Of a DNA stretch of 64,000 nucleotides, positions 1 to 64,000 are shown one piece after another. Below the pieces are notes generated by a model. The model worked only from the letters and a program-made list of their open reading frames with translations. It ran no database searches and was not told the DNA's origin. Position 1 is the stretch's first letter. Each line of letters opens with the position of its first letter. A program made the position numbers and the translations under genes. Source of the stretch: Streptomyces sp. NA02950 (lineage in GTDB: Bacteria > Actinomycetota > Actinomycetes > Streptomycetales > Streptomycetaceae); NCBI RefSeq assembly GCF_013364155.1, contig NZ_CP054916.1, positions 7,346,001 to 7,410,000 of the forward strand, read 5' to 3'.

Positions 1-594
1 CTGCCGCCGGAGCGCGAACTCGCCGAGGGCTACGGGGTCACCCGCACCACCCTCAAACACGCCTTCGGCCGTCTCGTCCAGGCCGGACTGCTGGAGACCC
101 GGCACGGTGTGGGCACCCGGGTGCGCGACTACGCCCGGCTCGGCGGCGCCGATCTGCTGCCCATGCTGGTACGGCACAGCCCCGACTGGATCGGGGAGGT
201 CTTCGAAGTGCGGCGCTCGGTAGGCGCGTTGATCGCCGAACGGGCCGCCGCCCGCGCCACCACCGCGCAGAAGGCCGAACTGCGCGCCCTGCTGACCGCG
301 GTGGGCGAGGCCGGGGACACCGACGCGGTGCAGCTCGCCGACGTCGAAGTGCACCGGGCCCTCGCCCGCGCCACCGGCAACCGTGTCTACGCCCTGCTCA
401 CCAACACCCTCTTCAACGCCTATCTGCCCGTACGCACCGCCCTGGCCGGGCCCTTCACCGACCCGGCCGCCGCCCACGCCCGGCTGGCACCGGTGGTCGA
501 GGCCGTGAACCGGGGCAACCAGCGCGCCGCCCACAAGGCCGCCGAGGCGTATCTGACCGCGACCGAACGCATCATGCTGGAGGGCCTCGCTTGA
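1..594 (+). CDS. GntR-family regulator with FCD-like domain, 5' end cut off
   Basis: The reading frame is open from base 1, so the start lies outside the window. The first visible residues are the second half of a GntR winged helix-turn-helix, from the PPERELAE wing through TRTTLKHAFGRL to the conserved GVGTRV. They are followed by an all-helical FCD-type effector domain with His in the DVEVHRALA helix. Such proteins usually repress a neighbouring catabolic or redox operon until they bind a small organic acid. The next gene starts at a TTG overlapping this stop codon, so the regulator is translationally coupled to the lipocalin-like and GMC oxidoreductase genes and probably controls them. Family call secure; ligand unknown. 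Confidence 0.85.
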   Translation: MPPERELAEGYGVTRTTLKHAFGRLVQAGLLETRHGVGTRVRDYARLGGADLLPMLVRHSPDWIGEVFEVRRSVGALIAERAAARATTAQKAELRALLTAVGEAGDTDAVQLADVEVHRALARATGNRVYALLTNTLFNAYLPVRTALAGPFTDPAAAHARLAPVVEAVNRGNQRAAHKAAEAYLTATERIMLEGLA

Positions 595-2066
595 GCACGC
601 GTACGAGCACCCCCGACCACACCGGCACCTCCGGCGCCACCGGCGGGCCGGGCGGCACCGGGGCACCGCAACGCCCCCGTCCCGGCCGCGGCACCACCTT
701 CCGCGAATCCATGCTCGGCCGGATCCGCCTCGACGGCGAGGACCGCGACCGCCCGGTCCGCCTCGATCTGCATGGCGCGGCCGACCGGGTGCTGCGCCCC
801 CTCGGCACCACACCGGCCCGGCTCACCGGGCGGATACGCGTCGCCGGATGGGCCGACGACCCCGACGCCATCGGCACCCTGGAGATCTCCCCGCTCGCCC
901 GGCGCCGGATCCGCTACCGGGTCGACTTCACCGCGGACGGCCGCCGGATCACCCTCGACGGCTGGAAGTCCATCAGCCCGCGCCGCCCGCTCGCCTCGAT
1001 GACCGTCCTGCCGTACACGCTGTACGAGGACGGAACGGCGATCGGGACCGGCGCCGTGCGGTTTCCGCTCGCCACCCAACTCCTGCCGTTCCTCGCGAGC
1101 TTCCGGTTTCCGCGCCGTGAGGACAGTGCCCCGCTGCTCGCACCCCGCTGGGACGGCACCCCCGGCCGTACCGAGGTCTGGTACACCACCGCGACCGACC
1201 CGGCCACCGGCACCGGACTGTGGCTGCACCATGAACTCACCGCCCCCGCCGACGGATCCCCGCCCTTCGCCCACGGCTGGGCCGCCGCCTTCCCCCAGGA
1301 CGGCCCGGTGCGCCACGCCCGCTTCGGCCCCACCCCCTGGACCCGCCCCGCCGAGGGATTCACCGGCGACGGCATCCAGGCCGCGCCCGGCCAACTCAGC
1401 GGCGCGGCAGGAGAGTTCAGCTGGAAACTGACCGAACGCCCCACCGACGCACCGCTCTACACCTTCCCCCGCTGGTCCTGGCGGCGCCCCCTGCTGCCCG
1501 CCGCCCAGATCCTCCCGGCCGCCCGCGCCCGCTACAGCGGAACCTTCGCCTACGAGGACACCACCCTCAGCCTCGACGGCGCACCGGGCGCCTCCGCCCG
1601 TATCTACGGCCACGGCAACGCCCACCGCTGGGCCTGGCTCCACGCCGACCTGGGCGACGACGGGGTGCTGGAGATCGTCGCCGCCGTCTCCACCCGCCCC
1701 GGACTGCGGCGGCTGCCCCCACTGGTCTTCCTGCGACTGCGCCACCGCGGCCGCACCTGGCCCCGGCGGGCCGAACGCACCGCGCTGGGCTGGGCCGGAC
1801 TCGGCCGGTTCCGCGCCGATGTCGCCCTGCCCACCTGGACGGTGACCGGCCGCGCCGGGCCGCGCCGGATCCGCGTCGAGGTCACCCAGCCCGAGGAGCG
1901 GACCCTGACCCTGGACTACGCCGACCCCGACGGCTCCCCGGCGGTCTGCCGCAACAGCGAGCGCGCCGACGCCCACATCCTGCTGGAACGGTGGTGGGGC
2001 AGGTGGCGCACCGAAGGCGTCTGGACCCTCGAGGGCACCGCACACGCGGAGGTGGGCGACCGATGA
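591..2066 (+). CDS. Conserved hypothetical protein, possibly two lipocalin-like beta-barrel halves
   Basis: A 491-residue protein with no signal peptide. The TTG start at 591 overlaps the stop of the regulator (TTGA) and has a GGAGGG ribosome site 6 nt upstream. After a Ser/Thr/Gly-rich leader of about 35 residues, the protein is rich in Trp, Arg and short beta strands. The C-terminal half, including a HGNAHRWAWLHADLG stretch, resembles the lipocalin-like proteins related to CrtC hydratases and tocopherol-cyclase folds, but I see no catalytic signature. The stop overlaps the start of the GMC oxidoreductase (ATGA), so it is probably a partner of that enzyme, perhaps binding a hydrophobic substrate. 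That role is inference from context only. Confidence 0.6.
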   Translation: MSTRTSTPDHTGTSGATGGPGGTGAPQRPRPGRGTTFRESMLGRIRLDGEDRDRPVRLDLHGAADRVLRPLGTTPARLTGRIRVAGWADDPDAIGTLEISPLARRRIRYRVDFTADGRRITLDGWKSISPRRPLASMTVLPYTLYEDGTAIGTGAVRFPLATQLLPFLASFRFPRREDSAPLLAPRWDGTPGRTEVWYTTATDPATGTGLWLHHELTAPADGSPPFAHGWAAAFPQDGPVRHARFGPTPWTRPAEGFTGDGIQAAPGQLSGAAGEFSWKLTERPTDAPLYTFPRWSWRRPLLPAAQILPAARARYSGTFAYEDTTLSLDGAPGASARIYGHGNAHRWAWLHADLGDDGVLEIVAAVSTRPGLRRLPPLVFLRLRHRGRTWPRRAERTALGWAGLGRFRADVALPTWTVTGRAGPRRIRVEVTQPEERTLTLDYADPDGSPAVCRNSERADAHILLERWWGRWRTEGVWTLEGTAHAEVGDR

Positions 2067-4021
2067 GCCCCGGCACGTCCGACGCCCGGCGCACCGGAGC
2101 CGTCTGCGCCGCCGCCACCCGCCTCCGCGCCCCGTACCCCAGCCGCAGCCTCGACGGCCTGGTGGCCGCCCTCCTCGCGGACGACGGCACCACCCCGTGG
2201 CCGGGCCGGGTGCCCCGACGGCTGGAGACCGTACTCGCCTCGATGCCGCTGCCCGCGCGTGCCGGAGTGCGCACCGCGGCCGCCGCGCTCGACGCGTGCG
2301 CCCTCGCCGCCACCGGCCGCCGGCTCACCGCCCTCGGCCCGGCCGAACGGGAGCGGCTGCTCGGCTCGCTCGGGGCCCGGTCCGCGCTGCTCCCGCTCTT
2401 CGACGTGCTCAAGATCCCCGTACTGCTCGCCGCCGGAACCGAGCGCATGCTCGACCACGGCGGCCACCGGCCGGACCCGGCCCCGACGCGCCAGGACCCG
2501 CCGCTCGACTGCACCCCCGCCGACACCTGGCCCGCCCGCTCCACCGCCGACGCCGTGGTCATCGGATCCGGCGCGGGCGGCGCCGTCGCGGCCCGCACCC
2601 TCGCCCGCGCCGGACTGCGCGTGGTGGTCCTGGAGGAGGGCCACCACCACTCCACGGCCTCCTTCGGGAAACGCACCCCGCTGGACCGGTTCACCGAGCT
2701 GTACCGGGACGGCGGCGCCACCGTGGCCGTCGGCAACCCGCCCCTGCTGCTGCCGGTCGGCCGTGCCGTCGGCGGCACCACCGTCGTCAACTCCGGCACC
2801 TGCTACCGCACCCCCGGCCGGGTGCTCGAACGCTGGCGCCGCGGCTTCGGGTTCGAGCTCGCCGACCGGTTCGACGCCGCCCTGGACGAGGCCGAGAGGA
2901 CCGTACAGGTGGCCACCCAGCCCCTGGACGTCCTCGGCAACAACGGGTTGCTGGCCCTCGGCGGTGCCGAGCGGCTGGGCTGGCAGGCCGCGCCACTGCG
3001 CCGCAACGCCCCCGGCTGCAAGGGCTCCTGCCAGTGCGTCGTGGGCTGCCCGACCGGCGCCAAACAGAGTGTGCAGCTGTCCGTGCTGCCCGACGCCTGC
3101 GCCTGGGGAGCCCGCATCGTCACCGGCGCCCGGGTGCGGCGGATCCTCGTCGAACGCGACCGCCCCGGCGGACCGCGCGCCGCGGGGGTCCGGGTGCGGC
3201 GGGAGGACGGGGTGACGTTCGAGATCCTCGCCCCGCTCGTGGTCGTCGCGGCGGGCGCCCTCGAGACACCCCCGCTGCTGCGCCGCTCCGGCCTCGGCGG
3301 CCATCCGATGCTCGGCCGCAACCTCAGTGTGCATCCGGCGACCAGTGTGGCCGGGCGGTTCGACCAGCCCGTCACCGCGTGGGAAGGGGTGCTCCAGAGC
3401 GTCGGGGTGGAGGAACACCACTCCGACGGCATCCTGATCGAGGCCACCGCCACCCCGCCGGGGATGGGCTCCTTCGTCCTCCCGGGCCTCGGCGGCGCGC
3501 TCCGCCGGGAACTGGAGACCTCCGACCGGCTCGCCACCTTCGGCGCCATGATCGCCGACCGGCCGTCCGGCCGGGTGCTGGGCCGCGACCGCACCCTGCT
3601 CCGCTACGGTCTGGACCGCCGTGACGCGGGCCGTCTGGTGCGGGCGGTACGCGCCATGGGAGAACTCCTGCTCGCGGCGGGCGCGGAGGAGGTGCTCACC
3701 GGAATCCCCGCCACTCCCCGGGTGCGCACGCTCGCCGAACTCCACGCCGTGCTGGGGAAGGTGAGCGCTCGTCAGCTGCATCTGTCGGCGTTCCACCCCA
3801 CCGGTACGGCCGCAGCGGGCGGCGATCCGCAGACGGCGCCCGCCGACCCCGCGGGGCGGCTGCGCGGGGTGCGGGGGGTGCTGGTCGCCGATGCCTCGGT
3901 GCTGCCCAGCTGCCCCGAGGTCAATCCGCAGCTGTCGGTCATGGCCGCCGCCCTCACGGTGTGCGAGGCTCATCTGGACAGCATGGGGTTGGCCATGGCG
4001 GTCTCGGGCGGTGCCGAATGA
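2063..4021 (+). CDS. GMC-family FAD-dependent oxidoreductase
   Basis: A 652-residue flavoprotein. The ATG at 2063 overlaps the upstream stop and is preferred over upstream in-frame codons that lie inside the previous gene. About 150 residues of helical leader precede a classic FAD Rossmann motif (VIGSGAGGAVAARTLARAG). Further along are a Cys-rich CKGSCQCVVGCPTGAK segment and the C-terminal LSAFHPTGTAAAGGD and NPQLSVMA elements, which carry the catalytic His/Asn region of GMC enzymes such as cholesterol oxidase and fungal-type alcohol oxidases. The Cys-rich loop is common in bacterial long-chain alcohol or sterol-type members. It is the last gene of the three-gene operon. Substrate cannot be read from sequence. 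Confidence 0.85.
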   Translation: MSPGTSDARRTGAVCAAATRLRAPYPSRSLDGLVAALLADDGTTPWPGRVPRRLETVLASMPLPARAGVRTAAAALDACALAATGRRLTALGPAERERLLGSLGARSALLPLFDVLKIPVLLAAGTERMLDHGGHRPDPAPTRQDPPLDCTPADTWPARSTADAVVIGSGAGGAVAARTLARAGLRVVVLEEGHHHSTASFGKRTPLDRFTELYRDGGATVAVGNPPLLLPVGRAVGGTTVVNSGTCYRTPGRVLERWRRGFGFELADRFDAALDEAERTVQVATQPLDVLGNNGLLALGGAERLGWQAAPLRRNAPGCKGSCQCVVGCPTGAKQSVQLSVLPDACAWGARIVTGARVRRILVERDRPGGPRAAGVRVRREDGVTFEILAPLVVVAAGALETPPLLRRSGLGGHPMLGRNLSVHPATSVAGRFDQPVTAWEGVLQSVGVEEHHSDGILIEATATPPGMGSFVLPGLGGALRRELETSDRLATFGAMIADRPSGRVLGRDRTLLRYGLDRRDAGRLVRAVRAMGELLLAAGAEEVLTGIPATPRVRTLAELHAVLGKVSARQLHLSAFHPTGTAAAGGDPQTAPADPAGRLRGVRGVLVADASVLPSCPEVNPQLSVMAAALTVCEAHLDSMGLAMAVSGGAE

Positions 4022-4040
4022 CCCGGGTGCCCGGACCGGT

Positions 4041-4815
4041 TCACGCCTCGGCGGCCACGATGCCGATGACCTCGGTGACGGCGGAGAAGTCCGGGGTGAG
4101 CCGGTTCTTGGTCATGGCGAACGCCACCCCGTTCTCCACGTCCCCGTAGGTGAAGCTGCCGCCCGCACCGCCCATCCCGAACACACCGGCCTTCCGCGCC
4201 GAGCCGTCGGGCAGGCCGAGCGCGAACCCCAGGCCCCAGGCGGACTCGTTGCCGAAGACCCGGTCGGTTCCGCTCGCCGCCACCGATGCCATCTCCCGCA
4301 GCCGCTCCGGTGAGACCGGCCGGACACCGGGGACATCGCCCAGCAGTGCCGCGTACAGCCGGGCCATGGCGCGGGCGGAGGTCTTGCCGCCCGCCGGGAT
4401 GTCGGCGGCCAGGATGTCGGTGCGGTTGCCCAGCTCGGCCGTCGGGAACGTGGACTTCGGCCCGGCTCTGAACATCGGCAGGTCCTCGGGCAGCTCCGCG
4501 AACATGTGCTCGGTGCCCGGCGCGTCCTCCAGCGGCGCCAGCCGCCCGTGTTCCGAGACCGGCATCCCGAAGTACAGCTCGTCCGCCACACCCAGCGGCC
4601 CGGTCAGCTCCTCGCGCAGCACCCGGGCGAGGGGACGGCCGGTCACCCGGCGCACGATCTCGCCGACGATCCAGCCGAAGGTGTACGCGTGATAGCCGAC
4701 CGCCGTACCCGGCTCCCACCACAGCTCGGCGTCCGCGACCACCGCGCACATCCGCTCCCAGTCGCACAGCTCCTCGCGGGTGATGTCCATCGGCAGCCCC
4801 GGCACCCCGGCGGAG
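4041..4815 (-). pseudogene. Serine hydrolase (class C beta-lactamase fold), C-terminal part only
   Basis: From about 4811 down to the stop at 4041 the minus strand reads as the C-terminal two thirds of a Streptomyces serine hydrolase of the EstB/beta-lactamase fold. Visible are an AGVPGLP stretch, DLCDW-like helix, the GYHAYTFGWIVGE segment and the GMGGAGGSF segment that stands for the KTG-like motif. The N-terminal part with the catalytic SxxK is absent. Upstream of AGVPGLP the frame stays open only because it is antisense to an oxidoreductase remnant. The frame could be translated from an upstream codon, but the product would lack the nucleophile, so it is called a pseudogene. Confidence 0.75.
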
Positions 4816-5241
4816 GCCGGCGGCCCGCCCCGGCTGGTGGCCGCCCGTGGCGCGGGGCGGCCGGGCGCCGGGGACGTCGACGAATGGCTCGACGCCGAAC
4901 TGGCCTTCCCCGGCGGCGCCACCGGCCTCGCCCGCTGCCACATGGCCTCCGGCGCATGGCGGATGAGCTGCCGGATCACCGGCACGCTCGGCGAGGCCAC
5001 CGCGCTGAACTTCGTCCAGCCGCATCTGGACGACCGCGTGGTGGTGCGCACCCGGGCGGGGGAGCGGACCGAGGAACTCGGCCGCCGCTCCTCGTACACC
5101 TACCAGCTGGAAGCCTTCGCCGACGCCGTACGGCACGGCGCTCCGCTGCCGCTCGACGCGGACGACGCCGTGGCCACCATGACCCTGGTCGACGCCTGCT
5201 ACCGCGCCGCCGGATTCCCGCCCCGGCCACGCGCTGCCTGA
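4816..5241 (+). pseudogene. Gfo/Idh/MocA oxidoreductase, C-terminal domain only
   Basis: The plus strand from about 4820 encodes the C-terminal substrate domain of a Gfo/Idh/MocA dehydrogenase: a VDEWLDAELAFPGGATG strand pair, the TGTLGEATALNFVQPHLDD segment and the YQLEAFADAVRHG helix typical of the family end. The NAD-binding Rossmann half and any start codon with a ribosome site are missing. Immediately to the left lies the equally beheaded serine hydrolase on the other strand. The two remnants were once divergent genes, and their 5' halves and shared promoter have been removed by one deletion. Confidence 0.75.
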
Positions 5242-5281
5242 TCGCACCCACCCTCCCCGCCACCGGTCCGGCCGGCCGCCC

Positions 5282-5938
5282 TCATGAGCGGTCGGCCGCG
5301 ACCTCCAGATGCGGCAGGTAGTGGTCCATGCGGTCCCGCTTGGTGCGCAGATAGGTGATGTTCTCCTCGCGCGGCGGGGTCAGCAGCGGAACCTGCTCGC
5401 TGACGTCGATGCCGTGGCGCAGCAGCGCCTCCCGCTTGAGCGGGTTGTTGGACAGCAGCCGCACCGACCGGACCTCGAGGTCGTGCAGCATCTCCGCCGC
5501 CACCTGGTAGTCGCGGGCGTCGGCGGGCAGTCCGAGGGCGAGGTTGGCCTCGACGGTGTCCATCCCCTCCGCCTGGAGCTGCATCGCCTGCAACTTGGGG
5601 AGCAGGCCGATACCCCGGCCCTCATGGCCCCGGAGGTAGATCAGAATGCCGCGGCCCTCGCGGGTGATGGTGTTCAGCGCGGCGGAGAGCTGATCCCCGC
5701 ACTCGCAGTGCTTGGAGCCGAAGGCATCTCCGGTCAGGCACTCCGAATGCAGTCGGGTAAGGACGTCCTCACCTTCGACATCACCGTATACCAGGGCTAT
5801 TTGTTCGTCCCCGCGATTGAGGTCGAGGTAGCCGACGGCGCGGAATTCGCCGTACACGGTGGACAGTTGGAGATTCACCACGCGCTTGGCACCCGCGGTG
5901 CGAGCGCTGGGGTCGAACACGCTATCACTTACTGTCAT
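5282..5938 (-). CDS. ribA: GTP cyclohydrolase II homologue with Met at the active-site Tyr position (SCO6655 type)
   Basis: A 218-residue GTP cyclohydrolase II. Zinc ligands are Cys67, Cys78 and Cys80 (HSECLTGD, HCECGD), and the catalytic loop is RGHEGRGIGLL at 103-113. Aligned with E. coli RibA, the active-site Tyr105 (KIRAY) is replaced by Met119 (KLQAM). From memory, published work on the S. coelicolor paralogue SCO6655 showed that Met here makes the enzyme stop at the formylated pyrimidine (FAPy) instead of releasing formate. The predicted product is therefore 2-amino-5-formylamino-6-ribosylamino-pyrimidinone phosphate, as with archaeal GTP cyclohydrolase III. It is divergent from a creatininase-family gene that could remove the formyl group. 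The start is an apparent leaderless ATG. Confidence 0.93.
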   Translation of the reverse strand: MTVSDSVFDPSARTAGAKRVVNLQLSTVYGEFRAVGYLDLNRGDEQIALVYGDVEGEDVLTRLHSECLTGDAFGSKHCECGDQLSAALNTITREGRGILIYLRGHEGRGIGLLPKLQAMQLQAEGMDTVEANLALGLPADARDYQVAAEMLHDLEVRSVRLLSNNPLKREALLRHGIDVSEQVPLLTPPREENITYLRTKRDRMDHYLPHLEVAADRS

Positions 5939-5944
5939 GTCCCG

Positions 5945-5950
5945 ATCCTA
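5945..5950 (-). promoter_or_regulatory. -10 box of a leaderless ribA-type transcript
   Basis: On the minus strand TAGGAT is followed by exactly six bases and then the ATG of the GTP cyclohydrolase gene at 5938. The transcript would start at the A of ATG, and there is no Shine-Dalgarno sequence. No convincing -35 is visible. Confidence 0.6.
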
Positions 5951-6037
5951 TCTGGCAAACTGCCTGCGGTGTAGGTGAAAATGGCGAGCGCGTATCAACA
6001 CGTTGCCCCGGTGTACGAGCGAAAGGCCCCAAAAAAC

Positions 6038-6790
6038 ATGAGCAGTTCGGGAACGCGACCACAGGTCACGGATCTTCTGCCGAGGGACACGACGGAGGAC
6101 GTCCGGGCCCGGGGAGCCCGGGTCGCCGTCCTGCCCGTGGGGAGCTTCGAACAGCACGGCGCCGGACTTCCCCTGATCACCGACACGGTGGTGGCCTGCG
6201 CCATCGCCGGTGAGATCGCCGCGGCCCACCCGGTGCTGGCGCTCCCCCCGATCACCGTCTCCTGTTCGCACGAGCACGCGGACTGGCCGGGAACGGTCAG
6301 CATTTCCGCCGCCACGCTGCATGCCGTCGTCCGCGACATCGCCGATTCGCTGCGGGCCTCCGGTATCCACGCGCTGGCCGTGATCAACGGGCATGGCGGT
6401 AATTACGTGCTGCGGAACGTGGTTCAGGAATCCGCGGGCACCGGTATCCGTATGGCACTTTTCCCGGGCTCGGCCGACTGGACGGCCGCACGTGAGAGGG
6501 CCGGAGTACAGACGTCGTCCAACAGTGATATGCATGCGGGAGAAGTGGAGACATCCATCCTCTTGCAAGTCCGTCCAGAACTCGTCCGGCCCGGCCAGGA
6601 AAAGGCCGACTGGATGGCGGATGACCGGAAGCATCTGCTCACCCTCGGTATGTCCGCCTATACGGAGACCGGGGTCATAGGCCGCCCCTCCCTGGCGTCC
6701 GCCGAAAAGGGAAAGGAACTTCTCGCCGGTCTCGTCGATTGCTTCGATGAGTATCTCTCCTTGCTCGGCGCCCGGGAGGAGACGCGATGA
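6038..6790 (+). CDS. Creatininase-family amidohydrolase, ArfB-like
   Basis: A 250-residue creatininase-fold hydrolase counted from ATG 6038, which has a GAAAGG site upstream; GTG 5975 and ATG 5981 are in-frame alternatives. Metal-site motifs are complete: GSFEQHGAGLPLITD (Glu38, His40, Asp49), HEHADWPGT, NGHGGN (His119) and the GEVETS pair (Glu169, Glu171). The family includes creatininase, MftE and archaeal ArfB, the formamide hydrolase that converts FAPy to the diamino pyrimidine. The gene is divergent from a Met-type GTP cyclohydrolase predicted to make FAPy, and its stop overlaps the start of a RibD-type reductase (ATGA). FAPy deformylation is therefore the best-supported role, though inferred from context. 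Confidence 0.85.
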   Translation: MSSSGTRPQVTDLLPRDTTEDVRARGARVAVLPVGSFEQHGAGLPLITDTVVACAIAGEIAAAHPVLALPPITVSCSHEHADWPGTVSISAATLHAVVRDIADSLRASGIHALAVINGHGGNYVLRNVVQESAGTGIRMALFPGSADWTAARERAGVQTSSNSDMHAGEVETSILLQVRPELVRPGQEKADWMADDRKHLLTLGMSAYTETGVIGRPSLASAEKGKELLAGLVDCFDEYLSLLGAREETR

Positions 6791-7842
6791 CGGACCGCAC
6801 CGCCGTGCTCGACGCGGCGCGCGCATGGGAGCTGCTGCGCGCGGTCCGGACCGGGGCGGAGGCCGGGGCGGCCGGTCTGGTCCGGGGCGCGGACGGGACG
6901 TACCGGTGGCGGCAGCCCGCCTCGTCCGAAGCCGAGGAGCTGGCCGAGCGCTATCTGCCGCTGTGCCTGGCCGGACCGCGTCTGGTGGTGGCCCAGCTCG
7001 GCCAGAGCCTGGACGGTTTCATCGCCACCCGCACCGGCGACGCCGACTACGTCACAGGTGAGGAGGACCGCCGCCATCTGCACCGGCTGCGGGCGCTCAC
7101 CGACGCGGTGCTCGTCGGCGCCGGGACCGCGGCCGCCGACGACCCCCAACTGACGGTCCGCGCCTGCACCGGTGAGCATCCGGTGCGTGTTGTTGTCGAT
7201 CCGCATGGCCGGGTTCCCCTCACTCGCCGGGTGTTCACGGACGGGTCAGCGCCCACACTGTGGGTGGTGGCCGCCGACGGTGAGCGACCGGCCGCCCCGG
7301 ACGGCGTGCAGGTGCTGACGCTGCCGGACCGCGACGCGTTCGCCCCCCACCGCCTGGTGGAGGAACTCACGCGGCGCGGCCTGGGCCGGATACTGGTCGA
7401 GGGCGGCGGGGTGACCGTGTCCCGCTTTCTGCACGAGCGGGCGCTGCACCGGCTCTACGTCACCGTGGCGCCCGTCCTGATCGGCGACGGTGTCCCCGGA
7501 CTCCGGTTCGCCGGTACCCCGGTGCTGCGGGACGCGCTGCGTCCGCCCGTGCGCCGCGGTGTCCTCGGCGAGGACACCCTCTTCGAACTCGACCTGGGGA
7601 CGCCGCAGTCCGGCGATCCACTGGCCGATGAGCACCGCGATACCGGGCAGGCTCGCCGCGAAGGTGAGCACCCCGTACACCACGGCGACCGACAGCCCCT
7701 GGCCCGCGCCGAGGCCCGCGGCGCCGAACGCCCAGGCAGTGACGCCCTCCCGGGGGCCCCAGCCGCCGACGTTCAGTGGCAGCGCCATGGCGATCAGGGC
7801 CAGCACCAGCAGCGGCACCAGCGCGGCGACCGGCGCGGTTGA
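6787..7842 (+). CDS. RibD C-terminal-type pyrimidine reductase, run-on 3' end
   Basis: Real homology covers residues 1 to about 270: a family-specific N-terminal segment of some 60 residues, then the dihydrofolate-reductase-like RibD C-terminal fold with QSLDGFIATRTGD, VLVGAGTAAADDPQLTVR and VEGGGVTVSRFL. There is no zinc deaminase domain, so it resembles archaeal/fungal reductases that act on the diamino ribosylamino intermediate before deamination. ATG 6787 overlaps the creatininase stop. After FELDLG (about 7597) the frame continues 245 nt into sequence that is antisense to the flippase gene. The normal stop has apparently been lost, and about 80 C-terminal residues are non-homologous. The annotated end is the first in-frame stop. 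Confidence 0.8.
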   Translation: MTDRTAVLDAARAWELLRAVRTGAEAGAAGLVRGADGTYRWRQPASSEAEELAERYLPLCLAGPRLVVAQLGQSLDGFIATRTGDADYVTGEEDRRHLHRLRALTDAVLVGAGTAAADDPQLTVRACTGEHPVRVVVDPHGRVPLTRRVFTDGSAPTLWVVAADGERPAAPDGVQVLTLPDRDAFAPHRLVEELTRRGLGRILVEGGGVTVSRFLHERALHRLYVTVAPVLIGDGVPGLRFAGTPVLRDALRPPVRRGVLGEDTLFELDLGTPQSGDPLADEHRDTGQARREGEHPVHHGDRQPLARAEARGAERPGSDALPGAPAADVQWQRHGDQGQHQQRHQRGDRRG

Positions 7843-8553
7843 CCCCGCGGCCCGCGCCGCCAGCACGAACATGGCCACATGCCCGGTCAGCACCACCACC
7901 GAGGCCACCGCCACCCCCGGCCAGCTGCCGCGGGCCAGCAGCCCGCGGCGCGCCTCGGCCAGCGCGCCGCGGAGCGCCCGCCGCCCCCGGGAGGGCCCGG
8001 CCGCTCCGCGCCGCCGCGGCCACACCACCAGCGCCACCAGTCCGGCCGCCACCACGGCCAGGACGTTTACGGCGCCCGGGGCCGCGGCCACCCGCCCGGC
8101 CACCCGGCCGGTCGCCTCCAGCGCCACCGCGGGGTGCGCCAGCAGCAGCACCACCCCCACCGCGATCAGCACCACCTGGCCCGCGACCCGCTCCAGCACC
8201 ACCGCGCGCACCCCCCGCCCGACATCACCGGCGCTACGGCCGTGCCGCACCGCGCGGTGCACATCGCCCAGCACCCCGCCCGGCAGCGCCGCGTTGAGGA
8301 ACAGCGAACGGTAGTAGTCGGCCACGGCCCGGCCGAGCGGCAGCCGGATCCGCAGCCCCCGTGCCACCAGACACCAGCGCCACGCACTGAACACCGTGGT
8401 GAGCAGCCCCAGTCCGAGCGCGCCCAGCAGCGTCGGCCCGTCGATCCTGCGCAGCCCGTCCGTGAACGCGCCCGTGCCCAGCCGCCACATCAGCACCACG
8501 AGGATGGCCGCACCGGCCACCGCACCGAGCCGCGCCCGGACCGCCCCGCTCAT
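7246..8553 (-). CDS. Lysylphosphatidylglycerol-synthase-type (UPF0104) flippase-like membrane protein, run-on 3' end
   Basis: ATG 8553 overlaps the methyltransferase stop (ATGA). Residues 1 to about 315 form a hydrophobic protein with around eight membrane segments. It has family marks such as the YYRSLFLNAALPGGVLGDVHRAVRHGR segment and the LPLNVGGWGPREG loop found in LPG-synthase transmembrane/UPF0104 proteins. After WIAGLR (near 7600) the frame keeps going antisense to the RibD-type gene until 7246, adding about 118 residues of no recognisable origin. Members flip or build lipid-linked compounds. Here it sits with a glycosyltransferase and a CDP-alcohol phosphotransferase, which fits a lipid-anchored or exported product. 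Substrate unknown. Confidence 0.8.
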   Translation of the reverse strand: MSGAVRARLGAVAGAAILVVLMWRLGTGAFTDGLRRIDGPTLLGALGLGLLTTVFSAWRWCLVARGLRIRLPLGRAVADYYRSLFLNAALPGGVLGDVHRAVRHGRSAGDVGRGVRAVVLERVAGQVVLIAVGVVLLLAHPAVALEATGRVAGRVAAAPGAVNVLAVVAAGLVALVVWPRRRGAAGPSRGRRALRGALAEARRGLLARGSWPGVAVASVVVLTGHVAMFVLAARAAGSTAPVAALVPLLVLALIAMALPLNVGGWGPREGVTAWAFGAAGLGAGQGLSVAVVYGVLTFAASLPGIAVLIGQWIAGLRRPQVEFEEGVLAEDTAAHGRTQRVPQHRGTGEPESGDTVADQDGRHGDVEPVQRPLVQKAGHGHPAALDQYPAQAAPREFLHQAVGGERVAVRQRQHLHAVRGGRSLTVGGHHPQCGR

Positions 8554-9388
8554 GCCGCCGCCTCCACCGGTCCGGGAAGTGCCAGCAGATCGCGGTGGTG
8601 CACCACCGCCCGCAACCCGCCCGTCTCGCACACCGCCAGCCGGCGGCGCAGATACGCGTCGGCGCGCGCCCCGAGGTCCGACCGCTGCTCCTTGGCCGCA
8701 CCGACCCAGCCCCGCAGCCACTCCGCCGTCAGCGCGGACTCCTCCGGGCCGAGATGCCACGGACTGCAATGCGTCCGGACCACCACTCCCTGCCGCTCGA
8801 ACGACGCGGTGGCCACCGTCACCGCGTCCGGACCCAGCAGCACACCACGGCGCTGATGGGCGTTGAACGCGTCCAGGATCTCGTCGTCCAGCGGATCGGC
8901 CGGGGTCAGCTCGACCCGTCCCACCACCGAGAGCGCCAGCAGCACCGGACAACCCGCCTCCGCACACAGCGCCGCGAGCCGGTCCACCTCCTCACGGGTG
9001 AGCACATCCAGCAGCGCCGAGGCGGTCACCAGCGAGGCACCGGCCAGATCACCGGCGGTCAGCCGGGACAGGTCACCGCGCCGCGTCTCGACGGTGACCG
9101 GGGTGCCGTCGGCCGCGCACGGCGGCTGTTCGGCGGCCCGCTGGAGCAGCCGCGGATCCCGGTCGTGCAGCACCCACCGCTGTGCACCGTTCAGCCGGGG
9201 CGCCAGCCAGCGGCCCATGGCCCCGGTGCCACAGCCCAGGTCGTGCACCACCAGCGGACCGTCCGCAGCCGGCCGCGCCGCCAGATGCGCCCGCAGTGAA
9301 TCCACCAGCTCCGGTGCGCGGGCCGCCGCGTCGGCACCCTCGCGCAACTCCAGCCAGTCGGGGGTGTAGCGCGGTGTGTCGGTCGCCG

Positions 9389-9392
<4 letters not shown>
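8550..9392 (-). CDS. Class I SAM-dependent methyltransferase
   Basis: A 280-residue protein from GTG 9392, whose start overlaps the glycosyltransferase stop as GTGA; an upstream in-frame ATG lies inside that gene. Motif I is VVHDLGCGTGAMGRWL, followed by the acidic LHDRDPR that binds the SAM ribose and a RGDLSRL motif. A variable C-terminal region ends in a DLLALPGPVEAA tail. It is the second of four tightly overlapping minus-strand genes (PTPS, glycosyltransferase, methyltransferase, flippase), all of which must act on one pathway. Whether it methylates N, O or C is not visible. Confidence 0.85.
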
Positions 9393-10941
<1,549 letters not shown>

Positions 10942-10990
10942 CTAGTACGGCCGATGCGTTCCCCGTGTTCAGACCGATTTCGCGGCGATC

Positions 10991-11968
10991 TCAGGGCCCG
11001 TACAGCACACGGTGGCACAGCCCCGGGAGCTCACCCGAAGCAAGCCCCGGCAACACCCGCGGCAGCTCCTCGAAGGCGCATTCCCCGCTCACCAGCGCGT
11101 CGAAGGAGGAGTCGGCCAGCAGCTCGAGCGCCAGCGCCAGCCGGTCGGCGTAGCCGCGGCGGGGGCCCCGGTTCGGCGACACCGTGCCCACCTGGCTGCT
11201 GCGCACGGTCAGCCGCCGCGAGTGGAACGCCTCGCCGAGCGGCAGGCTGATCCGCCGGTCGCCGTACCAGCTCAGCTCCACCACGGTGCCCTCCGGGGCG
11301 AGCAGTTCCAGCGAGCGGGCGAGCCCGGCCTCGGTGGCGCTGGCGTGCACCACAAGATCGCAGCCGTCCGCCGCGTCCTCGGGCAGCGCGAACTCCACCC
11401 CGAGCGCCGCCGCGACACCGGCGCGCGCCGGATCCGCGTCCACCAGCTGCACCCGTACGGCCGGATAGCGGGCGAGCACGGCGGCGACACTCGCCCCCAC
11501 CATCCCGGCCCCCACCACCGCGATCCGGTCGCCGAGCAGCGGCGCGGCGTCCCACGCGGCGTTCACCGCGGTCTCCACCGTCCCGGCCAGCACCGCCCGC
11601 GCGGCGGGCACGTTCTCCGGCACCACGGTCACCGCGCTCGCCGGGACCACATAGCGGGTCTGATGCGGATACAGACAGAACACCGTCCGCCCCAGCAGCT
11701 CCCGGGGCCCCCGCTCCACCTCACCGACGCTGAGATAGCCGTACTTCACCGGCGCCGGAAAAGTGCCCTCCTGGAACGGCGCGCGCATCGCGGAGTGCTG
11801 GCTCTCCGGGACCTCGCCCCGGAACACCAGGGTCTCCGTACCGCGGCTCACACCGGAGTACAGGGTGCGCACCACCACCTCGCCGTCGGCGGGCTCGGGC
11901 AGCGCCACCTCCCGTATCTCGCCGTGGCCGGGGGAGCGGAGCCAGAAGGCGCGGGCGACGCGCTCCAT
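10991..11968 (-). CDS. MDR-type dehydrogenase (zinc-binding dehydrogenase family)
   Basis: A 325-residue medium-chain dehydrogenase from ATG 11968, which has a GGAGG site 6 nt upstream. The N-terminal GroES-like half includes SGVSRGTETLVFRGEVP. The nucleotide-binding half has VVGAGMVGASVAAVLARYP followed by LVDADPAR, an acidic end of the second strand that favours NAD(H). The usual catalytic Cys-Gly-His zinc motif of alcohol dehydrogenases is not evident, as in the BchC/quinone-reductase-like branch. It is transcribed like the PTPS gene with a 100-nt gap, and is divergent from the CDP-alcohol phosphotransferase. Probably a redox step of the same cluster; substrate unknown. Confidence 0.85.
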   Translation of the reverse strand: MERVARAFWLRSPGHGEIREVALPEPADGEVVVRTLYSGVSRGTETLVFRGEVPESQHSAMRAPFQEGTFPAPVKYGYLSVGEVERGPRELLGRTVFCLYPHQTRYVVPASAVTVVPENVPAARAVLAGTVETAVNAAWDAAPLLGDRIAVVGAGMVGASVAAVLARYPAVRVQLVDADPARAGVAAALGVEFALPEDAADGCDLVVHASATEAGLARSLELLAPEGTVVELSWYGDRRISLPLGEAFHSRRLTVRSSQVGTVSPNRGPRRGYADRLALALELLADSSFDALVSGECAFEELPRVLPGLASGELPGLCHRVLYGP

Positions 11969-11990
11969 CGACGTCCTCCAGAAGGATCGC

Positions 11991-12006
11991 GCTGAACAGC
12001 TGAACA
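11991..12006. repeat. Tandem 8-bp repeat in a divergent promoter region
   Basis: GCTGAACA occurs twice in direct succession in the 125-bp gap between the divergent MDR dehydrogenase and CDP-alcohol phosphotransferase genes. It could be a pair of operator half-sites that coordinates the two arms of the cluster. No regulator gene sits in the cluster itself. Confidence 0.3.
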
Positions 12007-12093
12007 ATCGGGCTGCGGCACACGTACGGATAGCCAGCCGCGCTCACGGTACGCGGCACTCATCAACTCCGCCACACAGCCGGAGGGTGCACG

Positions 12094-12825
12094 GTGGCAA
12101 CCCTGAATGACACGTACAACGCCAAACCGCTGCGACAGGAGACCGCGGCGGGGGCGGGAGCACAGCTCGCCCTGCTCGCCCTGCTCGGCACCGCACTCGG
12201 CCTCGGCCCCGCGGGATGGCTGACCGGACTGGTCTTCGCCCTCGCCACCTGGGCGGTGCTCAACCGCGCCGTGTCCCGTTCCTGGCTGCGCTCGTTCGGG
12301 GCGGCCAACCGCGTCACCCTGGCCCGGGCCACCCTGGTCGGCGGGGTGACCGCGCTGGTCGCCGACTCCTTCCAGAGCCCGCCGCAGGTCACGGTGCTGG
12401 TCGCGCTCACCGCGGTGGCCCTGATCCTGGACGCGGTGGACGGCAAGGTGGCGCGCCGCACCGGTACCGCGTCCCCGCTGGGCGCCCGCTTCGACATGGA
12501 AGTGGACGCGTTCCTCATTCTGGTGCTCAGCGTCTACGTGGCCACCTCGCTCGGCCCCTGGGTGCTGCTGATCGGCGGTATGCGCTACGCGTTCGTGGTG
12601 GTGTCCCGGTTCCTGCCGTGGCTGCGCGGATCACTGCCGCCGAGCACGGCCCGCAAGACGGTGGCCGCACTCCAGGGCGTCGCCCTGCTGGCGGCCGGGG
12701 CCGCGATCCTTCCGCGGCCCGTGGCCCTCGCCGAAGTGCTGCTGGCCCTGGCCCTGCTGAGCTGGTCCTTCACCCGCGACATCGGGTGGCTGTGGCACAC
12801 CCGCCAACAGCGCGCGGAGGGCTGA
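12094..12825 (+). CDS. CDP-alcohol phosphatidyltransferase family membrane enzyme
   Basis: A 243-residue membrane protein with GTG start at 12094 and a GGAGGG site 6-7 nt upstream. The complete CDP-alcohol phosphotransferase motif D-x2-DG-x2-AR-x8-G-x3-D-x3-D is visible (from LDAVDGKVARR to GARFDMEVD). It is flanked by five or six hydrophobic helices. The family transfers a phosphoalcohol from a CDP-activated lipid or alcohol. It is divergent from the MDR dehydrogenase and belongs by position to the GTP-cyclohydrolase cluster. It could attach a polar alcohol to a lipid, in line with the flippase-like gene, but neither substrate is known. Confidence 0.88.
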   Translation: MATLNDTYNAKPLRQETAAGAGAQLALLALLGTALGLGPAGWLTGLVFALATWAVLNRAVSRSWLRSFGAANRVTLARATLVGGVTALVADSFQSPPQVTVLVALTAVALILDAVDGKVARRTGTASPLGARFDMEVDAFLILVLSVYVATSLGPWVLLIGGMRYAFVVVSRFLPWLRGSLPPSTARKTVAALQGVALLAAGAAILPRPVALAEVLLALALLSWSFTRDIGWLWHTRQQRAEG

Positions 12826-12944
12826 ACGGGGCGGTGTCAGCCGCAGCCCCCGGCATGCCCCCGGTCGCCGCCCTCGCGCGGTGTCCCACCGGCCGTGGCG
12901 GGCGAGGGGCGGCGGGGTGCGCGGCCGGAGTTCGGCGGTCGGCC

Positions 12945-14060
12945 CTACGCCGTGGGCGTGCTCCAGGCGCGCACCTGCTCGACGACGGCGGTGACGTGCT
13001 CGATGGGCGTGGTCTTGACGATGCCGTGTCCCAGGTTGAACACGAACGGCCCCCCGCTCAGGCCGCGCAGGATGCGATCCGTCTCGGCGTGGAGCGCGGG
13101 GCCGCCGGCGATCAGCAGCTGGGGATCGAGGTTGCCCTGCACGCAACGGCCCAGCCCGCGCTGGAGGGTGCGCGCGGCCCAGTCGAGGGGAACCGTGGAG
13201 TCCAGGCCGATGCAGTCCGCACCGGTCGCCTCGGCGAAGCCGTTGTAGGAGAGCCCGGCGCCCCGGGGGAACGCGATGACGGGAACGTCCGGGTACTGCG
13301 CCTTCAGCGCGCTGATGATGGCGGCGGCCGGCTTGACGCACCAGCGGTCGAAGAGGACGTCCGGAAGCACCCCGGCCCAGCTGTCGAACAACTGGACCGC
13401 TTCCGCGCCCGCCTCGATCTGACGGCCGAGGAACTGGATGATGGCGGTCGTCAGCAGGTCCATCAGGGGCTGGAATCCGTCGGGGTCGCTCAGCGCCCAC
13501 TGCTTGACGACGGAGTGCTCCGACGTGGCGCCGCCGCGGCCTTCGACCATGTAGGTGGCAAGGGTCCACGGTGCGCCGGCATAGCCGATCAGGGCCGTCT
13601 CGGCGGGCAGGGCGCGGGTGAGCTGACTGACCGTCTCGTAGATCGGGGCCAGTTCCTCGTGCAGGCGGGAGATGCTCAGGAACTCGGCGATGTCCGCCGA
13701 CGAGCGGACGGGCGGCGTCAACACCGGCCCCTCGCCGACCCGGTAGTCCAGGGTCTGGCCCAGTGCGGCGGCGACCTGCGGAAGGTCCGCGAACACGATG
13801 GCGGCGTCGAGCGGGAAGCGGCGCAGCGGCTGCAGGGTGACCTCGACGGCGTGCTCGGGGGTGGTGCAGAGCCCCACCATGCCCCCGGCCGCCTCCCGGA
13901 CCTTGTGGTACTCGGGCAGGTAGCGTCCGGCCTGCCGCATCAGCCAGACCGGCGGCCGCTCGGTCCGCTCTCCCGCGAGTGCGCGCAGGAGCAGCTTCTT
14001 GGGCTGGACACTGCCGGACCCCGGCTTCGGAACGACTGCTTCCCGGATGCCGATGTCCAC
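12945..14060 (-). CDS. hemE: Uroporphyrinogen decarboxylase
   Basis: A 371-residue UroD with both family signatures: PPVWLMRQAGRYLPEY near the N-terminus, with the substrate-binding Arg, and GYAGAPWTLATYMVEG in the middle. The end is NLGHGIVKTTPIEHV. It removes four acetate carboxyls from uroporphyrinogen III in heme and siroheme synthesis. The start is GTG 14060 with a weak AGGA site; the nearby ATG at 14070 is out of frame. Its wording (for example VQGNLDPQLLIAGG) looks more like alphaproteobacterial UroD than the usual actinobacterial copy, and no other heme gene is near. It may be a second, transferred hemE; that is a judgement from memory of the families. Confidence 0.9.
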   Translation of the reverse strand: MDIGIREAVVPKPGSGSVQPKKLLLRALAGERTERPPVWLMRQAGRYLPEYHKVREAAGGMVGLCTTPEHAVEVTLQPLRRFPLDAAIVFADLPQVAAALGQTLDYRVGEGPVLTPPVRSSADIAEFLSISRLHEELAPIYETVSQLTRALPAETALIGYAGAPWTLATYMVEGRGGATSEHSVVKQWALSDPDGFQPLMDLLTTAIIQFLGRQIEAGAEAVQLFDSWAGVLPDVLFDRWCVKPAAAIISALKAQYPDVPVIAFPRGAGLSYNGFAEATGADCIGLDSTVPLDWAARTLQRGLGRCVQGNLDPQLLIAGGPALHAETDRILRGLSGGPFVFNLGHGIVKTTPIEHVTAVVEQVRAWSTPTA

Positions 14061-14344
14061 GCTGTTCCATCCTGTTGCATCGCCCCGGTGTTGACGGGAC
14101 TCAAGTAATGACGTCGGACCCCTTGGAAGGGGGCCGTCGGCAGCGTAGCAGAGCCCAGTCGGCCGTCCCGGCAGGCGTTTGACGGCCCGTCAAGGGGCCG
14201 GTCGAGATCCCGGACGGGCCGTGCCCCGGAATGGAAGTCCCGGTTACCCCGCAGTGGCGGATCGTAGGCGGAGCGCCATTTGAGCGTCCGCCGGGCGCAC
14301 GCGAACATGAGCGCCGTCGAGACGGCGATCGGGAGGATGACCGG

Positions 14345-14513
14345 ATGAGCCTGGCGGGACGCGCGGAGGCGCCGATCGGTCGGACGGACCGTTTCTTCAT
14401 CGGCGGGCAGTGGGTGGCGCCGTCGTCCAGCGCCATGATCGACGTGATTGACTCCGCGACCGAGGAGCTCTACTTCAGGGTCGCGCAGGCGCAGGCCGCC
14501 GACATGTCCAGGG
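14345..14513 (+). pseudogene. Aldehyde dehydrogenase, N-terminal fragment
   Basis: From ATG 14345, with a GGGAGG site 8 nt upstream, about 56 residues read as the start of an NAD-dependent aldehyde dehydrogenase: RFFIGGQWVAPSSSAMIDVIDSATEELYFRVAQAQAADMS. Homology stops abruptly at about 14513, where integrase-derived sequence begins, and the frame ends at 14539. The catalytic Cys and Glu regions are absent from the window. The gene was cut by insertion or deletion at the edge of the accessory region. Confidence 0.75.
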
Positions 14514-15212
14514 TGCGAAGTCACGGACGACACCCTTGACGACCTGTACCGGCTGCTGGAAACCGCCCCGTGTCCCACGAACAACGGCAAACCGCTGGGA
14601 GTGAAGAGTGTCCGGCACGTCCACAGCATCCTGTCCGGTGCACTCGGCGCGGCAGTGCCCAAGCTGATATCCGCCAACCCAGCGGCCACTGCACATCCGC
14701 CTTCCGCTCGGCAGATCCGGGCGCAGGAGAAGCGGTACCCGACCCTGGACGATGGCCAGACAGTGGGCTTCCTGGCGTCCGTCTGGGAGCCGTGGGGCAA
14801 CCGGGCCTGTGACGGCGGCCTGACTCATCACTGCCTCCGTGACGCCCCGCAGTGGACCGTGTACGCCGCTACCGGTGTGCGCCGCAGCGAGGCGCTGGGC
14901 ATGAAGTGGTCCCTCGTGAACTGGGACGAGGGGTCCATCGAACTCGGCTGGGCCGTGGTTGAGGAGGGCAACACCTACCGGGATCTGGAGGCCGGGGAGA
15001 ACCCGTCGAGGTCTCCGCCAACGCTCGGCACCACTCGCCGGGCTGCACCATGGCCCGGTACGGGCACTCACGTAAGGACGGAGCGCGGAGGCTCGCCGCC
15101 TCCGGAGCGGGCGACTCGGCCTGTCATCCCTGGTCTGACCTGGGGAATCTCTGGGCCGTTGGTCACGTGGTTGGTCACGCCACAGCCCTATAAAGCAAAA
15201 AACCCCACATGA
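14514..15212 (+). pseudogene. Tyrosine recombinase (phage/AICE integrase), decayed internal fragment
   Basis: Beginning in mid-frame after the aldehyde dehydrogenase fragment, the sequence reads as part of an actinomycete integrase. The core-binding helices include LDDLYRLLE and KSVRHVHSILSGALGAAV. The start of the catalytic domain follows, with the first catalytic Arg in YAATGVRRSEALGMKW. After the EEGNTYRDLE stretch (about 14990) homology is lost, and the HxxR and Tyr motifs are missing. The N-terminal arm-binding part is missing too. A terminator-like hairpin and a partial copy of the tRNA-Leu 3' end follow directly, the usual position of an integrase next to its attachment site. Confidence 0.7.
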
Positions 15213-15220
15213 AGTGGGGT
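15193..15220 (-). terminator. Rho-independent terminator
   Basis: ACCCCAC and GTGGGGT form a 7-bp stem around ATGAA. Read on the minus strand, the stem is followed by TTTTTTGC. It would terminate transcripts coming from the right, as expected after the 3' end of a tRNA gene on that strand. Confidence 0.65.
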
Positions 15221-15228
15221 CCTAGCTG

Positions 15229-15243
15229 GTGTCCGAGGGGGGA
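15229..15243. other. Putative att-site remnant matching the tRNA-Leu 3' end
   Basis: GTGTCCGAGGGGGGA is identical to bases 22660-22674, which cover the 3' end of tRNA-Leu(GAG) on the minus strand. Similarity ends after 15 bp. The copy lies just after the decayed integrase and the hairpin. It is best read as the distal attachment repeat of an integrative element inserted at this tRNA, now largely lost. Confidence 0.45.
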
Positions 15244-15490
15244 TCTGGACCAATACCCCACGGCTCACGCCGCTGACGACGGTGCTGACGCTGCCGTAAC
15301 CTCCAGCCGGGGCCGCCACTCGCCACGAGTCCGGACGTGGCCTGCTCCTGGTCGTCACACTCGCCGATCGCGGGCGGCACGGAGCCGCACGAGCCGGTGG
15401 ACAAGATCATCTGGGTGGAGCTGGACTCCCGCCCCGACTGACCGTCCGCGAGACACCTCCGGGAGGGCGGGAAACCATGTGGCGGCTGCT

Positions 15491-15910
15491 TCAGCCAGAG
15501 GTCTCGAACGTCTCGATCTCGCAGCGCGCCACGCCGCTCTTGTCGATCCTGGCGTCACTGGTGATCAACGGCAGACCCAGGCTCTCGGCCAGGGCGACGT
15601 ACTGCGCGTCGTAGGCGGAGAGGTTGCACGACAAGCCCTTGACGCGCTCCCAGAGGATCAACGTCTCATGCCGGTCGATCGCCAGATCGCGGTACGTCGC
15701 CACGGCCTTGCGGAGCTGCTTTTCGCTCAGCTTGGGTTCGCCGCCGCGCCGGCCGCGCGCCAGGCCGAGCAAAGCGGACATGATCTCGTAGTCGATCAGG
15801 TGCGGGGCGGCGAGACGGTCCTCCTTGGCGACACGTTCGCGTACCCGGTGCCCGGTGGGGCCCTCGTCGCTCAGGAAGAAGACGAGTGCCGAGCAGTCGA
15901 CGACGATCAA
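15491..15910 (-). CDS. vapC: PIN-domain toxin, VapC family
   Basis: A 139-residue PIN ribonuclease. The acidic residues that hold the catalytic metal are all present: Asp5 (VVDCSALV), Glu42 (DYEIMSAL), Asp101 (SAYDAQYVALAE) and Asp119 (LITSDARI). VapC toxins cut tRNA or rRNA and are held inactive by a cognate antitoxin. The TTG start at 15910 overlaps the stop of the antitoxin gene (TTGA), the standard antitoxin-first operon. It lies in the accessory region and probably stabilises it. Full length for the family, no damage seen. Confidence 0.9.
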   Translation of the reverse strand: MIVVDCSALVFFLSDEGPTGHRVRERVAKEDRLAAPHLIDYEIMSALLGLARGRRGGEPKLSEKQLRKAVATYRDLAIDRHETLILWERVKGLSCNLSAYDAQYVALAESLGLPLITSDARIDKSGVARCEIETFETSG

Positions 15911-16137
15911 CGGCCCGCCCTCGCGTCGTCGATCGCGGTCAGCACGTCCGACGCGCTCAGGGTTGCCCCTGCCTCGGCTTCCGCGCGAACGGCGGCCTCG
16001 GCGAGCGTGGGCCTCGCGGCTTCACCGACGAGGACATCGAGCGCGTAGGCCTGAAGCGACTTGCCCGCCCTCGCGGCGCGGGCCTTCAGAGTGGCGAGGG
16101 CATCGTCAGGGACATCGCGAATAGTCAGGGCAGTCAT
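15907..16137 (-). CDS. vapB: VapB/FitA-like ribbon-helix-helix antitoxin
   Basis: A 76-residue protein. The N-terminal MTALTIRDVPDDALATLKARAARAG is a typical FitA-type ribbon-helix-helix with the TIRDVP DNA-binding strand. It is followed by a linker helix and a C-terminal acidic/Arg tail that would wrap the toxin. It is translated just before the PIN toxin with overlapping codons. The ATG at 16137 is preceded by TAAAGT six bases upstream, so the transcript is probably leaderless and the pair autoregulates through the inverted repeat at that box. Confidence 0.85.
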   Translation of the reverse strand: MTALTIRDVPDDALATLKARAARAGKSLQAYALDVLVGEAARPTLAEAAVRAEAEAGATLSASDVLTAIDDARAGR

Positions 16138-16140
16138 GTC

Positions 16141-16171
16141 TGCACTTTAGCAGCATCGCATGCAAAGTGCA
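16141..16171. promoter_or_regulatory. vapBC operator over a leaderless promoter
   Basis: TGCACTTT (16141-16148) and AAAGTGCA (16164-16171) form a perfect 8-bp inverted repeat with a 15-bp spacer. The left arm contains the minus-strand -10 box TAAAGT, which ends six bases before the vapB ATG. GCATGC palindromes occur in and beside the repeat. Binding by the VapBC complex would block RNA polymerase directly. Confidence 0.55.
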
Positions 16172-16576
16172 GCTTCGCATGCGCATGACTCAGTGCGCCG
16201 CCGGGCATCCGTTTCGGACTCATCGACCACGCCCTCCCGCCGCCGGTTCGACGGGGCGGGGAACGGATGCCCCACGACGATCTCCCGGCTCGTTCGCTCG
16301 ATGTACCCGGCCCTGGCCGACCTCGGATGCGGCTCACGAGACCGACAGGACAGGCGTCAGGGCATCGTCGTTCGTTGACGTGGCGCCGAAAGAGCCGGAA
16401 GGAGTGTGCCGCGTGCGGAGGGCCCTCGGCGCCATGAGTCATACCAGCGTCCGATCTCCGAGATGCTGTGGAAGCCGCTGCATTTCGGACTATCGGGACT
16501 ATCGGGCTGAGCGTTCATGATGATCGCCCGCGCCGGCGCCGAGCCGGTATCAGGAGTTCGAGGTCCGTGCCGTCCG
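16172..16576. other. Intergenic stretch, no gene recognised
   Basis: About 400 bp between the vapBC operator and the end of a conserved hypothetical gene. Short open frames here show no homology or ribosome site I can support. It may be decayed accessory DNA. Confidence 0.4.
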
Positions 16577-17707
16577 TTACCGGAGGTTGTGGGTGTTGAG
16601 GCGGTGGATGAGGCCGGGGCGGCGCTGGTGCGTCTCACGCAGGCGCGTGATGCGCTGCCGGAAGTTCGCTCCGCTGCCCACGTGATCGCAGGCATCGCGC
16701 AGGTCACGCAGGAGAGTGACGGCCCGGTCGTAGGCGTTGGTCTGTTTGGTGGCGATGTGCGCCTCGACCTGTCGCCACACGGACTCCGCATCGTTGGCCA
16801 GGGCCGTCAGGTGCTGGGCGCGGGCTTCGGCCTGTCGGCGTTGTTCGCGCCGGCGGCGTTCTGTGCGGCGAGTGTAGGCGGCGTCGAGCAGGTGGGCGGC
16901 GGTTCGGCTGCCCGGATTGGTGGCCGGGGTGGTGGTGGCGCGCAGCCGGTGCAGCAGTTCTGTGTGCAATCGGGGTTCGGGCCCCAGGGCCAGCCGGAGC
17001 AGAAACCCGTCCTTTTCCTTTGCCGACAGGGCGGCGATCAGGCGTTGGAGTTCCTTCTTCGTGGGCTTGGCCGTGGGTTCGGGGACGGCGGGGCTGGACT
17101 GTGCGGCGATGGTGAGCAGGTCGGCATCGACGCGCAGGTAGTCCGCCAGCGCCTGCTGCGGGGCCGTGAGATCGGCCAGACCGGCCGGGACGGGAGGCTC
17201 GGTGACGGCCTGGTACTCCTCTTCGTCGTCGTCCTGCAGTTCCCACGCGGAGAGGGCGGACAGCCAGGCGAGATACAGCGACCGCAGGTCGCCTGCGGCG
17301 AGTTCGCCGCGTACGCCGATGAGCGCGGTCAGGGAGTCGTCGGCGCCCTCCGCCCAGTCGCCGCCTTCATCCTCGCTGGTCAGGTCGAGGACGATATGTG
17401 TGCGGGTGTCCCATGCCTCGACGCGCTCGTCGAGGCAGTACGGCTGGACGGTGCGCAGCGGCAGACGCTGCTCGGGCAGCCGCAGCATCAGCCGGTGCGT
17501 ACCCCAGTTGGTGACGTACAGGTGGGCGTCGAAGTACCGCTCGACCATGCGGCGTGGCTCACCGCGGAAGTTTCCCCAGTGGTAGGTGTTGGTGAAGCTT
17601 GTCGCGGTGATCCGCGCCCGGGTGGACAGGCTGCGAAGCTGTTCCTGCTCCTCGCGGCCAAGCGGCCGCTCCAGGGCCTGGAACTCGAAGTACTGGTACT
17701 CGCTCAC
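16577..17707 (-). CDS. Conserved actinobacterial hypothetical protein
   Basis: A 376-residue soluble protein from GTG 17707 (VSEYQYFEFQALERPL); a much longer upstream extension is open but unlike protein. The N-terminal half is highly regular: a conserved ITATSFTNTYHWGNFRGEPR block, then MVERYFDAHLYVTNWGTHRLMLRLP and a HIVLDLTSEDE strand. The C-terminal half (about residues 220-376) is helical, very Arg- and Glu-rich and probably coiled-coil (RRTERRRREQRRQAEARAQ). I know similar proteins of unknown function in other Streptomyces but no assigned role. The neighbours are a UPF0158-like gene and another large uncharacterised gene on the same strand. No strong ribosome site. Confidence 0.7.
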   Translation of the reverse strand: MSEYQYFEFQALERPLGREEQEQLRSLSTRARITATSFTNTYHWGNFRGEPRRMVERYFDAHLYVTNWGTHRLMLRLPEQRLPLRTVQPYCLDERVEAWDTRTHIVLDLTSEDEGGDWAEGADDSLTALIGVRGELAAGDLRSLYLAWLSALSAWELQDDDEEEYQAVTEPPVPAGLADLTAPQQALADYLRVDADLLTIAAQSSPAVPEPTAKPTKKELQRLIAALSAKEKDGFLLRLALGPEPRLHTELLHRLRATTTPATNPGSRTAAHLLDAAYTRRTERRRREQRRQAEARAQHLTALANDAESVWRQVEAHIATKQTNAYDRAVTLLRDLRDACDHVGSGANFRQRITRLRETHQRRPGLIHRLNTHNLR

Positions 17708-17857
17708 CCGCTGGAGGCTATCGCCGCCGCCCGCGGCCGAACACCTTCGAGCGAGGGTGTCCGCTGCCGGGCCGTCCGTAGGATGCATGACCGGTGACGA
17801 GACGATGATGAAGACGACAGCGACGCGGATCGCGGCCCACGCCATGTGGGCGCGGGC

Positions 17858-18601
17858 ATGACCGGTGCCTGGAGTGACCACGACGTGACGGCCCTCCGCG
17901 CCGCCTGCTACGCGGCGGACGGCAGGGCCCTCATCGAACTGCTGCGCACACGGGATGCGGAGCCGGTGATCCAACAATGCGGAGACGCACTGACCGCCGC
18001 CGTTATCCGGGGTGTGCCGGCCGCTGTGGAAACGGCGGTCCGGTGCTCGGCGGCGCTGCGGGTGCGGAGTTGGGAAGGCGATGAGGTACTGGCAGATCAG
18101 CTTGATACTGCGATCAGTGGCACTGCCCCTGCCCTGCGCCCGTTGGCCGTTGGTCTGGAGGAGCTTTCCGGCCTGCTGGAGGGCGATCCGGCCTGGGGCG
18201 GTGGCTGGGTCGACCTCAACACTGGCGAGTGCCGGCCGATGAGGGCGGACTTTGAGGAACCCCGGGGTGAAGGAGAGCCGGAGGACACCGAGCGGTGGCT
18301 GCATGTGGCCTGCGCGGGGTCACACGACGCTTACCGGGACATGGAGGACTTCATCGCCGTACTCGACGACCTGAGCCTCGCCGACGCCTTGGCCACCGCG
18401 ATCAGGGGCCGGGGGGCGTTCCGCCGTTTCAAGGACGTACTGGCCGCCTCACCGGCCGAGCAGCGCCGTTACTGGTTGTTCAGCGCGGAACGCCAGCATG
18501 GCCGGGCCCGGGCCTGGCTAGCCGATTACGACTACCGGCCTACACCACGTGCGGGGTCCAGCCGGGCCCGGTCCACACCGCACTTCCTGGGGTGGTCGTG
18601 A
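17858..18601 (+). CDS. UPF0158-like protein
   Basis: A 247-residue protein taken from ATG 17858; GTG 17846 is an in-frame alternative. The first 110 residues look like short helical repeats (ADGRALIELLRTRDAEPVI, ALTAAVIRGVPAAVETAV). The C-terminal 110 residues carry the UPF0158 pattern: YRDMEDFIAVLDDLSLADAL, then GRGAFRRFKDVL and a WLFSAERQHGRARAWL helix. UPF0158 function is unknown. The last 15 residues are low-complexity. It is divergent from the 376-residue hypothetical gene, separated by 150 bp, and converges with the 698-residue gene, leaving a 23-bp gap. Confidence 0.7.
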   Translation: MTGAWSDHDVTALRAACYAADGRALIELLRTRDAEPVIQQCGDALTAAVIRGVPAAVETAVRCSAALRVRSWEGDEVLADQLDTAISGTAPALRPLAVGLEELSGLLEGDPAWGGGWVDLNTGECRPMRADFEEPRGEGEPEDTERWLHVACAGSHDAYRDMEDFIAVLDDLSLADALATAIRGRGAFRRFKDVLAASPAEQRRYWLFSAERQHGRARAWLADYDYRPTPRAGSSRARSTPHFLGWS

Positions 18602-18624
18602 TGTGATCGGGGCGGGGCGAGAGG

Positions 18625-20721
18625 TCAGCCGCGGCGCTTGCGCTTCTTCGCCGTGCTGCGCCCCTGGCGGGCGCGGGCCGCGTTGAGACGTCCGAGCTGG
18701 GTCGCCTTGGCGCGAAGGGGGCCGCCGGCGAGGCGGCGCAGGGTGTCGAGTCCGGCCTGGTCGGGATGACTGGAGGTGAGTGCGGCCCCGATCGCTGTCT
18801 CGGCTTCCGCGCGGCCCTGGGCGAGCAGGGCTTCCAGGAGGCCCTCCTCACCGCCCAGGTCCAGGAGTTGGAGGAGGCTCTCGGCGACCATCAGCGCGGC
18901 CTCGGTGTCGGTCAGGTCCTCGTGGTCGAGGGCGCCGCGCTGGGTGAGGACCGTGAGGGCGGTAGGGGCCAGGCCCGGGTCGCCGCGCAGGGAGCGCAGC
19001 AGTTCCATGCCGTCGGGCAGGGCGGTGGTCAGGGTGTCGAGCAAAGCGGCGGCGCGGGTGCGGAAGGGGGTGGTGCGTATCGCGTCCAGAAGTAGGCGCC
19101 GGGCGGCCTCGGGGCTGTCGTGGGCGGGCGTCCAGGCGGCGAGTTCGGCTTCGGCGTGCTCGGGGTCGTATTCCTGGGCCAGCACACCCAGCAACCCGGC
19201 GGCGGGTGCGTGGGTGAGCTCGCCCACCAGCGGCGCGCTACGGCCCTGGGCGAGCAGCCGCTGCCGGACGGAGCGGGTGCCCAGATCGGTGAGGCGGATC
19301 AACTCCACGGGGCCCGATGCCAGTTCCTCGCGCAGCTCCTTCCCGCGTGCTGTGGCACCCGGGTCCGGGGCGGTCGGGAGGGGGCCCAGCAACTGGGAGA
19401 GTTCCGCAGGCATCCCGGCAGGCAGTTGCGGACCGGTCGGAGGCTCATCGAGCGCGGTGTCCAGGAAGACGGGGTCGGCCATGCCCTGCTCGCGGGTGAT
19501 CGCACCGAAGTATTCCAGGACGTCCAGGACGCGGCGCAGGTCGTGATCGGCGTCCAGCAGCCACGCCCGCTGCTCGCGTTCCGGCGCCCCGCCGAGGGCG
19601 AAACTCATCCGGTAGGCGAGGTGGACCGAGTCGCGAAGCCGGGGCCAGGGCATCGGGTAGGGGAGGCTGTAGAGAGTGTTGAGGACGTCGGGCAGCACAT
19701 CCTGGTACACGTCGAACAGCATCGAAGTGGCGTCGTACCCGTTGGGGCCGCCCAGCAGCGGGCCCCGCAGCTCGAAGAACGCCTCGAAGGCGCGCTCCCA
19801 CAGCGCGAGCGGATCCGCGAGCACCGGGCGCGCCTTGGCCACCGCGTACACCCGGCCCTTGGCCACCCGGATCAACCGCGCCTGCTTCGCCCAGGCGAAC
19901 AGCAGGTTCACACGCGGCAGTTCCGCACTGGTACGCACCTGCTCGACCGGGTCCCCGGTGTCCAGGGCACGAACGAGGTCCTGGCCATCGGCAACGCGCA
20001 GCCGGCCCGCTTTCGTCAGCTCGCGGCCCTCGCTCCCGGCCCATCCGGCCAGCTGCGCCAGCTGCCCGATCAGCGGGACCGCGGCCGCCCGCTCCCGCAG
20101 CACGTCCTCCTGCGCCAACGTGACCGGCAGTTGCGGTTCGGCCCGTTCCACCTGCGCCGACCCGGCCGTCACGCGCCGGGTCATGATCGTGTCGAGGACA
20201 TCGCGGTCGTAGGGAACCTCCCCGATCCGGGCCCGCTCGGCAAACCGTGCCATCGCTGCCTCGTCCATGATGTCCACGCCCTGCTCTGCGGCGGTGACCG
20301 TCCAGAACTTCGCCAGCCCCCAGCGGGTACGGTCCGCCATCCGGGCGCCGAACTCCCCGGCCGCGCAGCTCACCGCCCGCTTCAGTGCGGTCAGGCCGTC
20401 CCCGCGGGGATCGACCAGTCCGGCCGCGTCGAGGTACCGCAGCAGGGCCAGCAGTGAACCCGGGCCGTCGGGTACCGGCTGCCCGGGCAGCACGGTCAGC
20501 GTCCGCGGCAGCCAGTCCAGGAGGAACTCCTCCACATGGGCTGCCCGCCACAGCCCCAGACGGCCGTCCGCCGTCCCGTTGTGCCGGTAGTCGAGAGCCG
20601 CCTGCACAACGAACCCGTCCGCTACCTCATCGTGCTCCCGCGCCCACTCCTCCACCCGGCTCGCCAGCATCTCCGCGGCGGCCTCGAAGTCCTCGTCGTC
20701 GGGCTCGAACAACATGCGCAT
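18625..20721 (-). CDS. Large conserved actinobacterial hypothetical protein
   Basis: A 698-residue protein. ATG 20721 begins RMLFEPDDEDFEAAAEML; a second ATG two codons on is an alternative, and the longer open frame upstream is not protein-like. It is almost entirely helical. Residues near 250-330 resemble a winged-helix segment (ELTKAGRLRVADGQDLVRAL) with a following LFAWAKQARLIRVAKGRVYA strand pair. The C-terminal 200 residues look like HEAT-type repeats and end in a basic tail (RSTAKKRKRRG). Similar proteins occur widely in Streptomyces without known function. With the two flanking uncharacterised genes it makes an accessory block beside the recombinase and tRNA. Confidence 0.65.
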   Translation of the reverse strand: MRMLFEPDDEDFEAAAEMLASRVEEWAREHDEVADGFVVQAALDYRHNGTADGRLGLWRAAHVEEFLLDWLPRTLTVLPGQPVPDGPGSLLALLRYLDAAGLVDPRGDGLTALKRAVSCAAGEFGARMADRTRWGLAKFWTVTAAEQGVDIMDEAAMARFAERARIGEVPYDRDVLDTIMTRRVTAGSAQVERAEPQLPVTLAQEDVLRERAAAVPLIGQLAQLAGWAGSEGRELTKAGRLRVADGQDLVRALDTGDPVEQVRTSAELPRVNLLFAWAKQARLIRVAKGRVYAVAKARPVLADPLALWERAFEAFFELRGPLLGGPNGYDATSMLFDVYQDVLPDVLNTLYSLPYPMPWPRLRDSVHLAYRMSFALGGAPEREQRAWLLDADHDLRRVLDVLEYFGAITREQGMADPVFLDTALDEPPTGPQLPAGMPAELSQLLGPLPTAPDPGATARGKELREELASGPVELIRLTDLGTRSVRQRLLAQGRSAPLVGELTHAPAAGLLGVLAQEYDPEHAEAELAAWTPAHDSPEAARRLLLDAIRTTPFRTRAAALLDTLTTALPDGMELLRSLRGDPGLAPTALTVLTQRGALDHEDLTDTEAALMVAESLLQLLDLGGEEGLLEALLAQGRAEAETAIGAALTSSHPDQAGLDTLRRLAGGPLRAKATQLGRLNAARARQGRSTAKKRKRRG

Positions 20722-21035
20722 GGGACAGACAACCTCACAGGCGACGGAGCGGCACCCGACCACGCTACCCGGCAGAAGCACACCCCCTGGACACCCTGTC
20801 GGCGCGGATCCAGTCCACCGGGCCGCCACACAAGCACCGAACGGAGCCACCTCGAACTGGTCCGTCACTCGGGGGTCGCGCCCGAGGCCATCGGCCGGGC
20901 AGCACTCTGCTGACGAATCAAAGGACACCGATCTTCATCCGTTCGAGTCAGCCTTGTCCCGGGCCGTTGACGGCTCCTCGCAAGCGGTCCACGGTCGACA
21001 TGCCGGGCGAGCCCAGCGGCAAGCAGGAGGTGCCG
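20722..21035. other. Intergenic stretch before the recombinase
   Basis: About 310 bp between the divergent large hypothetical gene and the serine recombinase. Only the AGGAGG ribosome site at 21025-21030 is clear. No gene or repeat was recognised. Confidence 0.4.
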
Positions 21036-22519
21036 ATGATGACAGCCGACGCGCCGCCCGCCGTCCCAGCCTCTGATACCGCGGCCGGCCAAGGTCCGCT
21101 CGCGGACTGGGCCTCCGAACCCCGGCAGCGGCGGTTCGGATCCTCGTCCCCCGAACTGCCCGGGCGTCGGTTTGCGTTCTACGGGCGGGTGTCCACCGAG
21201 GAACACCAGGATCCCGCTACGTCGCGGGCCTGGCAGCTGCTGCGCGCCCAGGCCCTTGCTTCCGGGCATGGGCGGATCGTGGCCGAGTTCTTCGACATCG
21301 GTCATAGCCGGACCGTCCCCTGGGCGCGCCGTCCGGAGGCCGCCGCGTTGCTGGCGGCGATGGCCGACCCGGACCGGGGGTTCGACGCGGTCATCATCGG
21401 CTCCAGCGAGCGGGCCTTCTACGGCCATCCGTTCGCGACCATGGCCCCGCTGTTCGAGCACTACGGTGTCGAAGTCTGGGTGCCGGAGCTGGGCGGCGCG
21501 GTGGATCCGCAGATCGGCGGGCAGGAGGAGCTGATGATCCTGCTCGGGATCCTGTCCAAACGGGAGATCGCCCGCGCCCGGATCCGGGTGCGCAGCGCGA
21601 TGACCGTGCAGACCCGCGACCAGGGCCGCTACCTCGGCGGCCGGCCACCGTATGGCTACCGGCTGGTGTACACGCCGGTTTACACCCCAACCGAGCACTG
21701 GCTCGCCGCGGCCTGCGCATCCAACGCCTGGACATCGACCCGTACTGCGGGCCGATCGTGTCCTGGATCTTCACCCAGCGTCTGGCCCGGCACAGCATGG
21801 CGCGCATCGCCCGTGCTCTGAACGGTGCCGGTATCCCTTGCCCGTCCGCTGCCGACCCCGGACGCAACCCGCACCGGAACGGTCAGCGCTGGGTGCTGCC
21901 CACGGTGCGGGCCATCCTGGCCAACCCCCGCTACACCGGCCGTCAGGTCTGGAACCGTCAGCGCACCGACCACGACCTGATCGACGCGGCCAACACCACT
22001 CTCGGGCACCGCGACGTGATGCGGTGGAACACCCCTGCCGACTGGATCATCTCGGCCCAGCCCGCGCACCCGGCGCTGGTCAGTGAGGCCGACTTCATCG
22101 CCGTTCAGCACCTCCGCACCGCCCGGGAGACGGCTCCCGGCCGCATTTATCTCCTGGCGGGGCTGCTGCGCTGCGGCGCCTGCGGGCGCCGGATGGAATC
22201 CCACTGGGCTCGCCGTCGCCCTGCCTACCGGTGCCGCCACGGCCACACCAGCGCCACCGGGCCCATGCCCGGCCGCACTCCCAACGCCTACGTGCGCGAG
22301 GACCAAGTCTTACCGCACTTGTCCGCACTGCTCCTCCGCCGCACGCACCACGGCCCGGACGGAGCCGAGCCGATGGCCCTGATCGCGAGTGCAGCGCCGC
22401 TCTCGTCGGCCGACGCTGTCGCGCACCTCCGCAGTGAGGCGATCTCGCTGATCTATGACCCCGTGGCCAGATCCCTGACCGCGGACACCCCACGAGCAGA
22501 AAGGATCACGATCAGCTGA
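21036..22519 (+). pseudogene. Serine recombinase with an internal frameshift
   Basis: ATG 21036 has AGGAGG five bases upstream. The first part encodes the resolvase catalytic domain: FAFYGRVSTEEHQDPATSRAW with the nucleophilic Ser, ILSKREIARARIRVRSAM and the GRYLGGRPPYGYRLV hinge. At about 21667-21672 homology jumps to another frame. There it continues through an HPNRALARRGLRIQRLD segment, the recombinase domain (WIFTQRLARHSMARIARALN) and a zinc ribbon with CGACGRR, ending at 22519. Two extra or one missing base explains it. The second half carries an in-frame TTA codon at 22310-22312. Next to tRNA-Leu, it is a relic of an integrative element unless the shift is programmed or a sequencing error. 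Confidence 0.8.
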
Positions 22520-22660
22520 TCCAGAGCCCGACCACCGAACCCCTGGCGAAGGGAGAAGCCCCGGAGAAAGCTGAAACGACAAACACCCGCGTACAGCCAG
22601 GAGCCGGAGGCGGGTGCCGGTTCCGCCTGCCCTGGAAACGGACAGTGCGGGGGAAGGTTG

Positions 22661-22745
22661 TGTCCGAGGGGGGACTTGAACCCCCACGCCCGATAAAGGG
22701 CACTAGCACCTCAAGCTAGCGCGTCTGCCATTCCGCCACCCGGAC
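22661..22745 (-). tRNA. tRNA-Leu (anticodon GAG)
   Basis: Read on the minus strand, an 85-nt class II tRNA. Acceptor GTCCGGG pairs with CTCGGAC (one G-T), followed by discriminator A. The anticodon stem-loop is CTAGC-TTGAGGT-GCTAG with anticodon GAG, and a variable arm follows. The T arm is GGGGG-TTCAAGT-CCCCC. CCA is not encoded. Its 3' end is duplicated near 15229, which marks it as an integration target. Confidence 0.93.
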
Positions 22746-22828
22746 CAGGTGTCTGCCGTCCGGCCCGTGGCCGTTCCGACGTGGAAACCATAGCAAACAT
22801 CCGGACGTGCTCGATCACGCGTGCTTGT

Positions 22829-22846
22829 GGACCCCGACCGGGGTCC
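22829..22846. terminator. Hairpin upstream of the M20 peptidase gene
   Basis: GGACCCC and GGGGTCC enclose GACC, a 7-bp GC-rich stem. It lies between the tRNA-Leu gene and the peptidase gene, which diverge here. No T-run follows on either strand, so termination is only possible, not shown. Confidence 0.35.
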
Positions 22847-23033
22847 GGCGGGGGCCGGAGGGGTGGCCGGGCTGGTGGGCGGGGGTGCTCGGTGGTGGAG
22901 TGTGACGGGGGCATGACGGTGGTATTGCCGCCTTGGGCTGGGCGGGCGTGAGGGGGAGTATGGCTGGTGGACCCCGTCGTGGGCCGGCCCGGATGCGGGC
23001 GGCGCGCCGCGGCAGTGAACAGGAGGAGGCAGC

Positions 23034-24371
23034 GTGAGTGAGTCGCTTTCGGACGCGACGACGGCCGGTGCGGTCAGGGGCGAGGACGAGGTCGTCGACC
23101 TCTGCCGTGATCTGATCCGCATCGACACCAGTAACTACGGTGACCACTCCGGCCCCGGCGAGCGCCTGGCCGCCGAGTACGTGGCCGAGAAGCTGGCCGA
23201 GGTGGGGCTCGAGCCCAAGATCTTCGAGTCGCACAAGGGCCGGGCCTCGACGGTGGCGCGGATCGAGGGTGAGGACCCCTCCCGCCCGGCGCTGCTCATC
23301 CACGGCCACACCGATGTCGTCCCGGCCAACGCCGAGGACTGGGCCTACCACCCCTTCTCCGGGGAGATCGTGGACGGCTGTGTCTGGGGCCGCGGCGCGG
23401 TCGACATGAAGGACATGGACGCGATGACGCTCGCGGTCGTACGGGAGCGACTGCGCAGCGGCCGCAAGCCCCCGCGCGACATCGTGCTGGCCTTCCTCGC
23501 CGACGAGGAGGCGGGCGGGGTGTACGGGGCGCGGCATCTGGTCAATGAGCACCCCGAGCTGTTCGAGGGCGTGACGGAGGCGATCGGCGAGGTCGGCGGC
23601 TTCTCGTTCACCGTCAACGAGGATCTGCGGCTGTATCTCATCGAGACCGCCCAGAAGGGCATGCACTGGATGAGGCTCACGGTGGACGGCACCGCGGGGC
23701 ACGGCTCGATGACCAACAACGACAACGCGATCACGGAGCTGGCGGAGGCGGTCGGCCGGCTCGGGCGGCACAAGTTCCCGGTGCGGGTGACCAAGACCGT
23801 GCGGTCCTTCCTGGACGAGCTGTCCGACGCGCTCGGCACCCCGCTCGACCCCGAGAACATGGAGGAGACGCTCGCCAAGCTGGGCGGCATCGCGAAGATC
23901 ATTGGGGCGACGCTGCAGAACACGGCCGCGCCGACGATGCTCGGCGCCGGGTACAAGGTCAATGTGATCCCGGGGCAGGCCACCGCCCATGTCGACGGAC
24001 GCTTCCTGCCGGGGTACGAGGACGAGTTCCTCGCCGACCTCGACCGCATCCTCGGCCCGCGGGTCAAGCGCGAGGACGTGCACGCGGACAAGGCGCTGGA
24101 GACCAGCTTCGACGGGGCGCTGGTCGACGCCATGCAGTCGGCGCTGAAGGCGGAGGACCCGATCGCCCGCGCCGTGCCGTACTGCCTCTCGGGCGGTACG
24201 GACGCCAAGTCCTTCGACGACCTCGGCATCCGCTGCTTCGGTTTCGCACCGCTGCGGCTGCCGCCGGAGCTGGACTTCGCCGGGATGTTCCACGGGGTCG
24301 ACGAACGGGTGCCGGTGGACGGGCTGAAGTTCGGCGTGAGGGTGCTGGATCGGTTCCTGGACGCCTGCTGA
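23034..24371 (+). CDS. M20/M25/M40-family zinc metallopeptidase
   Basis: A 445-residue cytoplasmic metallopeptidase of the ArgE/DapE/CPG2 type. GTG 23034 has AGGAGG close upstream. Zinc-site motifs are present in order: HGHTDVVP (first His and Asp on the fold), GRGAVDMKDMDA (bridging Asp), FLADEEAGG (catalytic Glu pair), the dimerisation insert with GTAGHGSM, and a C-terminal FHGVDERVP His. It hydrolyses an N-acyl amino acid or dipeptide; exact substrate unknown. In S. coelicolor the equivalent (SCO1676, from memory) lies next to chaplin genes, as here. Confidence 0.92.
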   Translation: MSESLSDATTAGAVRGEDEVVDLCRDLIRIDTSNYGDHSGPGERLAAEYVAEKLAEVGLEPKIFESHKGRASTVARIEGEDPSRPALLIHGHTDVVPANAEDWAYHPFSGEIVDGCVWGRGAVDMKDMDAMTLAVVRERLRSGRKPPRDIVLAFLADEEAGGVYGARHLVNEHPELFEGVTEAIGEVGGFSFTVNEDLRLYLIETAQKGMHWMRLTVDGTAGHGSMTNNDNAITELAEAVGRLGRHKFPVRVTKTVRSFLDELSDALGTPLDPENMEETLAKLGGIAKIIGATLQNTAAPTMLGAGYKVNVIPGQATAHVDGRFLPGYEDEFLADLDRILGPRVKREDVHADKALETSFDGALVDAMQSALKAEDPIARAVPYCLSGGTDAKSFDDLGIRCFGFAPLRLPPELDFAGMFHGVDERVPVDGLKFGVRVLDRFLDAC

Positions 24372-24842
24372 TCGCTGCTCGACTCACTGCCCGATCACTG
24401 CCCGATCAGCGCCGGACCGCTGCCCGGCTTCCGCTGCGCTTCTGCCATGCTCCTGTCACTCCTTCGCTGATCACGGCTGTGACCAGTGCGGACGCCGAAG
24501 GGTTACGCACTTGCACTGGTTCGGCCTAATCGATCACACATACCGAAAGAACCGAAAAGAGTGAATGCTGTCGTAGCTTGATAGCTCGATTGCTCCCTCC
24601 TCGTTACATGGTGTGTGCGGCTCGTGACAGGGGCCGCGATGCCGAAAAGGGGGTGGGTGCAGTGCCCCGCCTTCGGCAACTACCGCATCGATCACGTGAC
24701 ATTGGGTCACGGTCCACCGGGGTGTGATCCCGGGCGGTTCCGGAGGGCGTGCCACGCGCTCCGGAACCGCCCGGGCATGGGGGTGCGGGCGGAGAAGCCC
24801 GCGCGCATCCCGGCTGGGACGGAAGGCAGGGGAGCAGGAGTT
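24372..24842. other. 470-bp region upstream of the chaplin gene
   Basis: It contains two direct copies of CACTGCCCGATCA-like sequence just after the peptidase stop, then a comparatively AT-rich stretch (about 24530-24610) likely to hold the chaplin promoter. GTTAC elements occur near 24502 and 24603. I looked for the short chaplin gene chpH, which I expect here from S. coelicolor, and do not see it. Confidence 0.4.
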
Positions 24843-25782
<940 letters not shown>

Positions 25783-25801
25783 TGATGACGGTGTGACTCA
25801 C

Positions 25802-25832
25802 AGCGGGCCTCGCGTTCAGCGCGGGGCCCGCT
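25802..25832. terminator. Bidirectional terminator hairpin
   Basis: A 13-bp stem (AGCGGGCCTCGCG with CGCGGGGCCCGCT, one G-T pair) around TTCAG. It lies between the chaplin gene and the convergent DUF5703 gene. Confidence 0.7.
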
Positions 25833-25847
25833 CCGCGTCCCGGCGCG

Positions 25848-26036
25848 CTACCAGGTGGCGCGCAGCTGGCGGATGATCCGCCGCCGCAGCCGCACTCTGC
25901 GGCTGCCGTCGGGGTTGAGTCTCAGACGATCCAACTCCCAGTGTCCGTATTCGGCGTGGTCGGTCAGCATGCGGGTAGTCGCCTTGCGGGAGACCCCACG
26001 CGGCACATACACGTCGCAGAATTCATATTCCGGCAT
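25848..26036 (-). CDS. DUF5703-type small conserved protein
   Basis: A 62-residue basic protein beginning MPEYEFCDVYVPRGVSRK, with HAEYGHWELDRL in the middle and an Arg-rich end (VRLRRRIIRQLRATW). It is highly conserved across Streptomyces and near relatives in this chromosomal position but has no known function. ATG 26036 is 48 bp from the divergent ATG of the next gene, so the two share one very short promoter region. Confidence 0.85.
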   Translation of the reverse strand: MPEYEFCDVYVPRGVSRKATTRMLTDHAEYGHWELDRLRLNPDGSRRVRLRRRIIRQLRATW

Positions 26037-26070
26037 CGCATCTATTGTGCGGGAACTGCCCTGCTACGGA

Positions 26071-26076
26071 TAGCGT
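26071..26076 (+). promoter_or_regulatory. -10 box of a probable leaderless gene
   Basis: TAGCGT is followed by seven bases and the ATG at 26084, with no Shine-Dalgarno sequence. The spacing is that of leaderless Streptomyces transcripts. Confidence 0.45.
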
Positions 26077-26083
26077 CTGCACT

Positions 26084-26749
26084 ATGTCTGATGCTGCGCA
26101 GCCATCCGCTGCCGAGGTACGCGCCGCCGCCGAAGCGGTGAAAGCCGCACTGGATCGTCACCTCGACGCTGTCGAACGCCGGTCGGGGGAAGCAGACCCA
26201 GCCGTCTATGCCGCGTTCAACGAACTGGCAGCGGCAGCCGAGGTCTACGACGAGTTGCTCTATGACGCCTACGACGAGGTCACCCCCTTCGAGATCCCCG
26301 GGGACGATACGCTGCCCGCCTATGCCGGACCGGACGAGCCGAGTGTGCTCAACGTACTGATCCGGAGGGATTACACGATCGCGGAACCGCAGCGTCTGCT
26401 CTCGCAGGCCCAGCGGATCGCCGACCTCGATCCGGACTCCGCCGCTGGGAACGGTCGGCTCGGCGGCGAACCGGCCGCGGTCGGCGAGAGCGTCCATAGC
26501 GCGTTGGGGGTGCTCTTCGGCGAGTTCGAACCGGACGAGATCGCCTCCCGGCACAAGGAATTCGGACTGGAGGAGGGCGACTCCACGCTGTGGGTGGCCG
26601 CCGCCGAGGAGCCCGCCGAACCGGGGGAGTGGCTGTCCGCCCCCTTCGAGCAGGCGGACCCGGAGCTGGTGGTCTGTCGCTTCGACGTGAGCTCGGTCTT
26701 CGACGAGGAGGACGAGGAAGACCTCGAGGTGCTCGGCCCGGGAGGCTGA
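26084..26749 (+). CDS. Conserved Streptomyces hypothetical protein
   Basis: A 221-residue very acidic soluble protein from ATG 26084, the first codon after a TANNNT box; an upstream in-frame start at 26045 would begin inside the promoter. The N-terminal half is helical (AEVRAAAEAVKAALDRHLDAVE) with a well-kept YDELLYDAYDEVTPFEIPGDD block. The middle resembles VLIRRDYTIAEPQRLL, and the end is a glutamate/aspartate run. No catalytic motif or membrane segment. I recognise it as conserved in the genus but not its function. Confidence 0.75.
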   Translation: MSDAAQPSAAEVRAAAEAVKAALDRHLDAVERRSGEADPAVYAAFNELAAAAEVYDELLYDAYDEVTPFEIPGDDTLPAYAGPDEPSVLNVLIRRDYTIAEPQRLLSQAQRIADLDPDSAAGNGRLGGEPAAVGESVHSALGVLFGEFEPDEIASRHKEFGLEEGDSTLWVAAAEEPAEPGEWLSAPFEQADPELVVCRFDVSSVFDEEDEEDLEVLGPGG

Positions 26750-27299
26750 GCCGCGCGTCGCTCGGCGGCGGCGTGCGGGGCTGGGGCCGCGGGGTCCCGG
26801 CCGAGCCGTGCATCGGCGAGCGGGCCGGCCGGGACCACGCGGACGGCTGACGGCCCCCGGCCGCGGCACTCCCGCCGACGGCGGCCCCAGCGCGCCCGGC
26901 CCGTGTTCGCGGGCCTCCGCGCTTCATGTGGGTCGTGCGCAAGCTGCCGGGGCCGCGGTGCTCGGAGCAGCCGTGCCGCGGCGGGCCCGACTGCTGTGCC
27001 GCTGCCCCACGGCGGCATGTGCATGGGTGGGCGCCGCTGCACCCCGCATACCCGGCCCGGAATCCGGGCCGCGCGTGCTGGGGCCTCCCCAAGGACAAGG
27101 CGCTACGTGCGGGGCCGCAGGCAACCTGTCACCCCGGCTGCCGCCCCCAAGGCAAGCCGTCTCCCGGCCTTGCCCCGGGCAGGCGTCGGCGGGCTGACGT
27201 GGCTCACGCCACCGCGGCAGCGCGCGGACGCGGTAGAGCCGTACGGCGGTGCCCGGGCCTCGCGCCGCACCCCGGCGCCCGCGCTGGGCGTCCTCCCCG
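26750..27299. other. 550-bp GC-rich intergenic stretch
   Basis: It lies between two convergent genes. Open frames exist on both strands, as expected at this base composition, but none shows recognisable protein, ribosome site or codon pattern. No hairpin with a clear T-run was found. Confidence 0.4.
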
Positions 27300-29648
27300 T
27301 CAGCCCGTGGTCGGGATCTGGGCCTGGAGGAGGGAGCGCAGACGGGTGGTGCGGTCCTTGAACGGGATCTCCGCCACCGCTCGGGGAAGCGCCGCGTCCG
27401 CGCCGTGGATGACGGACAGATGGTGCTCGGCGCGGCTGAACGCGGTGTAGACCCACGCGCGGGTGAGGGCGGACGCCGCGTCGCCCGGCAGCACCACGAC
27501 CGCCGCGGGCCAGCGCGATCCTGCGGCCTGGTGCGCGGTGATGGCCCAGCCGTGCCGCAGCAGCTCGCCGACCTCCTCGCGCCCCACCACCACGGGTGTG
27601 CCGCCGCGGTCCAGCCGCAGTCCGTCGGCCTCCGCCGACACCACCGTGGCCAGGACCGTACGGCCCGGGGCCGGGGTGTAGGCCACGCGGTCGCCCGGGT
27701 CGAAGCCGCCGAACCGGCCGGGGCCGGGGTTCAGCCGGTTCTTGAGGGCGGTGTTCAGCGCCCGCGTCCCGGCGGCGCCGCCGTGGCCCGGGGTGATCAC
27801 CTGCGTCTGCTCCGCGGGAACGCCGATCGCGCGCGGCACCGAGTCGGCGACCAGTTGCACCGTGCGGTGCACCGCCTCGCCCGCGTCACGCACGGGCACG
27901 ATCACGACCTCCTTGCCCGGCGCCTCGACCTGGTTCAGTTCGCCGATCCCGATCCCGGAGACCAGCTCGCCGATCGGCCCCGGGTCCGGGGTGCGCGAAA
28001 CGACCTGCGGACAGCGCCGGGCCGCCAGCAGATCCGCGAAGACCCGGCCCGGCCCCGCGGACCAGAGCACCCGGGGATCCCCGCTCAGCACCAGCCGTGC
28101 GCCGTCCGGCAGCGACTCGACGAGCATCGCCGCCGTCTCCACGTCGAGCTGCGGGGCGTCCAGCACGGCGAGCAGATCGAGCGCCAGCGCCCCTTCCTCG
28201 TCGCGGCCGGGGCCCTCGCCACCGGACAGCAGCCCGGCGACGGTGACGGCCGACGAGGCCGCGGCACCGGACGGATCGGTGTCGATCAACTCGGCCAGGC
28301 GCCGTCTGCCGTCCTCACCGTGCGCCGCCGCGTACGCCCGCAGGCCCATCGCGCGGGCGGCGGCGACCAGCGCCGCCGGTTCGGCGCGAGCTGCCTCACC
28401 ACCGCTGTGGGTGACCAGGCCGTGGCCCGCCACGGTGCGGATCAACTCGGCGGCGGAGGGGGACGGAGCGGCGGCGGCAGCCTTCTCCCAGTCGGGCGCG
28501 CCCGGTTCACCGACGCTCGCCTCGTCTGCCGCGGCGTCCTCGGCGGCGTCCTCCGCCGACTCCTCCGCCGATTCCTTCGCGGGGCCCGACGGTCCGGCGA
28601 AGGTGCTGGCCATCCGGCCCAGACCGTCGGCCAGGCTCTCCTCCGCCAGTGCGTAGCGGTCCAGGCCGAGCAGGACCCGGACGGGCTGTCCGGCGTCCTC
28701 CTCGTCATCGGCGGCAGCGGTGGTGGTGGGGCGGCCGGCTCCTGGGGTGTCCAGCGCGTCCTGGAACACCAGCACCTCGCCGTCCGCGATCACGGTGCGC
28801 AGCGCCTCGTCCGGGTCGGGCACGGACACCTTGGCGAGTGCGGCGCGCAGCGCGCCGGACTCCAGCGCGGTGTGGCCCTCGAGAGCGGCGCGCTCCAGCA
28901 GCCAACCGGTGAGTGCCCGTGCCCGGCGCTCGTCATCCGGCCGGCAGTCGGGGCCGAGCAGGGCGCGGGCGAAGCCGTCGGCCTGGTCGTGGCGCACCCC
29001 GGGGACCGCCAGGAGCTGCCAGGGGTCCTCCCGCAGTGCCTCGGCCGCCCGCTCGCCGAGCACCTCGGCCACCCGGTCGGCCAGTGTCTCGGGTGCGCCA
29101 CCCGCCGCGAGTACCTGCCGAACGTCGGCGGCACCCGCGATCTCACCGCCCGGACCGCGCGCCGGGCGGGGCGCCGCGGGGATCACACCGCCCGGCCCGG
29201 GGCCGGGCGGGACGCCGCCGCCTGCCGGTGTGTCCGGACGGGGCTGCTGGGGCCGGGGCGCGGCGGGGGCCGGAGCGGGTGCCGGACGGCGGGCCGGGGT
29301 GGGCTCGTTGAAGAACGACGCCGCCGACCGCTCACCGCTCTCCACGGCCCGCACCGCGGCGGCCAGCGCCTCAGCGGCCGCCGACCGCCGCCCCTTGCCG
29401 GTTGCCGAGGTGGGGGCCTGGTCCGCCGCGGGCTCGCCGTCCGCGTCCGTCTGCTCCGCGCGGTCGTTGGCGCCGTCGGCCCGGTCGCGGTCCTGCCCTG
29501 CCGTGTCGCCCGGCCCTGCCGTGTCGCCCTGCCCTGCGTTCACCGGGGCGTTCCCCTCCGCCCCCGCTTCCGGCGCGGGCGCCGGTGGGGCGGTGTCGGC
29601 CTCCTCGGGCGCGGATGCGGCCTCGCCGGCGAGGCGGTCGGTACTCAC
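27300..29648 (-). CDS. RecD2-like helicase homologue without Walker motifs
   Basis: A 782-residue protein from GTG 29648, whose codon overlaps the upstream aldo/keto reductase stop. About 160 residues of Ala/Pro/Glu-rich disorder come first. They are followed by helix-hairpin-helix-like segments (EALREDPWQLLAVPGVRHDQADGFA) and a RecD-type core. The Walker A site expected after GLVTH reads SGGEAARAEP instead of GxGKT, and the Walker B/DExx position reads VLDAPQLD. Motifs further on survive: GARLVLSGDPRVLWSAGPG, and near the C-terminus TAHQAAGSRWPAAVVVLPGD with YTAFSRAEHHLSVIHG. It therefore looks like a helicase scaffold that no longer hydrolyses ATP, perhaps a DNA-binding or clamp protein. 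Similar proteins occur in other Streptomyces. Confidence 0.75.
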   Translation of the reverse strand: MSTDRLAGEAASAPEEADTAPPAPAPEAGAEGNAPVNAGQGDTAGPGDTAGQDRDRADGANDRAEQTDADGEPAADQAPTSATGKGRRSAAAEALAAAVRAVESGERSAASFFNEPTPARRPAPAPAPAAPRPQQPRPDTPAGGGVPPGPGPGGVIPAAPRPARGPGGEIAGAADVRQVLAAGGAPETLADRVAEVLGERAAEALREDPWQLLAVPGVRHDQADGFARALLGPDCRPDDERRARALTGWLLERAALEGHTALESGALRAALAKVSVPDPDEALRTVIADGEVLVFQDALDTPGAGRPTTTAAADDEEDAGQPVRVLLGLDRYALAEESLADGLGRMASTFAGPSGPAKESAEESAEDAAEDAAADEASVGEPGAPDWEKAAAAAPSPSAAELIRTVAGHGLVTHSGGEAARAEPAALVAAARAMGLRAYAAAHGEDGRRRLAELIDTDPSGAAASSAVTVAGLLSGGEGPGRDEEGALALDLLAVLDAPQLDVETAAMLVESLPDGARLVLSGDPRVLWSAGPGRVFADLLAARRCPQVVSRTPDPGPIGELVSGIGIGELNQVEAPGKEVVIVPVRDAGEAVHRTVQLVADSVPRAIGVPAEQTQVITPGHGGAAGTRALNTALKNRLNPGPGRFGGFDPGDRVAYTPAPGRTVLATVVSAEADGLRLDRGGTPVVVGREEVGELLRHGWAITAHQAAGSRWPAAVVVLPGDAASALTRAWVYTAFSRAEHHLSVIHGADAALPRAVAEIPFKDRTTRLRSLLQAQIPTTG

Positions 29649-30625
29649 AGCGTGCTCCAGTCCTGATCGGGATAGCGGTGCACGGGCGCCGACACATCGT
29701 CGAGCGCCTGGCAGATCTCGTCCGGAAGACTAAGGGTCTCCACCGACAACGCCGTCCTCAGCTGCTGGGCGTTGCGCGCGCCGACGATCGGCGCGGCGAC
29801 GCCCGGGCGGTCGCGGACCCAGGCGAGGGCGACATGCAGCGCGGTGGTGGCCAGACCGTCGGCGGCTATGGCGACGGCCTCGACGACGCGGCTGGCCTCC
29901 TCGTCGAGATACGGCGCGACGAATGCCGCGAGCTCGGAGGCGCCGCGGGAGTCCGCGGGGGTCATATGGCGGTACTTCCCGGTCAGTACGCCCCGGCCGA
30001 GCGGTGACGACGGGAGCAGACCGATGCCCAGGTCGAGCGCGGCGGGCAGCACTTCGCGCTCCACACCGCGCTGGAGCAAGGAGTACTCCATTTGTGTGCT
30101 GGCGAGCCGGGTGTGGGCGCCGGAGGAGGCCAGCTGCCAGGTGGCGGCCTTGGCGAGCTGCCAGCCGCAGAAGTTGGAGACGCCCACATACCGGGCCCGC
30201 CCGCTGCTGACCGCGATGTCGAGCGCCTGGAGGGTCTCCTCGAGCGGGGTGACCGGGTCGAAGGCGTGCACCTGCCACAGGTCGACATAGTCCGTGCCCA
30301 GCCGGTCCAGCGAGGCGTCCAGCGCCGCCAGCAGATGGCCGCGCGAGCCGTCGAAGCGCCGGTCGGGATCGGGCACACTGCCCGCCTTCGTGGCGATCTG
30401 GAAGTCCCGCCGGGGCACCAGCCCCTCCAGCAGCTGCCCGAGGAGGTATTCGGCGCCGCCGTCCGCATACACATCCGCGGTGTCGACCAGTGTCCCGCCC
30501 GCCTCCCAGAACGCCTTGAGCTGGTCCGCGGCGTCGTGTTCGTCGGTGTCCCGCCCCCAGGTGAGCGTGCCGAGCCCGAGCCGGGATACGCGCAGGCCCG
30601 TGCGGCCGAGGTGCCTCTGCTCCAT
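29645..30625 (-). CDS. Aldo/keto reductase
   Basis: A 326-residue NADPH-dependent (beta/alpha)8 reductase. ATG 30625 (MEQRHLGRTGLRVSRLGLG) is the family start; an in-frame ATG two codons upstream is possible. Catalytic tetrad elements are visible: DTADVYADG (Asp, Tyr), IATKAGS (Lys) and DLWQVHAFDP (His). GVSNFCGWQLA and a C-terminal IVGARNAQQLRTAL for NADP follow. The gene heads a two-gene operon with the helicase-like gene, overlapping by GTGA, a pairing with no obvious metabolic sense. Substrate unknown. Confidence 0.9.
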   Translation of the reverse strand: MEQRHLGRTGLRVSRLGLGTLTWGRDTDEHDAADQLKAFWEAGGTLVDTADVYADGGAEYLLGQLLEGLVPRRDFQIATKAGSVPDPDRRFDGSRGHLLAALDASLDRLGTDYVDLWQVHAFDPVTPLEETLQALDIAVSSGRARYVGVSNFCGWQLAKAATWQLASSGAHTRLASTQMEYSLLQRGVEREVLPAALDLGIGLLPSSPLGRGVLTGKYRHMTPADSRGASELAAFVAPYLDEEASRVVEAVAIAADGLATTALHVALAWVRDRPGVAAPIVGARNAQQLRTALSVETLSLPDEICQALDDVSAPVHRYPDQDWSTL

Positions 30626-30682
30626 GAACATCGAGATTACTGGCCGGAAAGCGAGCCGTGGCGGCCTGTGGATAACCCACCC

Positions 30683-30712
30683 CTGACGTATCGCGGTCCC
30701 GCGCGCTAGAGT
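30683..30712 (+). promoter_or_regulatory. Sigma-70-type promoter of the LLM oxidoreductase gene
   Basis: -35 CTGACG (30683-30688), an 18-bp spacer and -10 TAGAGT (30707-30712). This is close to the vegetative Streptomyces consensus and gives a leader of about 35 nt before ATG 30753. Confidence 0.5.
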
Positions 30713-30752
30713 CCCCGGAACAGGGACGTTACTGATCGGTATGAGGTGCGGT

Positions 30753-31802
30753 ATGAGGCTCGGAATCAACCTCGGTTACTGGGGCGCCGGAATGGACTCG
30801 GACAACCTCGCGGTGGCCCGTGAGGCCGACCGGCTCGGCTACTCGGTCTGTTGGGCGGCCGAGGCGTACGGCTCGGACGCCGCCACCGTGCTCTCGTGGG
30901 TCGCCGCGCAGACCGAGCGCATCGACGTCGGCTCCGCCATCTTCCAGATCCCGGCCCGTACACCCGCGATGACGGCGATGACCGCCGCCACCCTCGACAC
31001 GCTCTCCGGCGGCCGCTTCCGGCTCGGCCTCGGCGTCTCGGGTCCCCAGGTCTCCGAGGGCTGGTACGGCGTGCGGTTCGACAAGCCGCTCGCCCGCACC
31101 CGCGAGTACGTGGAGGTCATCCGCAAGGCGATGTCGCGCGAGCGGCTGAGCCACGACGGCGACAACTGGACACTGCCGCTGCCCGGCGGCCCCGGCAAGG
31201 CGCTCAAGCTCACCGTGCACCCGGTGCGCGAGCACATCCCGCTGTACATCGCGGCCATTGGTCCCAAGAACCTCGAGCAGACGGGCGAGATCGCCGACGG
31301 CGCACTCGTGCTCTTCTACGCCCCCGAGCACGCCGAGGAGACCACCCTCGGTTCGCTGCGCGCGGGCCGGGCCAAGGTCGGCAAGGACCTGGAGGGCTTC
31401 GACGTGGTGCCCACCGTCCCGATGGCCGTCGGTGACGACATCCGCGGCCTCGCCGACCACTTCCGCCCGTACACCGCGCTCTACGTGGGCGGCATGGGCA
31501 GCGCCAAGCAGAACTTCTACAACAAGCTGGCGCAGCGCATGGGGTACGAGAAGGAGGCCGCCGAGATCCAGGAGAAGTACCTCAGCGGCGACAAGGAGGG
31601 TGCCGCCGCGGCCGTGCCCCACGAGCTGATCGACTCCACCTCGCTGATCGGCCCCGTCGAGCGCATCGCCGACCGTATGCAGGCATACGCCCAGGCCGGG
31701 GTCACCACCCTGTCACTGACCCCCGCGGGCTTCACGCTGGAGGAGCGGCTCGCCGGTCTGCGGGCGGGCGTCGAGGCCCTGGAGCAGGCCGGACTGGCGT
31801 AA
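30753..31802 (+). CDS. LLM-class F420-dependent oxidoreductase
   Basis: A 349-residue luciferase-like (beta/alpha)8 protein. ATG 30753 has GAGG close upstream; an earlier in-frame ATG at 30741 is less likely. It starts MRLGINLGYWGAGMDSDNLAVAREADRLGY, then GSAIFQIPARTPAMTAMTAATLD and GRFRLGLGVSGPQVSEGWYG, the pattern of the F420-type subfamily common in mycobacteria and Streptomyces. The enzyme would use reduced or oxidised coenzyme F420 for hydride transfer to an unknown substrate. It is monocistronic, with a promoter and a strong terminator of its own. Confidence 0.88.
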   Translation: MRLGINLGYWGAGMDSDNLAVAREADRLGYSVCWAAEAYGSDAATVLSWVAAQTERIDVGSAIFQIPARTPAMTAMTAATLDTLSGGRFRLGLGVSGPQVSEGWYGVRFDKPLARTREYVEVIRKAMSRERLSHDGDNWTLPLPGGPGKALKLTVHPVREHIPLYIAAIGPKNLEQTGEIADGALVLFYAPEHAEETTLGSLRAGRAKVGKDLEGFDVVPTVPMAVGDDIRGLADHFRPYTALYVGGMGSAKQNFYNKLAQRMGYEKEAAEIQEKYLSGDKEGAAAAVPHELIDSTSLIGPVERIADRMQAYAQAGVTTLSLTPAGFTLEERLAGLRAGVEALEQAGLA

Positions 31803-31821
31803 GGGCCACCGAGAAGTCCTG

Positions 31822-31862
31822 CGGCCGTGGTGGGGGCTCGGGGGTCTTCCCCGCCACGGCCG
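31822..31862 (+). terminator. Terminator of the LLM oxidoreductase gene
   Basis: CGGCCGTGGTGGGG (31822-31835) pairs with CCCCGCCACGGCCG (31849-31862) with one wobble pair, a 14-bp stem. It starts 20 bp after the stop codon. Confidence 0.65.
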
Positions 31863-32028
31863 TCATCGTGCACAACGCCCGTGCCCCCCACTGGTTACGG
31901 CTGCCCGGCCTTCTCCCGGAATCGCCCATACGGACGAGCCGAACCCCTCACCTGTTGCCGCTCCGCATACCCGGCATTTGACTTTTCCTGCGCGAGTGTC
32001 GTGCACGGAGCGCACGGAGGTGGCAGTG

Positions 32029-32826
32029 ATGCTCTCGGAGAAAAGCGTCTTCCAGGAGATCCTCGACAACGACGAGTCGTTCCGGCTCTTCTGCTCGATC
32101 GCGGCCAGCGGTGAGGCCCAGGGGGGCTGGGAGAACGGCCGGATCGCCGCCCTCGTGCCCGACAGTCAGCGTGCCCTCGCGCCCAAGATCACCCGGCATG
32201 GCGCCGACGAGGACAAGCACGGCCGGATCTTCAACGCCCTGCTGCGCAAGCGCGGACTGGAGCCGATCGAGGTTCCGCGCGACACCGACTACACCATGCT
32301 GCTGGAGGCGCGCGGTATCGGGCTGGCCCACGACAAGCTGCGCCGCGACGAGCCGCTGACCGAGCACGACATCGTCGTCTACCTCGCGCACAGCAGGGTC
32401 ACCGAGCAGCGGGCCTCCGCCCAGATGCTGATGTTGCGCAAGCACTTCGGCGACCATCCGGTCATCGGCCGCGCGGTGGAGATGATCTCCAACGACGAGG
32501 AGAACCACCTCGCCTACTGCCACGAGGAACTGCTGCGGCTGGCCGCCGCCGGATACGGCCGGACCATCCAGCGGATGCTGCGGGAGAGCGCGCTGGTGGA
32601 GATGGAGGTCTACCGGGCCGTGAGCCTCGCCGTGGTGTCCCATATGGGGCGCATCCTGGGCTGGTCCACGGCGAAGGCCGCGGTACTGGCGGCGGGTGTG
32701 CACGCCATGTACGGCTTCGAGCGGCTGGGCGGCTGGCGGCGGATGGTCTCGCTGCGGATGCCCGAGCGGCGGGACGCCCTGGGCGGACCCTCGGCCAGTG
32801 CCCCCGAGGCACCCGAGTTCGCCTGA
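32029..32826 (+). CDS. Ferritin-like di-iron domain protein
   Basis: A 265-residue helical protein. ATG 32029 has GGAGG eight bases upstream; GTG 32026 directly before it is the alternative. Carboxylate/His metal motifs of a ferritin-like four-helix bundle appear in order: SGEAQGGWENGRI, GADEDKHGRIF (ExxH-like DEDKH), VTEQRASAQML and NDEENHLAYCHEE (EENH). The C-terminal 70 residues form extra helices including a hydrophobic AKAAVLAAGVHAMYGFERLGGW. The fold binds a di-iron centre for oxidation or oxygen scavenging. Substrate unknown. Confidence 0.82.
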   Translation: MLSEKSVFQEILDNDESFRLFCSIAASGEAQGGWENGRIAALVPDSQRALAPKITRHGADEDKHGRIFNALLRKRGLEPIEVPRDTDYTMLLEARGIGLAHDKLRRDEPLTEHDIVVYLAHSRVTEQRASAQMLMLRKHFGDHPVIGRAVEMISNDEENHLAYCHEELLRLAAAGYGRTIQRMLRESALVEMEVYRAVSLAVVSHMGRILGWSTAKAAVLAAGVHAMYGFERLGGWRRMVSLRMPERRDALGGPSASAPEAPEFA

Positions 32827-32942
32827 GGCCCCGAGGCGGGCCCTGGGGCGAGGTCCCGCAGCGGGCCCTTGGGCAGGGCCCCGCAGCGGACGGGCCCGCG
32901 AACCAGGTCCCGAACGGCCTCCCGGGTCCGCTCGCGCTCAGC

Positions 32943-33935
32943 TCAGAGCCAGCCGCGGCGCTTGAACGTCCGGTACAGCAGCGTGATCGCACCGACCATC
33001 AGCAGCACCACCGCCGGATAGCCCCACGGCTGCTTCAGCTCCGGCATGTAGTCGAAGTTCATGCCGTAGATTCCGGCGATCAGCGTCGGCACCGCGGCCA
33101 TCGCCGCCCACGCCGAGATCTTCCGCATGTCGTCGTTCTGCCGCACGCCCATCTGCGCGAGATGCGCGGCGAGGATGTCCGACAGCAGTCGGTCCAGCCC
33201 CTCCACATGCTCGTTCACCCGGGTCAGATGGTCGCTGACATCGCGGAAGAACGGCCGCGACCCCTCGTGGACGAACGGCACCCCGGCGCCCGCGAGCCGT
33301 TCCATCGGCTCGGCCAACGGGCCCGTCGCCCGGCGGAATTCGAGCACCTCGCGCTTGAAGGCGTAGATCCGTCCGGCCGTGTTGTGCCCCGCGGCGCCGT
33401 CCGGCGCGAAGACCTCGGTCTCCAGCCCGTCCAGGTCCTCATGGAGCCCGTCCGCGACATCGAGGTAGTGGTCCACGACCGCGTCGGAGACCGCGTACAT
33501 CACCGCCGTCGGCCCGTGCCGCAGCACCTCGGGCGCCTCCTCCAGCCGCTCCCGCACCGCGCCGAGCGGATTGGCCTCCCCGTGCCGGACGGTCACCACG
33601 AAGGAGTCACCCACGAACACCATCAGCTCACCCGCGGTGACGGTGCCCGCCTTCTCGTTGTACCGCACCGGCTTGAGCACCAGGAACAGGGAGTCGTCGT
33701 ACACCTCCAGCTTCGGTCTCTGGTGGGCGTGCAGGGCGTCCTCCACGGCCAGCGGATGCAGTCCGAACTCGCTGGTCACGAGCTCGAACTCCTTCTCGGT
33801 CGGCTCGTGGAGCCCGAGCCAGAGAAAGGAGTCCCCGGCCGCGCGCGCCCGGTCGAGGGCGTCGGAGAGGTCGGCGGGCCCCTCGGTGCGGCGCCCGTCC
33901 TGGTAGATGGCACAATCCACGATCACGCGGGGCAT
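32943..33935 (-). CDS. CorA-family magnesium/cobalt transporter
   Basis: A 330-residue CorA from ATG 33935 (MPRVIVDCAIYQDGRRTEG); the upstream in-frame start is less likely. A long cytoplasmic alpha/beta and helical funnel domain precedes two C-terminal membrane helices. The first ends in the signature YGMNF that forms the pore selectivity loop. The second (YPAVVLLMVGAITLLYRTF) is followed by the basic KRRGWL. CorA forms a pentamer for divalent cation uptake. Convergent with the ferritin-like gene and divergent from the phosphomutase gene. Confidence 0.93.
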   Translation of the reverse strand: MPRVIVDCAIYQDGRRTEGPADLSDALDRARAAGDSFLWLGLHEPTEKEFELVTSEFGLHPLAVEDALHAHQRPKLEVYDDSLFLVLKPVRYNEKAGTVTAGELMVFVGDSFVVTVRHGEANPLGAVRERLEEAPEVLRHGPTAVMYAVSDAVVDHYLDVADGLHEDLDGLETEVFAPDGAAGHNTAGRIYAFKREVLEFRRATGPLAEPMERLAGAGVPFVHEGSRPFFRDVSDHLTRVNEHVEGLDRLLSDILAAHLAQMGVRQNDDMRKISAWAAMAAVPTLIAGIYGMNFDYMPELKQPWGYPAVVLLMVGAITLLYRTFKRRGWL

Positions 33936-34017
33936 TCTGCCGCCCTTGGCTCCGATACGCACGGGGGGCGGGCAAGGGATGCGGGTGCACCCCCTCTGAG
34001 GTGCTCGTCCATGGTCG

Positions 34018-34023
34018 TAGGGT
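34018..34023 (+). promoter_or_regulatory. -10 box of a probable leaderless phosphomutase transcript
   Basis: TAGGGT, seven bases, then ATG 34031, with no ribosome-binding site. Same architecture as other leaderless starts in the window. Confidence 0.5.
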
Positions 34024-34030
34024 GGCAGGC

Positions 34031-34726
34031 ATGCCCATGCTGATCCTCGTACGGCACGGCCGGTCCACCGCCAATACCGCGGGCGTCCTCGCGGGCTGGA
34101 CGCCCGGTGTCGCCCTCGACGAGCGCGGTGCCGCCCAGGCCGCGGCGCTGCCCGGACGGCTGGCGCGGCTCCCGCTCGCCGCCGCCGTCACCAGCCCGCT
34201 CCAGCGCTGCCAGGAGACGCTGGCCCCGCTGCTCACCGCCCGCCCGGAGCTGCCCCTGCACATGGAGGAACGGATCGGGGAGTGCCACTACGGCGACTGG
34301 TCCGGGCGGAAGCTGGCCGAGCTCGCCGACGAACCGCTGATGAACGTCGTACAGCAGCATCCCTCCGCCGCCGCCTTCCCGGGCGGTGAGTCGATGCGCG
34401 CCATGCAGGCGCGGGCGGTGGACGCGGTGCGCGACTGGAACGCCCGGATCGAGGCGGAGCACGGGGCGGACGCGGTCTACCTCATGTGCTCGCACGGCGA
34501 CATCATCAAGTCGCTCGTCGCGGACGCCCTCGGTCTGCACCTCGACCTCTTCCAGCGGATCTCGGTCGAGCCCTGCTCGGTCACCGCGATCCGCTACACC
34601 CCGACCCGGCCGTTCCTCGTACGGCTCGGGGACACCGGCGACTTCACGGGTCTGGTCCCGCGCGAGCACGCGCCCGGCGACCGGGGCGGGGACGCGGCGG
34701 TGGGCGGCGACGCGGGAGCACCATGA
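34031..34726 (+). CDS. Histidine phosphatase / phosphomutase-family protein (MSMEG_4193 type)
   Basis: A 231-residue histidine-phosphatase-fold protein. The catalytic RHG motif is LVRHGRSTANTAGVLAGWTPG at the N-terminus. Further residues are the ERIGECHYGDWSGR segment and the second His in MCSHGDIIKSLVADALG. The gene heads a conserved actinobacterial set with DUF3090, an SCO1664-type kinase-fold protein and mshC. That set suggests a role tied to mycothiol or a linked process, though none has been shown to my knowledge. The C-terminal tail is low-complexity. Confidence 0.88.
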   Translation: MPMLILVRHGRSTANTAGVLAGWTPGVALDERGAAQAAALPGRLARLPLAAAVTSPLQRCQETLAPLLTARPELPLHMEERIGECHYGDWSGRKLAELADEPLMNVVQQHPSAAAFPGGESMRAMQARAVDAVRDWNARIEAEHGADAVYLMCSHGDIIKSLVADALGLHLDLFQRISVEPCSVTAIRYTPTRPFLVRLGDTGDFTGLVPREHAPGDRGGDAAVGGDAGAP

Positions 34727-34876
34727 TCGCCATGCGCGGGAGCGACGTGATCTCCGTGCGCAGTAGGGTGGTGCCGCGGCGCGACGCGCACGCCGTTACG
34801 GCCGTGACCGGGCAGTCGTGACATTCAGCACTCAGCAGTCAACCAGCCGAGCAGTCGAACCAAATGGAGCAGGACG

Positions 34877-35467
34877 TTGTCCCGTCAGGTGTTCCTCTAT
34901 GACCCGCCGGACCGTTTCGTCGCCGGTACGGTCGGGCTGCCTGGTCGCCGCACCTTTTTCCTCCAGGCATCCGCGGGTGGCCGCACCACCAGCGTCGCGC
35001 TGGAGAAGACCCAGGTCGCCGCGCTGGCCGAGCGGATAGACGAGCTGCTCGACGAGGTGGTCCGGCGCACCGGCGGAAACGCCCCGGTCCCCGCGGTCGC
35101 ACCCGCCGAACTCTCCGACACCGAGCCGCTGGAAGCCCCCGTGGAGGAGGAGTTCCGGGTCGGCACCATGGCGCTCGCCTGGGACGGCGAGGAACAGCGC
35201 ATGATCGTCGAGGCGCAGGCGCTCGTCGAGCTGGAGGCCGAGTCCGAGGAGGACCTGGCCGAGGCCGAGGAACGGCTGCTCCAGGACGATGTGAACGGGC
35301 CGCCCATGCTGCGGGTGCGGCTCACCGGCACCCAGGCCCGCGCCTTCGCCAAGCGCGCTCTGGACGTCGTCAACGCCGGCCGGCCGCCCTGCCCGCTGTG
35401 CAGCCTGCCGCTCGACCCGGAGGGACACGTATGTCCGCGCCAGAACGGATACCGCCGCGGAGCGTGA
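34877..35467 (+). CDS. DUF3090 family protein
   Basis: A 196-residue protein with TTG start at 34877 and GGAG seven bases upstream. It begins SRQVFLYDPPDRFVAGTVG, has a long acidic central region, and ends with a treble-clef-like zinc ribbon, [23 protein letters not shown]3090 proteins are found only in actinobacteria, next to the phosphomutase and SCO1664-type genes. Function unknown. The 3' end overlaps the next gene by 37 bp, so translation is coupled. A TAGGGT box at 34764-34769 could be an internal promoter. Confidence 0.88.
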   Translation: MSRQVFLYDPPDRFVAGTVGLPGRRTFFLQASAGGRTTSVALEKTQVAALAERIDELLDEVVRRTGGNAPVPAVAPAELSDTEPLEAPVEEEFRVGTMALAWDGEEQRMIVEAQALVELEAESEEDLAEAEERLLQDDVNGPPMLRVRLTGTQARAFAKRALDVVNAGRPPCPLCSLPLDPEGHVCPRQNGYRRGA

Positions 35468-36333
35468 CGCCCCCGGAGCCGTCCGCGCTGCTGGCCCTGG
35501 GCGAGCTGACGGTGCGCGGCCGGGTCCGGGAGGCGTCCAACGCGGTGCTCTACTGCACGGTCGAGTACCAGGGCCACAGCGCGCCGTGCGTCTACAAGCC
35601 GGTGGCCGGGGAGCGCCCCCTGTGGGACTTCCCGGACGGCACGCTGGCCCAGCGCGAGGTGGCCGCGTACGAGATCTCCGAGGCGACCGGCTGGGGGCTG
35701 GTCCCGCCCACCGTGCTGCGCGACGGTCCGTACGGACAGGGGATGTGCCAGCTGTGGGTCGAGGTGGCCGACGGCGACGGCCCGGACGGGACAGGGGGCG
35801 AAGGACGCGACGGATCCCCCGAGGACGGGGCATCCACCGACGGGCACGGTACGGAGCTGCTCGCGCTGATCGAGGGCGATGAGCCCGGCCCCGGCTGGAA
35901 GGCGGTCGGCTTCGCGGAGGTGGGCGAGGGACGCACCGCGCTGCTGGTCCACGCCGACGACGTACGACTGCGCCGACTGGCCGTCCTGGACGCGGTGATC
36001 AACAACGGTGACCGCAAGGGCGGCCATCTGCTGCCCGCCGCCGGGGGGCGGCTCTACGCGATCGACCACGGTGTGACCTTCAACGCCGACGACAAGCTGC
36101 GCACCCTGCTGTGGGGGTGGGCGGGGGAGCCGCTTCCGGACGATGTGCTCGAGGTGCTGGGCCAATTGGCGGAGCAGCTGGCCGACGGCGGACCGCTGTG
36201 CGTCCGGCTGGCGGAGCTGATCACCACCGCGGAGATCGAGGCGCTGCGGGCCCGGGTGGCGGTGCTGTTGCGCACCAAGGTGCACCCCGAGCCCAGCGGG
36301 CAGTGGCCCGCGATCCCCTGGCCGCCGGTCTGA
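35431..36333 (+). CDS. SCO1664 family protein (phosphatidylinositol-kinase-like fold)
   Basis: A 300-residue protein. ATG 35431 has GGAGGG six bases upstream, inside the DUF3090 gene. It has the lipid/protein-kinase-like pattern of this family: [15 protein letters not shown] with the ATP-binding Lys, [21 protein letters not shown], the catalytic-loop-like [15 protein letters not shown] and IDHGVTFN for the metal site. An acidic Gly-rich insertion of about 35 residues (near 110-145) interrupts the middle. The name comes from S. coelicolor, where it precedes mshC. Substrate is unknown. Confidence 0.88.
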
Positions 36334-36457
36334 GCCGAGCCGCGCGGGTCCGTGCCAAGCCGTCGAATACGGGCACAGCATCTTTCGGGCGAGAGCGCAA
36401 GACCGCCTATCCGGCCAACAGGTCTGGTCCGGTTCGTATCCGGAACTGGCATCCGGT

Positions 36458-36463
36458 TACGCT
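36458..36463 (+). promoter_or_regulatory. -10 box of a probable leaderless mshC transcript
   Basis: TACGCT, then exactly six bases to ATG 36470, with no Shine-Dalgarno sequence. mshC may therefore also be transcribed independently of the upstream genes. Confidence 0.5.
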
Positions 36464-36469
36464 CATTGC

Positions 36470-37699
36470 ATGTATGCCTGGCCCGCTTCTGAGGTTCCCG
36501 CCCTGCCCGGCAGAGGCCGCGACCTGAGGATTCACGACACCGCGACCGGGGGACCCCTCACCCTCACCCCCGGCCCCGTCGCCCGCATCTACGTCTGCGG
36601 TATCACTCCGTACGACGCCACCCACATGGGGCATGCGGCGACCTACAACGCGTTCGACCTCGTTCAGCGCGTGTGGCTCGACATCAAGCGGCAGGTTCAC
36701 TACGTCCAGAACGTCACCGATATCGACGATCCACTGCTGGAGCGGGCCGTGGCGAACGGCGACGACTGGACCGCGCTCGCCGAGCGTGAGACCGCCCTCT
36801 TCCGCGAGGACATGACGGCCCTGCGGATGCTGCCGCCGCGGCACTACATCGGCGCCGTGGAGGCCATACCGGGGATCGTGCCGCTGGTGGAGCGGCTGCG
36901 CGACCTGGGCGCCGCCTATGAGCTCGAGGGCGACACCTACTTCTCCGTGGAGGCCGACCCCGCGTTCGGGTCGGTCAGCAGGCTCGACGCCGAGGCCATG
37001 CGGCTGCTGTCCGCCGAGCGCGGCGGCGACCCCGAACGCCCCGGCAAGAAGAACCCCCTCGACCCGATGCTGTGGATGGCTGCCCGTGAGGGCGAGCCGA
37101 GTTGGGACGGCGGTTCGCTCGGCCCCGGCCGCCCCGGCTGGCACATCGAGTGTGTGGCCATCGCCCTGGACCACCTCGGCATGGGCTTCGACGTGCAGGG
37201 CGGCGGCTCCGATCTCGCCTTCCCGCACCATGAGATGGGTGCCTCCCACGCCCAGGCCCTCACCGGGGAGCGGCCGTTCGCGCAGTCGTACGTGCACGCC
37301 GGGATGGTCGCCCTCAATGGCGAGAAGATGTCCAAGTCCAAGGGCAATCTGGTCTTCGTCTCGGCACTGCGCCGCGACGGTGAGGACCCCGCGGCCATCC
37401 GGCTCGCGCTGCTGGCCCACCACTACCGGGCCGACTGGGAGTGGACGGACGAGGTCCTGCGGGAGGCGCGGGAGCGGCTGGGCCGCTGGCGCGCCGCCGT
37501 CTCGCGACCGGACGGACCGTCGGCCGACGCGCTGGTGGAGGAGATCCGCGAGGCGCTGGCGGACGACCTCGACGCACCGTCGGCCCTGGCCGCGGTGGAC
37601 CGCTGGGCCGCCGCGCAGGAGTCGTCCGGCGGTACGGACGAGGGGGCGCCCGGTCTGGTGTCGCGCGCGGTCGACGCATTGCTGGGTGTCGCGCTCTGA
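36470..37699 (+). CDS. mshC: Cysteine:glucosaminyl-inositol ligase, mycothiol synthesis
   Basis: A 409-residue class I aminoacyl-tRNA-synthetase-like ligase. It joins cysteine to GlcN-inositol with ATP, the penultimate step of mycothiol, the main actinobacterial thiol. Cys43 (YVCGITPYD) is a zinc ligand that binds the cysteine substrate. The HIGH-type motif is THMGH at 51-55, and KMSKSKGN begins at Lys286. [14 protein letters not shown] and [12 protein letters not shown] supply further zinc ligands. It differs from cysteinyl-tRNA synthetase by the absence of the tRNA-binding C-terminal domain. It closes the phosphomutase/DUF3090/SCO1664 block and converges on a PAC2 gene across a strong terminator. 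Confidence 0.97.
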
Positions 37700-37749
37700 C
37701 CCTCCCCGGTGGTCTCCTGACCGCCCACTGAGCGGTTCCTGACCACTCG

Positions 37750-37800
37750 GACGGGCCCGCACCGGGAACTTCCCCGGAAACCTCCCGGTGCGGGCCCGTC
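37750..37800. terminator. Strong bidirectional terminator
   Basis: A perfect 17-bp stem (37750-37766 with 37784-37800; GACGGGCCCGCACCGGG and its complement) with a 17-nt loop that itself folds as TTCC-CC-GGAA. It separates convergent mshC and PAC2 genes. Confidence 0.85.
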
Positions 37801-37820
37801 GTCGTGCGGTCCGCGCGTGG

Positions 37821-39008
37821 TCAGCCGCCGGAGCCGGGCCGGTCCCCGCCCCCGGTGTCTCCGCTTCCCGGGTCCCCGTTCTCCGGGTCTCCGGCGCTTC
37901 CGTCCCGGCTCCCGTTCCCGTCCGTGCCGGTGCCGGTGCCGGGGGCGTCGGCGTCGGTGCCGTCGGAGCCTTCCGCGGCGCTCTCGTCGCCGTCGGAGCC
38001 CTCGCTCTCCTCCCTGGCCACGTCGTCCTTCGGGGACGGCTTGCGCGGGCGGGTGTGGCCGCTGGAGGAGTCCCGCAGATACGAGCCGGCGCCCGGACCG
38101 CCCACGCCGCCGTCCCGGCCGTCCGCGACGCCGCTCTCGGTGGCGTGGCCGCCCGGTCCGGGCTGGCCGTCACGCCGCCGCAGATAGCGCTCGAACTCGC
38201 GGGCGATGGCCTCCCCCGACGCCTCCGGCAGCTCCGCGGTGTCGCGCGCCTCCTCCAGCGACTGCACGTACTCGGCCACCTCGCTGTCCTCGGCGGCCAG
38301 TTGGTCCACTCCCAGCTGCCAGGCCCGTGCGTCCTCCGTCAGCTCGCCGAGCGGGATCCGCACGCCGATCAGGTCCTCGAGACGGTTCAGCAGCGCCAGG
38401 GTCGCCTTCGGGTTCGGCGGCTGCGAGACGTAGTGCGGTACGGCCGCCCACAGGCTCACCGCCGGAACACCGGCGTGGGTGCAGGCCTCCTGGAGGATTC
38501 CGACGATGCCCGTGGGCCCCTCGTAGCGGGTCTCCTCCAGATCGAGGCTGCGGGCCAGGTCCGGATCGGAGGTGACCCCGCTGACCGGTACCGGCCGGGT
38601 GTGCGGGGTGTCGCCGAGCAGCGCGCCGAGGACCACGACCATCTCCACGCCCAACTCATGGGCGTAGCCGAGGATCTCGTTGCAGAACGACCGCCAGCGC
38701 ATGCTGGGCTCGATACCGCGCACCAGCACCAGATCGCGGGTCTTCTCCCCGGTGTCCGCACGGACCACGGAGAGCCGGGTCGTCGGCCAGGTGATCTTGC
38801 GGACCCCGGAGTCCAGGGCCACGGTGGGACGGTTCACCTGGAAGTCGTAGTAGTCCTCGGCGTCGAGCGCGGCGAAGACCTCGCCCTTCCACTCCCGGTC
38901 CAGGTGCGCCACCGCGGTGGAGGCCGCGTCTCCGGCGTCGTTCCAGCCCTCGAAGGCACAGATCATGACCGGGTCGATCAGCTCGGGAACCCCCTCAAGC
39001 TCGATCAC
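37821..39008 (-). CDS. PAC2 family protein
   Basis: A 395-residue protein with GTG start 39008. The PAC2 domain covers residues 1 to about 270: VMICAFEGWNDAGDAAS, RWRSFCNEILGYAHELGVEMVVVLGALLGDTPHTRPV and SLWAAVPHYVSQPPNPKATLALL. This domain is related to the proteasome assembly chaperone PAC2, although the biochemical function in actinobacteria is unsettled. The last 110 residues are a disordered Gly/Asp/Ser/Glu tail. From memory it corresponds to SCO1662, adjacent to glpD in S. coelicolor; here the fucose island separates them. Confidence 0.88.
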   Translation of the reverse strand: MIELEGVPELIDPVMICAFEGWNDAGDAASTAVAHLDREWKGEVFAALDAEDYYDFQVNRPTVALDSGVRKITWPTTRLSVVRADTGEKTRDLVLVRGIEPSMRWRSFCNEILGYAHELGVEMVVVLGALLGDTPHTRPVPVSGVTSDPDLARSLDLEETRYEGPTGIVGILQEACTHAGVPAVSLWAAVPHYVSQPPNPKATLALLNRLEDLIGVRIPLGELTEDARAWQLGVDQLAAEDSEVAEYVQSLEEARDTAELPEASGEAIAREFERYLRRRDGQPGPGGHATESGVADGRDGGVGGPGAGSYLRDSSSGHTRPRKPSPKDDVAREESEGSDGDESAAEGSDGTDADAPGTGTGTDGNGSRDGSAGDPENGDPGSGDTGGGDRPGSGG

Positions 39009-39172
39009 CCAGCGCCTCCTTCCGACCGGGGCGGACGGGTCGGTACCGCCCCCGGTTCCAGTTCCGTTGCGTGCGACCCAAGCCTACGGCTTACCAGCCC
39101 TCTCACCGCAGCCCCCGTACAGCACGACACTTAGATTCATCCGACCTGTCCTTGGAAAATTATGCCGCACCT

Positions 39173-39229
39173 CTGGACGCCCCGCGAACAACAGCGCTAT
39201 ACATCGGATCACCGCAAAAGATCCGATGT
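39173..39229 (+). promoter_or_regulatory. Promoter and operator of the L-fucose operon
   Basis: ACATCGGATC (39201-39210) and GATCCGATGT (39220-39229) form a perfect 10-bp inverted repeat with a 9-bp spacer, centred 46 bp before the first gene of the operon. A possible promoter, CTGGAC (39173) and TATACA (39198-39203), is overlapped by the left arm, which fits repression. A near-identical half-site lies upstream of the FadR-type regulator at 47956. Confidence 0.6.
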
Positions 39230-39260
39230 TCTCTCGCATCGTGTTCAGGGAGCCCCGTTG

Positions 39261-40700
39261 ATGCTGCGTCCCGTTGTCACCGAACTCGAGGTCCACGACA
39301 TCCGGTTTCCCACCTCGGAGCGGCTCGACGGCTCGGATGCCATGAACCCGGACCCCGACTACTCCGCGGCCTATGTGGTGCTGCGGACGAACGCCCGGAC
39401 CGCCGACGGTCCGGACTCCGCCGCGGCAGAGGGACACGGCTTCGTCTTCACCATCGGCCGCGGCAACGACGTCACCGCGGCCGCGATCCGCTCGCTGCGC
39501 CCCCATGTGGTCGGCCGCCCCGCCCCGTACACCGCGGCCCAACTCGCCGTACTGCACCGCGACCTGACGCACGATTCGCAGCTGCGCTGGCTCGGACCGG
39601 AGAAGGGCGTGATGCACATGGCGGCCGGGGCGGTGGTCAACGCCGCCTGGGACCTGGCCGCCACACACGCCGCCAAACCGCTGTGGCAGTTCCTCGCCGA
39701 CATGTCCCCCGAGGAACTGGTGGAGCTGGTGGACTTCCGCTACCTCACCGACGACCTCACCCGCGACGAGGCCCTGGCCATCCTGCGCGCCGCCGAACCC
39801 GGCCGCGCCGAGCGCGCCGCGCTGCTGCGTGAGCGCGGCTATCCGGCGTACACCACCTCGCCCGGCTGGCTCGGCTACTCCGACGAGAAAATGATCAAGC
39901 TGGCCCGGGAGGCCGTCGCCGACGGCTTCGGCCAGATCAAGCTGAAGGTCGGTGCCGACCTCGACGAGGACCTCAGACGGATGCGGCTGGCCCGGGAGGC
40001 CGTCGGCCCCGGTGTCCGGATCGCCGTCGACGCCAACCAGCGCTGGGACGTGGCGGAGGCGCTGCGCTGGATGCGCGCCCTGGCCCCGTACCGGCCGCAC
40101 TGGATCGAGGAGCCGACCAGCCCCGACGACGTGCTCGGCCACGCCGCCATCCGTGCCGGACAGCCCGTCAAAGTGGCCACCGGTGAACACGTCGCCAACC
40201 GCGTGGTGTTCAAGCAGCTGCTCCAGGCCGGTGCGGTGGACTTCGTCCAGATCGACGCGGCACGGGTCGCCGGGGTCAATGAGAACCTCGCGATCCTGCT
40301 GCTCGCCGCCAAACACGGACTGCCGGTGTGTCCGCACGCGGGCGGCGTCGGACTGTGCGAACTCGTCCAGCACCTGTCCATGTTCGACTTCGTGGCCGTC
40401 TCGGGCAGCTGGGACGACCGGGTCATCGAGTACGTCGACCACCTCCACGAGCACTTCACCGACCCGGCGGTGATCGAGGCGGGCCGCTACCGGGCACCGG
40501 CCGCACCGGGTTTCTCGGCCAGGATGCACCCCGCGTCCCTCGCCGCCTACCGCTATCCCGACGGACCCGAGTGGCGCGGCCGCGCCGCACGCACCACGGC
40601 GGCCGCGTCATCCACGTCATCCGCGTCATCCACGTCATCCGCGGCGACCGCGGCGGCCGCGTCATCCACGACCGCCCGTACGACTGGAGGGAACCCGTGA
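39261..40700 (+). CDS. L-fuconate dehydratase (enolase superfamily)
   Basis: A 479-residue enolase-superfamily enzyme converting L-fuconate to 2-keto-3-deoxy-L-fuconate. ATG 39261 has AGGGAG eight bases upstream. The catalytic Lys pair is in QIKLKVGAD, the metal ligands in [20 protein letters not shown] and ATGEHVANR, and the general base His in [22 protein letters not shown]. The stretches [26 protein letters not shown] and [10 protein letters not shown] are close to characterised fuconate dehydratases. The last 35 residues are a Ser/Thr/Ala tail made by a short DNA repeat and are not part of the fold. First gene of the fucose operon; its stop overlaps the SDR start (GTGA). Confidence 0.93.
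40607..40669 (+). repeat. 9-bp tandem repeat encoding a Ser/Thr tail
   Basis: GTCATCCAC and GTCATCCGC alternate in four tandem units at 40607-40642, with a fifth copy at 40661-40669. They encode repeated SST/SSA in the last residues of the dehydratase. The expansion seems recent. Confidence 0.8.
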
Positions 40701-41539
40701 ACCGGCCACATCCCACCGGCGACTTCGAGGGGCTGGCCGCCCTGGTGACCGGCGGCGCCTCCGGTATCGGCGCCGCCGTCGCCACCGAGCTGCGCGACCG
40801 CGGCGCACGGGTCGCGGTGCTCGACCGCGACCCAGCGGGCGCCCCGGCGGGCACCCTTCCGGTCACCGCCGACGTCACCTCCGACGAGGCGGTACGGGCC
40901 GCGGTGGCCGAGACCGTCGCCGCCTTCGGCGCCCTGCACACCGTCGTCGGCAACGCGGGCATCGGCGCCGTCGGCACCGTCGAGGAGACCGCGGACGAGG
41001 AGTGGCAACGGCTGCTGGACGTCAATGTGCTCGGCCTGGTACGCACCGCGCGGGCCGCGCTGCCCCATCTGCGCGCCGCCACGGCCGACCGGCCCGGCTG
41101 TGTGTCCATCACCCACACCTGCTCGATCGCCGCCACCGCGGGGCTGCCGCAGCGCGCCGCCTACAGCGCCGGCAAGGGCGCCGTACTGGCGCTCACCCGC
41201 GCCATGGCCGCCGACCACATCCGCGAGGGCATCCGCGTCAACTGCGTCAACCCCGGCACCGTGGACACCCCGTGGGTGGGGCGGCTGCTGGACCGGGCGG
41301 CCGACCCGGCGGCCGAACGCGCCGCCCTGGAGGCCCGTCAGCCGACCGGCCGGCTGGTGACCGCCGAGGAGGTCGCCTCCGCCGTCGCGTATCTGGCCGG
41401 GCCCGCCGCCGCGGCCGTCACCGGCACCGCGCTGGCGGTGGACGGAGGGATGCAGGGGCTGCGGCTGCGCCCCGCGCCACCCGACGCCGTACCCCAGTGC
41501 CCCGACGCCGTACCCCGGCCACCCGACACCGCCCACTGA
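40697..41539 (+). CDS. Short-chain dehydrogenase, probable 2-keto-3-deoxy-L-fuconate dehydrogenase
   Basis: A 280-residue SDR. GTG 40697 overlaps the dehydratase stop and has GGAGG upstream. The NAD motif is [14 protein letters not shown] with acidic VAVLDRD after strand two, so NAD is likely. Further motifs are NAGIGAVG, the active-site Ser in [16 protein letters not shown] (Tyr and Lys) and [10 protein letters not shown]. The C-terminal 25 residues are a low-complexity Pro/Asp/Ala repeat ([16 protein letters not shown]). By operon position it should oxidise 2-keto-3-deoxy-L-fuconate to the 2,4-diketo acid. The hydrolase that would split that product is not in this cluster. Confidence 0.85.
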
Positions 41540-41598
41540 GACCCCGCCACCCCCGCACAACCGCGCTCCACGCACAGGATCGACCAAGGACGGACCCG

Positions 41599-42636
41599 AT
41601 GACGAGACCGCGCACCTCCGGCACCGCCGCCTGCGCCGTGCTGCTGGCCGTCGCCGCGCTCACCGGCTGCAACCGTGAGAGCGGCGGCGCCGGTGGCGGC
41701 AAGGTCGGCATCGACATGCCGCGTACGGACACCGACTTCTGGAACTCCTACCAGCAGTACCTGGAGAAGGGCATCGACAAGGGCACGGTCTCCGCCCTGC
41801 CGCTGTCCAACTCGCAGAACGACATCTCCAAGCTGGTCGCCAACGTCCAGGCATTCAGCGACCAGGGCGCCAAGGCCATCGTCATGGCCCCGCAGGACAC
41901 CGGCGCCGTCTCCTCCACCCTCGAGCGGCTGGAGGAGAAGAAGATCCCGGTCATCAGCGTGGACACCCGCCCCGACGCCGGAAAGGTCTACATGGTGGTC
42001 CGGGCCGACAACCGGGCCTACGGCACCAAGGCGTGCGAATACCTGGGCAAGAAGCTGGGCGGCAAGGGCCGGGTCGCCGAGCTCCAGGGCGATCTCAGCT
42101 CCATCAACGGCCGGGACCGGTCGCGTGCCTTCGCCTCCTGCATGGAGAGGAAGTACCCCGGCATCAGGGTGCACGAGCTGCCGGCCGACTGGAAGGGCGA
42201 CGTCGCCTCCGCCAAGCTCCAGAGCCTGCTGGCCCAGCACCGGGACATCGACGGGATCTACATGCAGGCGGGCGGGGCCTTCCTCCAGCCCACCCTGGCG
42301 CTGCTGGAGCAGAAGAAGCTGCTGAAGCCCGCGGGTTCGGACGGCCACATCACGATCATTTCCAACGACGGCATACCCGAGGAGCTGGACGCCATCCGCT
42401 CGGGGAAGATCGACGCCACCCTCTCCCAGCCCGCCGACCTCTACGCCAGGTACGCGCTGACGTACGCCAGGGCCGCACTGGACGGCAAGACCTTCAAGCC
42501 CGGCCCCACCGGCCACGGCTCACGGATCGTCAAGATCAGGAACGGTCTCGAGGACCAGCTCCCGGCGCCGCTCGTCACCAAGGAGAACGTCGACGACCCC
42601 GCGCTGTGGGCCAACCAGCTCGAGAAGAGGAAGTAG
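41599..42636 (+). CDS. Sugar-binding lipoprotein of an ABC importer
   Basis: A 345-residue RbsB-type (type 1 periplasmic-binding fold) lipoprotein. ATG 41599 has AAGGA upstream. The signal peptide ends in a lipobox (AALTGC), and the mature Cys25 would be lipid-anchored outside the membrane. The core shows KVGIDMPRTDTDFWNSY, NSQNDISKLVANVQAF, KAIVMAPQDTGAVSSTL and VISVDTRP. Two Cys in the mature part could form a disulfide. It delivers a monosaccharide, L-fucose by context, to the following ATPase and permease. Confidence 0.92.
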   Translation: MTRPRTSGTAACAVLLAVAALTGCNRESGGAGGGKVGIDMPRTDTDFWNSYQQYLEKGIDKGTVSALPLSNSQNDISKLVANVQAFSDQGAKAIVMAPQDTGAVSSTLERLEEKKIPVISVDTRPDAGKVYMVVRADNRAYGTKACEYLGKKLGGKGRVAELQGDLSSINGRDRSRAFASCMERKYPGIRVHELPADWKGDVASAKLQSLLAQHRDIDGIYMQAGGAFLQPTLALLEQKKLLKPAGSDGHITIISNDGIPEELDAIRSGKIDATLSQPADLYARYALTYARAALDGKTFKPGPTGHGSRIVKIRNGLEDQLPAPLVTKENVDDPALWANQLEKRK

Positions 42637-42638
42637 CC

Positions 42639-44306
42639 ATGGCCACCGTGGAACAGCCCACCGCGGTGCGTGCCCGGCGCATCGTCAAGCGGTTCGGACC
42701 CACCGTCGCCCTGGACCGGGCCCAGCTCGCCGTGGCTCCCGGCGAGGCCCATGCGCTCGTCGGCCGCAACGGGGCGGGCAAGTCCACCCTGGTCTCCGTC
42801 CTGACCGGCATGGAGCGCCCGGACGAGGGCGAGGTGACCTTCTCCGACGAACCCGCCCCCGGCTACGGCGACACCGCCGCCTGGCGCGCCAAGGTCGCCT
42901 GCGTCTACCAGAAGTCGATGGTCGTTCCCGAGCTGACGGTGGCCGAGAACCTCTATCTGGGCCGCTTCCCGGGCACCGGGCGCATCCGCTGGCCCCAGCT
43001 GCGCGAGGCCGCCCGTGCGCTGCTGGCCGAGTACGGCGTGGCGGTGGACCCCCGGACCCGGGCCAAGGACCTCGGCGTCGAGCAGCGGCAGTTCGTCGAG
43101 ATCGCCCGCGCCCTGTCCTTCGGGGCCCGGCTGATCGTCCTCGACGAGCCCACCGCACAGCTCGACGTGGGCGGGATCGACCGGCTCTTCGCCCGGCTGG
43201 CCGAACTGCGTGCCCAGGGGGTCGCGTTCCTGTTCATCTCGCACCATCTGCAAGAGGTCTACGAACTCTGCGACACCGTCACCGTCTTCCGCGACGCCCG
43301 CCATGTGCTCACCGCACCGGTCGACGGGCTGCCCAAGGAGGATCTGGTCGCGGCGATGACCGGGGACGCCGCCGGGGCGCCCGGGGAAGACTCCCGCACG
43401 GCGGCGCGCGCCCCGGTCACCCGCCGGAGGGCCGAACCGGGCGGGGAGCCGGTGCTGCGCACCGAAGGGCTGCGGGTGGAGGGCGCGTTCGCACCGCTGG
43501 ACCTGGTGGTGCGGCCGGGTGAGGTGCTGGGCCTGGCCGGGGCGACGGCCAGCGGCAACACCGCGGTGGGGGAGACCCTGGTGGGGCTGCGCCGGCCGGA
43601 CGGCGGACGGCTGGCGGTCCGCGGCCGCCCGGTGCGCCCCGGCAGTGTGCCGCACGCCCTCGACGCCGGGATCGGCTACGTCCCCGAGGACCGGCACCGT
43701 CAAGGCCTGGTCCCGGGGCGGAGCGTCGCGGAGAACGCCACCCTGACCGTCGCCGACCAGCTCGGGCCGTACGGCACCGTGCTGCCCTCCCGCACCCGTG
43801 CCTTCGCCCAGCGCATGATCACCTCGCTGGACATCAAAACCGCGGGACCCTCGCAGCCCGTTTCGGGTTTGTCCGGCGGAAATCAGCAGAAGGTCGTCGT
43901 CGCGCGGGCGCTGGCGCGCGAGCCCAGCGTGCTGGTCGCCATCCGGCCGACCGCCGGGGTGGATGTGAAGTCCAAGGACGCGCTGCTCGGGGTGGTGCGG
44001 GACGTCGCCGCGGCCGGGAGCGGGGCGGTCATCGTCTCCGACGAACTGGACGACCTCCGGGTCTGCGACCGCGTCCTCGCGTTCTTCCACGGGCGGGTGG
44101 TGGCCGAGTTCGACAGCGGGTGGACCGACCGCGGACTTGTCGCCGCGATGGAAGGCATCACGGAAGGGGGAGCGGACGCGGCACCCGGCTCCATGCACAA
44201 GAGCGCGCACCAGGGCACGCACAACAGCCCGCGCGAAGCCACGCACCGAAGCACGCACCAGGGCGACGAGGGAAGCCACGACGGCACGGGAGGAAGGCAG
44301 TCATGA
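42639..44306 (+). CDS. Sugar ABC importer ATPase, RbsA/MglA type with two nucleotide domains
   Basis: A 555-residue double ATPase from ATG 42639, two bases after the binding-protein stop. Domain 1: Walker A GRNGAGKST, signature-like LGVEQRQFVEIARAL, Walker B LIVLDEPT. Domain 2: a degenerate Walker A (GATASGNTAVGE), as is usual in this family, signature LSGGNQQKVVVARAL and a Walker B region altered to VLVAIRPTAGVD, where the usual Asp-Glu is missing. Residues from about 515 to the end are a His/Ser/Thr-rich tail (MHKSAHQGTHNS) unlike family members. The stop overlaps the permease start (ATGA). Confidence 0.93.
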   Translation: MATVEQPTAVRARRIVKRFGPTVALDRAQLAVAPGEAHALVGRNGAGKSTLVSVLTGMERPDEGEVTFSDEPAPGYGDTAAWRAKVACVYQKSMVVPELTVAENLYLGRFPGTGRIRWPQLREAARALLAEYGVAVDPRTRAKDLGVEQRQFVEIARALSFGARLIVLDEPTAQLDVGGIDRLFARLAELRAQGVAFLFISHHLQEVYELCDTVTVFRDARHVLTAPVDGLPKEDLVAAMTGDAAGAPGEDSRTAARAPVTRRRAEPGGEPVLRTEGLRVEGAFAPLDLVVRPGEVLGLAGATASGNTAVGETLVGLRRPDGGRLAVRGRPVRPGSVPHALDAGIGYVPEDRHRQGLVPGRSVAENATLTVADQLGPYGTVLPSRTRAFAQRMITSLDIKTAGPSQPVSGLSGGNQQKVVVARALAREPSVLVAIRPTAGVDVKSKDALLGVVRDVAAAGSGAVIVSDELDDLRVCDRVLAFFHGRVVAEFDSGWTDRGLVAAMEGITEGGADAAPGSMHKSAHQGTHNSPREATHRSTHQGDEGSHDGTGGRQS

Positions 44307-45340
44307 CCGATACCGCACGGCAGCGGGCCGCCGAGCCGGTGGTGGACGGACCGGCGGACCGGGCCCGGCCGCGGCTGGACTTCGCGCGCTGGCGCGATCT
44401 GTCCCTGGTCCCCGTGATCTTCGTCCTGGGGGTGATCGGCTTCATCGTCTCGCCCGCCTTCCTCACCGAGGACAACCTGATCGGCGTCGTTCAGCAGTCG
44501 ACGGAACTGGGACTGCTGGTGCTCGGCGAGGCACTGATCCTGATCAGTGGACGGATGGACCTCTCCCTGGAGTCCACCATCGCGGTCGCGCCCGTGATCG
44601 CCCTGTGGCTCGTCCTCCCCGCGCACGGCGCCCGGTTCGAGGGTCTCGGGCTGCTGCCGGTGTGGACGGCCATCCCGCTGTGCCTGGCCGTCGGCGCGGC
44701 CATCGGCGCCGCCAACGGCTTCCTGATGCTCAAACTGCGCGTCAACGGCTTCATCGCGACGCTCGGCATGCTCACCATGCTGCGCGGCCTCCAAGTCGGC
44801 ATCTCCGAGGGCCAGTCGATCGTCAACGTCCCCGAGTCCTTCCGCTACCTGGGCAAGGCCGACTGGCTGGGCGCCCCCGCCGCCGTATGGCTCTGCCTCG
44901 GCCTCTACGCCATCGGCGGCCTCGCCCTCGGCTATCTGCGCCACGGGCGCGCGCTGTACGCCATCGGCGGCAACCCCGAGGCGGCCCGCGCCGCGGGCAT
45001 CCGCGTGGACCGCATCACCTGGATCGTGCTGAGCGCGGGCGGGCTGCTCGCCGCGTTCGCCGGGGTCCTCTACACCGGCCACTACGGCTCGGTCGCCGCC
45101 AGCCAGGGCAACGGCTGGATCTTCCAGGTGTTCGCCGCGGCCGTCATCGGCGGGATCAGCCTCAAGGGCGGCCGGGGCACCCTCTTCGGCGCGCTCACCG
45201 GTGTGCTGACCCTCCAGCTGGTGGTCAACGTGATGACCCTCGGCGGTGTGCCGCCGCTGTGGAACCAGTTCATCAACGGCTCCATCATCATCGTCGCGCT
45301 GATCATCTCCCGCTACGCCAGCGGCGAGAAGCAGGACTGA
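44303..45340 (+). CDS. Sugar ABC importer permease, RbsC type
   Basis: A 345-residue inner-membrane permease from ATG 44303, with AGGAAGG nearby and overlapping the ATPase stop. It has about ten hydrophobic helices, ALILISGRMDLSLES in the N-terminal half (the conserved gating region of RbsC), NGFIATLGMLTMLRG, and the ATPase-contact loop ALYAIGGNPEAARAAGI. It partners the upstream ATPase and binding protein for uptake of the sugar degraded by the operon. Confidence 0.93.
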   Translation: MTDTARQRAAEPVVDGPADRARPRLDFARWRDLSLVPVIFVLGVIGFIVSPAFLTEDNLIGVVQQSTELGLLVLGEALILISGRMDLSLESTIAVAPVIALWLVLPAHGARFEGLGLLPVWTAIPLCLAVGAAIGAANGFLMLKLRVNGFIATLGMLTMLRGLQVGISEGQSIVNVPESFRYLGKADWLGAPAAVWLCLGLYAIGGLALGYLRHGRALYAIGGNPEAARAAGIRVDRITWIVLSAGGLLAAFAGVLYTGHYGSVAASQGNGWIFQVFAAAVIGGISLKGGRGTLFGALTGVLTLQLVVNVMTLGGVPPLWNQFINGSIIIVALIISRYASGEKQD

Positions 45341-45366
45341 GGGGAACGCGGAGGGAGGAGGCCGCC

Positions 45367-46368
45367 ATGGCGCGGATACCGCGCGGACCGCGGGAACTGG
45401 GGCGCTCCGGCGTCCGCGTACCGCCCCTGGGGCTCGGCTGCGCACCGCTGGGCAACCTCTACACGGCGGTGCCCGAGGCGCGCGCCCGGGCCACCGTACG
45501 GGCCGCCCTCGACGCGGGCCTCAGCTATCTGGACACCGCGCCGCACTACGGTGTCGGGCTCTCCGAAGAGCGCCTGGGGCATGCGCTGGCGGGGTGCGAC
45601 CGCACCGCGTACACCCTGTCCACCAAGGTGGGGCGGCGGCTGCGGCCGCGCGCGCCCGGGGAGCCCGCCCAGCCGGAGGGGTTCGCCGACACCCCCGACC
45701 GCGTCCGCGCCTGGGACTTCACCCGGGACGGGATCCTCGCCGCCCTGGAAACCTCCCTGGAGCGGCTCGGGGTCGACGCCGTCGACATCGTCTACCTCCA
45801 CGACCCGGAGAACCACATCCGCGAGATCTATGAGACGGGCTTCCCGGCCCTGGCCGAGCTGCGCGACCAGAAGGTGGTCCGGGCCATCGGCTTCGGCATG
45901 AACCACAGCGATGTGCTGGCCCGCTTCGTCGCCGACCTCGATGTGGACGTCGTGCTGTGCGCCGGACGCTGGACCCTCCTGGAGCGCACCGCCTACGACG
46001 ATCTGCTGCCGGTGTGCCAGCGGCGCGGCACCTCGGTGGTGGTCGGCGGCGTCTACAACTCCGGTCTCCTCGCCACGCCCGGCCCCGGCGCCCGCTACGA
46101 CTACCGGGCCGCGCCACCGGAGACGGTCGAGCGCGCCCGGCGCCTCGCCGAGGTGTGCGCCGGATTCGGGGTGCCGCTGCGGGCCGCCGCCCTGCGCTTC
46201 CCCTTCGGCCACCCCGCCGTGGCCGCCGCGGTCGTCGGCTGCGCGTCACCGGCCGAAGTCCACGACAACGCCGCCCTGTTCGGCCACGACATCCCCGACG
46301 AGCTGTGGCGGGCTCTGGTGCGCCGCGGACTGCTCGACGACGACCTCCCGCTGCCGGTCCGACCGTGA
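45367..46368 (+). CDS. Aldo/keto reductase, probable L-fucose dehydrogenase
   Basis: A 333-residue aldo/keto reductase. ATG 45367 is preceded by a purine-rich GGAGGGAGGAGG. Catalytic elements are LDTAPHYGVGLSEE (Asp, Tyr), LSTKVGRRL (Lys) and IVYLHDPENH (His). The sequence around FGMNHSDVLARF and RWTLLERTAYDDLLP is typical of the L-fucose / D-threo-aldose 1-dehydrogenase branch, which oxidises the sugar at C1 to the lactone. It would be the first enzyme of the pathway and lies directly before the lactonase. Confidence 0.88.
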   Translation: MARIPRGPRELGRSGVRVPPLGLGCAPLGNLYTAVPEARARATVRAALDAGLSYLDTAPHYGVGLSEERLGHALAGCDRTAYTLSTKVGRRLRPRAPGEPAQPEGFADTPDRVRAWDFTRDGILAALETSLERLGVDAVDIVYLHDPENHIREIYETGFPALAELRDQKVVRAIGFGMNHSDVLARFVADLDVDVVLCAGRWTLLERTAYDDLLPVCQRRGTSVVVGGVYNSGLLATPGPGARYDYRAAPPETVERARRLAEVCAGFGVPLRAAALRFPFGHPAVAAAVVGCASPAEVHDNAALFGHDIPDELWRALVRRGLLDDDLPLPVRP

Positions 46369-46379
46369 AGGAGCGCCCC

Positions 46380-47231
46380 GTGCCGCGGCGCATCGACGCC
46401 CACCACCATCTGTGGGACCTGACCCGGCGGGAGCAGCCGTGGATGGACGGCCCCTGGGCCGACCCCATCCGCCGCACCTTCACCCCGCGCGACCTCGCAC
46501 CGCATCTCGACGCCCACGGGATCGGCGCCACCGTCCTCGTCCAGTCCAGCTCCTCCCTGGAGGAGACGCGGGAACTCCTCGCCCTGGCCGAGGGCTCGGG
46601 CCGGATCGCGGGCGTCGTCGGCTGGGCCGATCTCACCGACCCCCGGCTGCGCGAGGTGCTCGCCTCGCTGGCCGCCGGGCCCGGCGGCCGGCGGCTGGTG
46701 GGCCTGCGCCACCAGGTGCAGGACGAGCCCGACGCCCACTGGCTGGCCCGCCGGGACGTACGCCGCGGGCTCGCGGCCGTGGCCGCCGCGGGCCTGGTCT
46801 ACGACCTGCTGGTCACCCCGCGCGAACTCCCCTCGGCCATCGACGCCGTACGCGAGCTGCCCGAGCTCCGCTTCGTCCTGGACCATGCCGCGAAACCGCC
46901 CGTCGCCGCCGGTGAACGCGAACCCTGGGGCCGGCGGCTGGCCGCGCTCGCCACCCTGCCCAACGTGGTCTGCAAACTCTCCGGCCTGGTCACCGAGGCG
47001 TCCTGGGACAGCTGGCGGTCCGAGCAGATCCTGCCCTACGCCTGGTATGTCCTGGACGCGTTCGGGCCCGGCCGGGTGCTGTTCGGCTCCGACTGGCCGG
47101 TGTGCACCCTGGCCGCCCCGTACGACGAGGTGGTGGCGCTGGCGGAGCGGGCCGCGCTGCGGCTGACGGAGGACGAGCGCGGCGCGCTCTTCGGCGGCAC
47201 CGCGGCCGAGGTGTACGGGCTGGCGGGCTGA
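46380..47231 (+). CDS. Amidohydrolase, probable L-fuconolactonase
   Basis: A 283-residue TIM-barrel amidohydrolase of the COG3618 type. GTG 46380 has AAGGAG seven bases upstream. Metal-site motifs are RIDAHHHLWDL, LRHQVQDEPD, FVLDHAAKPP and FGSDWPVCTL (Asp). Characterised relatives hydrolyse L-fuconolactone or related sugar lactones. It completes the set fucose, fuconolactone, fuconate, 2-keto-3-deoxyfuconate, diketo acid. It converges with the regulator gene 31 bp away. Confidence 0.88.
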   Translation: MPRRIDAHHHLWDLTRREQPWMDGPWADPIRRTFTPRDLAPHLDAHGIGATVLVQSSSSLEETRELLALAEGSGRIAGVVGWADLTDPRLREVLASLAAGPGGRRLVGLRHQVQDEPDAHWLARRDVRRGLAAVAAAGLVYDLLVTPRELPSAIDAVRELPELRFVLDHAAKPPVAAGEREPWGRRLAALATLPNVVCKLSGLVTEASWDSWRSEQILPYAWYVLDAFGPGRVLFGSDWPVCTLAAPYDEVVALAERAALRLTEDERGALFGGTAAEVYGLAG

Positions 47232-47262
47232 CCCGCAAGCGCCCTCACCGCCGCGAGCGCCC

Positions 47263-47934
47263 TCACAGCGTGGAGCGCAGCCACTGTTCGACGCTCGCGA
47301 TGTGCACCGTCGCCCAGGAGCGGGCCGCCTCCGCGTCCCGGTCGCGCAGCGCGGCCAGGATCGCCCGGTGCTCGTGCAGGGTGCGGCTCACCGCGTCCTC
47401 CTGGGTCAGTCCGCGCCACACCCGCGCCCGGGTGGTGGGGCCGGAGAGCCCGTCGAGCAGCGAACAGAGGACCGAGTTGCCCGACGCCTGGACGATGCCG
47501 CGGTGGAACTCCAGATCGCAGGCCACCAGCTCCTCCACCGACGGCTCCTGCCCCAGCGCGTCCAGCTGGGCACTGAGCGCGTCCAGTTCGGCGTCGCTGA
47601 TCCGGGTGCAGGCCAGCGCGGTGGCGGCGGGCTCCAGCATGCGCCGCACCGCGAGGAACTCCAGCACCGTGTCGTCCCGGTGGAAGTCGACGACGAAGCT
47701 CAGCGCCTCCAGCAGCAACTGGGGGTCCAGGCTGGTGACATAGGTGCCGTCGCCCTGCCGTACATCGAGGATCCGGATCAGCGACAGCGCCCGCACCGCC
47801 TCGCGCAGCGAGTTGCGGGACAGCCCGAGGTCGGCGGCGAGTTCGCTCTCCTTGGGGAGCCGGTCACCCGGGCGCAGCGCACCCGAGACGATCATGCCCT
47901 TGATTTTCTCGATCGCCTCGTCGGTGACCGCCAT
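47263..47934 (-). CDS. FadR/GntR-family regulator of the L-fucose operon
   Basis: A 223-residue FadR-subfamily regulator from ATG 47934, with GGGGAGG six bases upstream. The N-terminal winged helix is KIKGMIVSGALRPGDRLPKESELAADLG with LSRNSLREAVRAL and the RQGDGTYV wing. The C-terminal FCD domain has Asp and three His in order (DLEFHRGIVQASGN, EHRAILAALRDRD, VHIASVEQWL) for a metal ion that binds carboxylate effectors. It is convergent with the catabolic operon. Matching CATCCGAT elements upstream of this gene and of the operon point to autoregulated repression relieved by a pathway acid. The effector is inferred. Confidence 0.88.
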   Translation of the reverse strand: MAVTDEAIEKIKGMIVSGALRPGDRLPKESELAADLGLSRNSLREAVRALSLIRILDVRQGDGTYVTSLDPQLLLEALSFVVDFHRDDTVLEFLAVRRMLEPAATALACTRISDAELDALSAQLDALGQEPSVEELVACDLEFHRGIVQASGNSVLCSLLDGLSGPTTRARVWRGLTQEDAVSRTLHEHRAILAALRDRDAEAARSWATVHIASVEQWLRSTL

Positions 47935-47955
47935 GGTGGACCTCCCCGGAAACAA

Positions 47956-47965
47956 ACATCCGATC
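47956..47965. promoter_or_regulatory. Half-operator upstream of the FadR-type regulator
   Basis: ACATCCGATC lies 21 bp before the regulator ATG. Read on the minus strand (AGATCGGATGTT) it matches 11 of 12 bases of AGATCCGATGTT at the fucose operon operator. An imperfect palindrome ATGGGTCCAT follows directly. Confidence 0.5.
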
Positions 47966-48074
47966 TATGGGTCCATTATGGCGTGACCGGCCCGGTGGCG
48001 TCTGCCGAGGACGCCACCGGGCCGCTGCCGGAGCCCGGTGGGGGCCCACCGGTGCGGGGCCGGGCTCAGCGGAC

Positions 48075-48545
48075 TCAGAAGGTGAACGGCCCCGGCGACT
48101 GCGCCGAGGTCGCTGTGCAGTCCACCGTGATGAAGCCGAAGACCACCAGCTTCAGGGACGTGGCCTCCAGGACGTCGCCCGCGGCGACCGTACCGGTCAG
48201 CGGGCCGGTGGACACATCGGAGCCGGTCGGGATGGCCGGGTTGGACGAGCCGGTGAAGGTGGTGGTCCCCGAGCCGTTCTTCGACAGCGTCAGGGTGGAC
48301 TGCACCGCCCCGGCGGGGACGTCGAGGGGTGCCTTGACCGCCGACGAGGACAGGGTGATGGTCGCGGAGGTGCCGTCCTGCGTGGCGACCAGCGTCGCCG
48401 ATCCGGAGCCGAAGCTCCCGCAGTCGGCCGTGATGGTGGCGGTCGTGGGGTCGACCGCGGAGGCCGTCGGTGCGAGGGCGAGTGCCCCGGTGGCCAGGGC
48501 CGCCGCTCCGAGTGCCGTACTGATCCCGAGCGTGATGCGTCTCAT
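48075..48545 (-). CDS. Small secreted protein of unknown function
   Basis: A 156-residue protein from ATG 48545, with GGAAGG eight bases upstream. A Sec signal peptide (MRRITLGISTALGAAALATG to APTASA) gives a mature form starting near VDPTTATITADCG. The mature part is Thr/Ser/Ala-rich beta-strand material with two cysteines (ADCGSFGSG and FITVDCTATS) that probably form a disulfide. Streptomyces genomes hold many such proteins, but I recognise no named family. Last gene before the glycerol operon. Confidence 0.8.
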   Translation of the reverse strand: MRRITLGISTALGAAALATGALALAPTASAVDPTTATITADCGSFGSGSATLVATQDGTSATITLSSSAVKAPLDVPAGAVQSTLTLSKNGSGTTTFTGSSNPAIPTGSDVSTGPLTGTVAAGDVLEATSLKLVVFGFITVDCTATSAQSPGPFTF

Positions 48546-48748
48546 GGGGGTGCCTTCCGCCGTGGGGGAGGTGCGCTGAAGTGGAACCCGTGCTGACTGC
48601 CCGTCACAAGAGGGCGCAGTCATTGATGCGCGTGCCACCGAAGAAGGCAAGAGCGATCCCGCTGATTTTTCGCCCCCCGGGCTCGAGGCCCCCCGGGGCG
48701 GCCAACCGCCGTGACCGGGCAGCGAGTGGGCGGCGGTGCATCCGGAAA

Positions 48749-48799
48749 GGCCGGACGGCCGGGCGGAAGGAGTGATCCTCCCGCCCGGCCGTCCCGGCC
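48749..48799 (-). terminator. Terminator of the glycerol operon
   Basis: GGCCGGACGGCCGGGCGG (48749-48766) pairs with CCGCCCGGCCGTCCCGGCC (48781-48799) with one bulge, a stem of about 18 bp. It lies 18 bp beyond the glpD stop. On the minus strand the stem is followed by TTTCC. Confidence 0.75.
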
Positions 48800-48817
48800 G
48801 GATGCGGCCCGCGGGGG

Positions 48818-50428
48818 TCAGGCGCGCTTGGCCAGCAGGTCCTCGACCCGGCCGCGGATGTCGTCCGAGGCCAGACCGCGGATGGTGAGGGTGGTGCGGC
48901 GACGCAGCACGTCGTCCGCCGTCTCGGCCCACTCCTGGTCGCGGGCGTAGACGACCTGCGCCCAGATCTCCGGGGCGTCCGGGTGGATCCGCTCGGCGAG
49001 CGCCGGGTCGGCGCCGGCCAGCCGCGCGATGTCGAAGGACAGCGAGCCGTAGTGGGTGGCCAGGTGGCGCGCGGTGTCGGCGGCCATCCGCGGGCCGGGG
49101 GTGCCGCCGTCCACCAGCAGCCGGTGCTCGACGGCGTGCGGGTTGGCGAGACCCGGCAGCGGCATGTGCTTGGGCAACTGCTTGACCGGCTCCATGTCGT
49201 CCGCGAGCGGCCGGCCGGGCAACTCGGCCAGCTTGGTCATCACCGTGCGGCCGATGTGACGGAAGGTCGTCCACTTGCCACCGGCTATGGACAGCATCCC
49301 GCCCTTGCCCTCGGTGACCACGGTCTCGCGCTTGGCCTTCGCGGTGTCGCCGGGGCCACCGGGCAGCACCCGGAGACCCGCGAAGGAGTAGGTGATCAGA
49401 TCACGGGAGAGCTGCTGGTCGCGGATGGAGAAGGCGGCCTCGTCCAGGATCTGGGTGATGTCGTTCTCGTTGACCGCGACATCGGCCGGGTCGCCCTCGA
49501 ACTCCTCGTCGGTGGTGCCGAGCAGCAGCATGTCCTCCCAGGGGAGGGCGAAGGTGATGCGGTACTTGTCGATCGGGGTGGCCAGCGCCGCGTTCCACGG
49601 CGAGGTGCGCTTGAGCACCAGGTGCGCACCCTTGGACAGCCGGATCGACGGGGCCGCGTTCGGGTCCTCCATCCGGCGCAGGTGGTCCACCCACGGGCCG
49701 GTGGCGTTGAGCACCAGACGGGCGTTGACACCGAACTCGGTGCCGTCGGTGCGGTCCTTGAGGTCCGCACCGGTGACCCGGCCGTCGGTGGTGCGCAGCC
49801 CGGTCACCTCGGCGTGGTTGAGCACGGTGGCACCGGACTCGGCCGCGGCCCGGACCGTCATCAGGGCCATCCGGCTGTCGTTCATCTGGCCGTCGCCGTA
49901 GACCGCGACCGCCTTGAGGCCCTCGGTGCGCAGCTCGGGGACGTCACGTGCGGCCTTCTCGGCGCTGAGGAGGTGGCCGACGCCGTCACGGAAGCCGGAC
50001 AGCGCGGAGTAGGCGAAGACACCCGCGCCCAGCTTGGCCGCGCCGTGCGGACCGCCCTTGTAGACCGGCAGGTAGAAGGTGAGCGGGTTGGCCAGGTGCG
50101 GAGCGACGGTCCGGGAGACCGCGCGCCGCTCGAAGTGGTTCTCGGCGACCAGCTTGACCGCGCCCGTCTGGAGGTAGCGCAGGCCGCCGTGGAGCAGCTT
50201 GGAGGAAGCGGAGGAGGTGGCGCCGGCGAAGTCGCCGGCGTCCACCATCGCCACCCGCAGCCCGGACTGCGCGGCGTGCCAGGCAGTGGTGATGCCCAGG
50301 ATGCCGCCGCCGATCACCAGGAGGTCATACGTTGCCTTGGACAGCTGTTCCCGGGTTTCGGCGCGGCCCGGGATCGAACCAGCAGCCGGGTGCGTTCCGA
50401 GGGAGGGAACGCTCTGCAGGGTGGTCAT
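48818..50428 (-). CDS. glpD: Glycerol-3-phosphate dehydrogenase (FAD, respiratory)
   Basis: A 536-residue flavoprotein oxidising glycerol 3-phosphate to dihydroxyacetone phosphate and passing electrons to quinone. ATG 50428 lies 4 bp after the glpK stop, with GAGGAG inside the end of glpK. The FAD motif is LLVIGGGILGITTAWHAAQSG, followed by SSKLLHGGLRYLQTGAVKLV (the substrate loop) and GLRVLPGGPGDT. The C-terminal cap domain ends DDIRGRVEDLLAKRA. Third gene of the operon, equivalent to gylB of S. coelicolor. Confidence 0.96.
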   Translation of the reverse strand: MTTLQSVPSLGTHPAAGSIPGRAETREQLSKATYDLLVIGGGILGITTAWHAAQSGLRVAMVDAGDFAGATSSASSKLLHGGLRYLQTGAVKLVAENHFERRAVSRTVAPHLANPLTFYLPVYKGGPHGAAKLGAGVFAYSALSGFRDGVGHLLSAEKAARDVPELRTEGLKAVAVYGDGQMNDSRMALMTVRAAAESGATVLNHAEVTGLRTTDGRVTGADLKDRTDGTEFGVNARLVLNATGPWVDHLRRMEDPNAAPSIRLSKGAHLVLKRTSPWNAALATPIDKYRITFALPWEDMLLLGTTDEEFEGDPADVAVNENDITQILDEAAFSIRDQQLSRDLITYSFAGLRVLPGGPGDTAKAKRETVVTEGKGGMLSIAGGKWTTFRHIGRTVMTKLAELPGRPLADDMEPVKQLPKHMPLPGLANPHAVEHRLLVDGGTPGPRMAADTARHLATHYGSLSFDIARLAGADPALAERIHPDAPEIWAQVVYARDQEWAETADDVLRRRTTLTIRGLASDDIRGRVEDLLAKRA

Positions 50429-50432
50429 GTGA

Positions 50433-51959
50433 TTACTCCTCGTTTTCGATCCAGCCCATGGTCCGCTGCACGGCCTTGAGCCAGTTCTTGTACTCGCGGT
50501 CCCGAACGTCCGCGTCCATACGGGGGGTCCATTCGGCCGCCCGGCGCCAGTTGGCGCGCAGGGCGTCGGTGTCCGGCCAGAAGCCGACGGCCAGGCCGGC
50601 GGCGTAGGCCGCACCGAGGCAGGTGGTCTCGGCGACCATCGGGCGCACCACGGGTGCGTCGAGGGCGTCCGAGAGGGTCTGCATCAGCAGGTTGTTGGAG
50701 GTCATTCCGCCGTCGACCTTGAGCGCGGTGAGCTCGACACCGGAGTCCTTGGTCATCGCGTCGACGATCTCGCGGGTCTGCCAGGCGGTCGCCTCGAGCA
50801 CCGCACGGGCGATGTGCGCCTTGGTGACATAGCGGGTCAGGCCCGCGATGACACCGCGGGCGTCGTCCTGCCAGTACGGGGCGAACAGACCCGAGAAGGC
50901 CGGCACGAAGTACGCGCCGCCGTTGTCGTCCACCGAGCTGGCGAGGGTCTCGATCTCGGCGGCGCTGTTGATCAGGCCCATCTGGTCGCGCATCCACTGC
51001 ACCAGCGAACCGGTGACGGCGATGGAGCCCTCTAGGGCGTAGACCGGCTTCTCGTTGCCGATCCGGTAGCCGACGGTGGTCAGCAGGCCGTTGTAGGAGT
51101 TGACCGGCTTGTCGGCGGTGTTCATCAGCAGGAAGGTGCCGGTGCCGTACGTGGACTTGGCCTCGCCCTCGGAGAAGCAGGTCTGGCCGAACAGGGCCGC
51201 CTGCTGGTCGCCGAGCGCGGAGGCCACGGGCACGCCCGCGAGGACGCCCTCGGCGGTCCGCCCGTACACCTCCGCGGAGGAGCGGATCTTCGGCAGCACC
51301 GCGGCCGGGACCTGCATCGAGGCCAGGATCTTCTCGTCCCAGTCCAGGGTCTGCAGGTTCATCAGCATCGTGCGGGAGGCGTTGGTGACGTCGGTGACGT
51401 GCACACCGCCGTTGACGCCGCCGGTGAGATTCCAGATGACCCAGGAGTCCATGGTGCCGAAGAGGATGTCGCCCGACTCGGCGCGCTCGCGCAGCCCCTC
51501 GACGTTGTCGAGCAGCCAGCGGACCTTCGGGCCCGCGAAGTAGGAGGCCAGCGGGAGGCCGGTCTCGCGGCGGAAGCGGTCCTGGCCGACGTTGCGGCCG
51601 AGCTCGCGACACAGGGCGTCGGTACGGGTGTCCTGCCAGACGAGCGCGTTGTGCACCGGCTCACCGGTGTTCTTGTCCCACAGCACGGTGGTCTCGCGCT
51701 GGTTGGTGATGCCGATCGCCTTGACGTCGGCGGCGGTGATCCCGGCCTTGGTGATGGCGCCGGTCACGACCTCGTTGACGTTCTCCCAGATCTCGGTCGC
51801 GTTGTGCTCGACCCATCCCGGCTTGGGGAAGATCTGCTCGTGCTCCTTCTGGTCGACGGCGACGATTCTGCCGTCCCGGTCGAAGACGATGCAGCGGCTG
51901 GAGGTGGTGCCCTGGTCGATCGCGGCGATGAACGGGCCGGTGCTGTGTGTGTCAGTCAT
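50433..51959 (-). CDS. glpK: Glycerol kinase
   Basis: A 508-residue FGGY kinase phosphorylating glycerol. The N-terminal ATP motif is [18 protein letters not shown], and the substrate segment is [29 protein letters not shown]. The FGGY signature regions are [11 protein letters not shown] and [26 protein letters not shown], with [18 protein letters not shown] near the end. Start ATG 51959, second gene after the facilitator. Equivalent to gylA. Confidence 0.97.
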
Positions 51960-52000
51960 GGTGTGAATGCTCTCCTGCGAAGTCGGTGTAGGGGGTCGGC

Positions 52001-52783
52001 TCAGGCAAACGCGATCTCGAAGAGACCGCCGGCGAGAGCGCCGCCGACGAGCGGGCCGACGACGGGGATCCAGGCGTAACCCCAGTCCGAGCCGCCCTTG
52101 TTGGGCAGCGGCAGAAGGGCGTGCACGATACGCGGGCCCAGGTCACGGGCCGGGTTGATGGCGTAGCCGGTCGGGCCGCCGAGCGAGAGGCCGATGCCGA
52201 CGACCGACAGGGCCACGATCAGCACTCCGGTGCCGGAGACGCCCAGGCCCTTGGTGAGGCCGGTGGTGAGGATCAGCAGGACCAGCACGGCGGTGCCGAT
52301 GATCTCGGTGATCAGGTTCTGCACCACGTTGCGGATCTCGGGGCCGGTGGAGAAGACGCCCAGCACCGGGCCGGCGGCCGGAGCCGCGGCCTTGTCGACC
52401 AGGCCTTCCTCGTCCTTGCGGGCCACGATCTCCGGGTCGGTGAGGTGGGCCTGGAACTGACCGTAGTAGGAGAGCCAGGCGAGCGTGGCGCCGATCATGG
52501 CGCCGAGCATCTGGCCCGCGAGGTAGACCGGAACGTCGCCCCACTCGCCGGTGGTGACGGCGATACCGACGGTCACGGCCGGGTTGAGGTGCGCCCCGGA
52601 GAGCGGAGCGGATATGTAGGCACCGATGAGCACGGCGAAGCCCCACCCGAAGGTGATGGCGACCCAGCCCGCGTTCAGAGCCTTGGAACGCTTGAGTACG
52701 ACGCCTGCGACCACACCGGCGCCGAGCAGGATGAGTGCGGCGGTACCGATGGTCTCGCCGATGAAGATGTCGGAGCTGGACAC
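52001..52783 (-). CDS. glpF: Glycerol facilitator (MIP/aquaglyceroporin)
   Basis: A 260-residue six-helix channel with both half-helix pore motifs: [15 protein letters not shown] and [14 protein letters not shown]. The Asp after the second NPA-Arg is typical of glycerol-conducting members. GTG 52783 has AAAGGAG six bases upstream. First gene of the glpFKD operon, with a 250-bp upstream region carrying GylR-type operator sequence. Lets glycerol enter by diffusion, trapped by GlpK. Confidence 0.95.
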
Positions 52784-52894
52784 CCGCGACTCCTTTGTCC
52801 TTCGTCCAGGGGAAGGCGAACCCCCGGTTCCCCGGGGATCCGCGCCCTCATGGGAGGGCGTTGGTCGGCCCGCGGCGAGTCCACCATAGCGAAT

Positions 52895-52919
52895 ATTGTC
52901 GTCAGGTGTTCGACAATGC
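52895..52919. promoter_or_regulatory. GylR-type operator upstream of glpF
   Basis: GTGTTCGACAATGC (52906-52919) is identical to the sequence upstream of gylR. It also forms an inverted repeat, ATTGTCG (52895-52901) and CGACAAT (52911-52917), with a 9-bp spacer. It lies about 115 bp before the glpF start. Confidence 0.65.
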
Positions 52920-53033
52920 CGACCGATGAACGGCAGTTTTCTTCACGCTGAATGCCCCGTCAAGGGTCGTGTGGCGGAAAAATCTCGAGTATGTGAAACC
53001 GTTGTGAACCAGTGCGGACCTGGGCCGACGTGA

Positions 53034-53798
53034 TCAGAAGCGGCTGGCGCCGAGATCCCGGGAGACGGCGCGGGCGCAGTCCCGGACGGCCGCGACGAGC
53101 TCCGAGCGCAGTTCGCCGCCGTCGCACACCCGTTCCACCGCGCCGGTGATGCCCACCGCCCCCACCGGCAGCCGCCGGCGGTCGTGGATGGGGGCCGCGA
53201 CCGACGCGACGCCCTCCCAGGTCTCCTCCACGTCGGAGCCCCAGCCGCGGGCCCGGGTGAGCGCGAGAACGCCCTCGAACTCCTCGACCCCGGTCACCGT
53301 GCGCGGGGTGAACTCCTTGCGCTCGCCCTCGGCCACCTCGCTGTGCGCCACCGGGTCGTAGGCGGAGAGCACCTTGCCCAGGGCGGTGGAGTGCAGCGGG
53401 TGCATGGCGCCGACCTCCAGCACCTGGCGGCTGTCGTCCGGGCGGAAGACGTGGTGGACGATGAGCACGCCCTGCTGGTGCAGTACGCCCAGGTACACGC
53501 TCTCCCCGCTGGAGCGCGCGAGGTCGTCGGTCCACACCAGGGCGCGGGCGCGCAGCTCGTGGACGTCCAGATAGCTGTTGCCCAGGCGCAGCAGCTCCGC
53601 GCCGAGCTGATAGCGGCCCGACGCCTCGTCCTGCTCGACGAAGCCCTCCTGCTGCAAGGTGCGCAGGATGCCGTGGGCGGTGCCCTTGGCCAGCCCCAGG
53701 GTGGAGGCGATGTCGGACAGTCCGAGACGTCGCTCACCACCGGCGAGCAGGCGTAGCATCGCCGCAGCTCGCTCCAACGACTGGATGTTCCGAGCCAT
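53034..53798 (-). CDS. gylR: IclR-family repressor of the glycerol operon
   Basis: A 254-residue IclR protein from ATG 53798, with GGGAGG six bases upstream. The N-terminal winged helix (NIQSLERAAAMLRLLAGGERRLGLSDIASTLGLAKGTAHGILRTLQQEG) is followed by an effector domain with HQQGVLIVHHVF, GAMHPLHSTALGKVLSAYDP and AVGITGAVERV. In S. coelicolor GylR represses gylCABX and itself and responds to glycerol or glycerol 3-phosphate. Gene order gylR-glpF-glpK-glpD is the same here, and identical operator sequence stands before gylR and glpF. Confidence 0.93.
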   Translation of the reverse strand: MARNIQSLERAAAMLRLLAGGERRLGLSDIASTLGLAKGTAHGILRTLQQEGFVEQDEASGRYQLGAELLRLGNSYLDVHELRARALVWTDDLARSSGESVYLGVLHQQGVLIVHHVFRPDDSRQVLEVGAMHPLHSTALGKVLSAYDPVAHSEVAEGERKEFTPRTVTGVEEFEGVLALTRARGWGSDVEETWEGVASVAAPIHDRRRLPVGAVGITGAVERVCDGGELRSELVAAVRDCARAVSRDLGASRF

Positions 53799-53814
53799 CG
53801 CCAACCTCCCGACC

Positions 53815-53835
53815 GTGTTCGACAATGCTGAACAC
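53815..53835. promoter_or_regulatory. GylR operator at its own gene
   Basis: GTGTTC and GAACAC form a perfect 6-bp inverted repeat around GACAATGCT, 17 bp before the gylR ATG. The first 14 bases recur upstream of glpF. Confidence 0.7.
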
Positions 53836-54032
53836 TATCGGTCCATGTCGACGTTGCGGTACATGAGGGACGGCGAAAACGATCAACCTCCGTCACAGCC
53901 TGCGTCACGGCCTCCGTCCGGGCATCCGCCGTGACCCTCGTCACGGCCTCCGCCACGGCCGATCACGGGGTCCCGTCCCGGCAGGTGGAACGGACGTCGG
54001 CGTTCGGCGCCCGGCGGCTACCCTGGCCTGGT

Positions 54033-54055
54033 GCGTCCCCCTCGGCAGGGGGCGC
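54033..54055 (+). other. Hairpin in the metH leader
   Basis: GCG-T-CCCCCT and AGGGGG-CGC fold around CGGC with one bulged T. It lies 37 bp before the metH start and just downstream of a TACCCT box at 54019-54024 that could be the -10 element. It does not match a B12 or SAM riboswitch that I can recognise. Confidence 0.35.
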
Positions 54056-54091
54056 AAAGCCGACAGCCGTCGCACCCCAGGGAGCACATCC

Positions 54092-57000
54092 ATGGCCTTG
54101 CACATGCCATCGCCCACATCCGCCGCCCGAGCCGACGCCCTCCGCGAGGCGCTGGCCACCCGCGTGGTGGTCGCCGACGGTGCGATGGGGACGATGCTCC
54201 AGGCGCAGGAGCCCAGCCTCGACGATTTCGAGCAGCTCGAGGGCTGCAACGAGATCCTGAACCTCACCCGCCCCGACATCGTCCGCTCGGTCCACGCCGC
54301 CTACTACGAGGTCGGCGTCGACTGTGTCGAGACCAACACCTTCGGCGCCAACCACGCCGCCCTCGGCGAGTACGACATCGCCGACCGCGTCTTCGAGCTG
54401 TCCGAGGCCGGTGCCCGGATCGCCCGCGAGGTGGCCGACGAGTTCGCCGCCGACGGACGCGACCGCTGGGTGCTGGGCTCGATGGGCCCCGGCACCAAGC
54501 TGCCCACCCTGGGCCACGCCCCCTACGCGGTGCTGCGCGACGCCTACCAGGCCAACGCCGAAGGCATGATCACCGGCGGGGCCGACGCCCTGCTGGTGGA
54601 GACCACCCAGGACCTGCTCCAGACCAAGGCCGCCGTCCTCGGCGCCCGCCGCGCGCTGGACGCCACCGGGGCGAACCTCCCGCTGATCTGCTCGGTGACG
54701 GTGGAGACCACCGGCACGATGCTGCTGGGCTCGGAGATCGGTGCCGCGCTGACCGCTCTGGAGCCGCTGGGCATCGACATGATCGGGCTGAACTGCGCCA
54801 CCGGCCCGGCCGAGATGAGCGAGCATCTGCGCTATCTCGCCCGCCACTCCCGCATACCCCTGGCCTGCATGCCCAACGCGGGTCTGCCGGTGCTCGGCAA
54901 GGACGGCGCCCACTACCCGCTCACCGCCGGTGAACTGGCCGACGCCCAGGACACCTTCGTCCGCGAGTACGGTCTCTCCCTGGTCGGTGGCTGCTGCGGT
55001 ACCACGCCTGAGCATATGCGTCAGGTCGTGGAGCGTGTGCGGGGAATGGTCCCGGCCGAGCGTGAGCCGCGGCCCGAGGCGGGTGCCGCCTCGCTCTACC
55101 AGACCGTTCCGTTCCGGCAGGACACCTCGTATCTGGCCATCGGGGAGCGGACGAACGCCAACGGGTCGAAGAAGTTCCGGGAGGCCATGCTCGAGGGCCG
55201 CTGGGACGACTGTGTGGAGATGGCCCGTGAGCAGATCCGCGAAGGCGCCCACCTGCTCGACCTGTGCGTGGACTACGTCGGCCGGGACGGTGTGGCCGAC
55301 ATGGAGGAGCTGGCGGGGCGTTTCGCCACCGCCTCCACCCTGCCGATCGTGCTGGACTCCACCGAGGTCGAGGTGATCCGGGCGGGGCTGGAGAAGCTGG
55401 GTGGCCGCGCGGTCATCAACTCCGTCAACTACGAGGACGGCGCGGGACCGGATTCGCGGTTCGCCAAGGTGACCCGGCTCGCCCAGGAGCACGGCGCCGC
55501 GCTCATCGCGCTGACCATCGATGAGGAGGGCCAGGCCCGTACCGTCGAGAAGAAGGTCGAGATCGCCGAGCGGATCATCGCCGATCTGACCGGTGACTGG
55601 GGCATCCGTGAGGAGGACATCCTCATCGACTGTCTGACCTTCACCATCTGCACCGGGCAGGAGGAGTCCCGCAAGGACGGTATCGCCACCATCGGGGCCA
55701 TCCGCGAACTCAAGCGCCGCCACCCCGAGGTCCAGACCACCCTGGGTCTGTCGAACATCTCCTTCGGCCTCAACCCGGCCGCCCGGATCCTGCTCAACTC
55801 CGTCTTCCTGGACGAGTGCGTGAAGGCGGGCCTGGACTCCGCCATCGTCCACGCCTCGAAGATCCTGCCCATCGCGCGGTTCGACGAGGAGCAGGTCACC
55901 ACCGCCCTGGATCTGATCCACGACCGCCGCGCCGAGGGCTATGACCCGCTCCAGAAGCTCATGGAGCTGTTCGAGGGCGCCACCGCCTCCTCGCTGAAGG
56001 CCGGCAAGGCCGAGGAGCTGGCCGCCCTTCCGCTGGAGGAGCGCCTCAAGCGCCGCATCATCGACGGTGAGCGCAACGGCCTCGAGCAGGATCTCGATGC
56101 CGCGCTCGAGGAGCGGCCGGCCCTGGACATCGTCAACGAGACGCTGCTGGACGGGATGAAGGTGGTCGGTGAGCTGTTCGGGTCCGGCCAGATGCAGCTG
56201 CCGTTCGTGCTCCAGTCCGCCGAGGTCATGAAGACCGCCGTGGCCCACCTGGAACCGCATATGGAGAAGTCCGACGCGGAGGGCAAGGGCACCATCGTGC
56301 TGGCCACCGTCCGCGGTGACGTCCATGACATCGGCAAGAACCTCGTGGACATCATCCTGTCCAACAACGGCTACAACGTGGTCAATCTCGGTATCAAGCA
56401 GCCGGTCTCCGCGATCCTGGAGGCCGCCGAGGAGAACCGCGCGGATGTCATCGGCATGTCCGGGCTGCTGGTGAAGTCCACGGTGATCATGAAGGAGAAC
56501 CTGGAGGAGCTCAACCAGCGCAAGCTGGCCGCCACCTACCCGGTCATCCTCGGCGGCGCCGCCCTCACCCGGGCCTACGTCGAACAGGACCTCCACGAGA
56601 TCTACGAAGGCGAGGTGCGCTACGCCCGCGACGCCTTCGAGGGCCTGCGCCTCATGGACGCCCTCATCGCGGTGAAGCGCGGTGTCCCCGGCGCCAAGCT
56701 GCCCGAGCTCAAGCAGCGCCGGGTCCCCCGCCGCGACGCCGCCCAGGTGCGTGAGCCGGAGCCGGACCAGGGGCCGGCGCGCTCCGACGTGGCCACCGAC
56801 AACCCGGTGCCCACGCCGCCCTTCTGGGGCACCCGCGTGGTCAAGGGCATCCAGCTCAAGGAGTATGCGAGCTGGCTGGACGAGGGCGCGCTGTTCAAGG
56901 GCCAGTGGGGGCTGAAGCAGGCCCGCACCGGCGACGGACCGACCTACGAGGAACTCGTCGAGACCGACGGCCGTCCGCGGCTGCGTGGTCTGCTGGACAA

Positions 57001-57601
57001 GCTGCACACCGAGAACCTGTTGGAGGCGGCCGTCGTCCATGGCTACTTCCCCTGTGTCTCCAAGGGCGATGACCTGGTCCTGCTCAACGAGGACGGCAGC
57101 GAGCGCACCCGCTTCACCTTCCCCCGCCAGCGCCGCGGCCGCCGCCTGTGCCTGGCCGACTTCTTCCGGCCCGAGGAATCCGGCCAGACCGACGTCGTCG
57201 GCCTCCAGGTCGTCACCGTCGGCTCCCGGATCGGCGAAGCCACCGCCGAACTCTTCGAGGCCAACTCCTACCGCGACTACCTCGAACTCCACGGCCTGTC
57301 CGTCCAGCTCGCCGAGGCCCTCGCCGAGTACTGGCACGCCCGCGTCCGCGCCGAACTGGGCTTCGCCGGAGAGGACCCGGGCGAGATCGAGGACATGTTC
57401 GCGCTGAAGTACCGCGGCGCCCGCTTCTCCCTCGGCTACGGCGCCTGCCCCGACCTGGAGGACCGCGCCAAGATCGCCGAACTCCTCCAGCCCGAGCGCA
57501 TCGGCGTGAAGCTCTCCGAAGAGTTCCAGCTGCACCCGGAGCAGTCCACGGACGCCATCGTCATCCACCACCCCGAGGCCAAGTACTTCAACGCACGGTG
57601 A
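54092..57601 (+). CDS. metH: Cobalamin-dependent methionine synthase
   Basis: A 1169-residue four-module enzyme transferring methyl from methyltetrahydrofolate through cobalamin to homocysteine. The homocysteine domain (about 10-320) has zinc Cys235 (GLNCATGPAEM) and Cys301-Cys302 (GGCCGTTPEH). The pterin domain starts at IGERTNANGSKKFREAM. The cap and B12 domains carry GDVHDIGKNLVDII, where His745 is the cobalt ligand. The C-terminal activation domain binds SAM and covers the last 270 residues (LCLADFFRP, ARFSLGYGACPDLEDRAKI). Full length, intact. ATG 54092 has AGGGAG upstream. Divergent from gylR. Confidence 0.97.
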   Translation: MALHMPSPTSAARADALREALATRVVVADGAMGTMLQAQEPSLDDFEQLEGCNEILNLTRPDIVRSVHAAYYEVGVDCVETNTFGANHAALGEYDIADRVFELSEAGARIAREVADEFAADGRDRWVLGSMGPGTKLPTLGHAPYAVLRDAYQANAEGMITGGADALLVETTQDLLQTKAAVLGARRALDATGANLPLICSVTVETTGTMLLGSEIGAALTALEPLGIDMIGLNCATGPAEMSEHLRYLARHSRIPLACMPNAGLPVLGKDGAHYPLTAGELADAQDTFVREYGLSLVGGCCGTTPEHMRQVVERVRGMVPAEREPRPEAGAASLYQTVPFRQDTSYLAIGERTNANGSKKFREAMLEGRWDDCVEMAREQIREGAHLLDLCVDYVGRDGVADMEELAGRFATASTLPIVLDSTEVEVIRAGLEKLGGRAVINSVNYEDGAGPDSRFAKVTRLAQEHGAALIALTIDEEGQARTVEKKVEIAERIIADLTGDWGIREEDILIDCLTFTICTGQEESRKDGIATIGAIRELKRRHPEVQTTLGLSNISFGLNPAARILLNSVFLDECVKAGLDSAIVHASKILPIARFDEEQVTTALDLIHDRRAEGYDPLQKLMELFEGATASSLKAGKAEELAALPLEERLKRRIIDGERNGLEQDLDAALEERPALDIVNETLLDGMKVVGELFGSGQMQLPFVLQSAEVMKTAVAHLEPHMEKSDAEGKGTIVLATVRGDVHDIGKNLVDIILSNNGYNVVNLGIKQPVSAILEAAEENRADVIGMSGLLVKSTVIMKENLEELNQRKLAATYPVILGGAALTRAYVEQDLHEIYEGEVRYARDAFEGLRLMDALIAVKRGVPGAKLPELKQRRVPRRDAAQVREPEPDQGPARSDVATDNPVPTPPFWGTRVVKGIQLKEYASWLDEGALFKGQWGLKQARTGDGPTYEELVETDGRPRLRGLLDKLHTENLLEAAVVHGYFPCVSKGDDLVLLNEDGSERTRFTFPRQRRGRRLCLADFFRPEESGQTDVVGLQVVTVGSRIGEATAELFEANSYRDYLELHGLSVQLAEALAEYWHARVRAELGFAGEDPGEIEDMFALKYRGARFSLGYGACPDLEDRAKIAELLQPERIGVKLSEEFQLHPEQSTDAIVIHHPEAKYFNAR

Positions 57602-57740
57602 CGGCCGCGGGACCGTCCGCGAGCGGTCATGAGGCGCCGCGCGGCGGCACGTCGTAGACTAGTCGATCCGGTAGAGGCCGGTCGCCTTCCGTTCCACGGG
57701 AGGGGGCCGGCCTTCGTGCCCCTTGTCCGGAGGTGTTTGG

Positions 57741-58442
57741 ATGACCAGCAGCATCCCCGTCGTCAGTACCCGTACGGCCGAAGGATCCGCTCTGCAAGCC
57801 GTTCTGCTCGACATGGACGGCACCCTGGTCGACACCGAGGGCATCTGGTGGGACGCGGAGGTCTCGATCTTCGCCGAGCTCGGCCACGCACTGGCCGAGG
57901 AGTACCGCCAGGTCGTGGTCGGCGGCCCGATGACCCGAAGTGCCTCCTTCCTGATCGAGGCCACCGGCGCCGATATCGCGCTCGCGGAGCTCACCGGCCT
58001 GCTGAACAGCCGTTTCACCGAGCTGATCGACGGCACTGTGCCGATGCTGCCCGGAGCCCGCAGGCTGCTCACCGAGCTCGCCGCGCACGGCGTCCCGACC
58101 GCCCTGGTGTCCGCCTCGCACCGGCGCGTGATGGACCGGGTGCTGCGCTCACTCGGCTCGGAGCACTTCGCCCTGACGGTCGCGGGCGACGAGATCGCAC
58201 GGACCAAGCCGCACCCCGACCCGTATCTCTTTGCCGCCGCCGGACTGGCCGCCGACCCGGCCCGCTGTGTGGTCGTCGAGGACACCTCGACCGGGGTCCG
58301 GGCGGCCGAGGCCGCGGGCTGCCAGGTGGTGGCGGTGCCGTCCGTGGTGCCGATCGAACCCGCGACGGGCCGGACGGTCGTCGGATCGCTCGAAGAAGTC
58401 GATCTCCCATTTCTTCAGGCACTGGTCACGGGAATGCACTGA
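57741..58442 (+). CDS. HAD-superfamily phosphatase
   Basis: A 233-residue HAD hydrolase from ATG 57741, with GGAGG seven bases upstream. Motif I is LLDMDGTLVDTEGIWWDAE (nucleophile Asp and acid Asp), the cap domain is helical, motif II is ALVSASHRRVM, motif III is Lys in ARTKPHPDPYLFAAAGL and motif IV is VVVEDTSTGVRAAEAAG. Related to beta-phosphoglucomutase and phosphoglycolate phosphatase; substrate unknown. Same direction as metH, 139 bp downstream. Confidence 0.9.
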   Translation: MTSSIPVVSTRTAEGSALQAVLLDMDGTLVDTEGIWWDAEVSIFAELGHALAEEYRQVVVGGPMTRSASFLIEATGADIALAELTGLLNSRFTELIDGTVPMLPGARRLLTELAAHGVPTALVSASHRRVMDRVLRSLGSEHFALTVAGDEIARTKPHPDPYLFAAAGLAADPARCVVVEDTSTGVRAAEAAGCQVVAVPSVVPIEPATGRTVVGSLEEVDLPFLQALVTGMH

Positions 58443-58542
58443 TCGCGTACTGAGCGTATTTCTGCACATCACAGACTGAATAAAACCCGGGTCTTTTCCC
58501 TCTCGGATGGCGTCATAACGAACGTGATGTTTATCACTGCAC

Positions 58543-58572
58543 TTGATGTCGACACGGGAGTGGGTCTATGCT
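58543..58572 (+). promoter_or_regulatory. Promoter upstream of the first peptide-binding lipoprotein
   Basis: TTGATG (58543-58548), an 18-bp spacer and TATGCT (58567-58572), inside the 338-bp gap 58443-58780 that is otherwise without genes. The predicted leader of about 200 nt is long. A short stem around CCCGGG near 58485 may terminate the HAD gene. Confidence 0.45.
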
Positions 58573-58780
58573 CCACGCCCCGTCTGGTGCGGTTTGCGTA
58601 CGCCCTTGTGTCCGGATTGGTGACATGCCGTACGAAACGCGACCGCGTCCGCATATCGGTCAACCGTTGCTCGTTATCGGGGCGTGATATCGCCTCAACT
58701 TCGTTGTGTCTCAGCATGGCTGGCGCCGCGGACTAATCTCGTCGCCGAGTGGTTGATCGATCGCAGGGAGACTCCCGACA

Positions 58781-60385
58781 ATGAAGCGCAAGTCGCTGGT
58801 GCTGCCGGCCGTGGCGGGCCTACTGATGTCAGCGCTCACCGCGTGTGGTGGTACCGACGGTTCGGGGTCGGACGGTGACGCGCTCGTCCTGGGCGTGACG
58901 GACGGGATCGAGGCGACCAAGGCGGCACCCGCTCCGCTGGACCCGGGCCTCGCATACGACTTCGCCTCGTGGACCGTGCTGCACGGCACCTTCCAGACAC
59001 TGATGCGGCTGCCCCGCTCCGGTGTGGAACCGATTCCCGACGCCGCCCAGAATTGCGGCTTCCAGGACCGGCGGAGCGAGCAGTACCGCTGCACCCTGCG
59101 CAGCGGGCTGAAGTTCTCCAACGGCCACGCGCTCACCTCCGAGGACGTCAAGTTCTCCCTCGACCGGGTGCTCCGCATCGACAACCGGAACGGTCCGGTC
59201 TCCCTGCTCTCCAACGTGGACAGGATCGAGACCCCCAGCGAGCGTGAGGTCGTCATCCACCTCGCCTCCCCGGACGCCACCTTCCCCTCCAAGCTGACCA
59301 CTCCGGCCGCGTCCATCGTCGACAGCGAGGTGTACGAGCCGGACGCGCTGCACAACGGCTTCGACATGGTGGGGTCGGGTCCGTACACCGCCAAGACCGA
59401 GGTGCGCGACAACCGTCTGGCCAAGGTGGTCTTCTCCAAGAACCCGAACTACCGGGGCGATGTGAAGTCGGAGTCCGACACGGTCGAGATCCGCTTCTTC
59501 GACGACTCCGTGGCCCTGGAGAAAGCCTTGGCCAAGGGCGAGGTGGACCTGGTCCCCCGGGGCTTCTCACCCGATCAGATCGACCGCCTGAACAGGGGGA
59601 AGGTCAAGGGCGTCCGGCTCTTCGAGCAGTCCGGCCAGGGCATCCGCTACCTCGGTTTCAACACCTCCGCTCCCGTGGTGAAGAACAAGGCGGTGCGGCA
59701 GGCCATGGCCTACCTCATCGACCGGCAGGCCCTGGTGCGCGACGTCTACAAGCGGACCGGTGAGCCCCTCTACTCGATGATCCCGTCCAACATCACCTCG
59801 CACACCAACTCGTTCCACAACGAGTACGGCGACCCGGACCCCGCCGCCGCGCGCCGGGTGCTGCGCGAGGCCGGGATCCACACCCCGGTGAAGCTCACGA
59901 TGACGTACACCACCGACCACTACGGTCCGGGGACGGCATCGGAGTTCAAGGAGCTGAAGAGCCAGCTGAACGCCAGCGGTCTGTTCTCCGTCAAGATCAA
60001 GGGCGTCCGGTGGGCGGAGTTCCGCCCCGCCCTCATCGACCGCCAGTACCCCGTCTACGGCATGGGCTGGCTCCCCGACTTCCCGGACCCGGACACCTTC
60101 ACCGCTCCCTTCCTCACCAGGGACAACTTCCTCAATTCGCCCTACCGCAACAGTGAGATCCAGGACGAGCTGATACCGAAGACCCGGCAGGTGACGCAGC
60201 GCGCCCTCGCCGCCAAGGACTTCGAGGCCATCCAGAACGCCATCGCCGACGACGTCCCGTACCTGCCGCTGTGGCAGGAGAACTCCTACGTGGCCGCCCG
60301 CGACCATGTCACCGGTGCCGAGTACGCCTTCGACTCCTCGACCATGCTTCAGCTCTGGGAGCTCGGCCGCGGCGCCGAGGACTGA
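58781..60385 (+). CDS. Oligopeptide-type ABC substrate-binding lipoprotein (SBP family 5), copy 1
   Basis: A 534-residue extracellular solute-binding protein. ATG 58781 has AGGGAG upstream. The lipobox is SALTAC with Cys22. Family-5 marks are LTSEDVKFSLDRVL, GSGPYTAKTEV and RYLGFNTSAPVVKNKAVRQAMAYLIDRQALV, with a C-terminal PYLPLWQENSY. It captures peptides or other amphiphilic solutes for an ABC importer. No permease or ATPase gene is adjacent, so it must work with a transporter encoded elsewhere. The following gene is a paralogue. Confidence 0.92.
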   Translation: MKRKSLVLPAVAGLLMSALTACGGTDGSGSDGDALVLGVTDGIEATKAAPAPLDPGLAYDFASWTVLHGTFQTLMRLPRSGVEPIPDAAQNCGFQDRRSEQYRCTLRSGLKFSNGHALTSEDVKFSLDRVLRIDNRNGPVSLLSNVDRIETPSEREVVIHLASPDATFPSKLTTPAASIVDSEVYEPDALHNGFDMVGSGPYTAKTEVRDNRLAKVVFSKNPNYRGDVKSESDTVEIRFFDDSVALEKALAKGEVDLVPRGFSPDQIDRLNRGKVKGVRLFEQSGQGIRYLGFNTSAPVVKNKAVRQAMAYLIDRQALVRDVYKRTGEPLYSMIPSNITSHTNSFHNEYGDPDPAAARRVLREAGIHTPVKLTMTYTTDHYGPGTASEFKELKSQLNASGLFSVKIKGVRWAEFRPALIDRQYPVYGMGWLPDFPDPDTFTAPFLTRDNFLNSPYRNSEIQDELIPKTRQVTQRALAAKDFEAIQNAIADDVPYLPLWQENSYVAARDHVTGAEYAFDSSTMLQLWELGRGAED

Positions 60386-60439
60386 CAACGACAGACGGGG
60401 GCCGAGTAACGAGACGACGAAACTGTGAGGAACCAATCC

Positions 60440-62035
60440 GTGAGGAAACGTGACCAGTGGCTGGCAGCTCCCCTCGGGGCGGGGCTGGCCGCCGCCCTGC
60501 TGACCGGCTGCGGAAGCGAGGACGGTGACGCCGCCGGCGGCGGCAAGCACGTGGTCATGGGGATGTCGGACGAGGTGCTCGCCACCGACCCGGCATCCGG
60601 CTACGACCCCGGCTCCTGGCTGCTGTTCAACAACGTGTTCCAGTCCCTGCTGAGCTTCCCCAAGGGCAGCACCACCCCGCAGCCGGAGGCCGCGAAGACG
60701 TGCACCTTCAAGGACAACGCCAGCCGGGTCTACACCTGCACGCTCAGGGACGACCTGACGTTCTCCAACGGCCACCCGCTCACCTCCGAGGACGTCAAGT
60801 TCTCCTTCGAGCGCACCCTGCGGATCAACGACAAAAACGGTCCGGCGCTGATGTTCGGCTCCATCGGGTCCATCAAGACCCCGGACAAGCGGACCGTGGT
60901 CTTCAACCTGAAGCAGGCTGACGCCACCTTCCCGCAGAAGATCGCCTCCGGTGCCGGCTCCATCGTCGACCACGAGGAGTACCCGGCCGACAAGCTGCGC
61001 ACCGACAACCAGGCGATCGGCTCCGGTGTCTACACCCTGAAGTCCTACGACAAGACCAAGGCCGACTTCGCCGTCAACGAGGCCTACAAGGGCCCCGCCG
61101 AGGCCAAGAACACCGGGCTGACCCTGAAGTTCTTCCACGGCAGGCAGCAGCGGCTGAAGACCGCCGTGGAGCGGGGCGATGTGGACCTCGCCTACCGCGG
61201 ACTGGCCATGAAGGACCTCGCCGACCTCCAGGCGCGCAGCGTCGGTGGCGCAAAGAGCCTGGACGTGGTCGAGGGCACCGGCGCCGAGGTCCAGCACCTG
61301 ATCTTCAACATGAAGCACCCGGTGGCGGGCAAGCGCGGTGTGCGCAAGGCCGTCGCCTACCTCATCGATCGCAGCACCCTGGTGCGTGACGTCTACAAGC
61401 GCACCGCCGAACCGCTGTACTCGGTCGTCCCGGCCGGGATCACCGGCCACAACACGGCCTTCTACGACAAGTACGGCGACCGGCCGCAGCCCGCCAAGGC
61501 CAAGCAGGCCCTGCGGGAGGCGGGGATCTCCGGCAAGGTCAAGCTGACCCTGTGGGGGACCCCGATCCGCTACGGCCCCGGCACCATTCCCGGGCTGCGC
61601 GCGATCGCCAAGCAGCTCAACGCCAGCGGGCTGTTCGACGTCGATGTGAAGAGCGCCGACGTCGCGTCCTATGAGAAGGGCGTCGCGGACGGCAAGTACG
61701 GCGTCTATGTGAAGGGCTGGGTGCCGGACTACCCGGACCCGGACAACTTCGTCGCGCCGTTCTTCGGCAACGACAACGTCCTGGCCAACCACTACACCTC
61801 GGCGCTGCTCACCGGTCAGCTGATACCGGCCACCTCCGAGCAGCCCAGCCGCTCGGCCACGGTCGGCGACTACCAGCGGATCCAGGACATCGTCGCCAAC
61901 GACGTCCCGATGCTCCCGCTGTGGCAGGGCAAGCAGTACGCGGTGGCCCAGAACACCATCTCCGGGCTCCAGTGGACGCTCGACTCGTCCACGGTCTTCC
62001 GCTTCTGGGAGATCAGCAAGTCGCCCCGGGACTGA
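60440..62035 (+). CDS. Oligopeptide-type ABC substrate-binding lipoprotein (SBP family 5), copy 2
   Basis: A 531-residue paralogue of the preceding gene. GTG 60440 is preferred because GAGGAA lies seven bases before it; GTG 60425 is in frame but has no ribosome site. The lipobox is ALLTGC. Shared blocks include LTSEDVKFSFERTLRINDKNGP and VAYLIDRSTLVRDVYKRTAEPLYSVVP, nearly the same as in copy 1, so the pair arose by tandem duplication and then diverged in the pocket. Also lacks neighbouring transport genes. Confidence 0.92.
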   Translation: MRKRDQWLAAPLGAGLAAALLTGCGSEDGDAAGGGKHVVMGMSDEVLATDPASGYDPGSWLLFNNVFQSLLSFPKGSTTPQPEAAKTCTFKDNASRVYTCTLRDDLTFSNGHPLTSEDVKFSFERTLRINDKNGPALMFGSIGSIKTPDKRTVVFNLKQADATFPQKIASGAGSIVDHEEYPADKLRTDNQAIGSGVYTLKSYDKTKADFAVNEAYKGPAEAKNTGLTLKFFHGRQQRLKTAVERGDVDLAYRGLAMKDLADLQARSVGGAKSLDVVEGTGAEVQHLIFNMKHPVAGKRGVRKAVAYLIDRSTLVRDVYKRTAEPLYSVVPAGITGHNTAFYDKYGDRPQPAKAKQALREAGISGKVKLTLWGTPIRYGPGTIPGLRAIAKQLNASGLFDVDVKSADVASYEKGVADGKYGVYVKGWVPDYPDPDNFVAPFFGNDNVLANHYTSALLTGQLIPATSEQPSRSATVGDYQRIQDIVANDVPMLPLWQGKQYAVAQNTISGLQWTLDSSTVFRFWEISKSPRD

Positions 62036-62138
62036 GACCCGGGGATCCCGGGGTGCGGACCCAGCCGTCCGCGCCCCGGGACCGCCGGTCACGGGACGGT
62101 GGGGAACCGGCCCGACGGGCGGGGCCGGCAGCCGCCCG

Positions 62139-62810
62139 CTACTGCGCGCCGGGGCGGACCAGCCCGCTCTCGTAGGCGTAGACGGCCGCCTGGACCCGGT
62201 CCCGCAGACCCAGCTTGGTCAGCACATGGCCGACATGGGTCTTCACCGTGGTCTCGCTGACGAACAGATCCGCGGCGATCTCCGCGTTGGACAGCCCCCG
62301 GGCCACCAGCTTCAGCACCTCGACCTCGCGCTCGGTGAGGGTGTGCAGGGTGTCCGGCACCGGCTCCTCGCCCGAGGGCAGATGACCGGCGTACTTGTCG
62401 AGCAGCCGGCGGGTGATGCTCGGCGCGAGCATCGCCTCACCCGCCGCCACCACCCGGATCGCCTGCACCAGCTCGGTGGCGGGCGCGTCCTTGAGCAGAA
62501 AGCCGCTGGCCCCCGCGCGGAGCGCCTCCACCACGTACTCGTCCAGGTCGAAGGTGGTCAGCACCAGCACCTTGGCCGGGCCGTCCCGCCCGGGGCCGGT
62601 GATCTGACGGGTCGCCTCCACTCCGTCCATCCGCGGCATCCGGATGTCCATGAGCACCACGTCGGGCTGGAGGGCCCGCACCTGGTCCAGGGCTTGCAGA
62701 CCGTCCCCCGCTTCGCCGACGACCGCGAGATCCTGCTCCGCCTCGAGGATCATCCGGAAGCCGGTGCGCAGCAGCGGCTGGTCATCAACCAGTAGGACAC
62801 GGATCGCCAC
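62139..62810 (-). CDS. NarL/LuxR-type response regulator, orphan
   Basis: A 223-residue two-component regulator. The receiver domain has Asp9, Asp10 and phospho-acceptor Asp55 (VVLMDIRMPRMDG), the switch Thr in VLVLTTFD and Lys in GFLLKDAP. The C-terminal LuxR helix-turn-helix is LTEREVEVLKLVARGLSNAEIAADLFVSETTVKTHVGHVLTKLGLRDR. GTG 62810 has GGAG five to six bases upstream. No histidine kinase gene lies beside it in the window, so its partner is elsewhere. Targets unknown. Confidence 0.93.
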   Translation of the reverse strand: MAIRVLLVDDQPLLRTGFRMILEAEQDLAVVGEAGDGLQALDQVRALQPDVVLMDIRMPRMDGVEATRQITGPGRDGPAKVLVLTTFDLDEYVVEALRAGASGFLLKDAPATELVQAIRVVAAGEAMLAPSITRRLLDKYAGHLPSGEEPVPDTLHTLTEREVEVLKLVARGLSNAEIAADLFVSETTVKTHVGHVLTKLGLRDRVQAAVYAYESGLVRPGAQ

Positions 62811-62837
62811 GGGATCTCCTTCGCTCGACCGGCCCTA

Positions 62838-63782
62838 TTATCCCGAAGCCGTCTCCGGGGACTGAACGGGGATGATCGGCAACGGATAGGGCGGGGGAGT
62901 GCCACCGAATTCCGGACAACGGTCCTGGTGGTCGCACCAGCCGCACAGCCGGGTCTGCCGGGGCAGGAAGTCGCCGGTCTCGGTGGCCCGCCGGATCGCC
63001 TCCCACAGGGCCAGCAGCTTGCGCTCCACGGCCCGCAGATCGCCCTCGTCCGGGTCGTACGTCAGCACATCACCGCTGCCCAGGTAGACCAGCTGGAGAC
63101 GGCGCGGCACCGTGCCGCGCAGCCGCCACACCACCAGGGCGTAGAACTTCATCTGGAACAGCGCCTCCGCCGAGTACTGCGGGGCGGGGGCCTTGCCGGT
63201 CTTGTAGTCGACGATCCGGATCTCGCCGGTGGGGGCGATGTCCACCCGGTCGATGATCCCGCGCAGGGTCAGCCCGGACTCCAGCTCGGTCTCCACGAAC
63301 AGCTCCCGCTCGGCGGGCTCCAGCCGGACCGGGTCCTCCAGCGAGAACCACCGCTCCACCAGCCGCTCGGCCCCCGCCAGCCACTCGGCGAGACGCTCCG
63401 GGGCCGGGGCACCCCCGCCGTCCTTGCCTTCGGCGTGCTCATCGCCGCCGCCGGCGTCGTGGGCGTCGTCGTCACGGAACAGCTCCGCCAGCTCCGGCCG
63501 GTCCGCGAGCAGGCGCTCCCACTCGCCCGGCACCATGGCCCGGGCGCGCGGGGCGGTGCGCTCGGCCGCCGGCGCGTCGAAGAGCCTCTCCAGCACGGCG
63601 TGCACCACCGTGCCCCGGGTCGCCGCCGCACTCGGCTTCTCGGGCAGTTTGTCGATCACCCGGAAGCGGTACAGCAAAGGGCACCGCATGAAGTCGGACG
63701 CCCGTGACGGCGACAGCGACGCGGAGCGGTCGGACTGCGGTGGCCCGTCCGTCTGTTCGGCCTTCCCGGTGGTGGTTCCCAT
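62838..63782 (-). CDS. RecB-family nuclease with 4Fe-4S motif
   Basis: A 314-residue PD-(D/E)XK exonuclease-like protein from ATG 63782, just after a TAGGGT box. It begins SLSPSRASDFMRCPLLYRFRV with Cys34. The nuclease core has the conserved His in RGTVVHAVLERLF, then RGIIDRVDIAPTGEIRIVDYKTGKAPAPQYS (D...DYK). The C-terminal LCGWCDHQDRC gives CxxC-x5-C. Together with Cys34 this is the iron-sulfur cluster layout of AddB/Cas4 nucleases. It is a stand-alone gene without helicase. Likely DNA repair or recombination. Confidence 0.9.
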   Translation of the reverse strand: MGTTTGKAEQTDGPPQSDRSASLSPSRASDFMRCPLLYRFRVIDKLPEKPSAAATRGTVVHAVLERLFDAPAAERTAPRARAMVPGEWERLLADRPELAELFRDDDAHDAGGGDEHAEGKDGGGAPAPERLAEWLAGAERLVERWFSLEDPVRLEPAERELFVETELESGLTLRGIIDRVDIAPTGEIRIVDYKTGKAPAPQYSAEALFQMKFYALVVWRLRGTVPRRLQLVYLGSGDVLTYDPDEGDLRAVERKLLALWEAIRRATETGDFLPRQTRLCGWCDHQDRCPEFGGTPPPYPLPIIPVQSPETASG

Positions 63783-63789
63783 GGCGAAG

Positions 63790-63795
63790 ACCCTA
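63790..63795 (-). promoter_or_regulatory. -10 box of a probable leaderless nuclease transcript
   Basis: On the minus strand TAGGGT is followed by seven bases and the ATG at 63782, with no ribosome site. Confidence 0.45.
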
Positions 63796-63911
63796 CGGCC
63801 CGCCACCGACAGCCGGACGCATACCATCGACGTCCGAGCCCCTGGCACTGCATGATCGTGGGGACCGTATCAAAAACTGGGTGCGACCGATGCACTCAAC
63901 GAGGGGACACC

Positions 63912-64000
63912 GTGGACAACAGCGGGCAGCCGCAGTCCGACAACGGGGGATCGGACCGGACGACCGAGCCGGAGGCAGGCAAACCGCGGCGCCCACGCGA
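63912..64000 (+). CDS. Start of an unidentified gene, cut by the window end
   Basis: GTG 63912 has GAGGGG five bases upstream, and the frame is open for 29 codons to the window edge. The visible part is a polar N-terminal tail (VDNSGQPQSDNGGSDRTTEP, then AGKPRRPR) and tells nothing of the function. By synteny with S. coelicolor (from memory, the gene beside the RecB-like nuclease encodes a site-2-protease-type metallopeptidase with such a tail) that is a guess. Divergent from the nuclease gene. Confidence 0.5.
   Translation, partial: MDNSGQPQSDNGGSDRTTEPEAGKPRRPR

Follow-up and report, generated by a model that had tools for sequence, protein, structure and literature searches.

We analyzed a 64,000-nucleotide stretch of contig NZ_CP054916.1 of Streptomyces sp. 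NA02950 (positions 7,346,001 to 7,410,000), hereafter called the window, to which all coordinates below refer. A gene of the GTP cyclohydrolase II (GCH II) family, which we call ribA, lies at 5282..5938 on the minus strand and encodes a protein of 218 amino acids. Its PF00925 domain scored 211.8 bits in a profile search, and the zinc-site cysteines C67, C78, and C80 are kept in 131 of 131 RibA rows, the window protein included. While the domain and the three cysteines are those of GCH II, the Tyr found at residue 105 of the E. coli enzyme (chain 2bz0) is absent, and Met119 aligns at this position. From this residue, the window RibA is predicted to release the formylated pyrimidine FAPy.

The divergent gene at 5975..6790 (plus strand), with 36 bp between the two listed starts, encodes a creatininase-fold hydrolase that is a predicted FAPy deformylase. 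The protein scored 212.3 bits against PF02633 (cut-off, 31.3), which together with its metal-ligand motifs places it in the creatininase superfamily; E59, Q60, H61, G62, T69, D70, E100, and H101, as well as the NGHGGN motif at 138 to 143, H187, G189, E190, and E192, are invariant in all 80 Streptomyces relatives. The true start of the hydrolase is uncertain because these relatives align from residues 1 to 23 of the window protein (median, 15). Its best curated model was MftE (TIGR03964), at 132.6 bits and below the cut-off of 172. The expected creatininase fold would not by itself tell a deformylase from a peptidase. Membership in the ArfB family was rejected by score, the curated ArfB model (NF033501) giving 30.6 bits against a cut-off of 180; the same model gave 21.9 bits for a hydrolase relative from the family f62 cluster L266. 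Each of the hydrolase matches in L248, L273, and L293 is interrupted by a stop (query residue 15 or 268) that lies beyond the conserved region, and a TGA was flagged in those of G225 and G499.

The third gene (6787..7842, plus strand) encodes a RibD_C-type reductase, whose ATG at 6787 overlaps the hydrolase stop codon by 4 bases (ATGA). PF01872 matched residues 66 to 235 at 132.6 bits, and the domain profile search found no deaminase domain in the protein. The reductase aligns to 2azn at an E value of 2e-18, and as a RibD_C protein without a deaminase domain it has the architecture of the archaeal reductases of TIGR01508, against which it scored 110.5 bits, below the cut-off of 186.45. Homology extends to about 7600; beyond this point the frame, open to 7842, runs antisense to a neighboring membrane-protein gene.

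Conservation with this set extends to six more genes, ending at 12825. On the minus strand are an LPG_synthase_TM membrane protein (7246..8553, with a likely start at 8553, homology to about 7600, and a frame that continues to 7246 antisense to the reductase), a SAM methyltransferase (Methyltransf_25; 8550..9461), a family 4 glycosyltransferase (GT4; 9389..10495), a PTPS/QueD-like T-fold protein (10492..10890), and a BchC-like zinc-type dehydrogenase (10991..12007, likely start 11968). A CDP-alcohol phosphatidyltransferase follows on the plus strand (12094..12825), and in some related clusters this transferase is fused to or lies beside a sulfatase-like domain. The PTPS-like protein is a close relative of SCO6650 (PDB 3d7j) and carries the signature FGPAQ, which assigns it to the PTPS-IV subfamily of COG0720; at the positions of the PTPS-I motif CxxxHGH, Ala replaces Cys and HGA replaces HGH. 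FGPAQ is present in 42 of 52 cluster PTPS proteins, the window protein included, while 7 of the other 10 have FGPA followed by T, S, or R and 3 lack the signature, one of them truncated. In a sample of 394 genomes of the class, 57 gave a match to PTPS of the window kind. We rejected as cluster members the genes upstream of 5282, which recur in 2 to 3 of 55 loci, and a HemE-like gene at 12945-14060, which recurs in none of the 55. PTPS, the dehydrogenase, and GT4 are the most constant partners across cluster loci. RibA, the hydrolase, and the reductase are the front end of a conserved orphan actinobacterial cluster, not a riboflavin module.

The initial annotation had named three genes within 5282..7600, which are indeed there, but the set continues well past this interval. 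Alignment bore out Met119 at the E. coli Tyr105 position, and the divergent creatininase-fold hydrolase with an intact metal site and the overlapping deaminase-less RibD-type reductase were likewise found as described. Its term "ArfB-like" holds for the fold and the probable reaction of the hydrolase but not for the family.

We examined the relationship between the RibA residue and the hydrolase in clusters picked by the PTPS gene and with RibA in view. All 25 genomes with the hydrolase had a non-Tyr RibA; 12 of these are Streptomyces, including the window, all with Met, and 13 belong to family f62 (Leu in 6, His in 4, Met in 2, and Gln in 1). In all 13 PTPS-picked loci without the hydrolase where RibA was seen, the residue was Tyr, and each of these loci carries a reductase gene or domain lacking the deaminase. 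In three f62 genomes, RibA was missing from the locus, and the hydrolase was not found anywhere in the genome at an E value of 1e-20. Two additional Tyr loci, L208 and L209, agree with the rule and stand outside the PTPS-picked count, having been found by RibA and reductase searches. We excluded L130 (RibA Tyr, PTPS and RibD_C at 29%) from the counts; this locus would fit the rule and gave no dehydrogenase, GT4, or methyltransferase match. L264, with a Leu RibA and no hydrolase in the fetched piece, was dismissed as an exception since the hydrolase lies elsewhere on that contig, about 13 kb away from PTPS. One exception stands: in G042, a cluster-clade hydrolase (56%) sits on a contig where no other cluster genes were found, and the genome's own cluster has the Tyr fusion. 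Among 80 Streptomyces loci picked by the hydrolase, RibA has Met in 79 and was not found in the truncated L105; having been chosen by the hydrolase, these loci are no independent test of co-occurrence. The non-Tyr RibAs form one clade in the RibA tree (97/86), and the pattern therefore represents one origin plus joint absences rather than 25 independent tests.

The presence of the hydrolase tracks a non-Tyr RibA and its absence tracks Tyr, a pattern that argues that the hydrolase most likely performs the deformylation lost in non-Tyr RibA. Moreover, PTPS, the dehydrogenase, and GT4 are homologous between hydrolase-bearing and Tyr-type clusters, and the two front ends should therefore converge on a single intermediate. 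This homology also bears on a different role for the hydrolase, in which it would act on a later amide and FAPy with its formyl group kept would be the true intermediate of hydrolase-bearing clusters. MftE, the nearest curated family by score, is a peptidase-type creatininase, and if FAPy were kept, the loss of Tyr would be explained as well. However, the homologous core of the hydrolase-free Tyr-type clusters implies that their substrate should be deformylated, and FAPy retention would then mean two front ends with different products; we regard this role as unlikely.

The reductase is a less regular member of the front end. It was at the locus in just 19 of the 80 hydrolase-picked Streptomyces loci and missing from 61, and a general trio of RibA, hydrolase, and reductase was rejected for this reason. 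It was also missing from 8 of the 12 PTPS-picked Streptomyces loci and from the fetched pieces of 13 of 13 non-Tyr f62 clusters. The in-cluster reductase is therefore optional in Streptomyces. All 13 tested genomes without an in-cluster reductase lacked a reductase match at an E value of 1e-12; in each of the same 13, a reductase match and a deaminase match lie next to each other in inverted order, an arrangement read fully in L189. In Streptomyces without the in-cluster gene, reduction might occur in trans or be absent.

In other clusters, RibA and RibD_C are fused. Such fusions lie beside the dehydrogenase, PTPS, and GT4 in L208, L258, and L259, and the L209 fusion has the same neighbors within the limits of its contig. 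The reductase domains of the L258 and L259 Tyr-type RibA fusions form the sister group of the window reductase (98/87). All 120 matches listed for the L258 fusion, its own record included, have both domains and Tyr; no deaminase domain was found in these 120, and 3 also have a HAD phosphatase domain. Joining RibA to a reductase without a deaminase supports reduction without deamination. Clusters with the same core genes draw their RibAs from four different parts of the RibA tree.

The initial annotation had read the three genes as an archaeal-order entry into riboflavin synthesis, separate from the normal rib operon. A complete rib operon (RibD, RibE, RibBA with Tyr, and RibH) is present elsewhere in the genome. 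The comparisons fit a RibA that releases FAPy, a separate enzyme that deformylates it, and a reduction that involves no deamination, but riboflavin as the end point was rejected as the main reading because of that operon and the other genes of the cluster. None of the window cluster genes encodes a DHBP synthase, RibE, RibH, or deaminase. When the RibE, RibH, and DHBP synthase sequences of this genome served as queries, tblastn at 1e-5 gave no match in 140 cluster loci, and two deaminase domains searched in the same way gave a weak match in 2 of the 140 (L119 and L257, both f2 clusters). The cluster might still be an auxiliary archaeal-style entry that supplements the precursor supply of the normal rib pathway; in favor of this, the archaeal route runs through the three reactions predicted here, and riboflavin in S. 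meliloti needs a creatininase-family formamidase (PMC9478397). Against the existing operon, the 140-locus searches, and the constant partners PTPS, dehydrogenase, and GT4, we give this proposal very little chance. Service to coenzyme F420 or another deazaflavin also appears very unlikely. The same early pyrimidines feed F420, and PTPS-IV is mentioned, as unpublished work, in passages of one report as taking part in archaeal F420 synthesis (PMC5041015), but F420 needs a deaminated pyrimidine, and the deaminase is as scarce in the cluster loci and listed fusion matches as described above.

We consider it likely that the cluster diverts GTP into an orphan pathway by splitting the GTP cyclohydrolase II reaction between two enzymes; the sequences show the gene content, residue pattern, fusions, and phylogeny, and from them we infer every enzymatic step and the product. 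RibA (Met119) would open the imidazole ring of GTP and stop at FAPy. The hydrolase would then take off the formyl group to give 2,5-diamino-6-ribosylamino-4(3H)-pyrimidinone 5'-phosphate, the product that a Tyr-type RibA would make alone. The RibD_C enzyme would convert the ribosyl side chain to ribityl without deamination, and the 2-amino group would therefore be kept. PTPS-IV, the dehydrogenase, the glycosyltransferase, and the methyltransferase would build the final product, probably of the pteridine type and perhaps exported or lipid-linked, given the membrane protein and the CDP-alcohol transferase. This product is probably a new vitamin-like molecule rather than vitamin B2. More tentatively, the pathway may be a widespread actinobacterial route to a new ribityl pteridine that keeps the 2-amino group and is glycosylated, methylated, and perhaps membrane anchored; such a compound would be the pterin counterpart of lumazine in riboflavin synthesis. 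Its front end may have been swapped several times, among a Tyr-type RibA plus reductase, a RibA-reductase fusion, and an impaired RibA complemented by a recruited formamidase.

This pathway would place PTPS-IV, the deaminase-less RibD reductase, the dehydrogenase, the glycosyltransferase, and the methyltransferase on a common orphan route, whose product could be a new cofactor or a cell envelope component. The sequence rule, by which a non-Tyr RibA is accompanied by the hydrolase, can be tested directly in vitro. The proposed split reaction also offers a possible answer to why Streptomyces keeps a cyclohydrolase that reportedly stops at FAPy, in that the partner hydrolase would finish the reaction.

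S. coelicolor SCO6655, which presumably has Met at the switch position like the window RibA, was reportedly described by Spoonamore et al. in Biochemistry in 2006 as a FAPy-releasing GTP cyclohydrolase II. We take its locus to be that of the window RibA, since SCO6650 is matched by the window PTPS. The present analysis adds the link to the hydrolase, the Met/Leu/His/Gln spread, and the exchange with Tyr-type modules. The archaeal formamide hydrolase ArfB belongs to the creatininase family, and the window hydrolase shares its fold and predicted reaction but fails the curated ArfB model. Similarly, the window reductase resembles ArfC/RIB7, the archaeal/fungal 2,5-diamino-6-ribosylaminopyrimidinone reductase (e.g., 2azn), in having RibD_C without a deaminase, but falls below the curated archaeal cut-off. 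For the PTPS-IV subfamily of COG0720, whose FGPAQ signature the window PTPS shares (as given in passages of PMC5445326 and PMC5041015), a published neighborhood network already includes PF00925 and PF01872 (in the passages of PMC5445326). The string "creatinin" is absent from the main text of PMC5445326, and the passages of the two reports give no pathway for bacterial PTPS-IV clusters. Among the matches listed in a literature search, for which subscription literature was mostly outside reach, no publication joined a creatininase with a FAPy-type RibA in Streptomyces. In S. meliloti, SMc02977 (BrbF), annotated as a creatininase, deformylates FAPy (PMC9478397). BrbF, compared here by description rather than by sequence, is like the window hydrolase in its creatininase-family annotation and in the reaction predicted for the latter. 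However, BrbF serves riboflavin and is encoded beside MarR and CobW genes (PMC9478397), whereas the window hydrolase lies beside RibA and PTPS-IV.

The GTP cyclohydrolase II family protein (RibA; 5282-5938, minus strand) keeps all of its zinc cysteines and carries Met119 where the alignment places Tyr105 of Escherichia coli GTP cyclohydrolase II. The creatininase-family hydrolase (5975-6790, plus strand) has intact metal motifs, and the RibD_C reductase, which has no deaminase domain, starts at 6787 on the plus strand, inside the hydrolase stop codon. These features agree with the initial annotation, which confined the module to 5282..7600; we found nine genes, extending to 12825, that recur as one set. 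We chose 80 Streptomyces loci via the hydrolase, and in all 55 that exceed 20 kb, genes for RibA, the hydrolase, LPG_synthase_TM, a methyltransferase, a family 4 glycosyltransferase (GT4), a PTPS/QueD-like T-fold protein (PTPS), and a dehydrogenase stand in the same order. A CDP-alcohol transferase gene is present in 54 of the 55 and the reductase gene in 14 (19/80 of all Streptomyces loci).

The reductase and LPG_synthase_TM genes are convergent and have no stop codons where homology ends (~7600), so that they read through antisense to each other for 597 bp (7246-7842). Such an overlap occurs in 18 of 20 reductase-bearing loci, the window counted, and measures 597 to 624 bp in 13 loci and 798 to 1,062 bp in 5; there is none in L049 and L060. 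A HemE (uroporphyrinogen decarboxylase) gene comes after the cluster at 12945-14060 (TIGR01464, 377.5 bits) and had no match in 55 related loci of >20 kb. A protein of 724 to 812 amino acids fusing CDP-alcohol transferase to a sulfatase-like domain was recognized by Pfam in loci L250 and L269 and by BLAST likeness in L243, L244, L249, L252, L254, L255, L256, L268, and L272, often adjoining a second methyltransferase.

We compared the residue at the Tyr105 position with hydrolase presence in clusters picked by PTPS, a choice biased to neither RibA form. At E 1e-10, 43 of the 296 genomes searched in the class had a PTPS match (16/28 in the window's own genus), and at E 1e-20, 57/394 had one, including all 43 earlier genomes; regions were taken as 20 loci, then 20 more, then 16 more. 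The PTPS-bearing genomes of the 394-genome set that were examined comprised 12/20 of the own genus and 16/16 of family f62. In every PTPS-picked case with the hydrolase, RibA was non-Tyr: Met in all 12 own-genus genomes (the window, G023, G128, and nine in L287-L295) and Leu (6), His (4), Met (2), or Gln (1) in 13 f62 genomes. In the remaining f62 genomes, G403, G515, and G342, neither the locus nor its flanks held a RibA, and a hydrolase was lacking at E 1e-20. Where the hydrolase was absent and RibA visible, RibA was Tyr in 13/13 loci (L120, L241, L243, L244, L247, L249, L252, L254, L255, L258, L259, L268, and L274), L120 being a contig of just 3.8 kb taken from a phylum search. L208 and L209, reached via RibA and reductase searches, were further Tyr loci consistent with the 13, and all 15 carried a reductase gene or domain, although the L209 contig ends within it. 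Other PTPS loci, whose fetched pieces held neither RibA nor a hydrolase of the cluster clade, were left out.

A genome-wide search gave a close hydrolase copy (at least 56%) for each of the 13 non-Tyr f62 genomes; the 13 Tyr genomes other than G042 gave none at E 1e-20 or just 37 to 39% copies. The one Tyr genome with a close copy, G042, is an exception to the pattern: its own cluster has a Tyr RibA-RibD_C fusion, and its hydrolase (56%, cluster clade) is on contig C349 (L212, 14391-15032), where no other cluster genes were found.

In a tree of 49 chosen RibA rows, the 24 non-Tyr rows formed one clade (97/86) adjoining the group that contains the RibBA type, with the Tyr-type cluster RibAs placed elsewhere. 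The hydrolases likewise formed a single clade (23 rows, 100/98), the G042 copy inside. Given these two single clades, one switch away from Tyr is the probable history, which means that the counts are not independent trials. The weight of the pattern is its fit: loss of Tyr tracks the hydrolase, after which different residues occupy the position and no return to Tyr is seen. Among 120 listed database relatives of one non-Tyr RibA, compared as protein records, the position held His (110), Gln (6), Asn (2), Cys (1), or Leu (1), and never Tyr. The hydrolase is very likely a deformylase of FAPy, the formylated pyrimidine. It had been placed in the ArfB family, but it falls under the cut-off for both the ArfB and MftE models.

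In L208, L258, and L259, RibA and RibD_C form a single protein adjoining the dehydrogenase, PTPS, and GT4 genes; L209 shows the same arrangement up to the contig end. The L258 and L259 reductase domains are sister to the window reductase (98/87). A search with the L258 fusion listed 120 matches, one of them the fusion itself; all had RibA with Tyr plus RibD_C, and none had a deaminase domain. Among the named carriers are Arsenicicoccus, Phycicoccus, Georgenia, and Arthrobacter; P0229, which its source labels Vibrio cholerae, is probably from a mislabeled actinobacterial contig. The simplest reading of the fusion is that the enzymes are consecutive and that the reductase would act directly on the RibA product, with the 2-amino group retained. 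The window reductase falls below the cut-off of the curated archaeal reductase model, so its choice of substrate is a prediction; reduction without deamination is likely. Three of the 120 (P0129, P0132, and P0209) are triple fusions with an additional HAD phosphatase domain, which suggests dephosphorylation of the ribityl compound as the next step. In the more distant family f15, a row of RibD_C, dehydrogenase, PTPS, and GT4 was found in 8/8 loci. In the six with called genes (L121, L122, L123, L125, L127, and L128), a methyltransferase gene follows and a FolB-like (dihydroneopterin aldolase) gene is divergent, the L121 copy being identified by Pfam and NCBIfam.

The module of the initial annotation is real and its chemistry was well judged, but riboflavin, the end point assigned there, is highly improbable. 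The 9.77-Mb genome, of Streptomyces type, has its own grouped RibD, RibE, RibBA (Tyr), and RibH, and its RibE, RibH, and DHBP-synthase domain had no match in 140 cluster loci (tblastn, 1e-5). Two deaminase domains gave weak matches (E 2e-6 and 9e-6) in two of those loci, L119 (13212-13544) and L257 (3200-3532), both PTPS clusters of family f2 where neither RibA nor reductase was seen. Caution is called for here, as these two clusters may involve a deaminase. All 6 Streptomyces genomes tested that carry the in-cluster reductase have a canonical housekeeping RibD, whereas all 13 tested that lack the in-cluster gene also lack the canonical RibD and have reductase and deaminase matches in inverted order (L188 and L189 illustrate the difference).

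The window PTPS carries FGPAQ, the signature of PTPS-IV, and is a close relative of Streptomyces coelicolor SCO6650 (structure 3d7j). From this likeness we infer that the window cluster would be the counterpart of the SCO6650-SCO6655 locus. In a 2006 study, SCO6655 reportedly released FAPy, its Met residue being responsible. The PTPS-IV neighborhood network as published already contains PF00925 and PF01872 (PMC5445326), and a PTPS-IV role in archaeal F420 is mentioned as unpublished (PMC5041015). A precedent is BrbF of Sinorhizobium meliloti, which carries a creatininase annotation and deformylates FAPy (PMC9478397, whose main text makes no mention of Streptomyces), a route repeated in a review (PMC13028884). 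Archaea and fungi follow the same order as predicted here, with reduction while the 2-amino group is still present.
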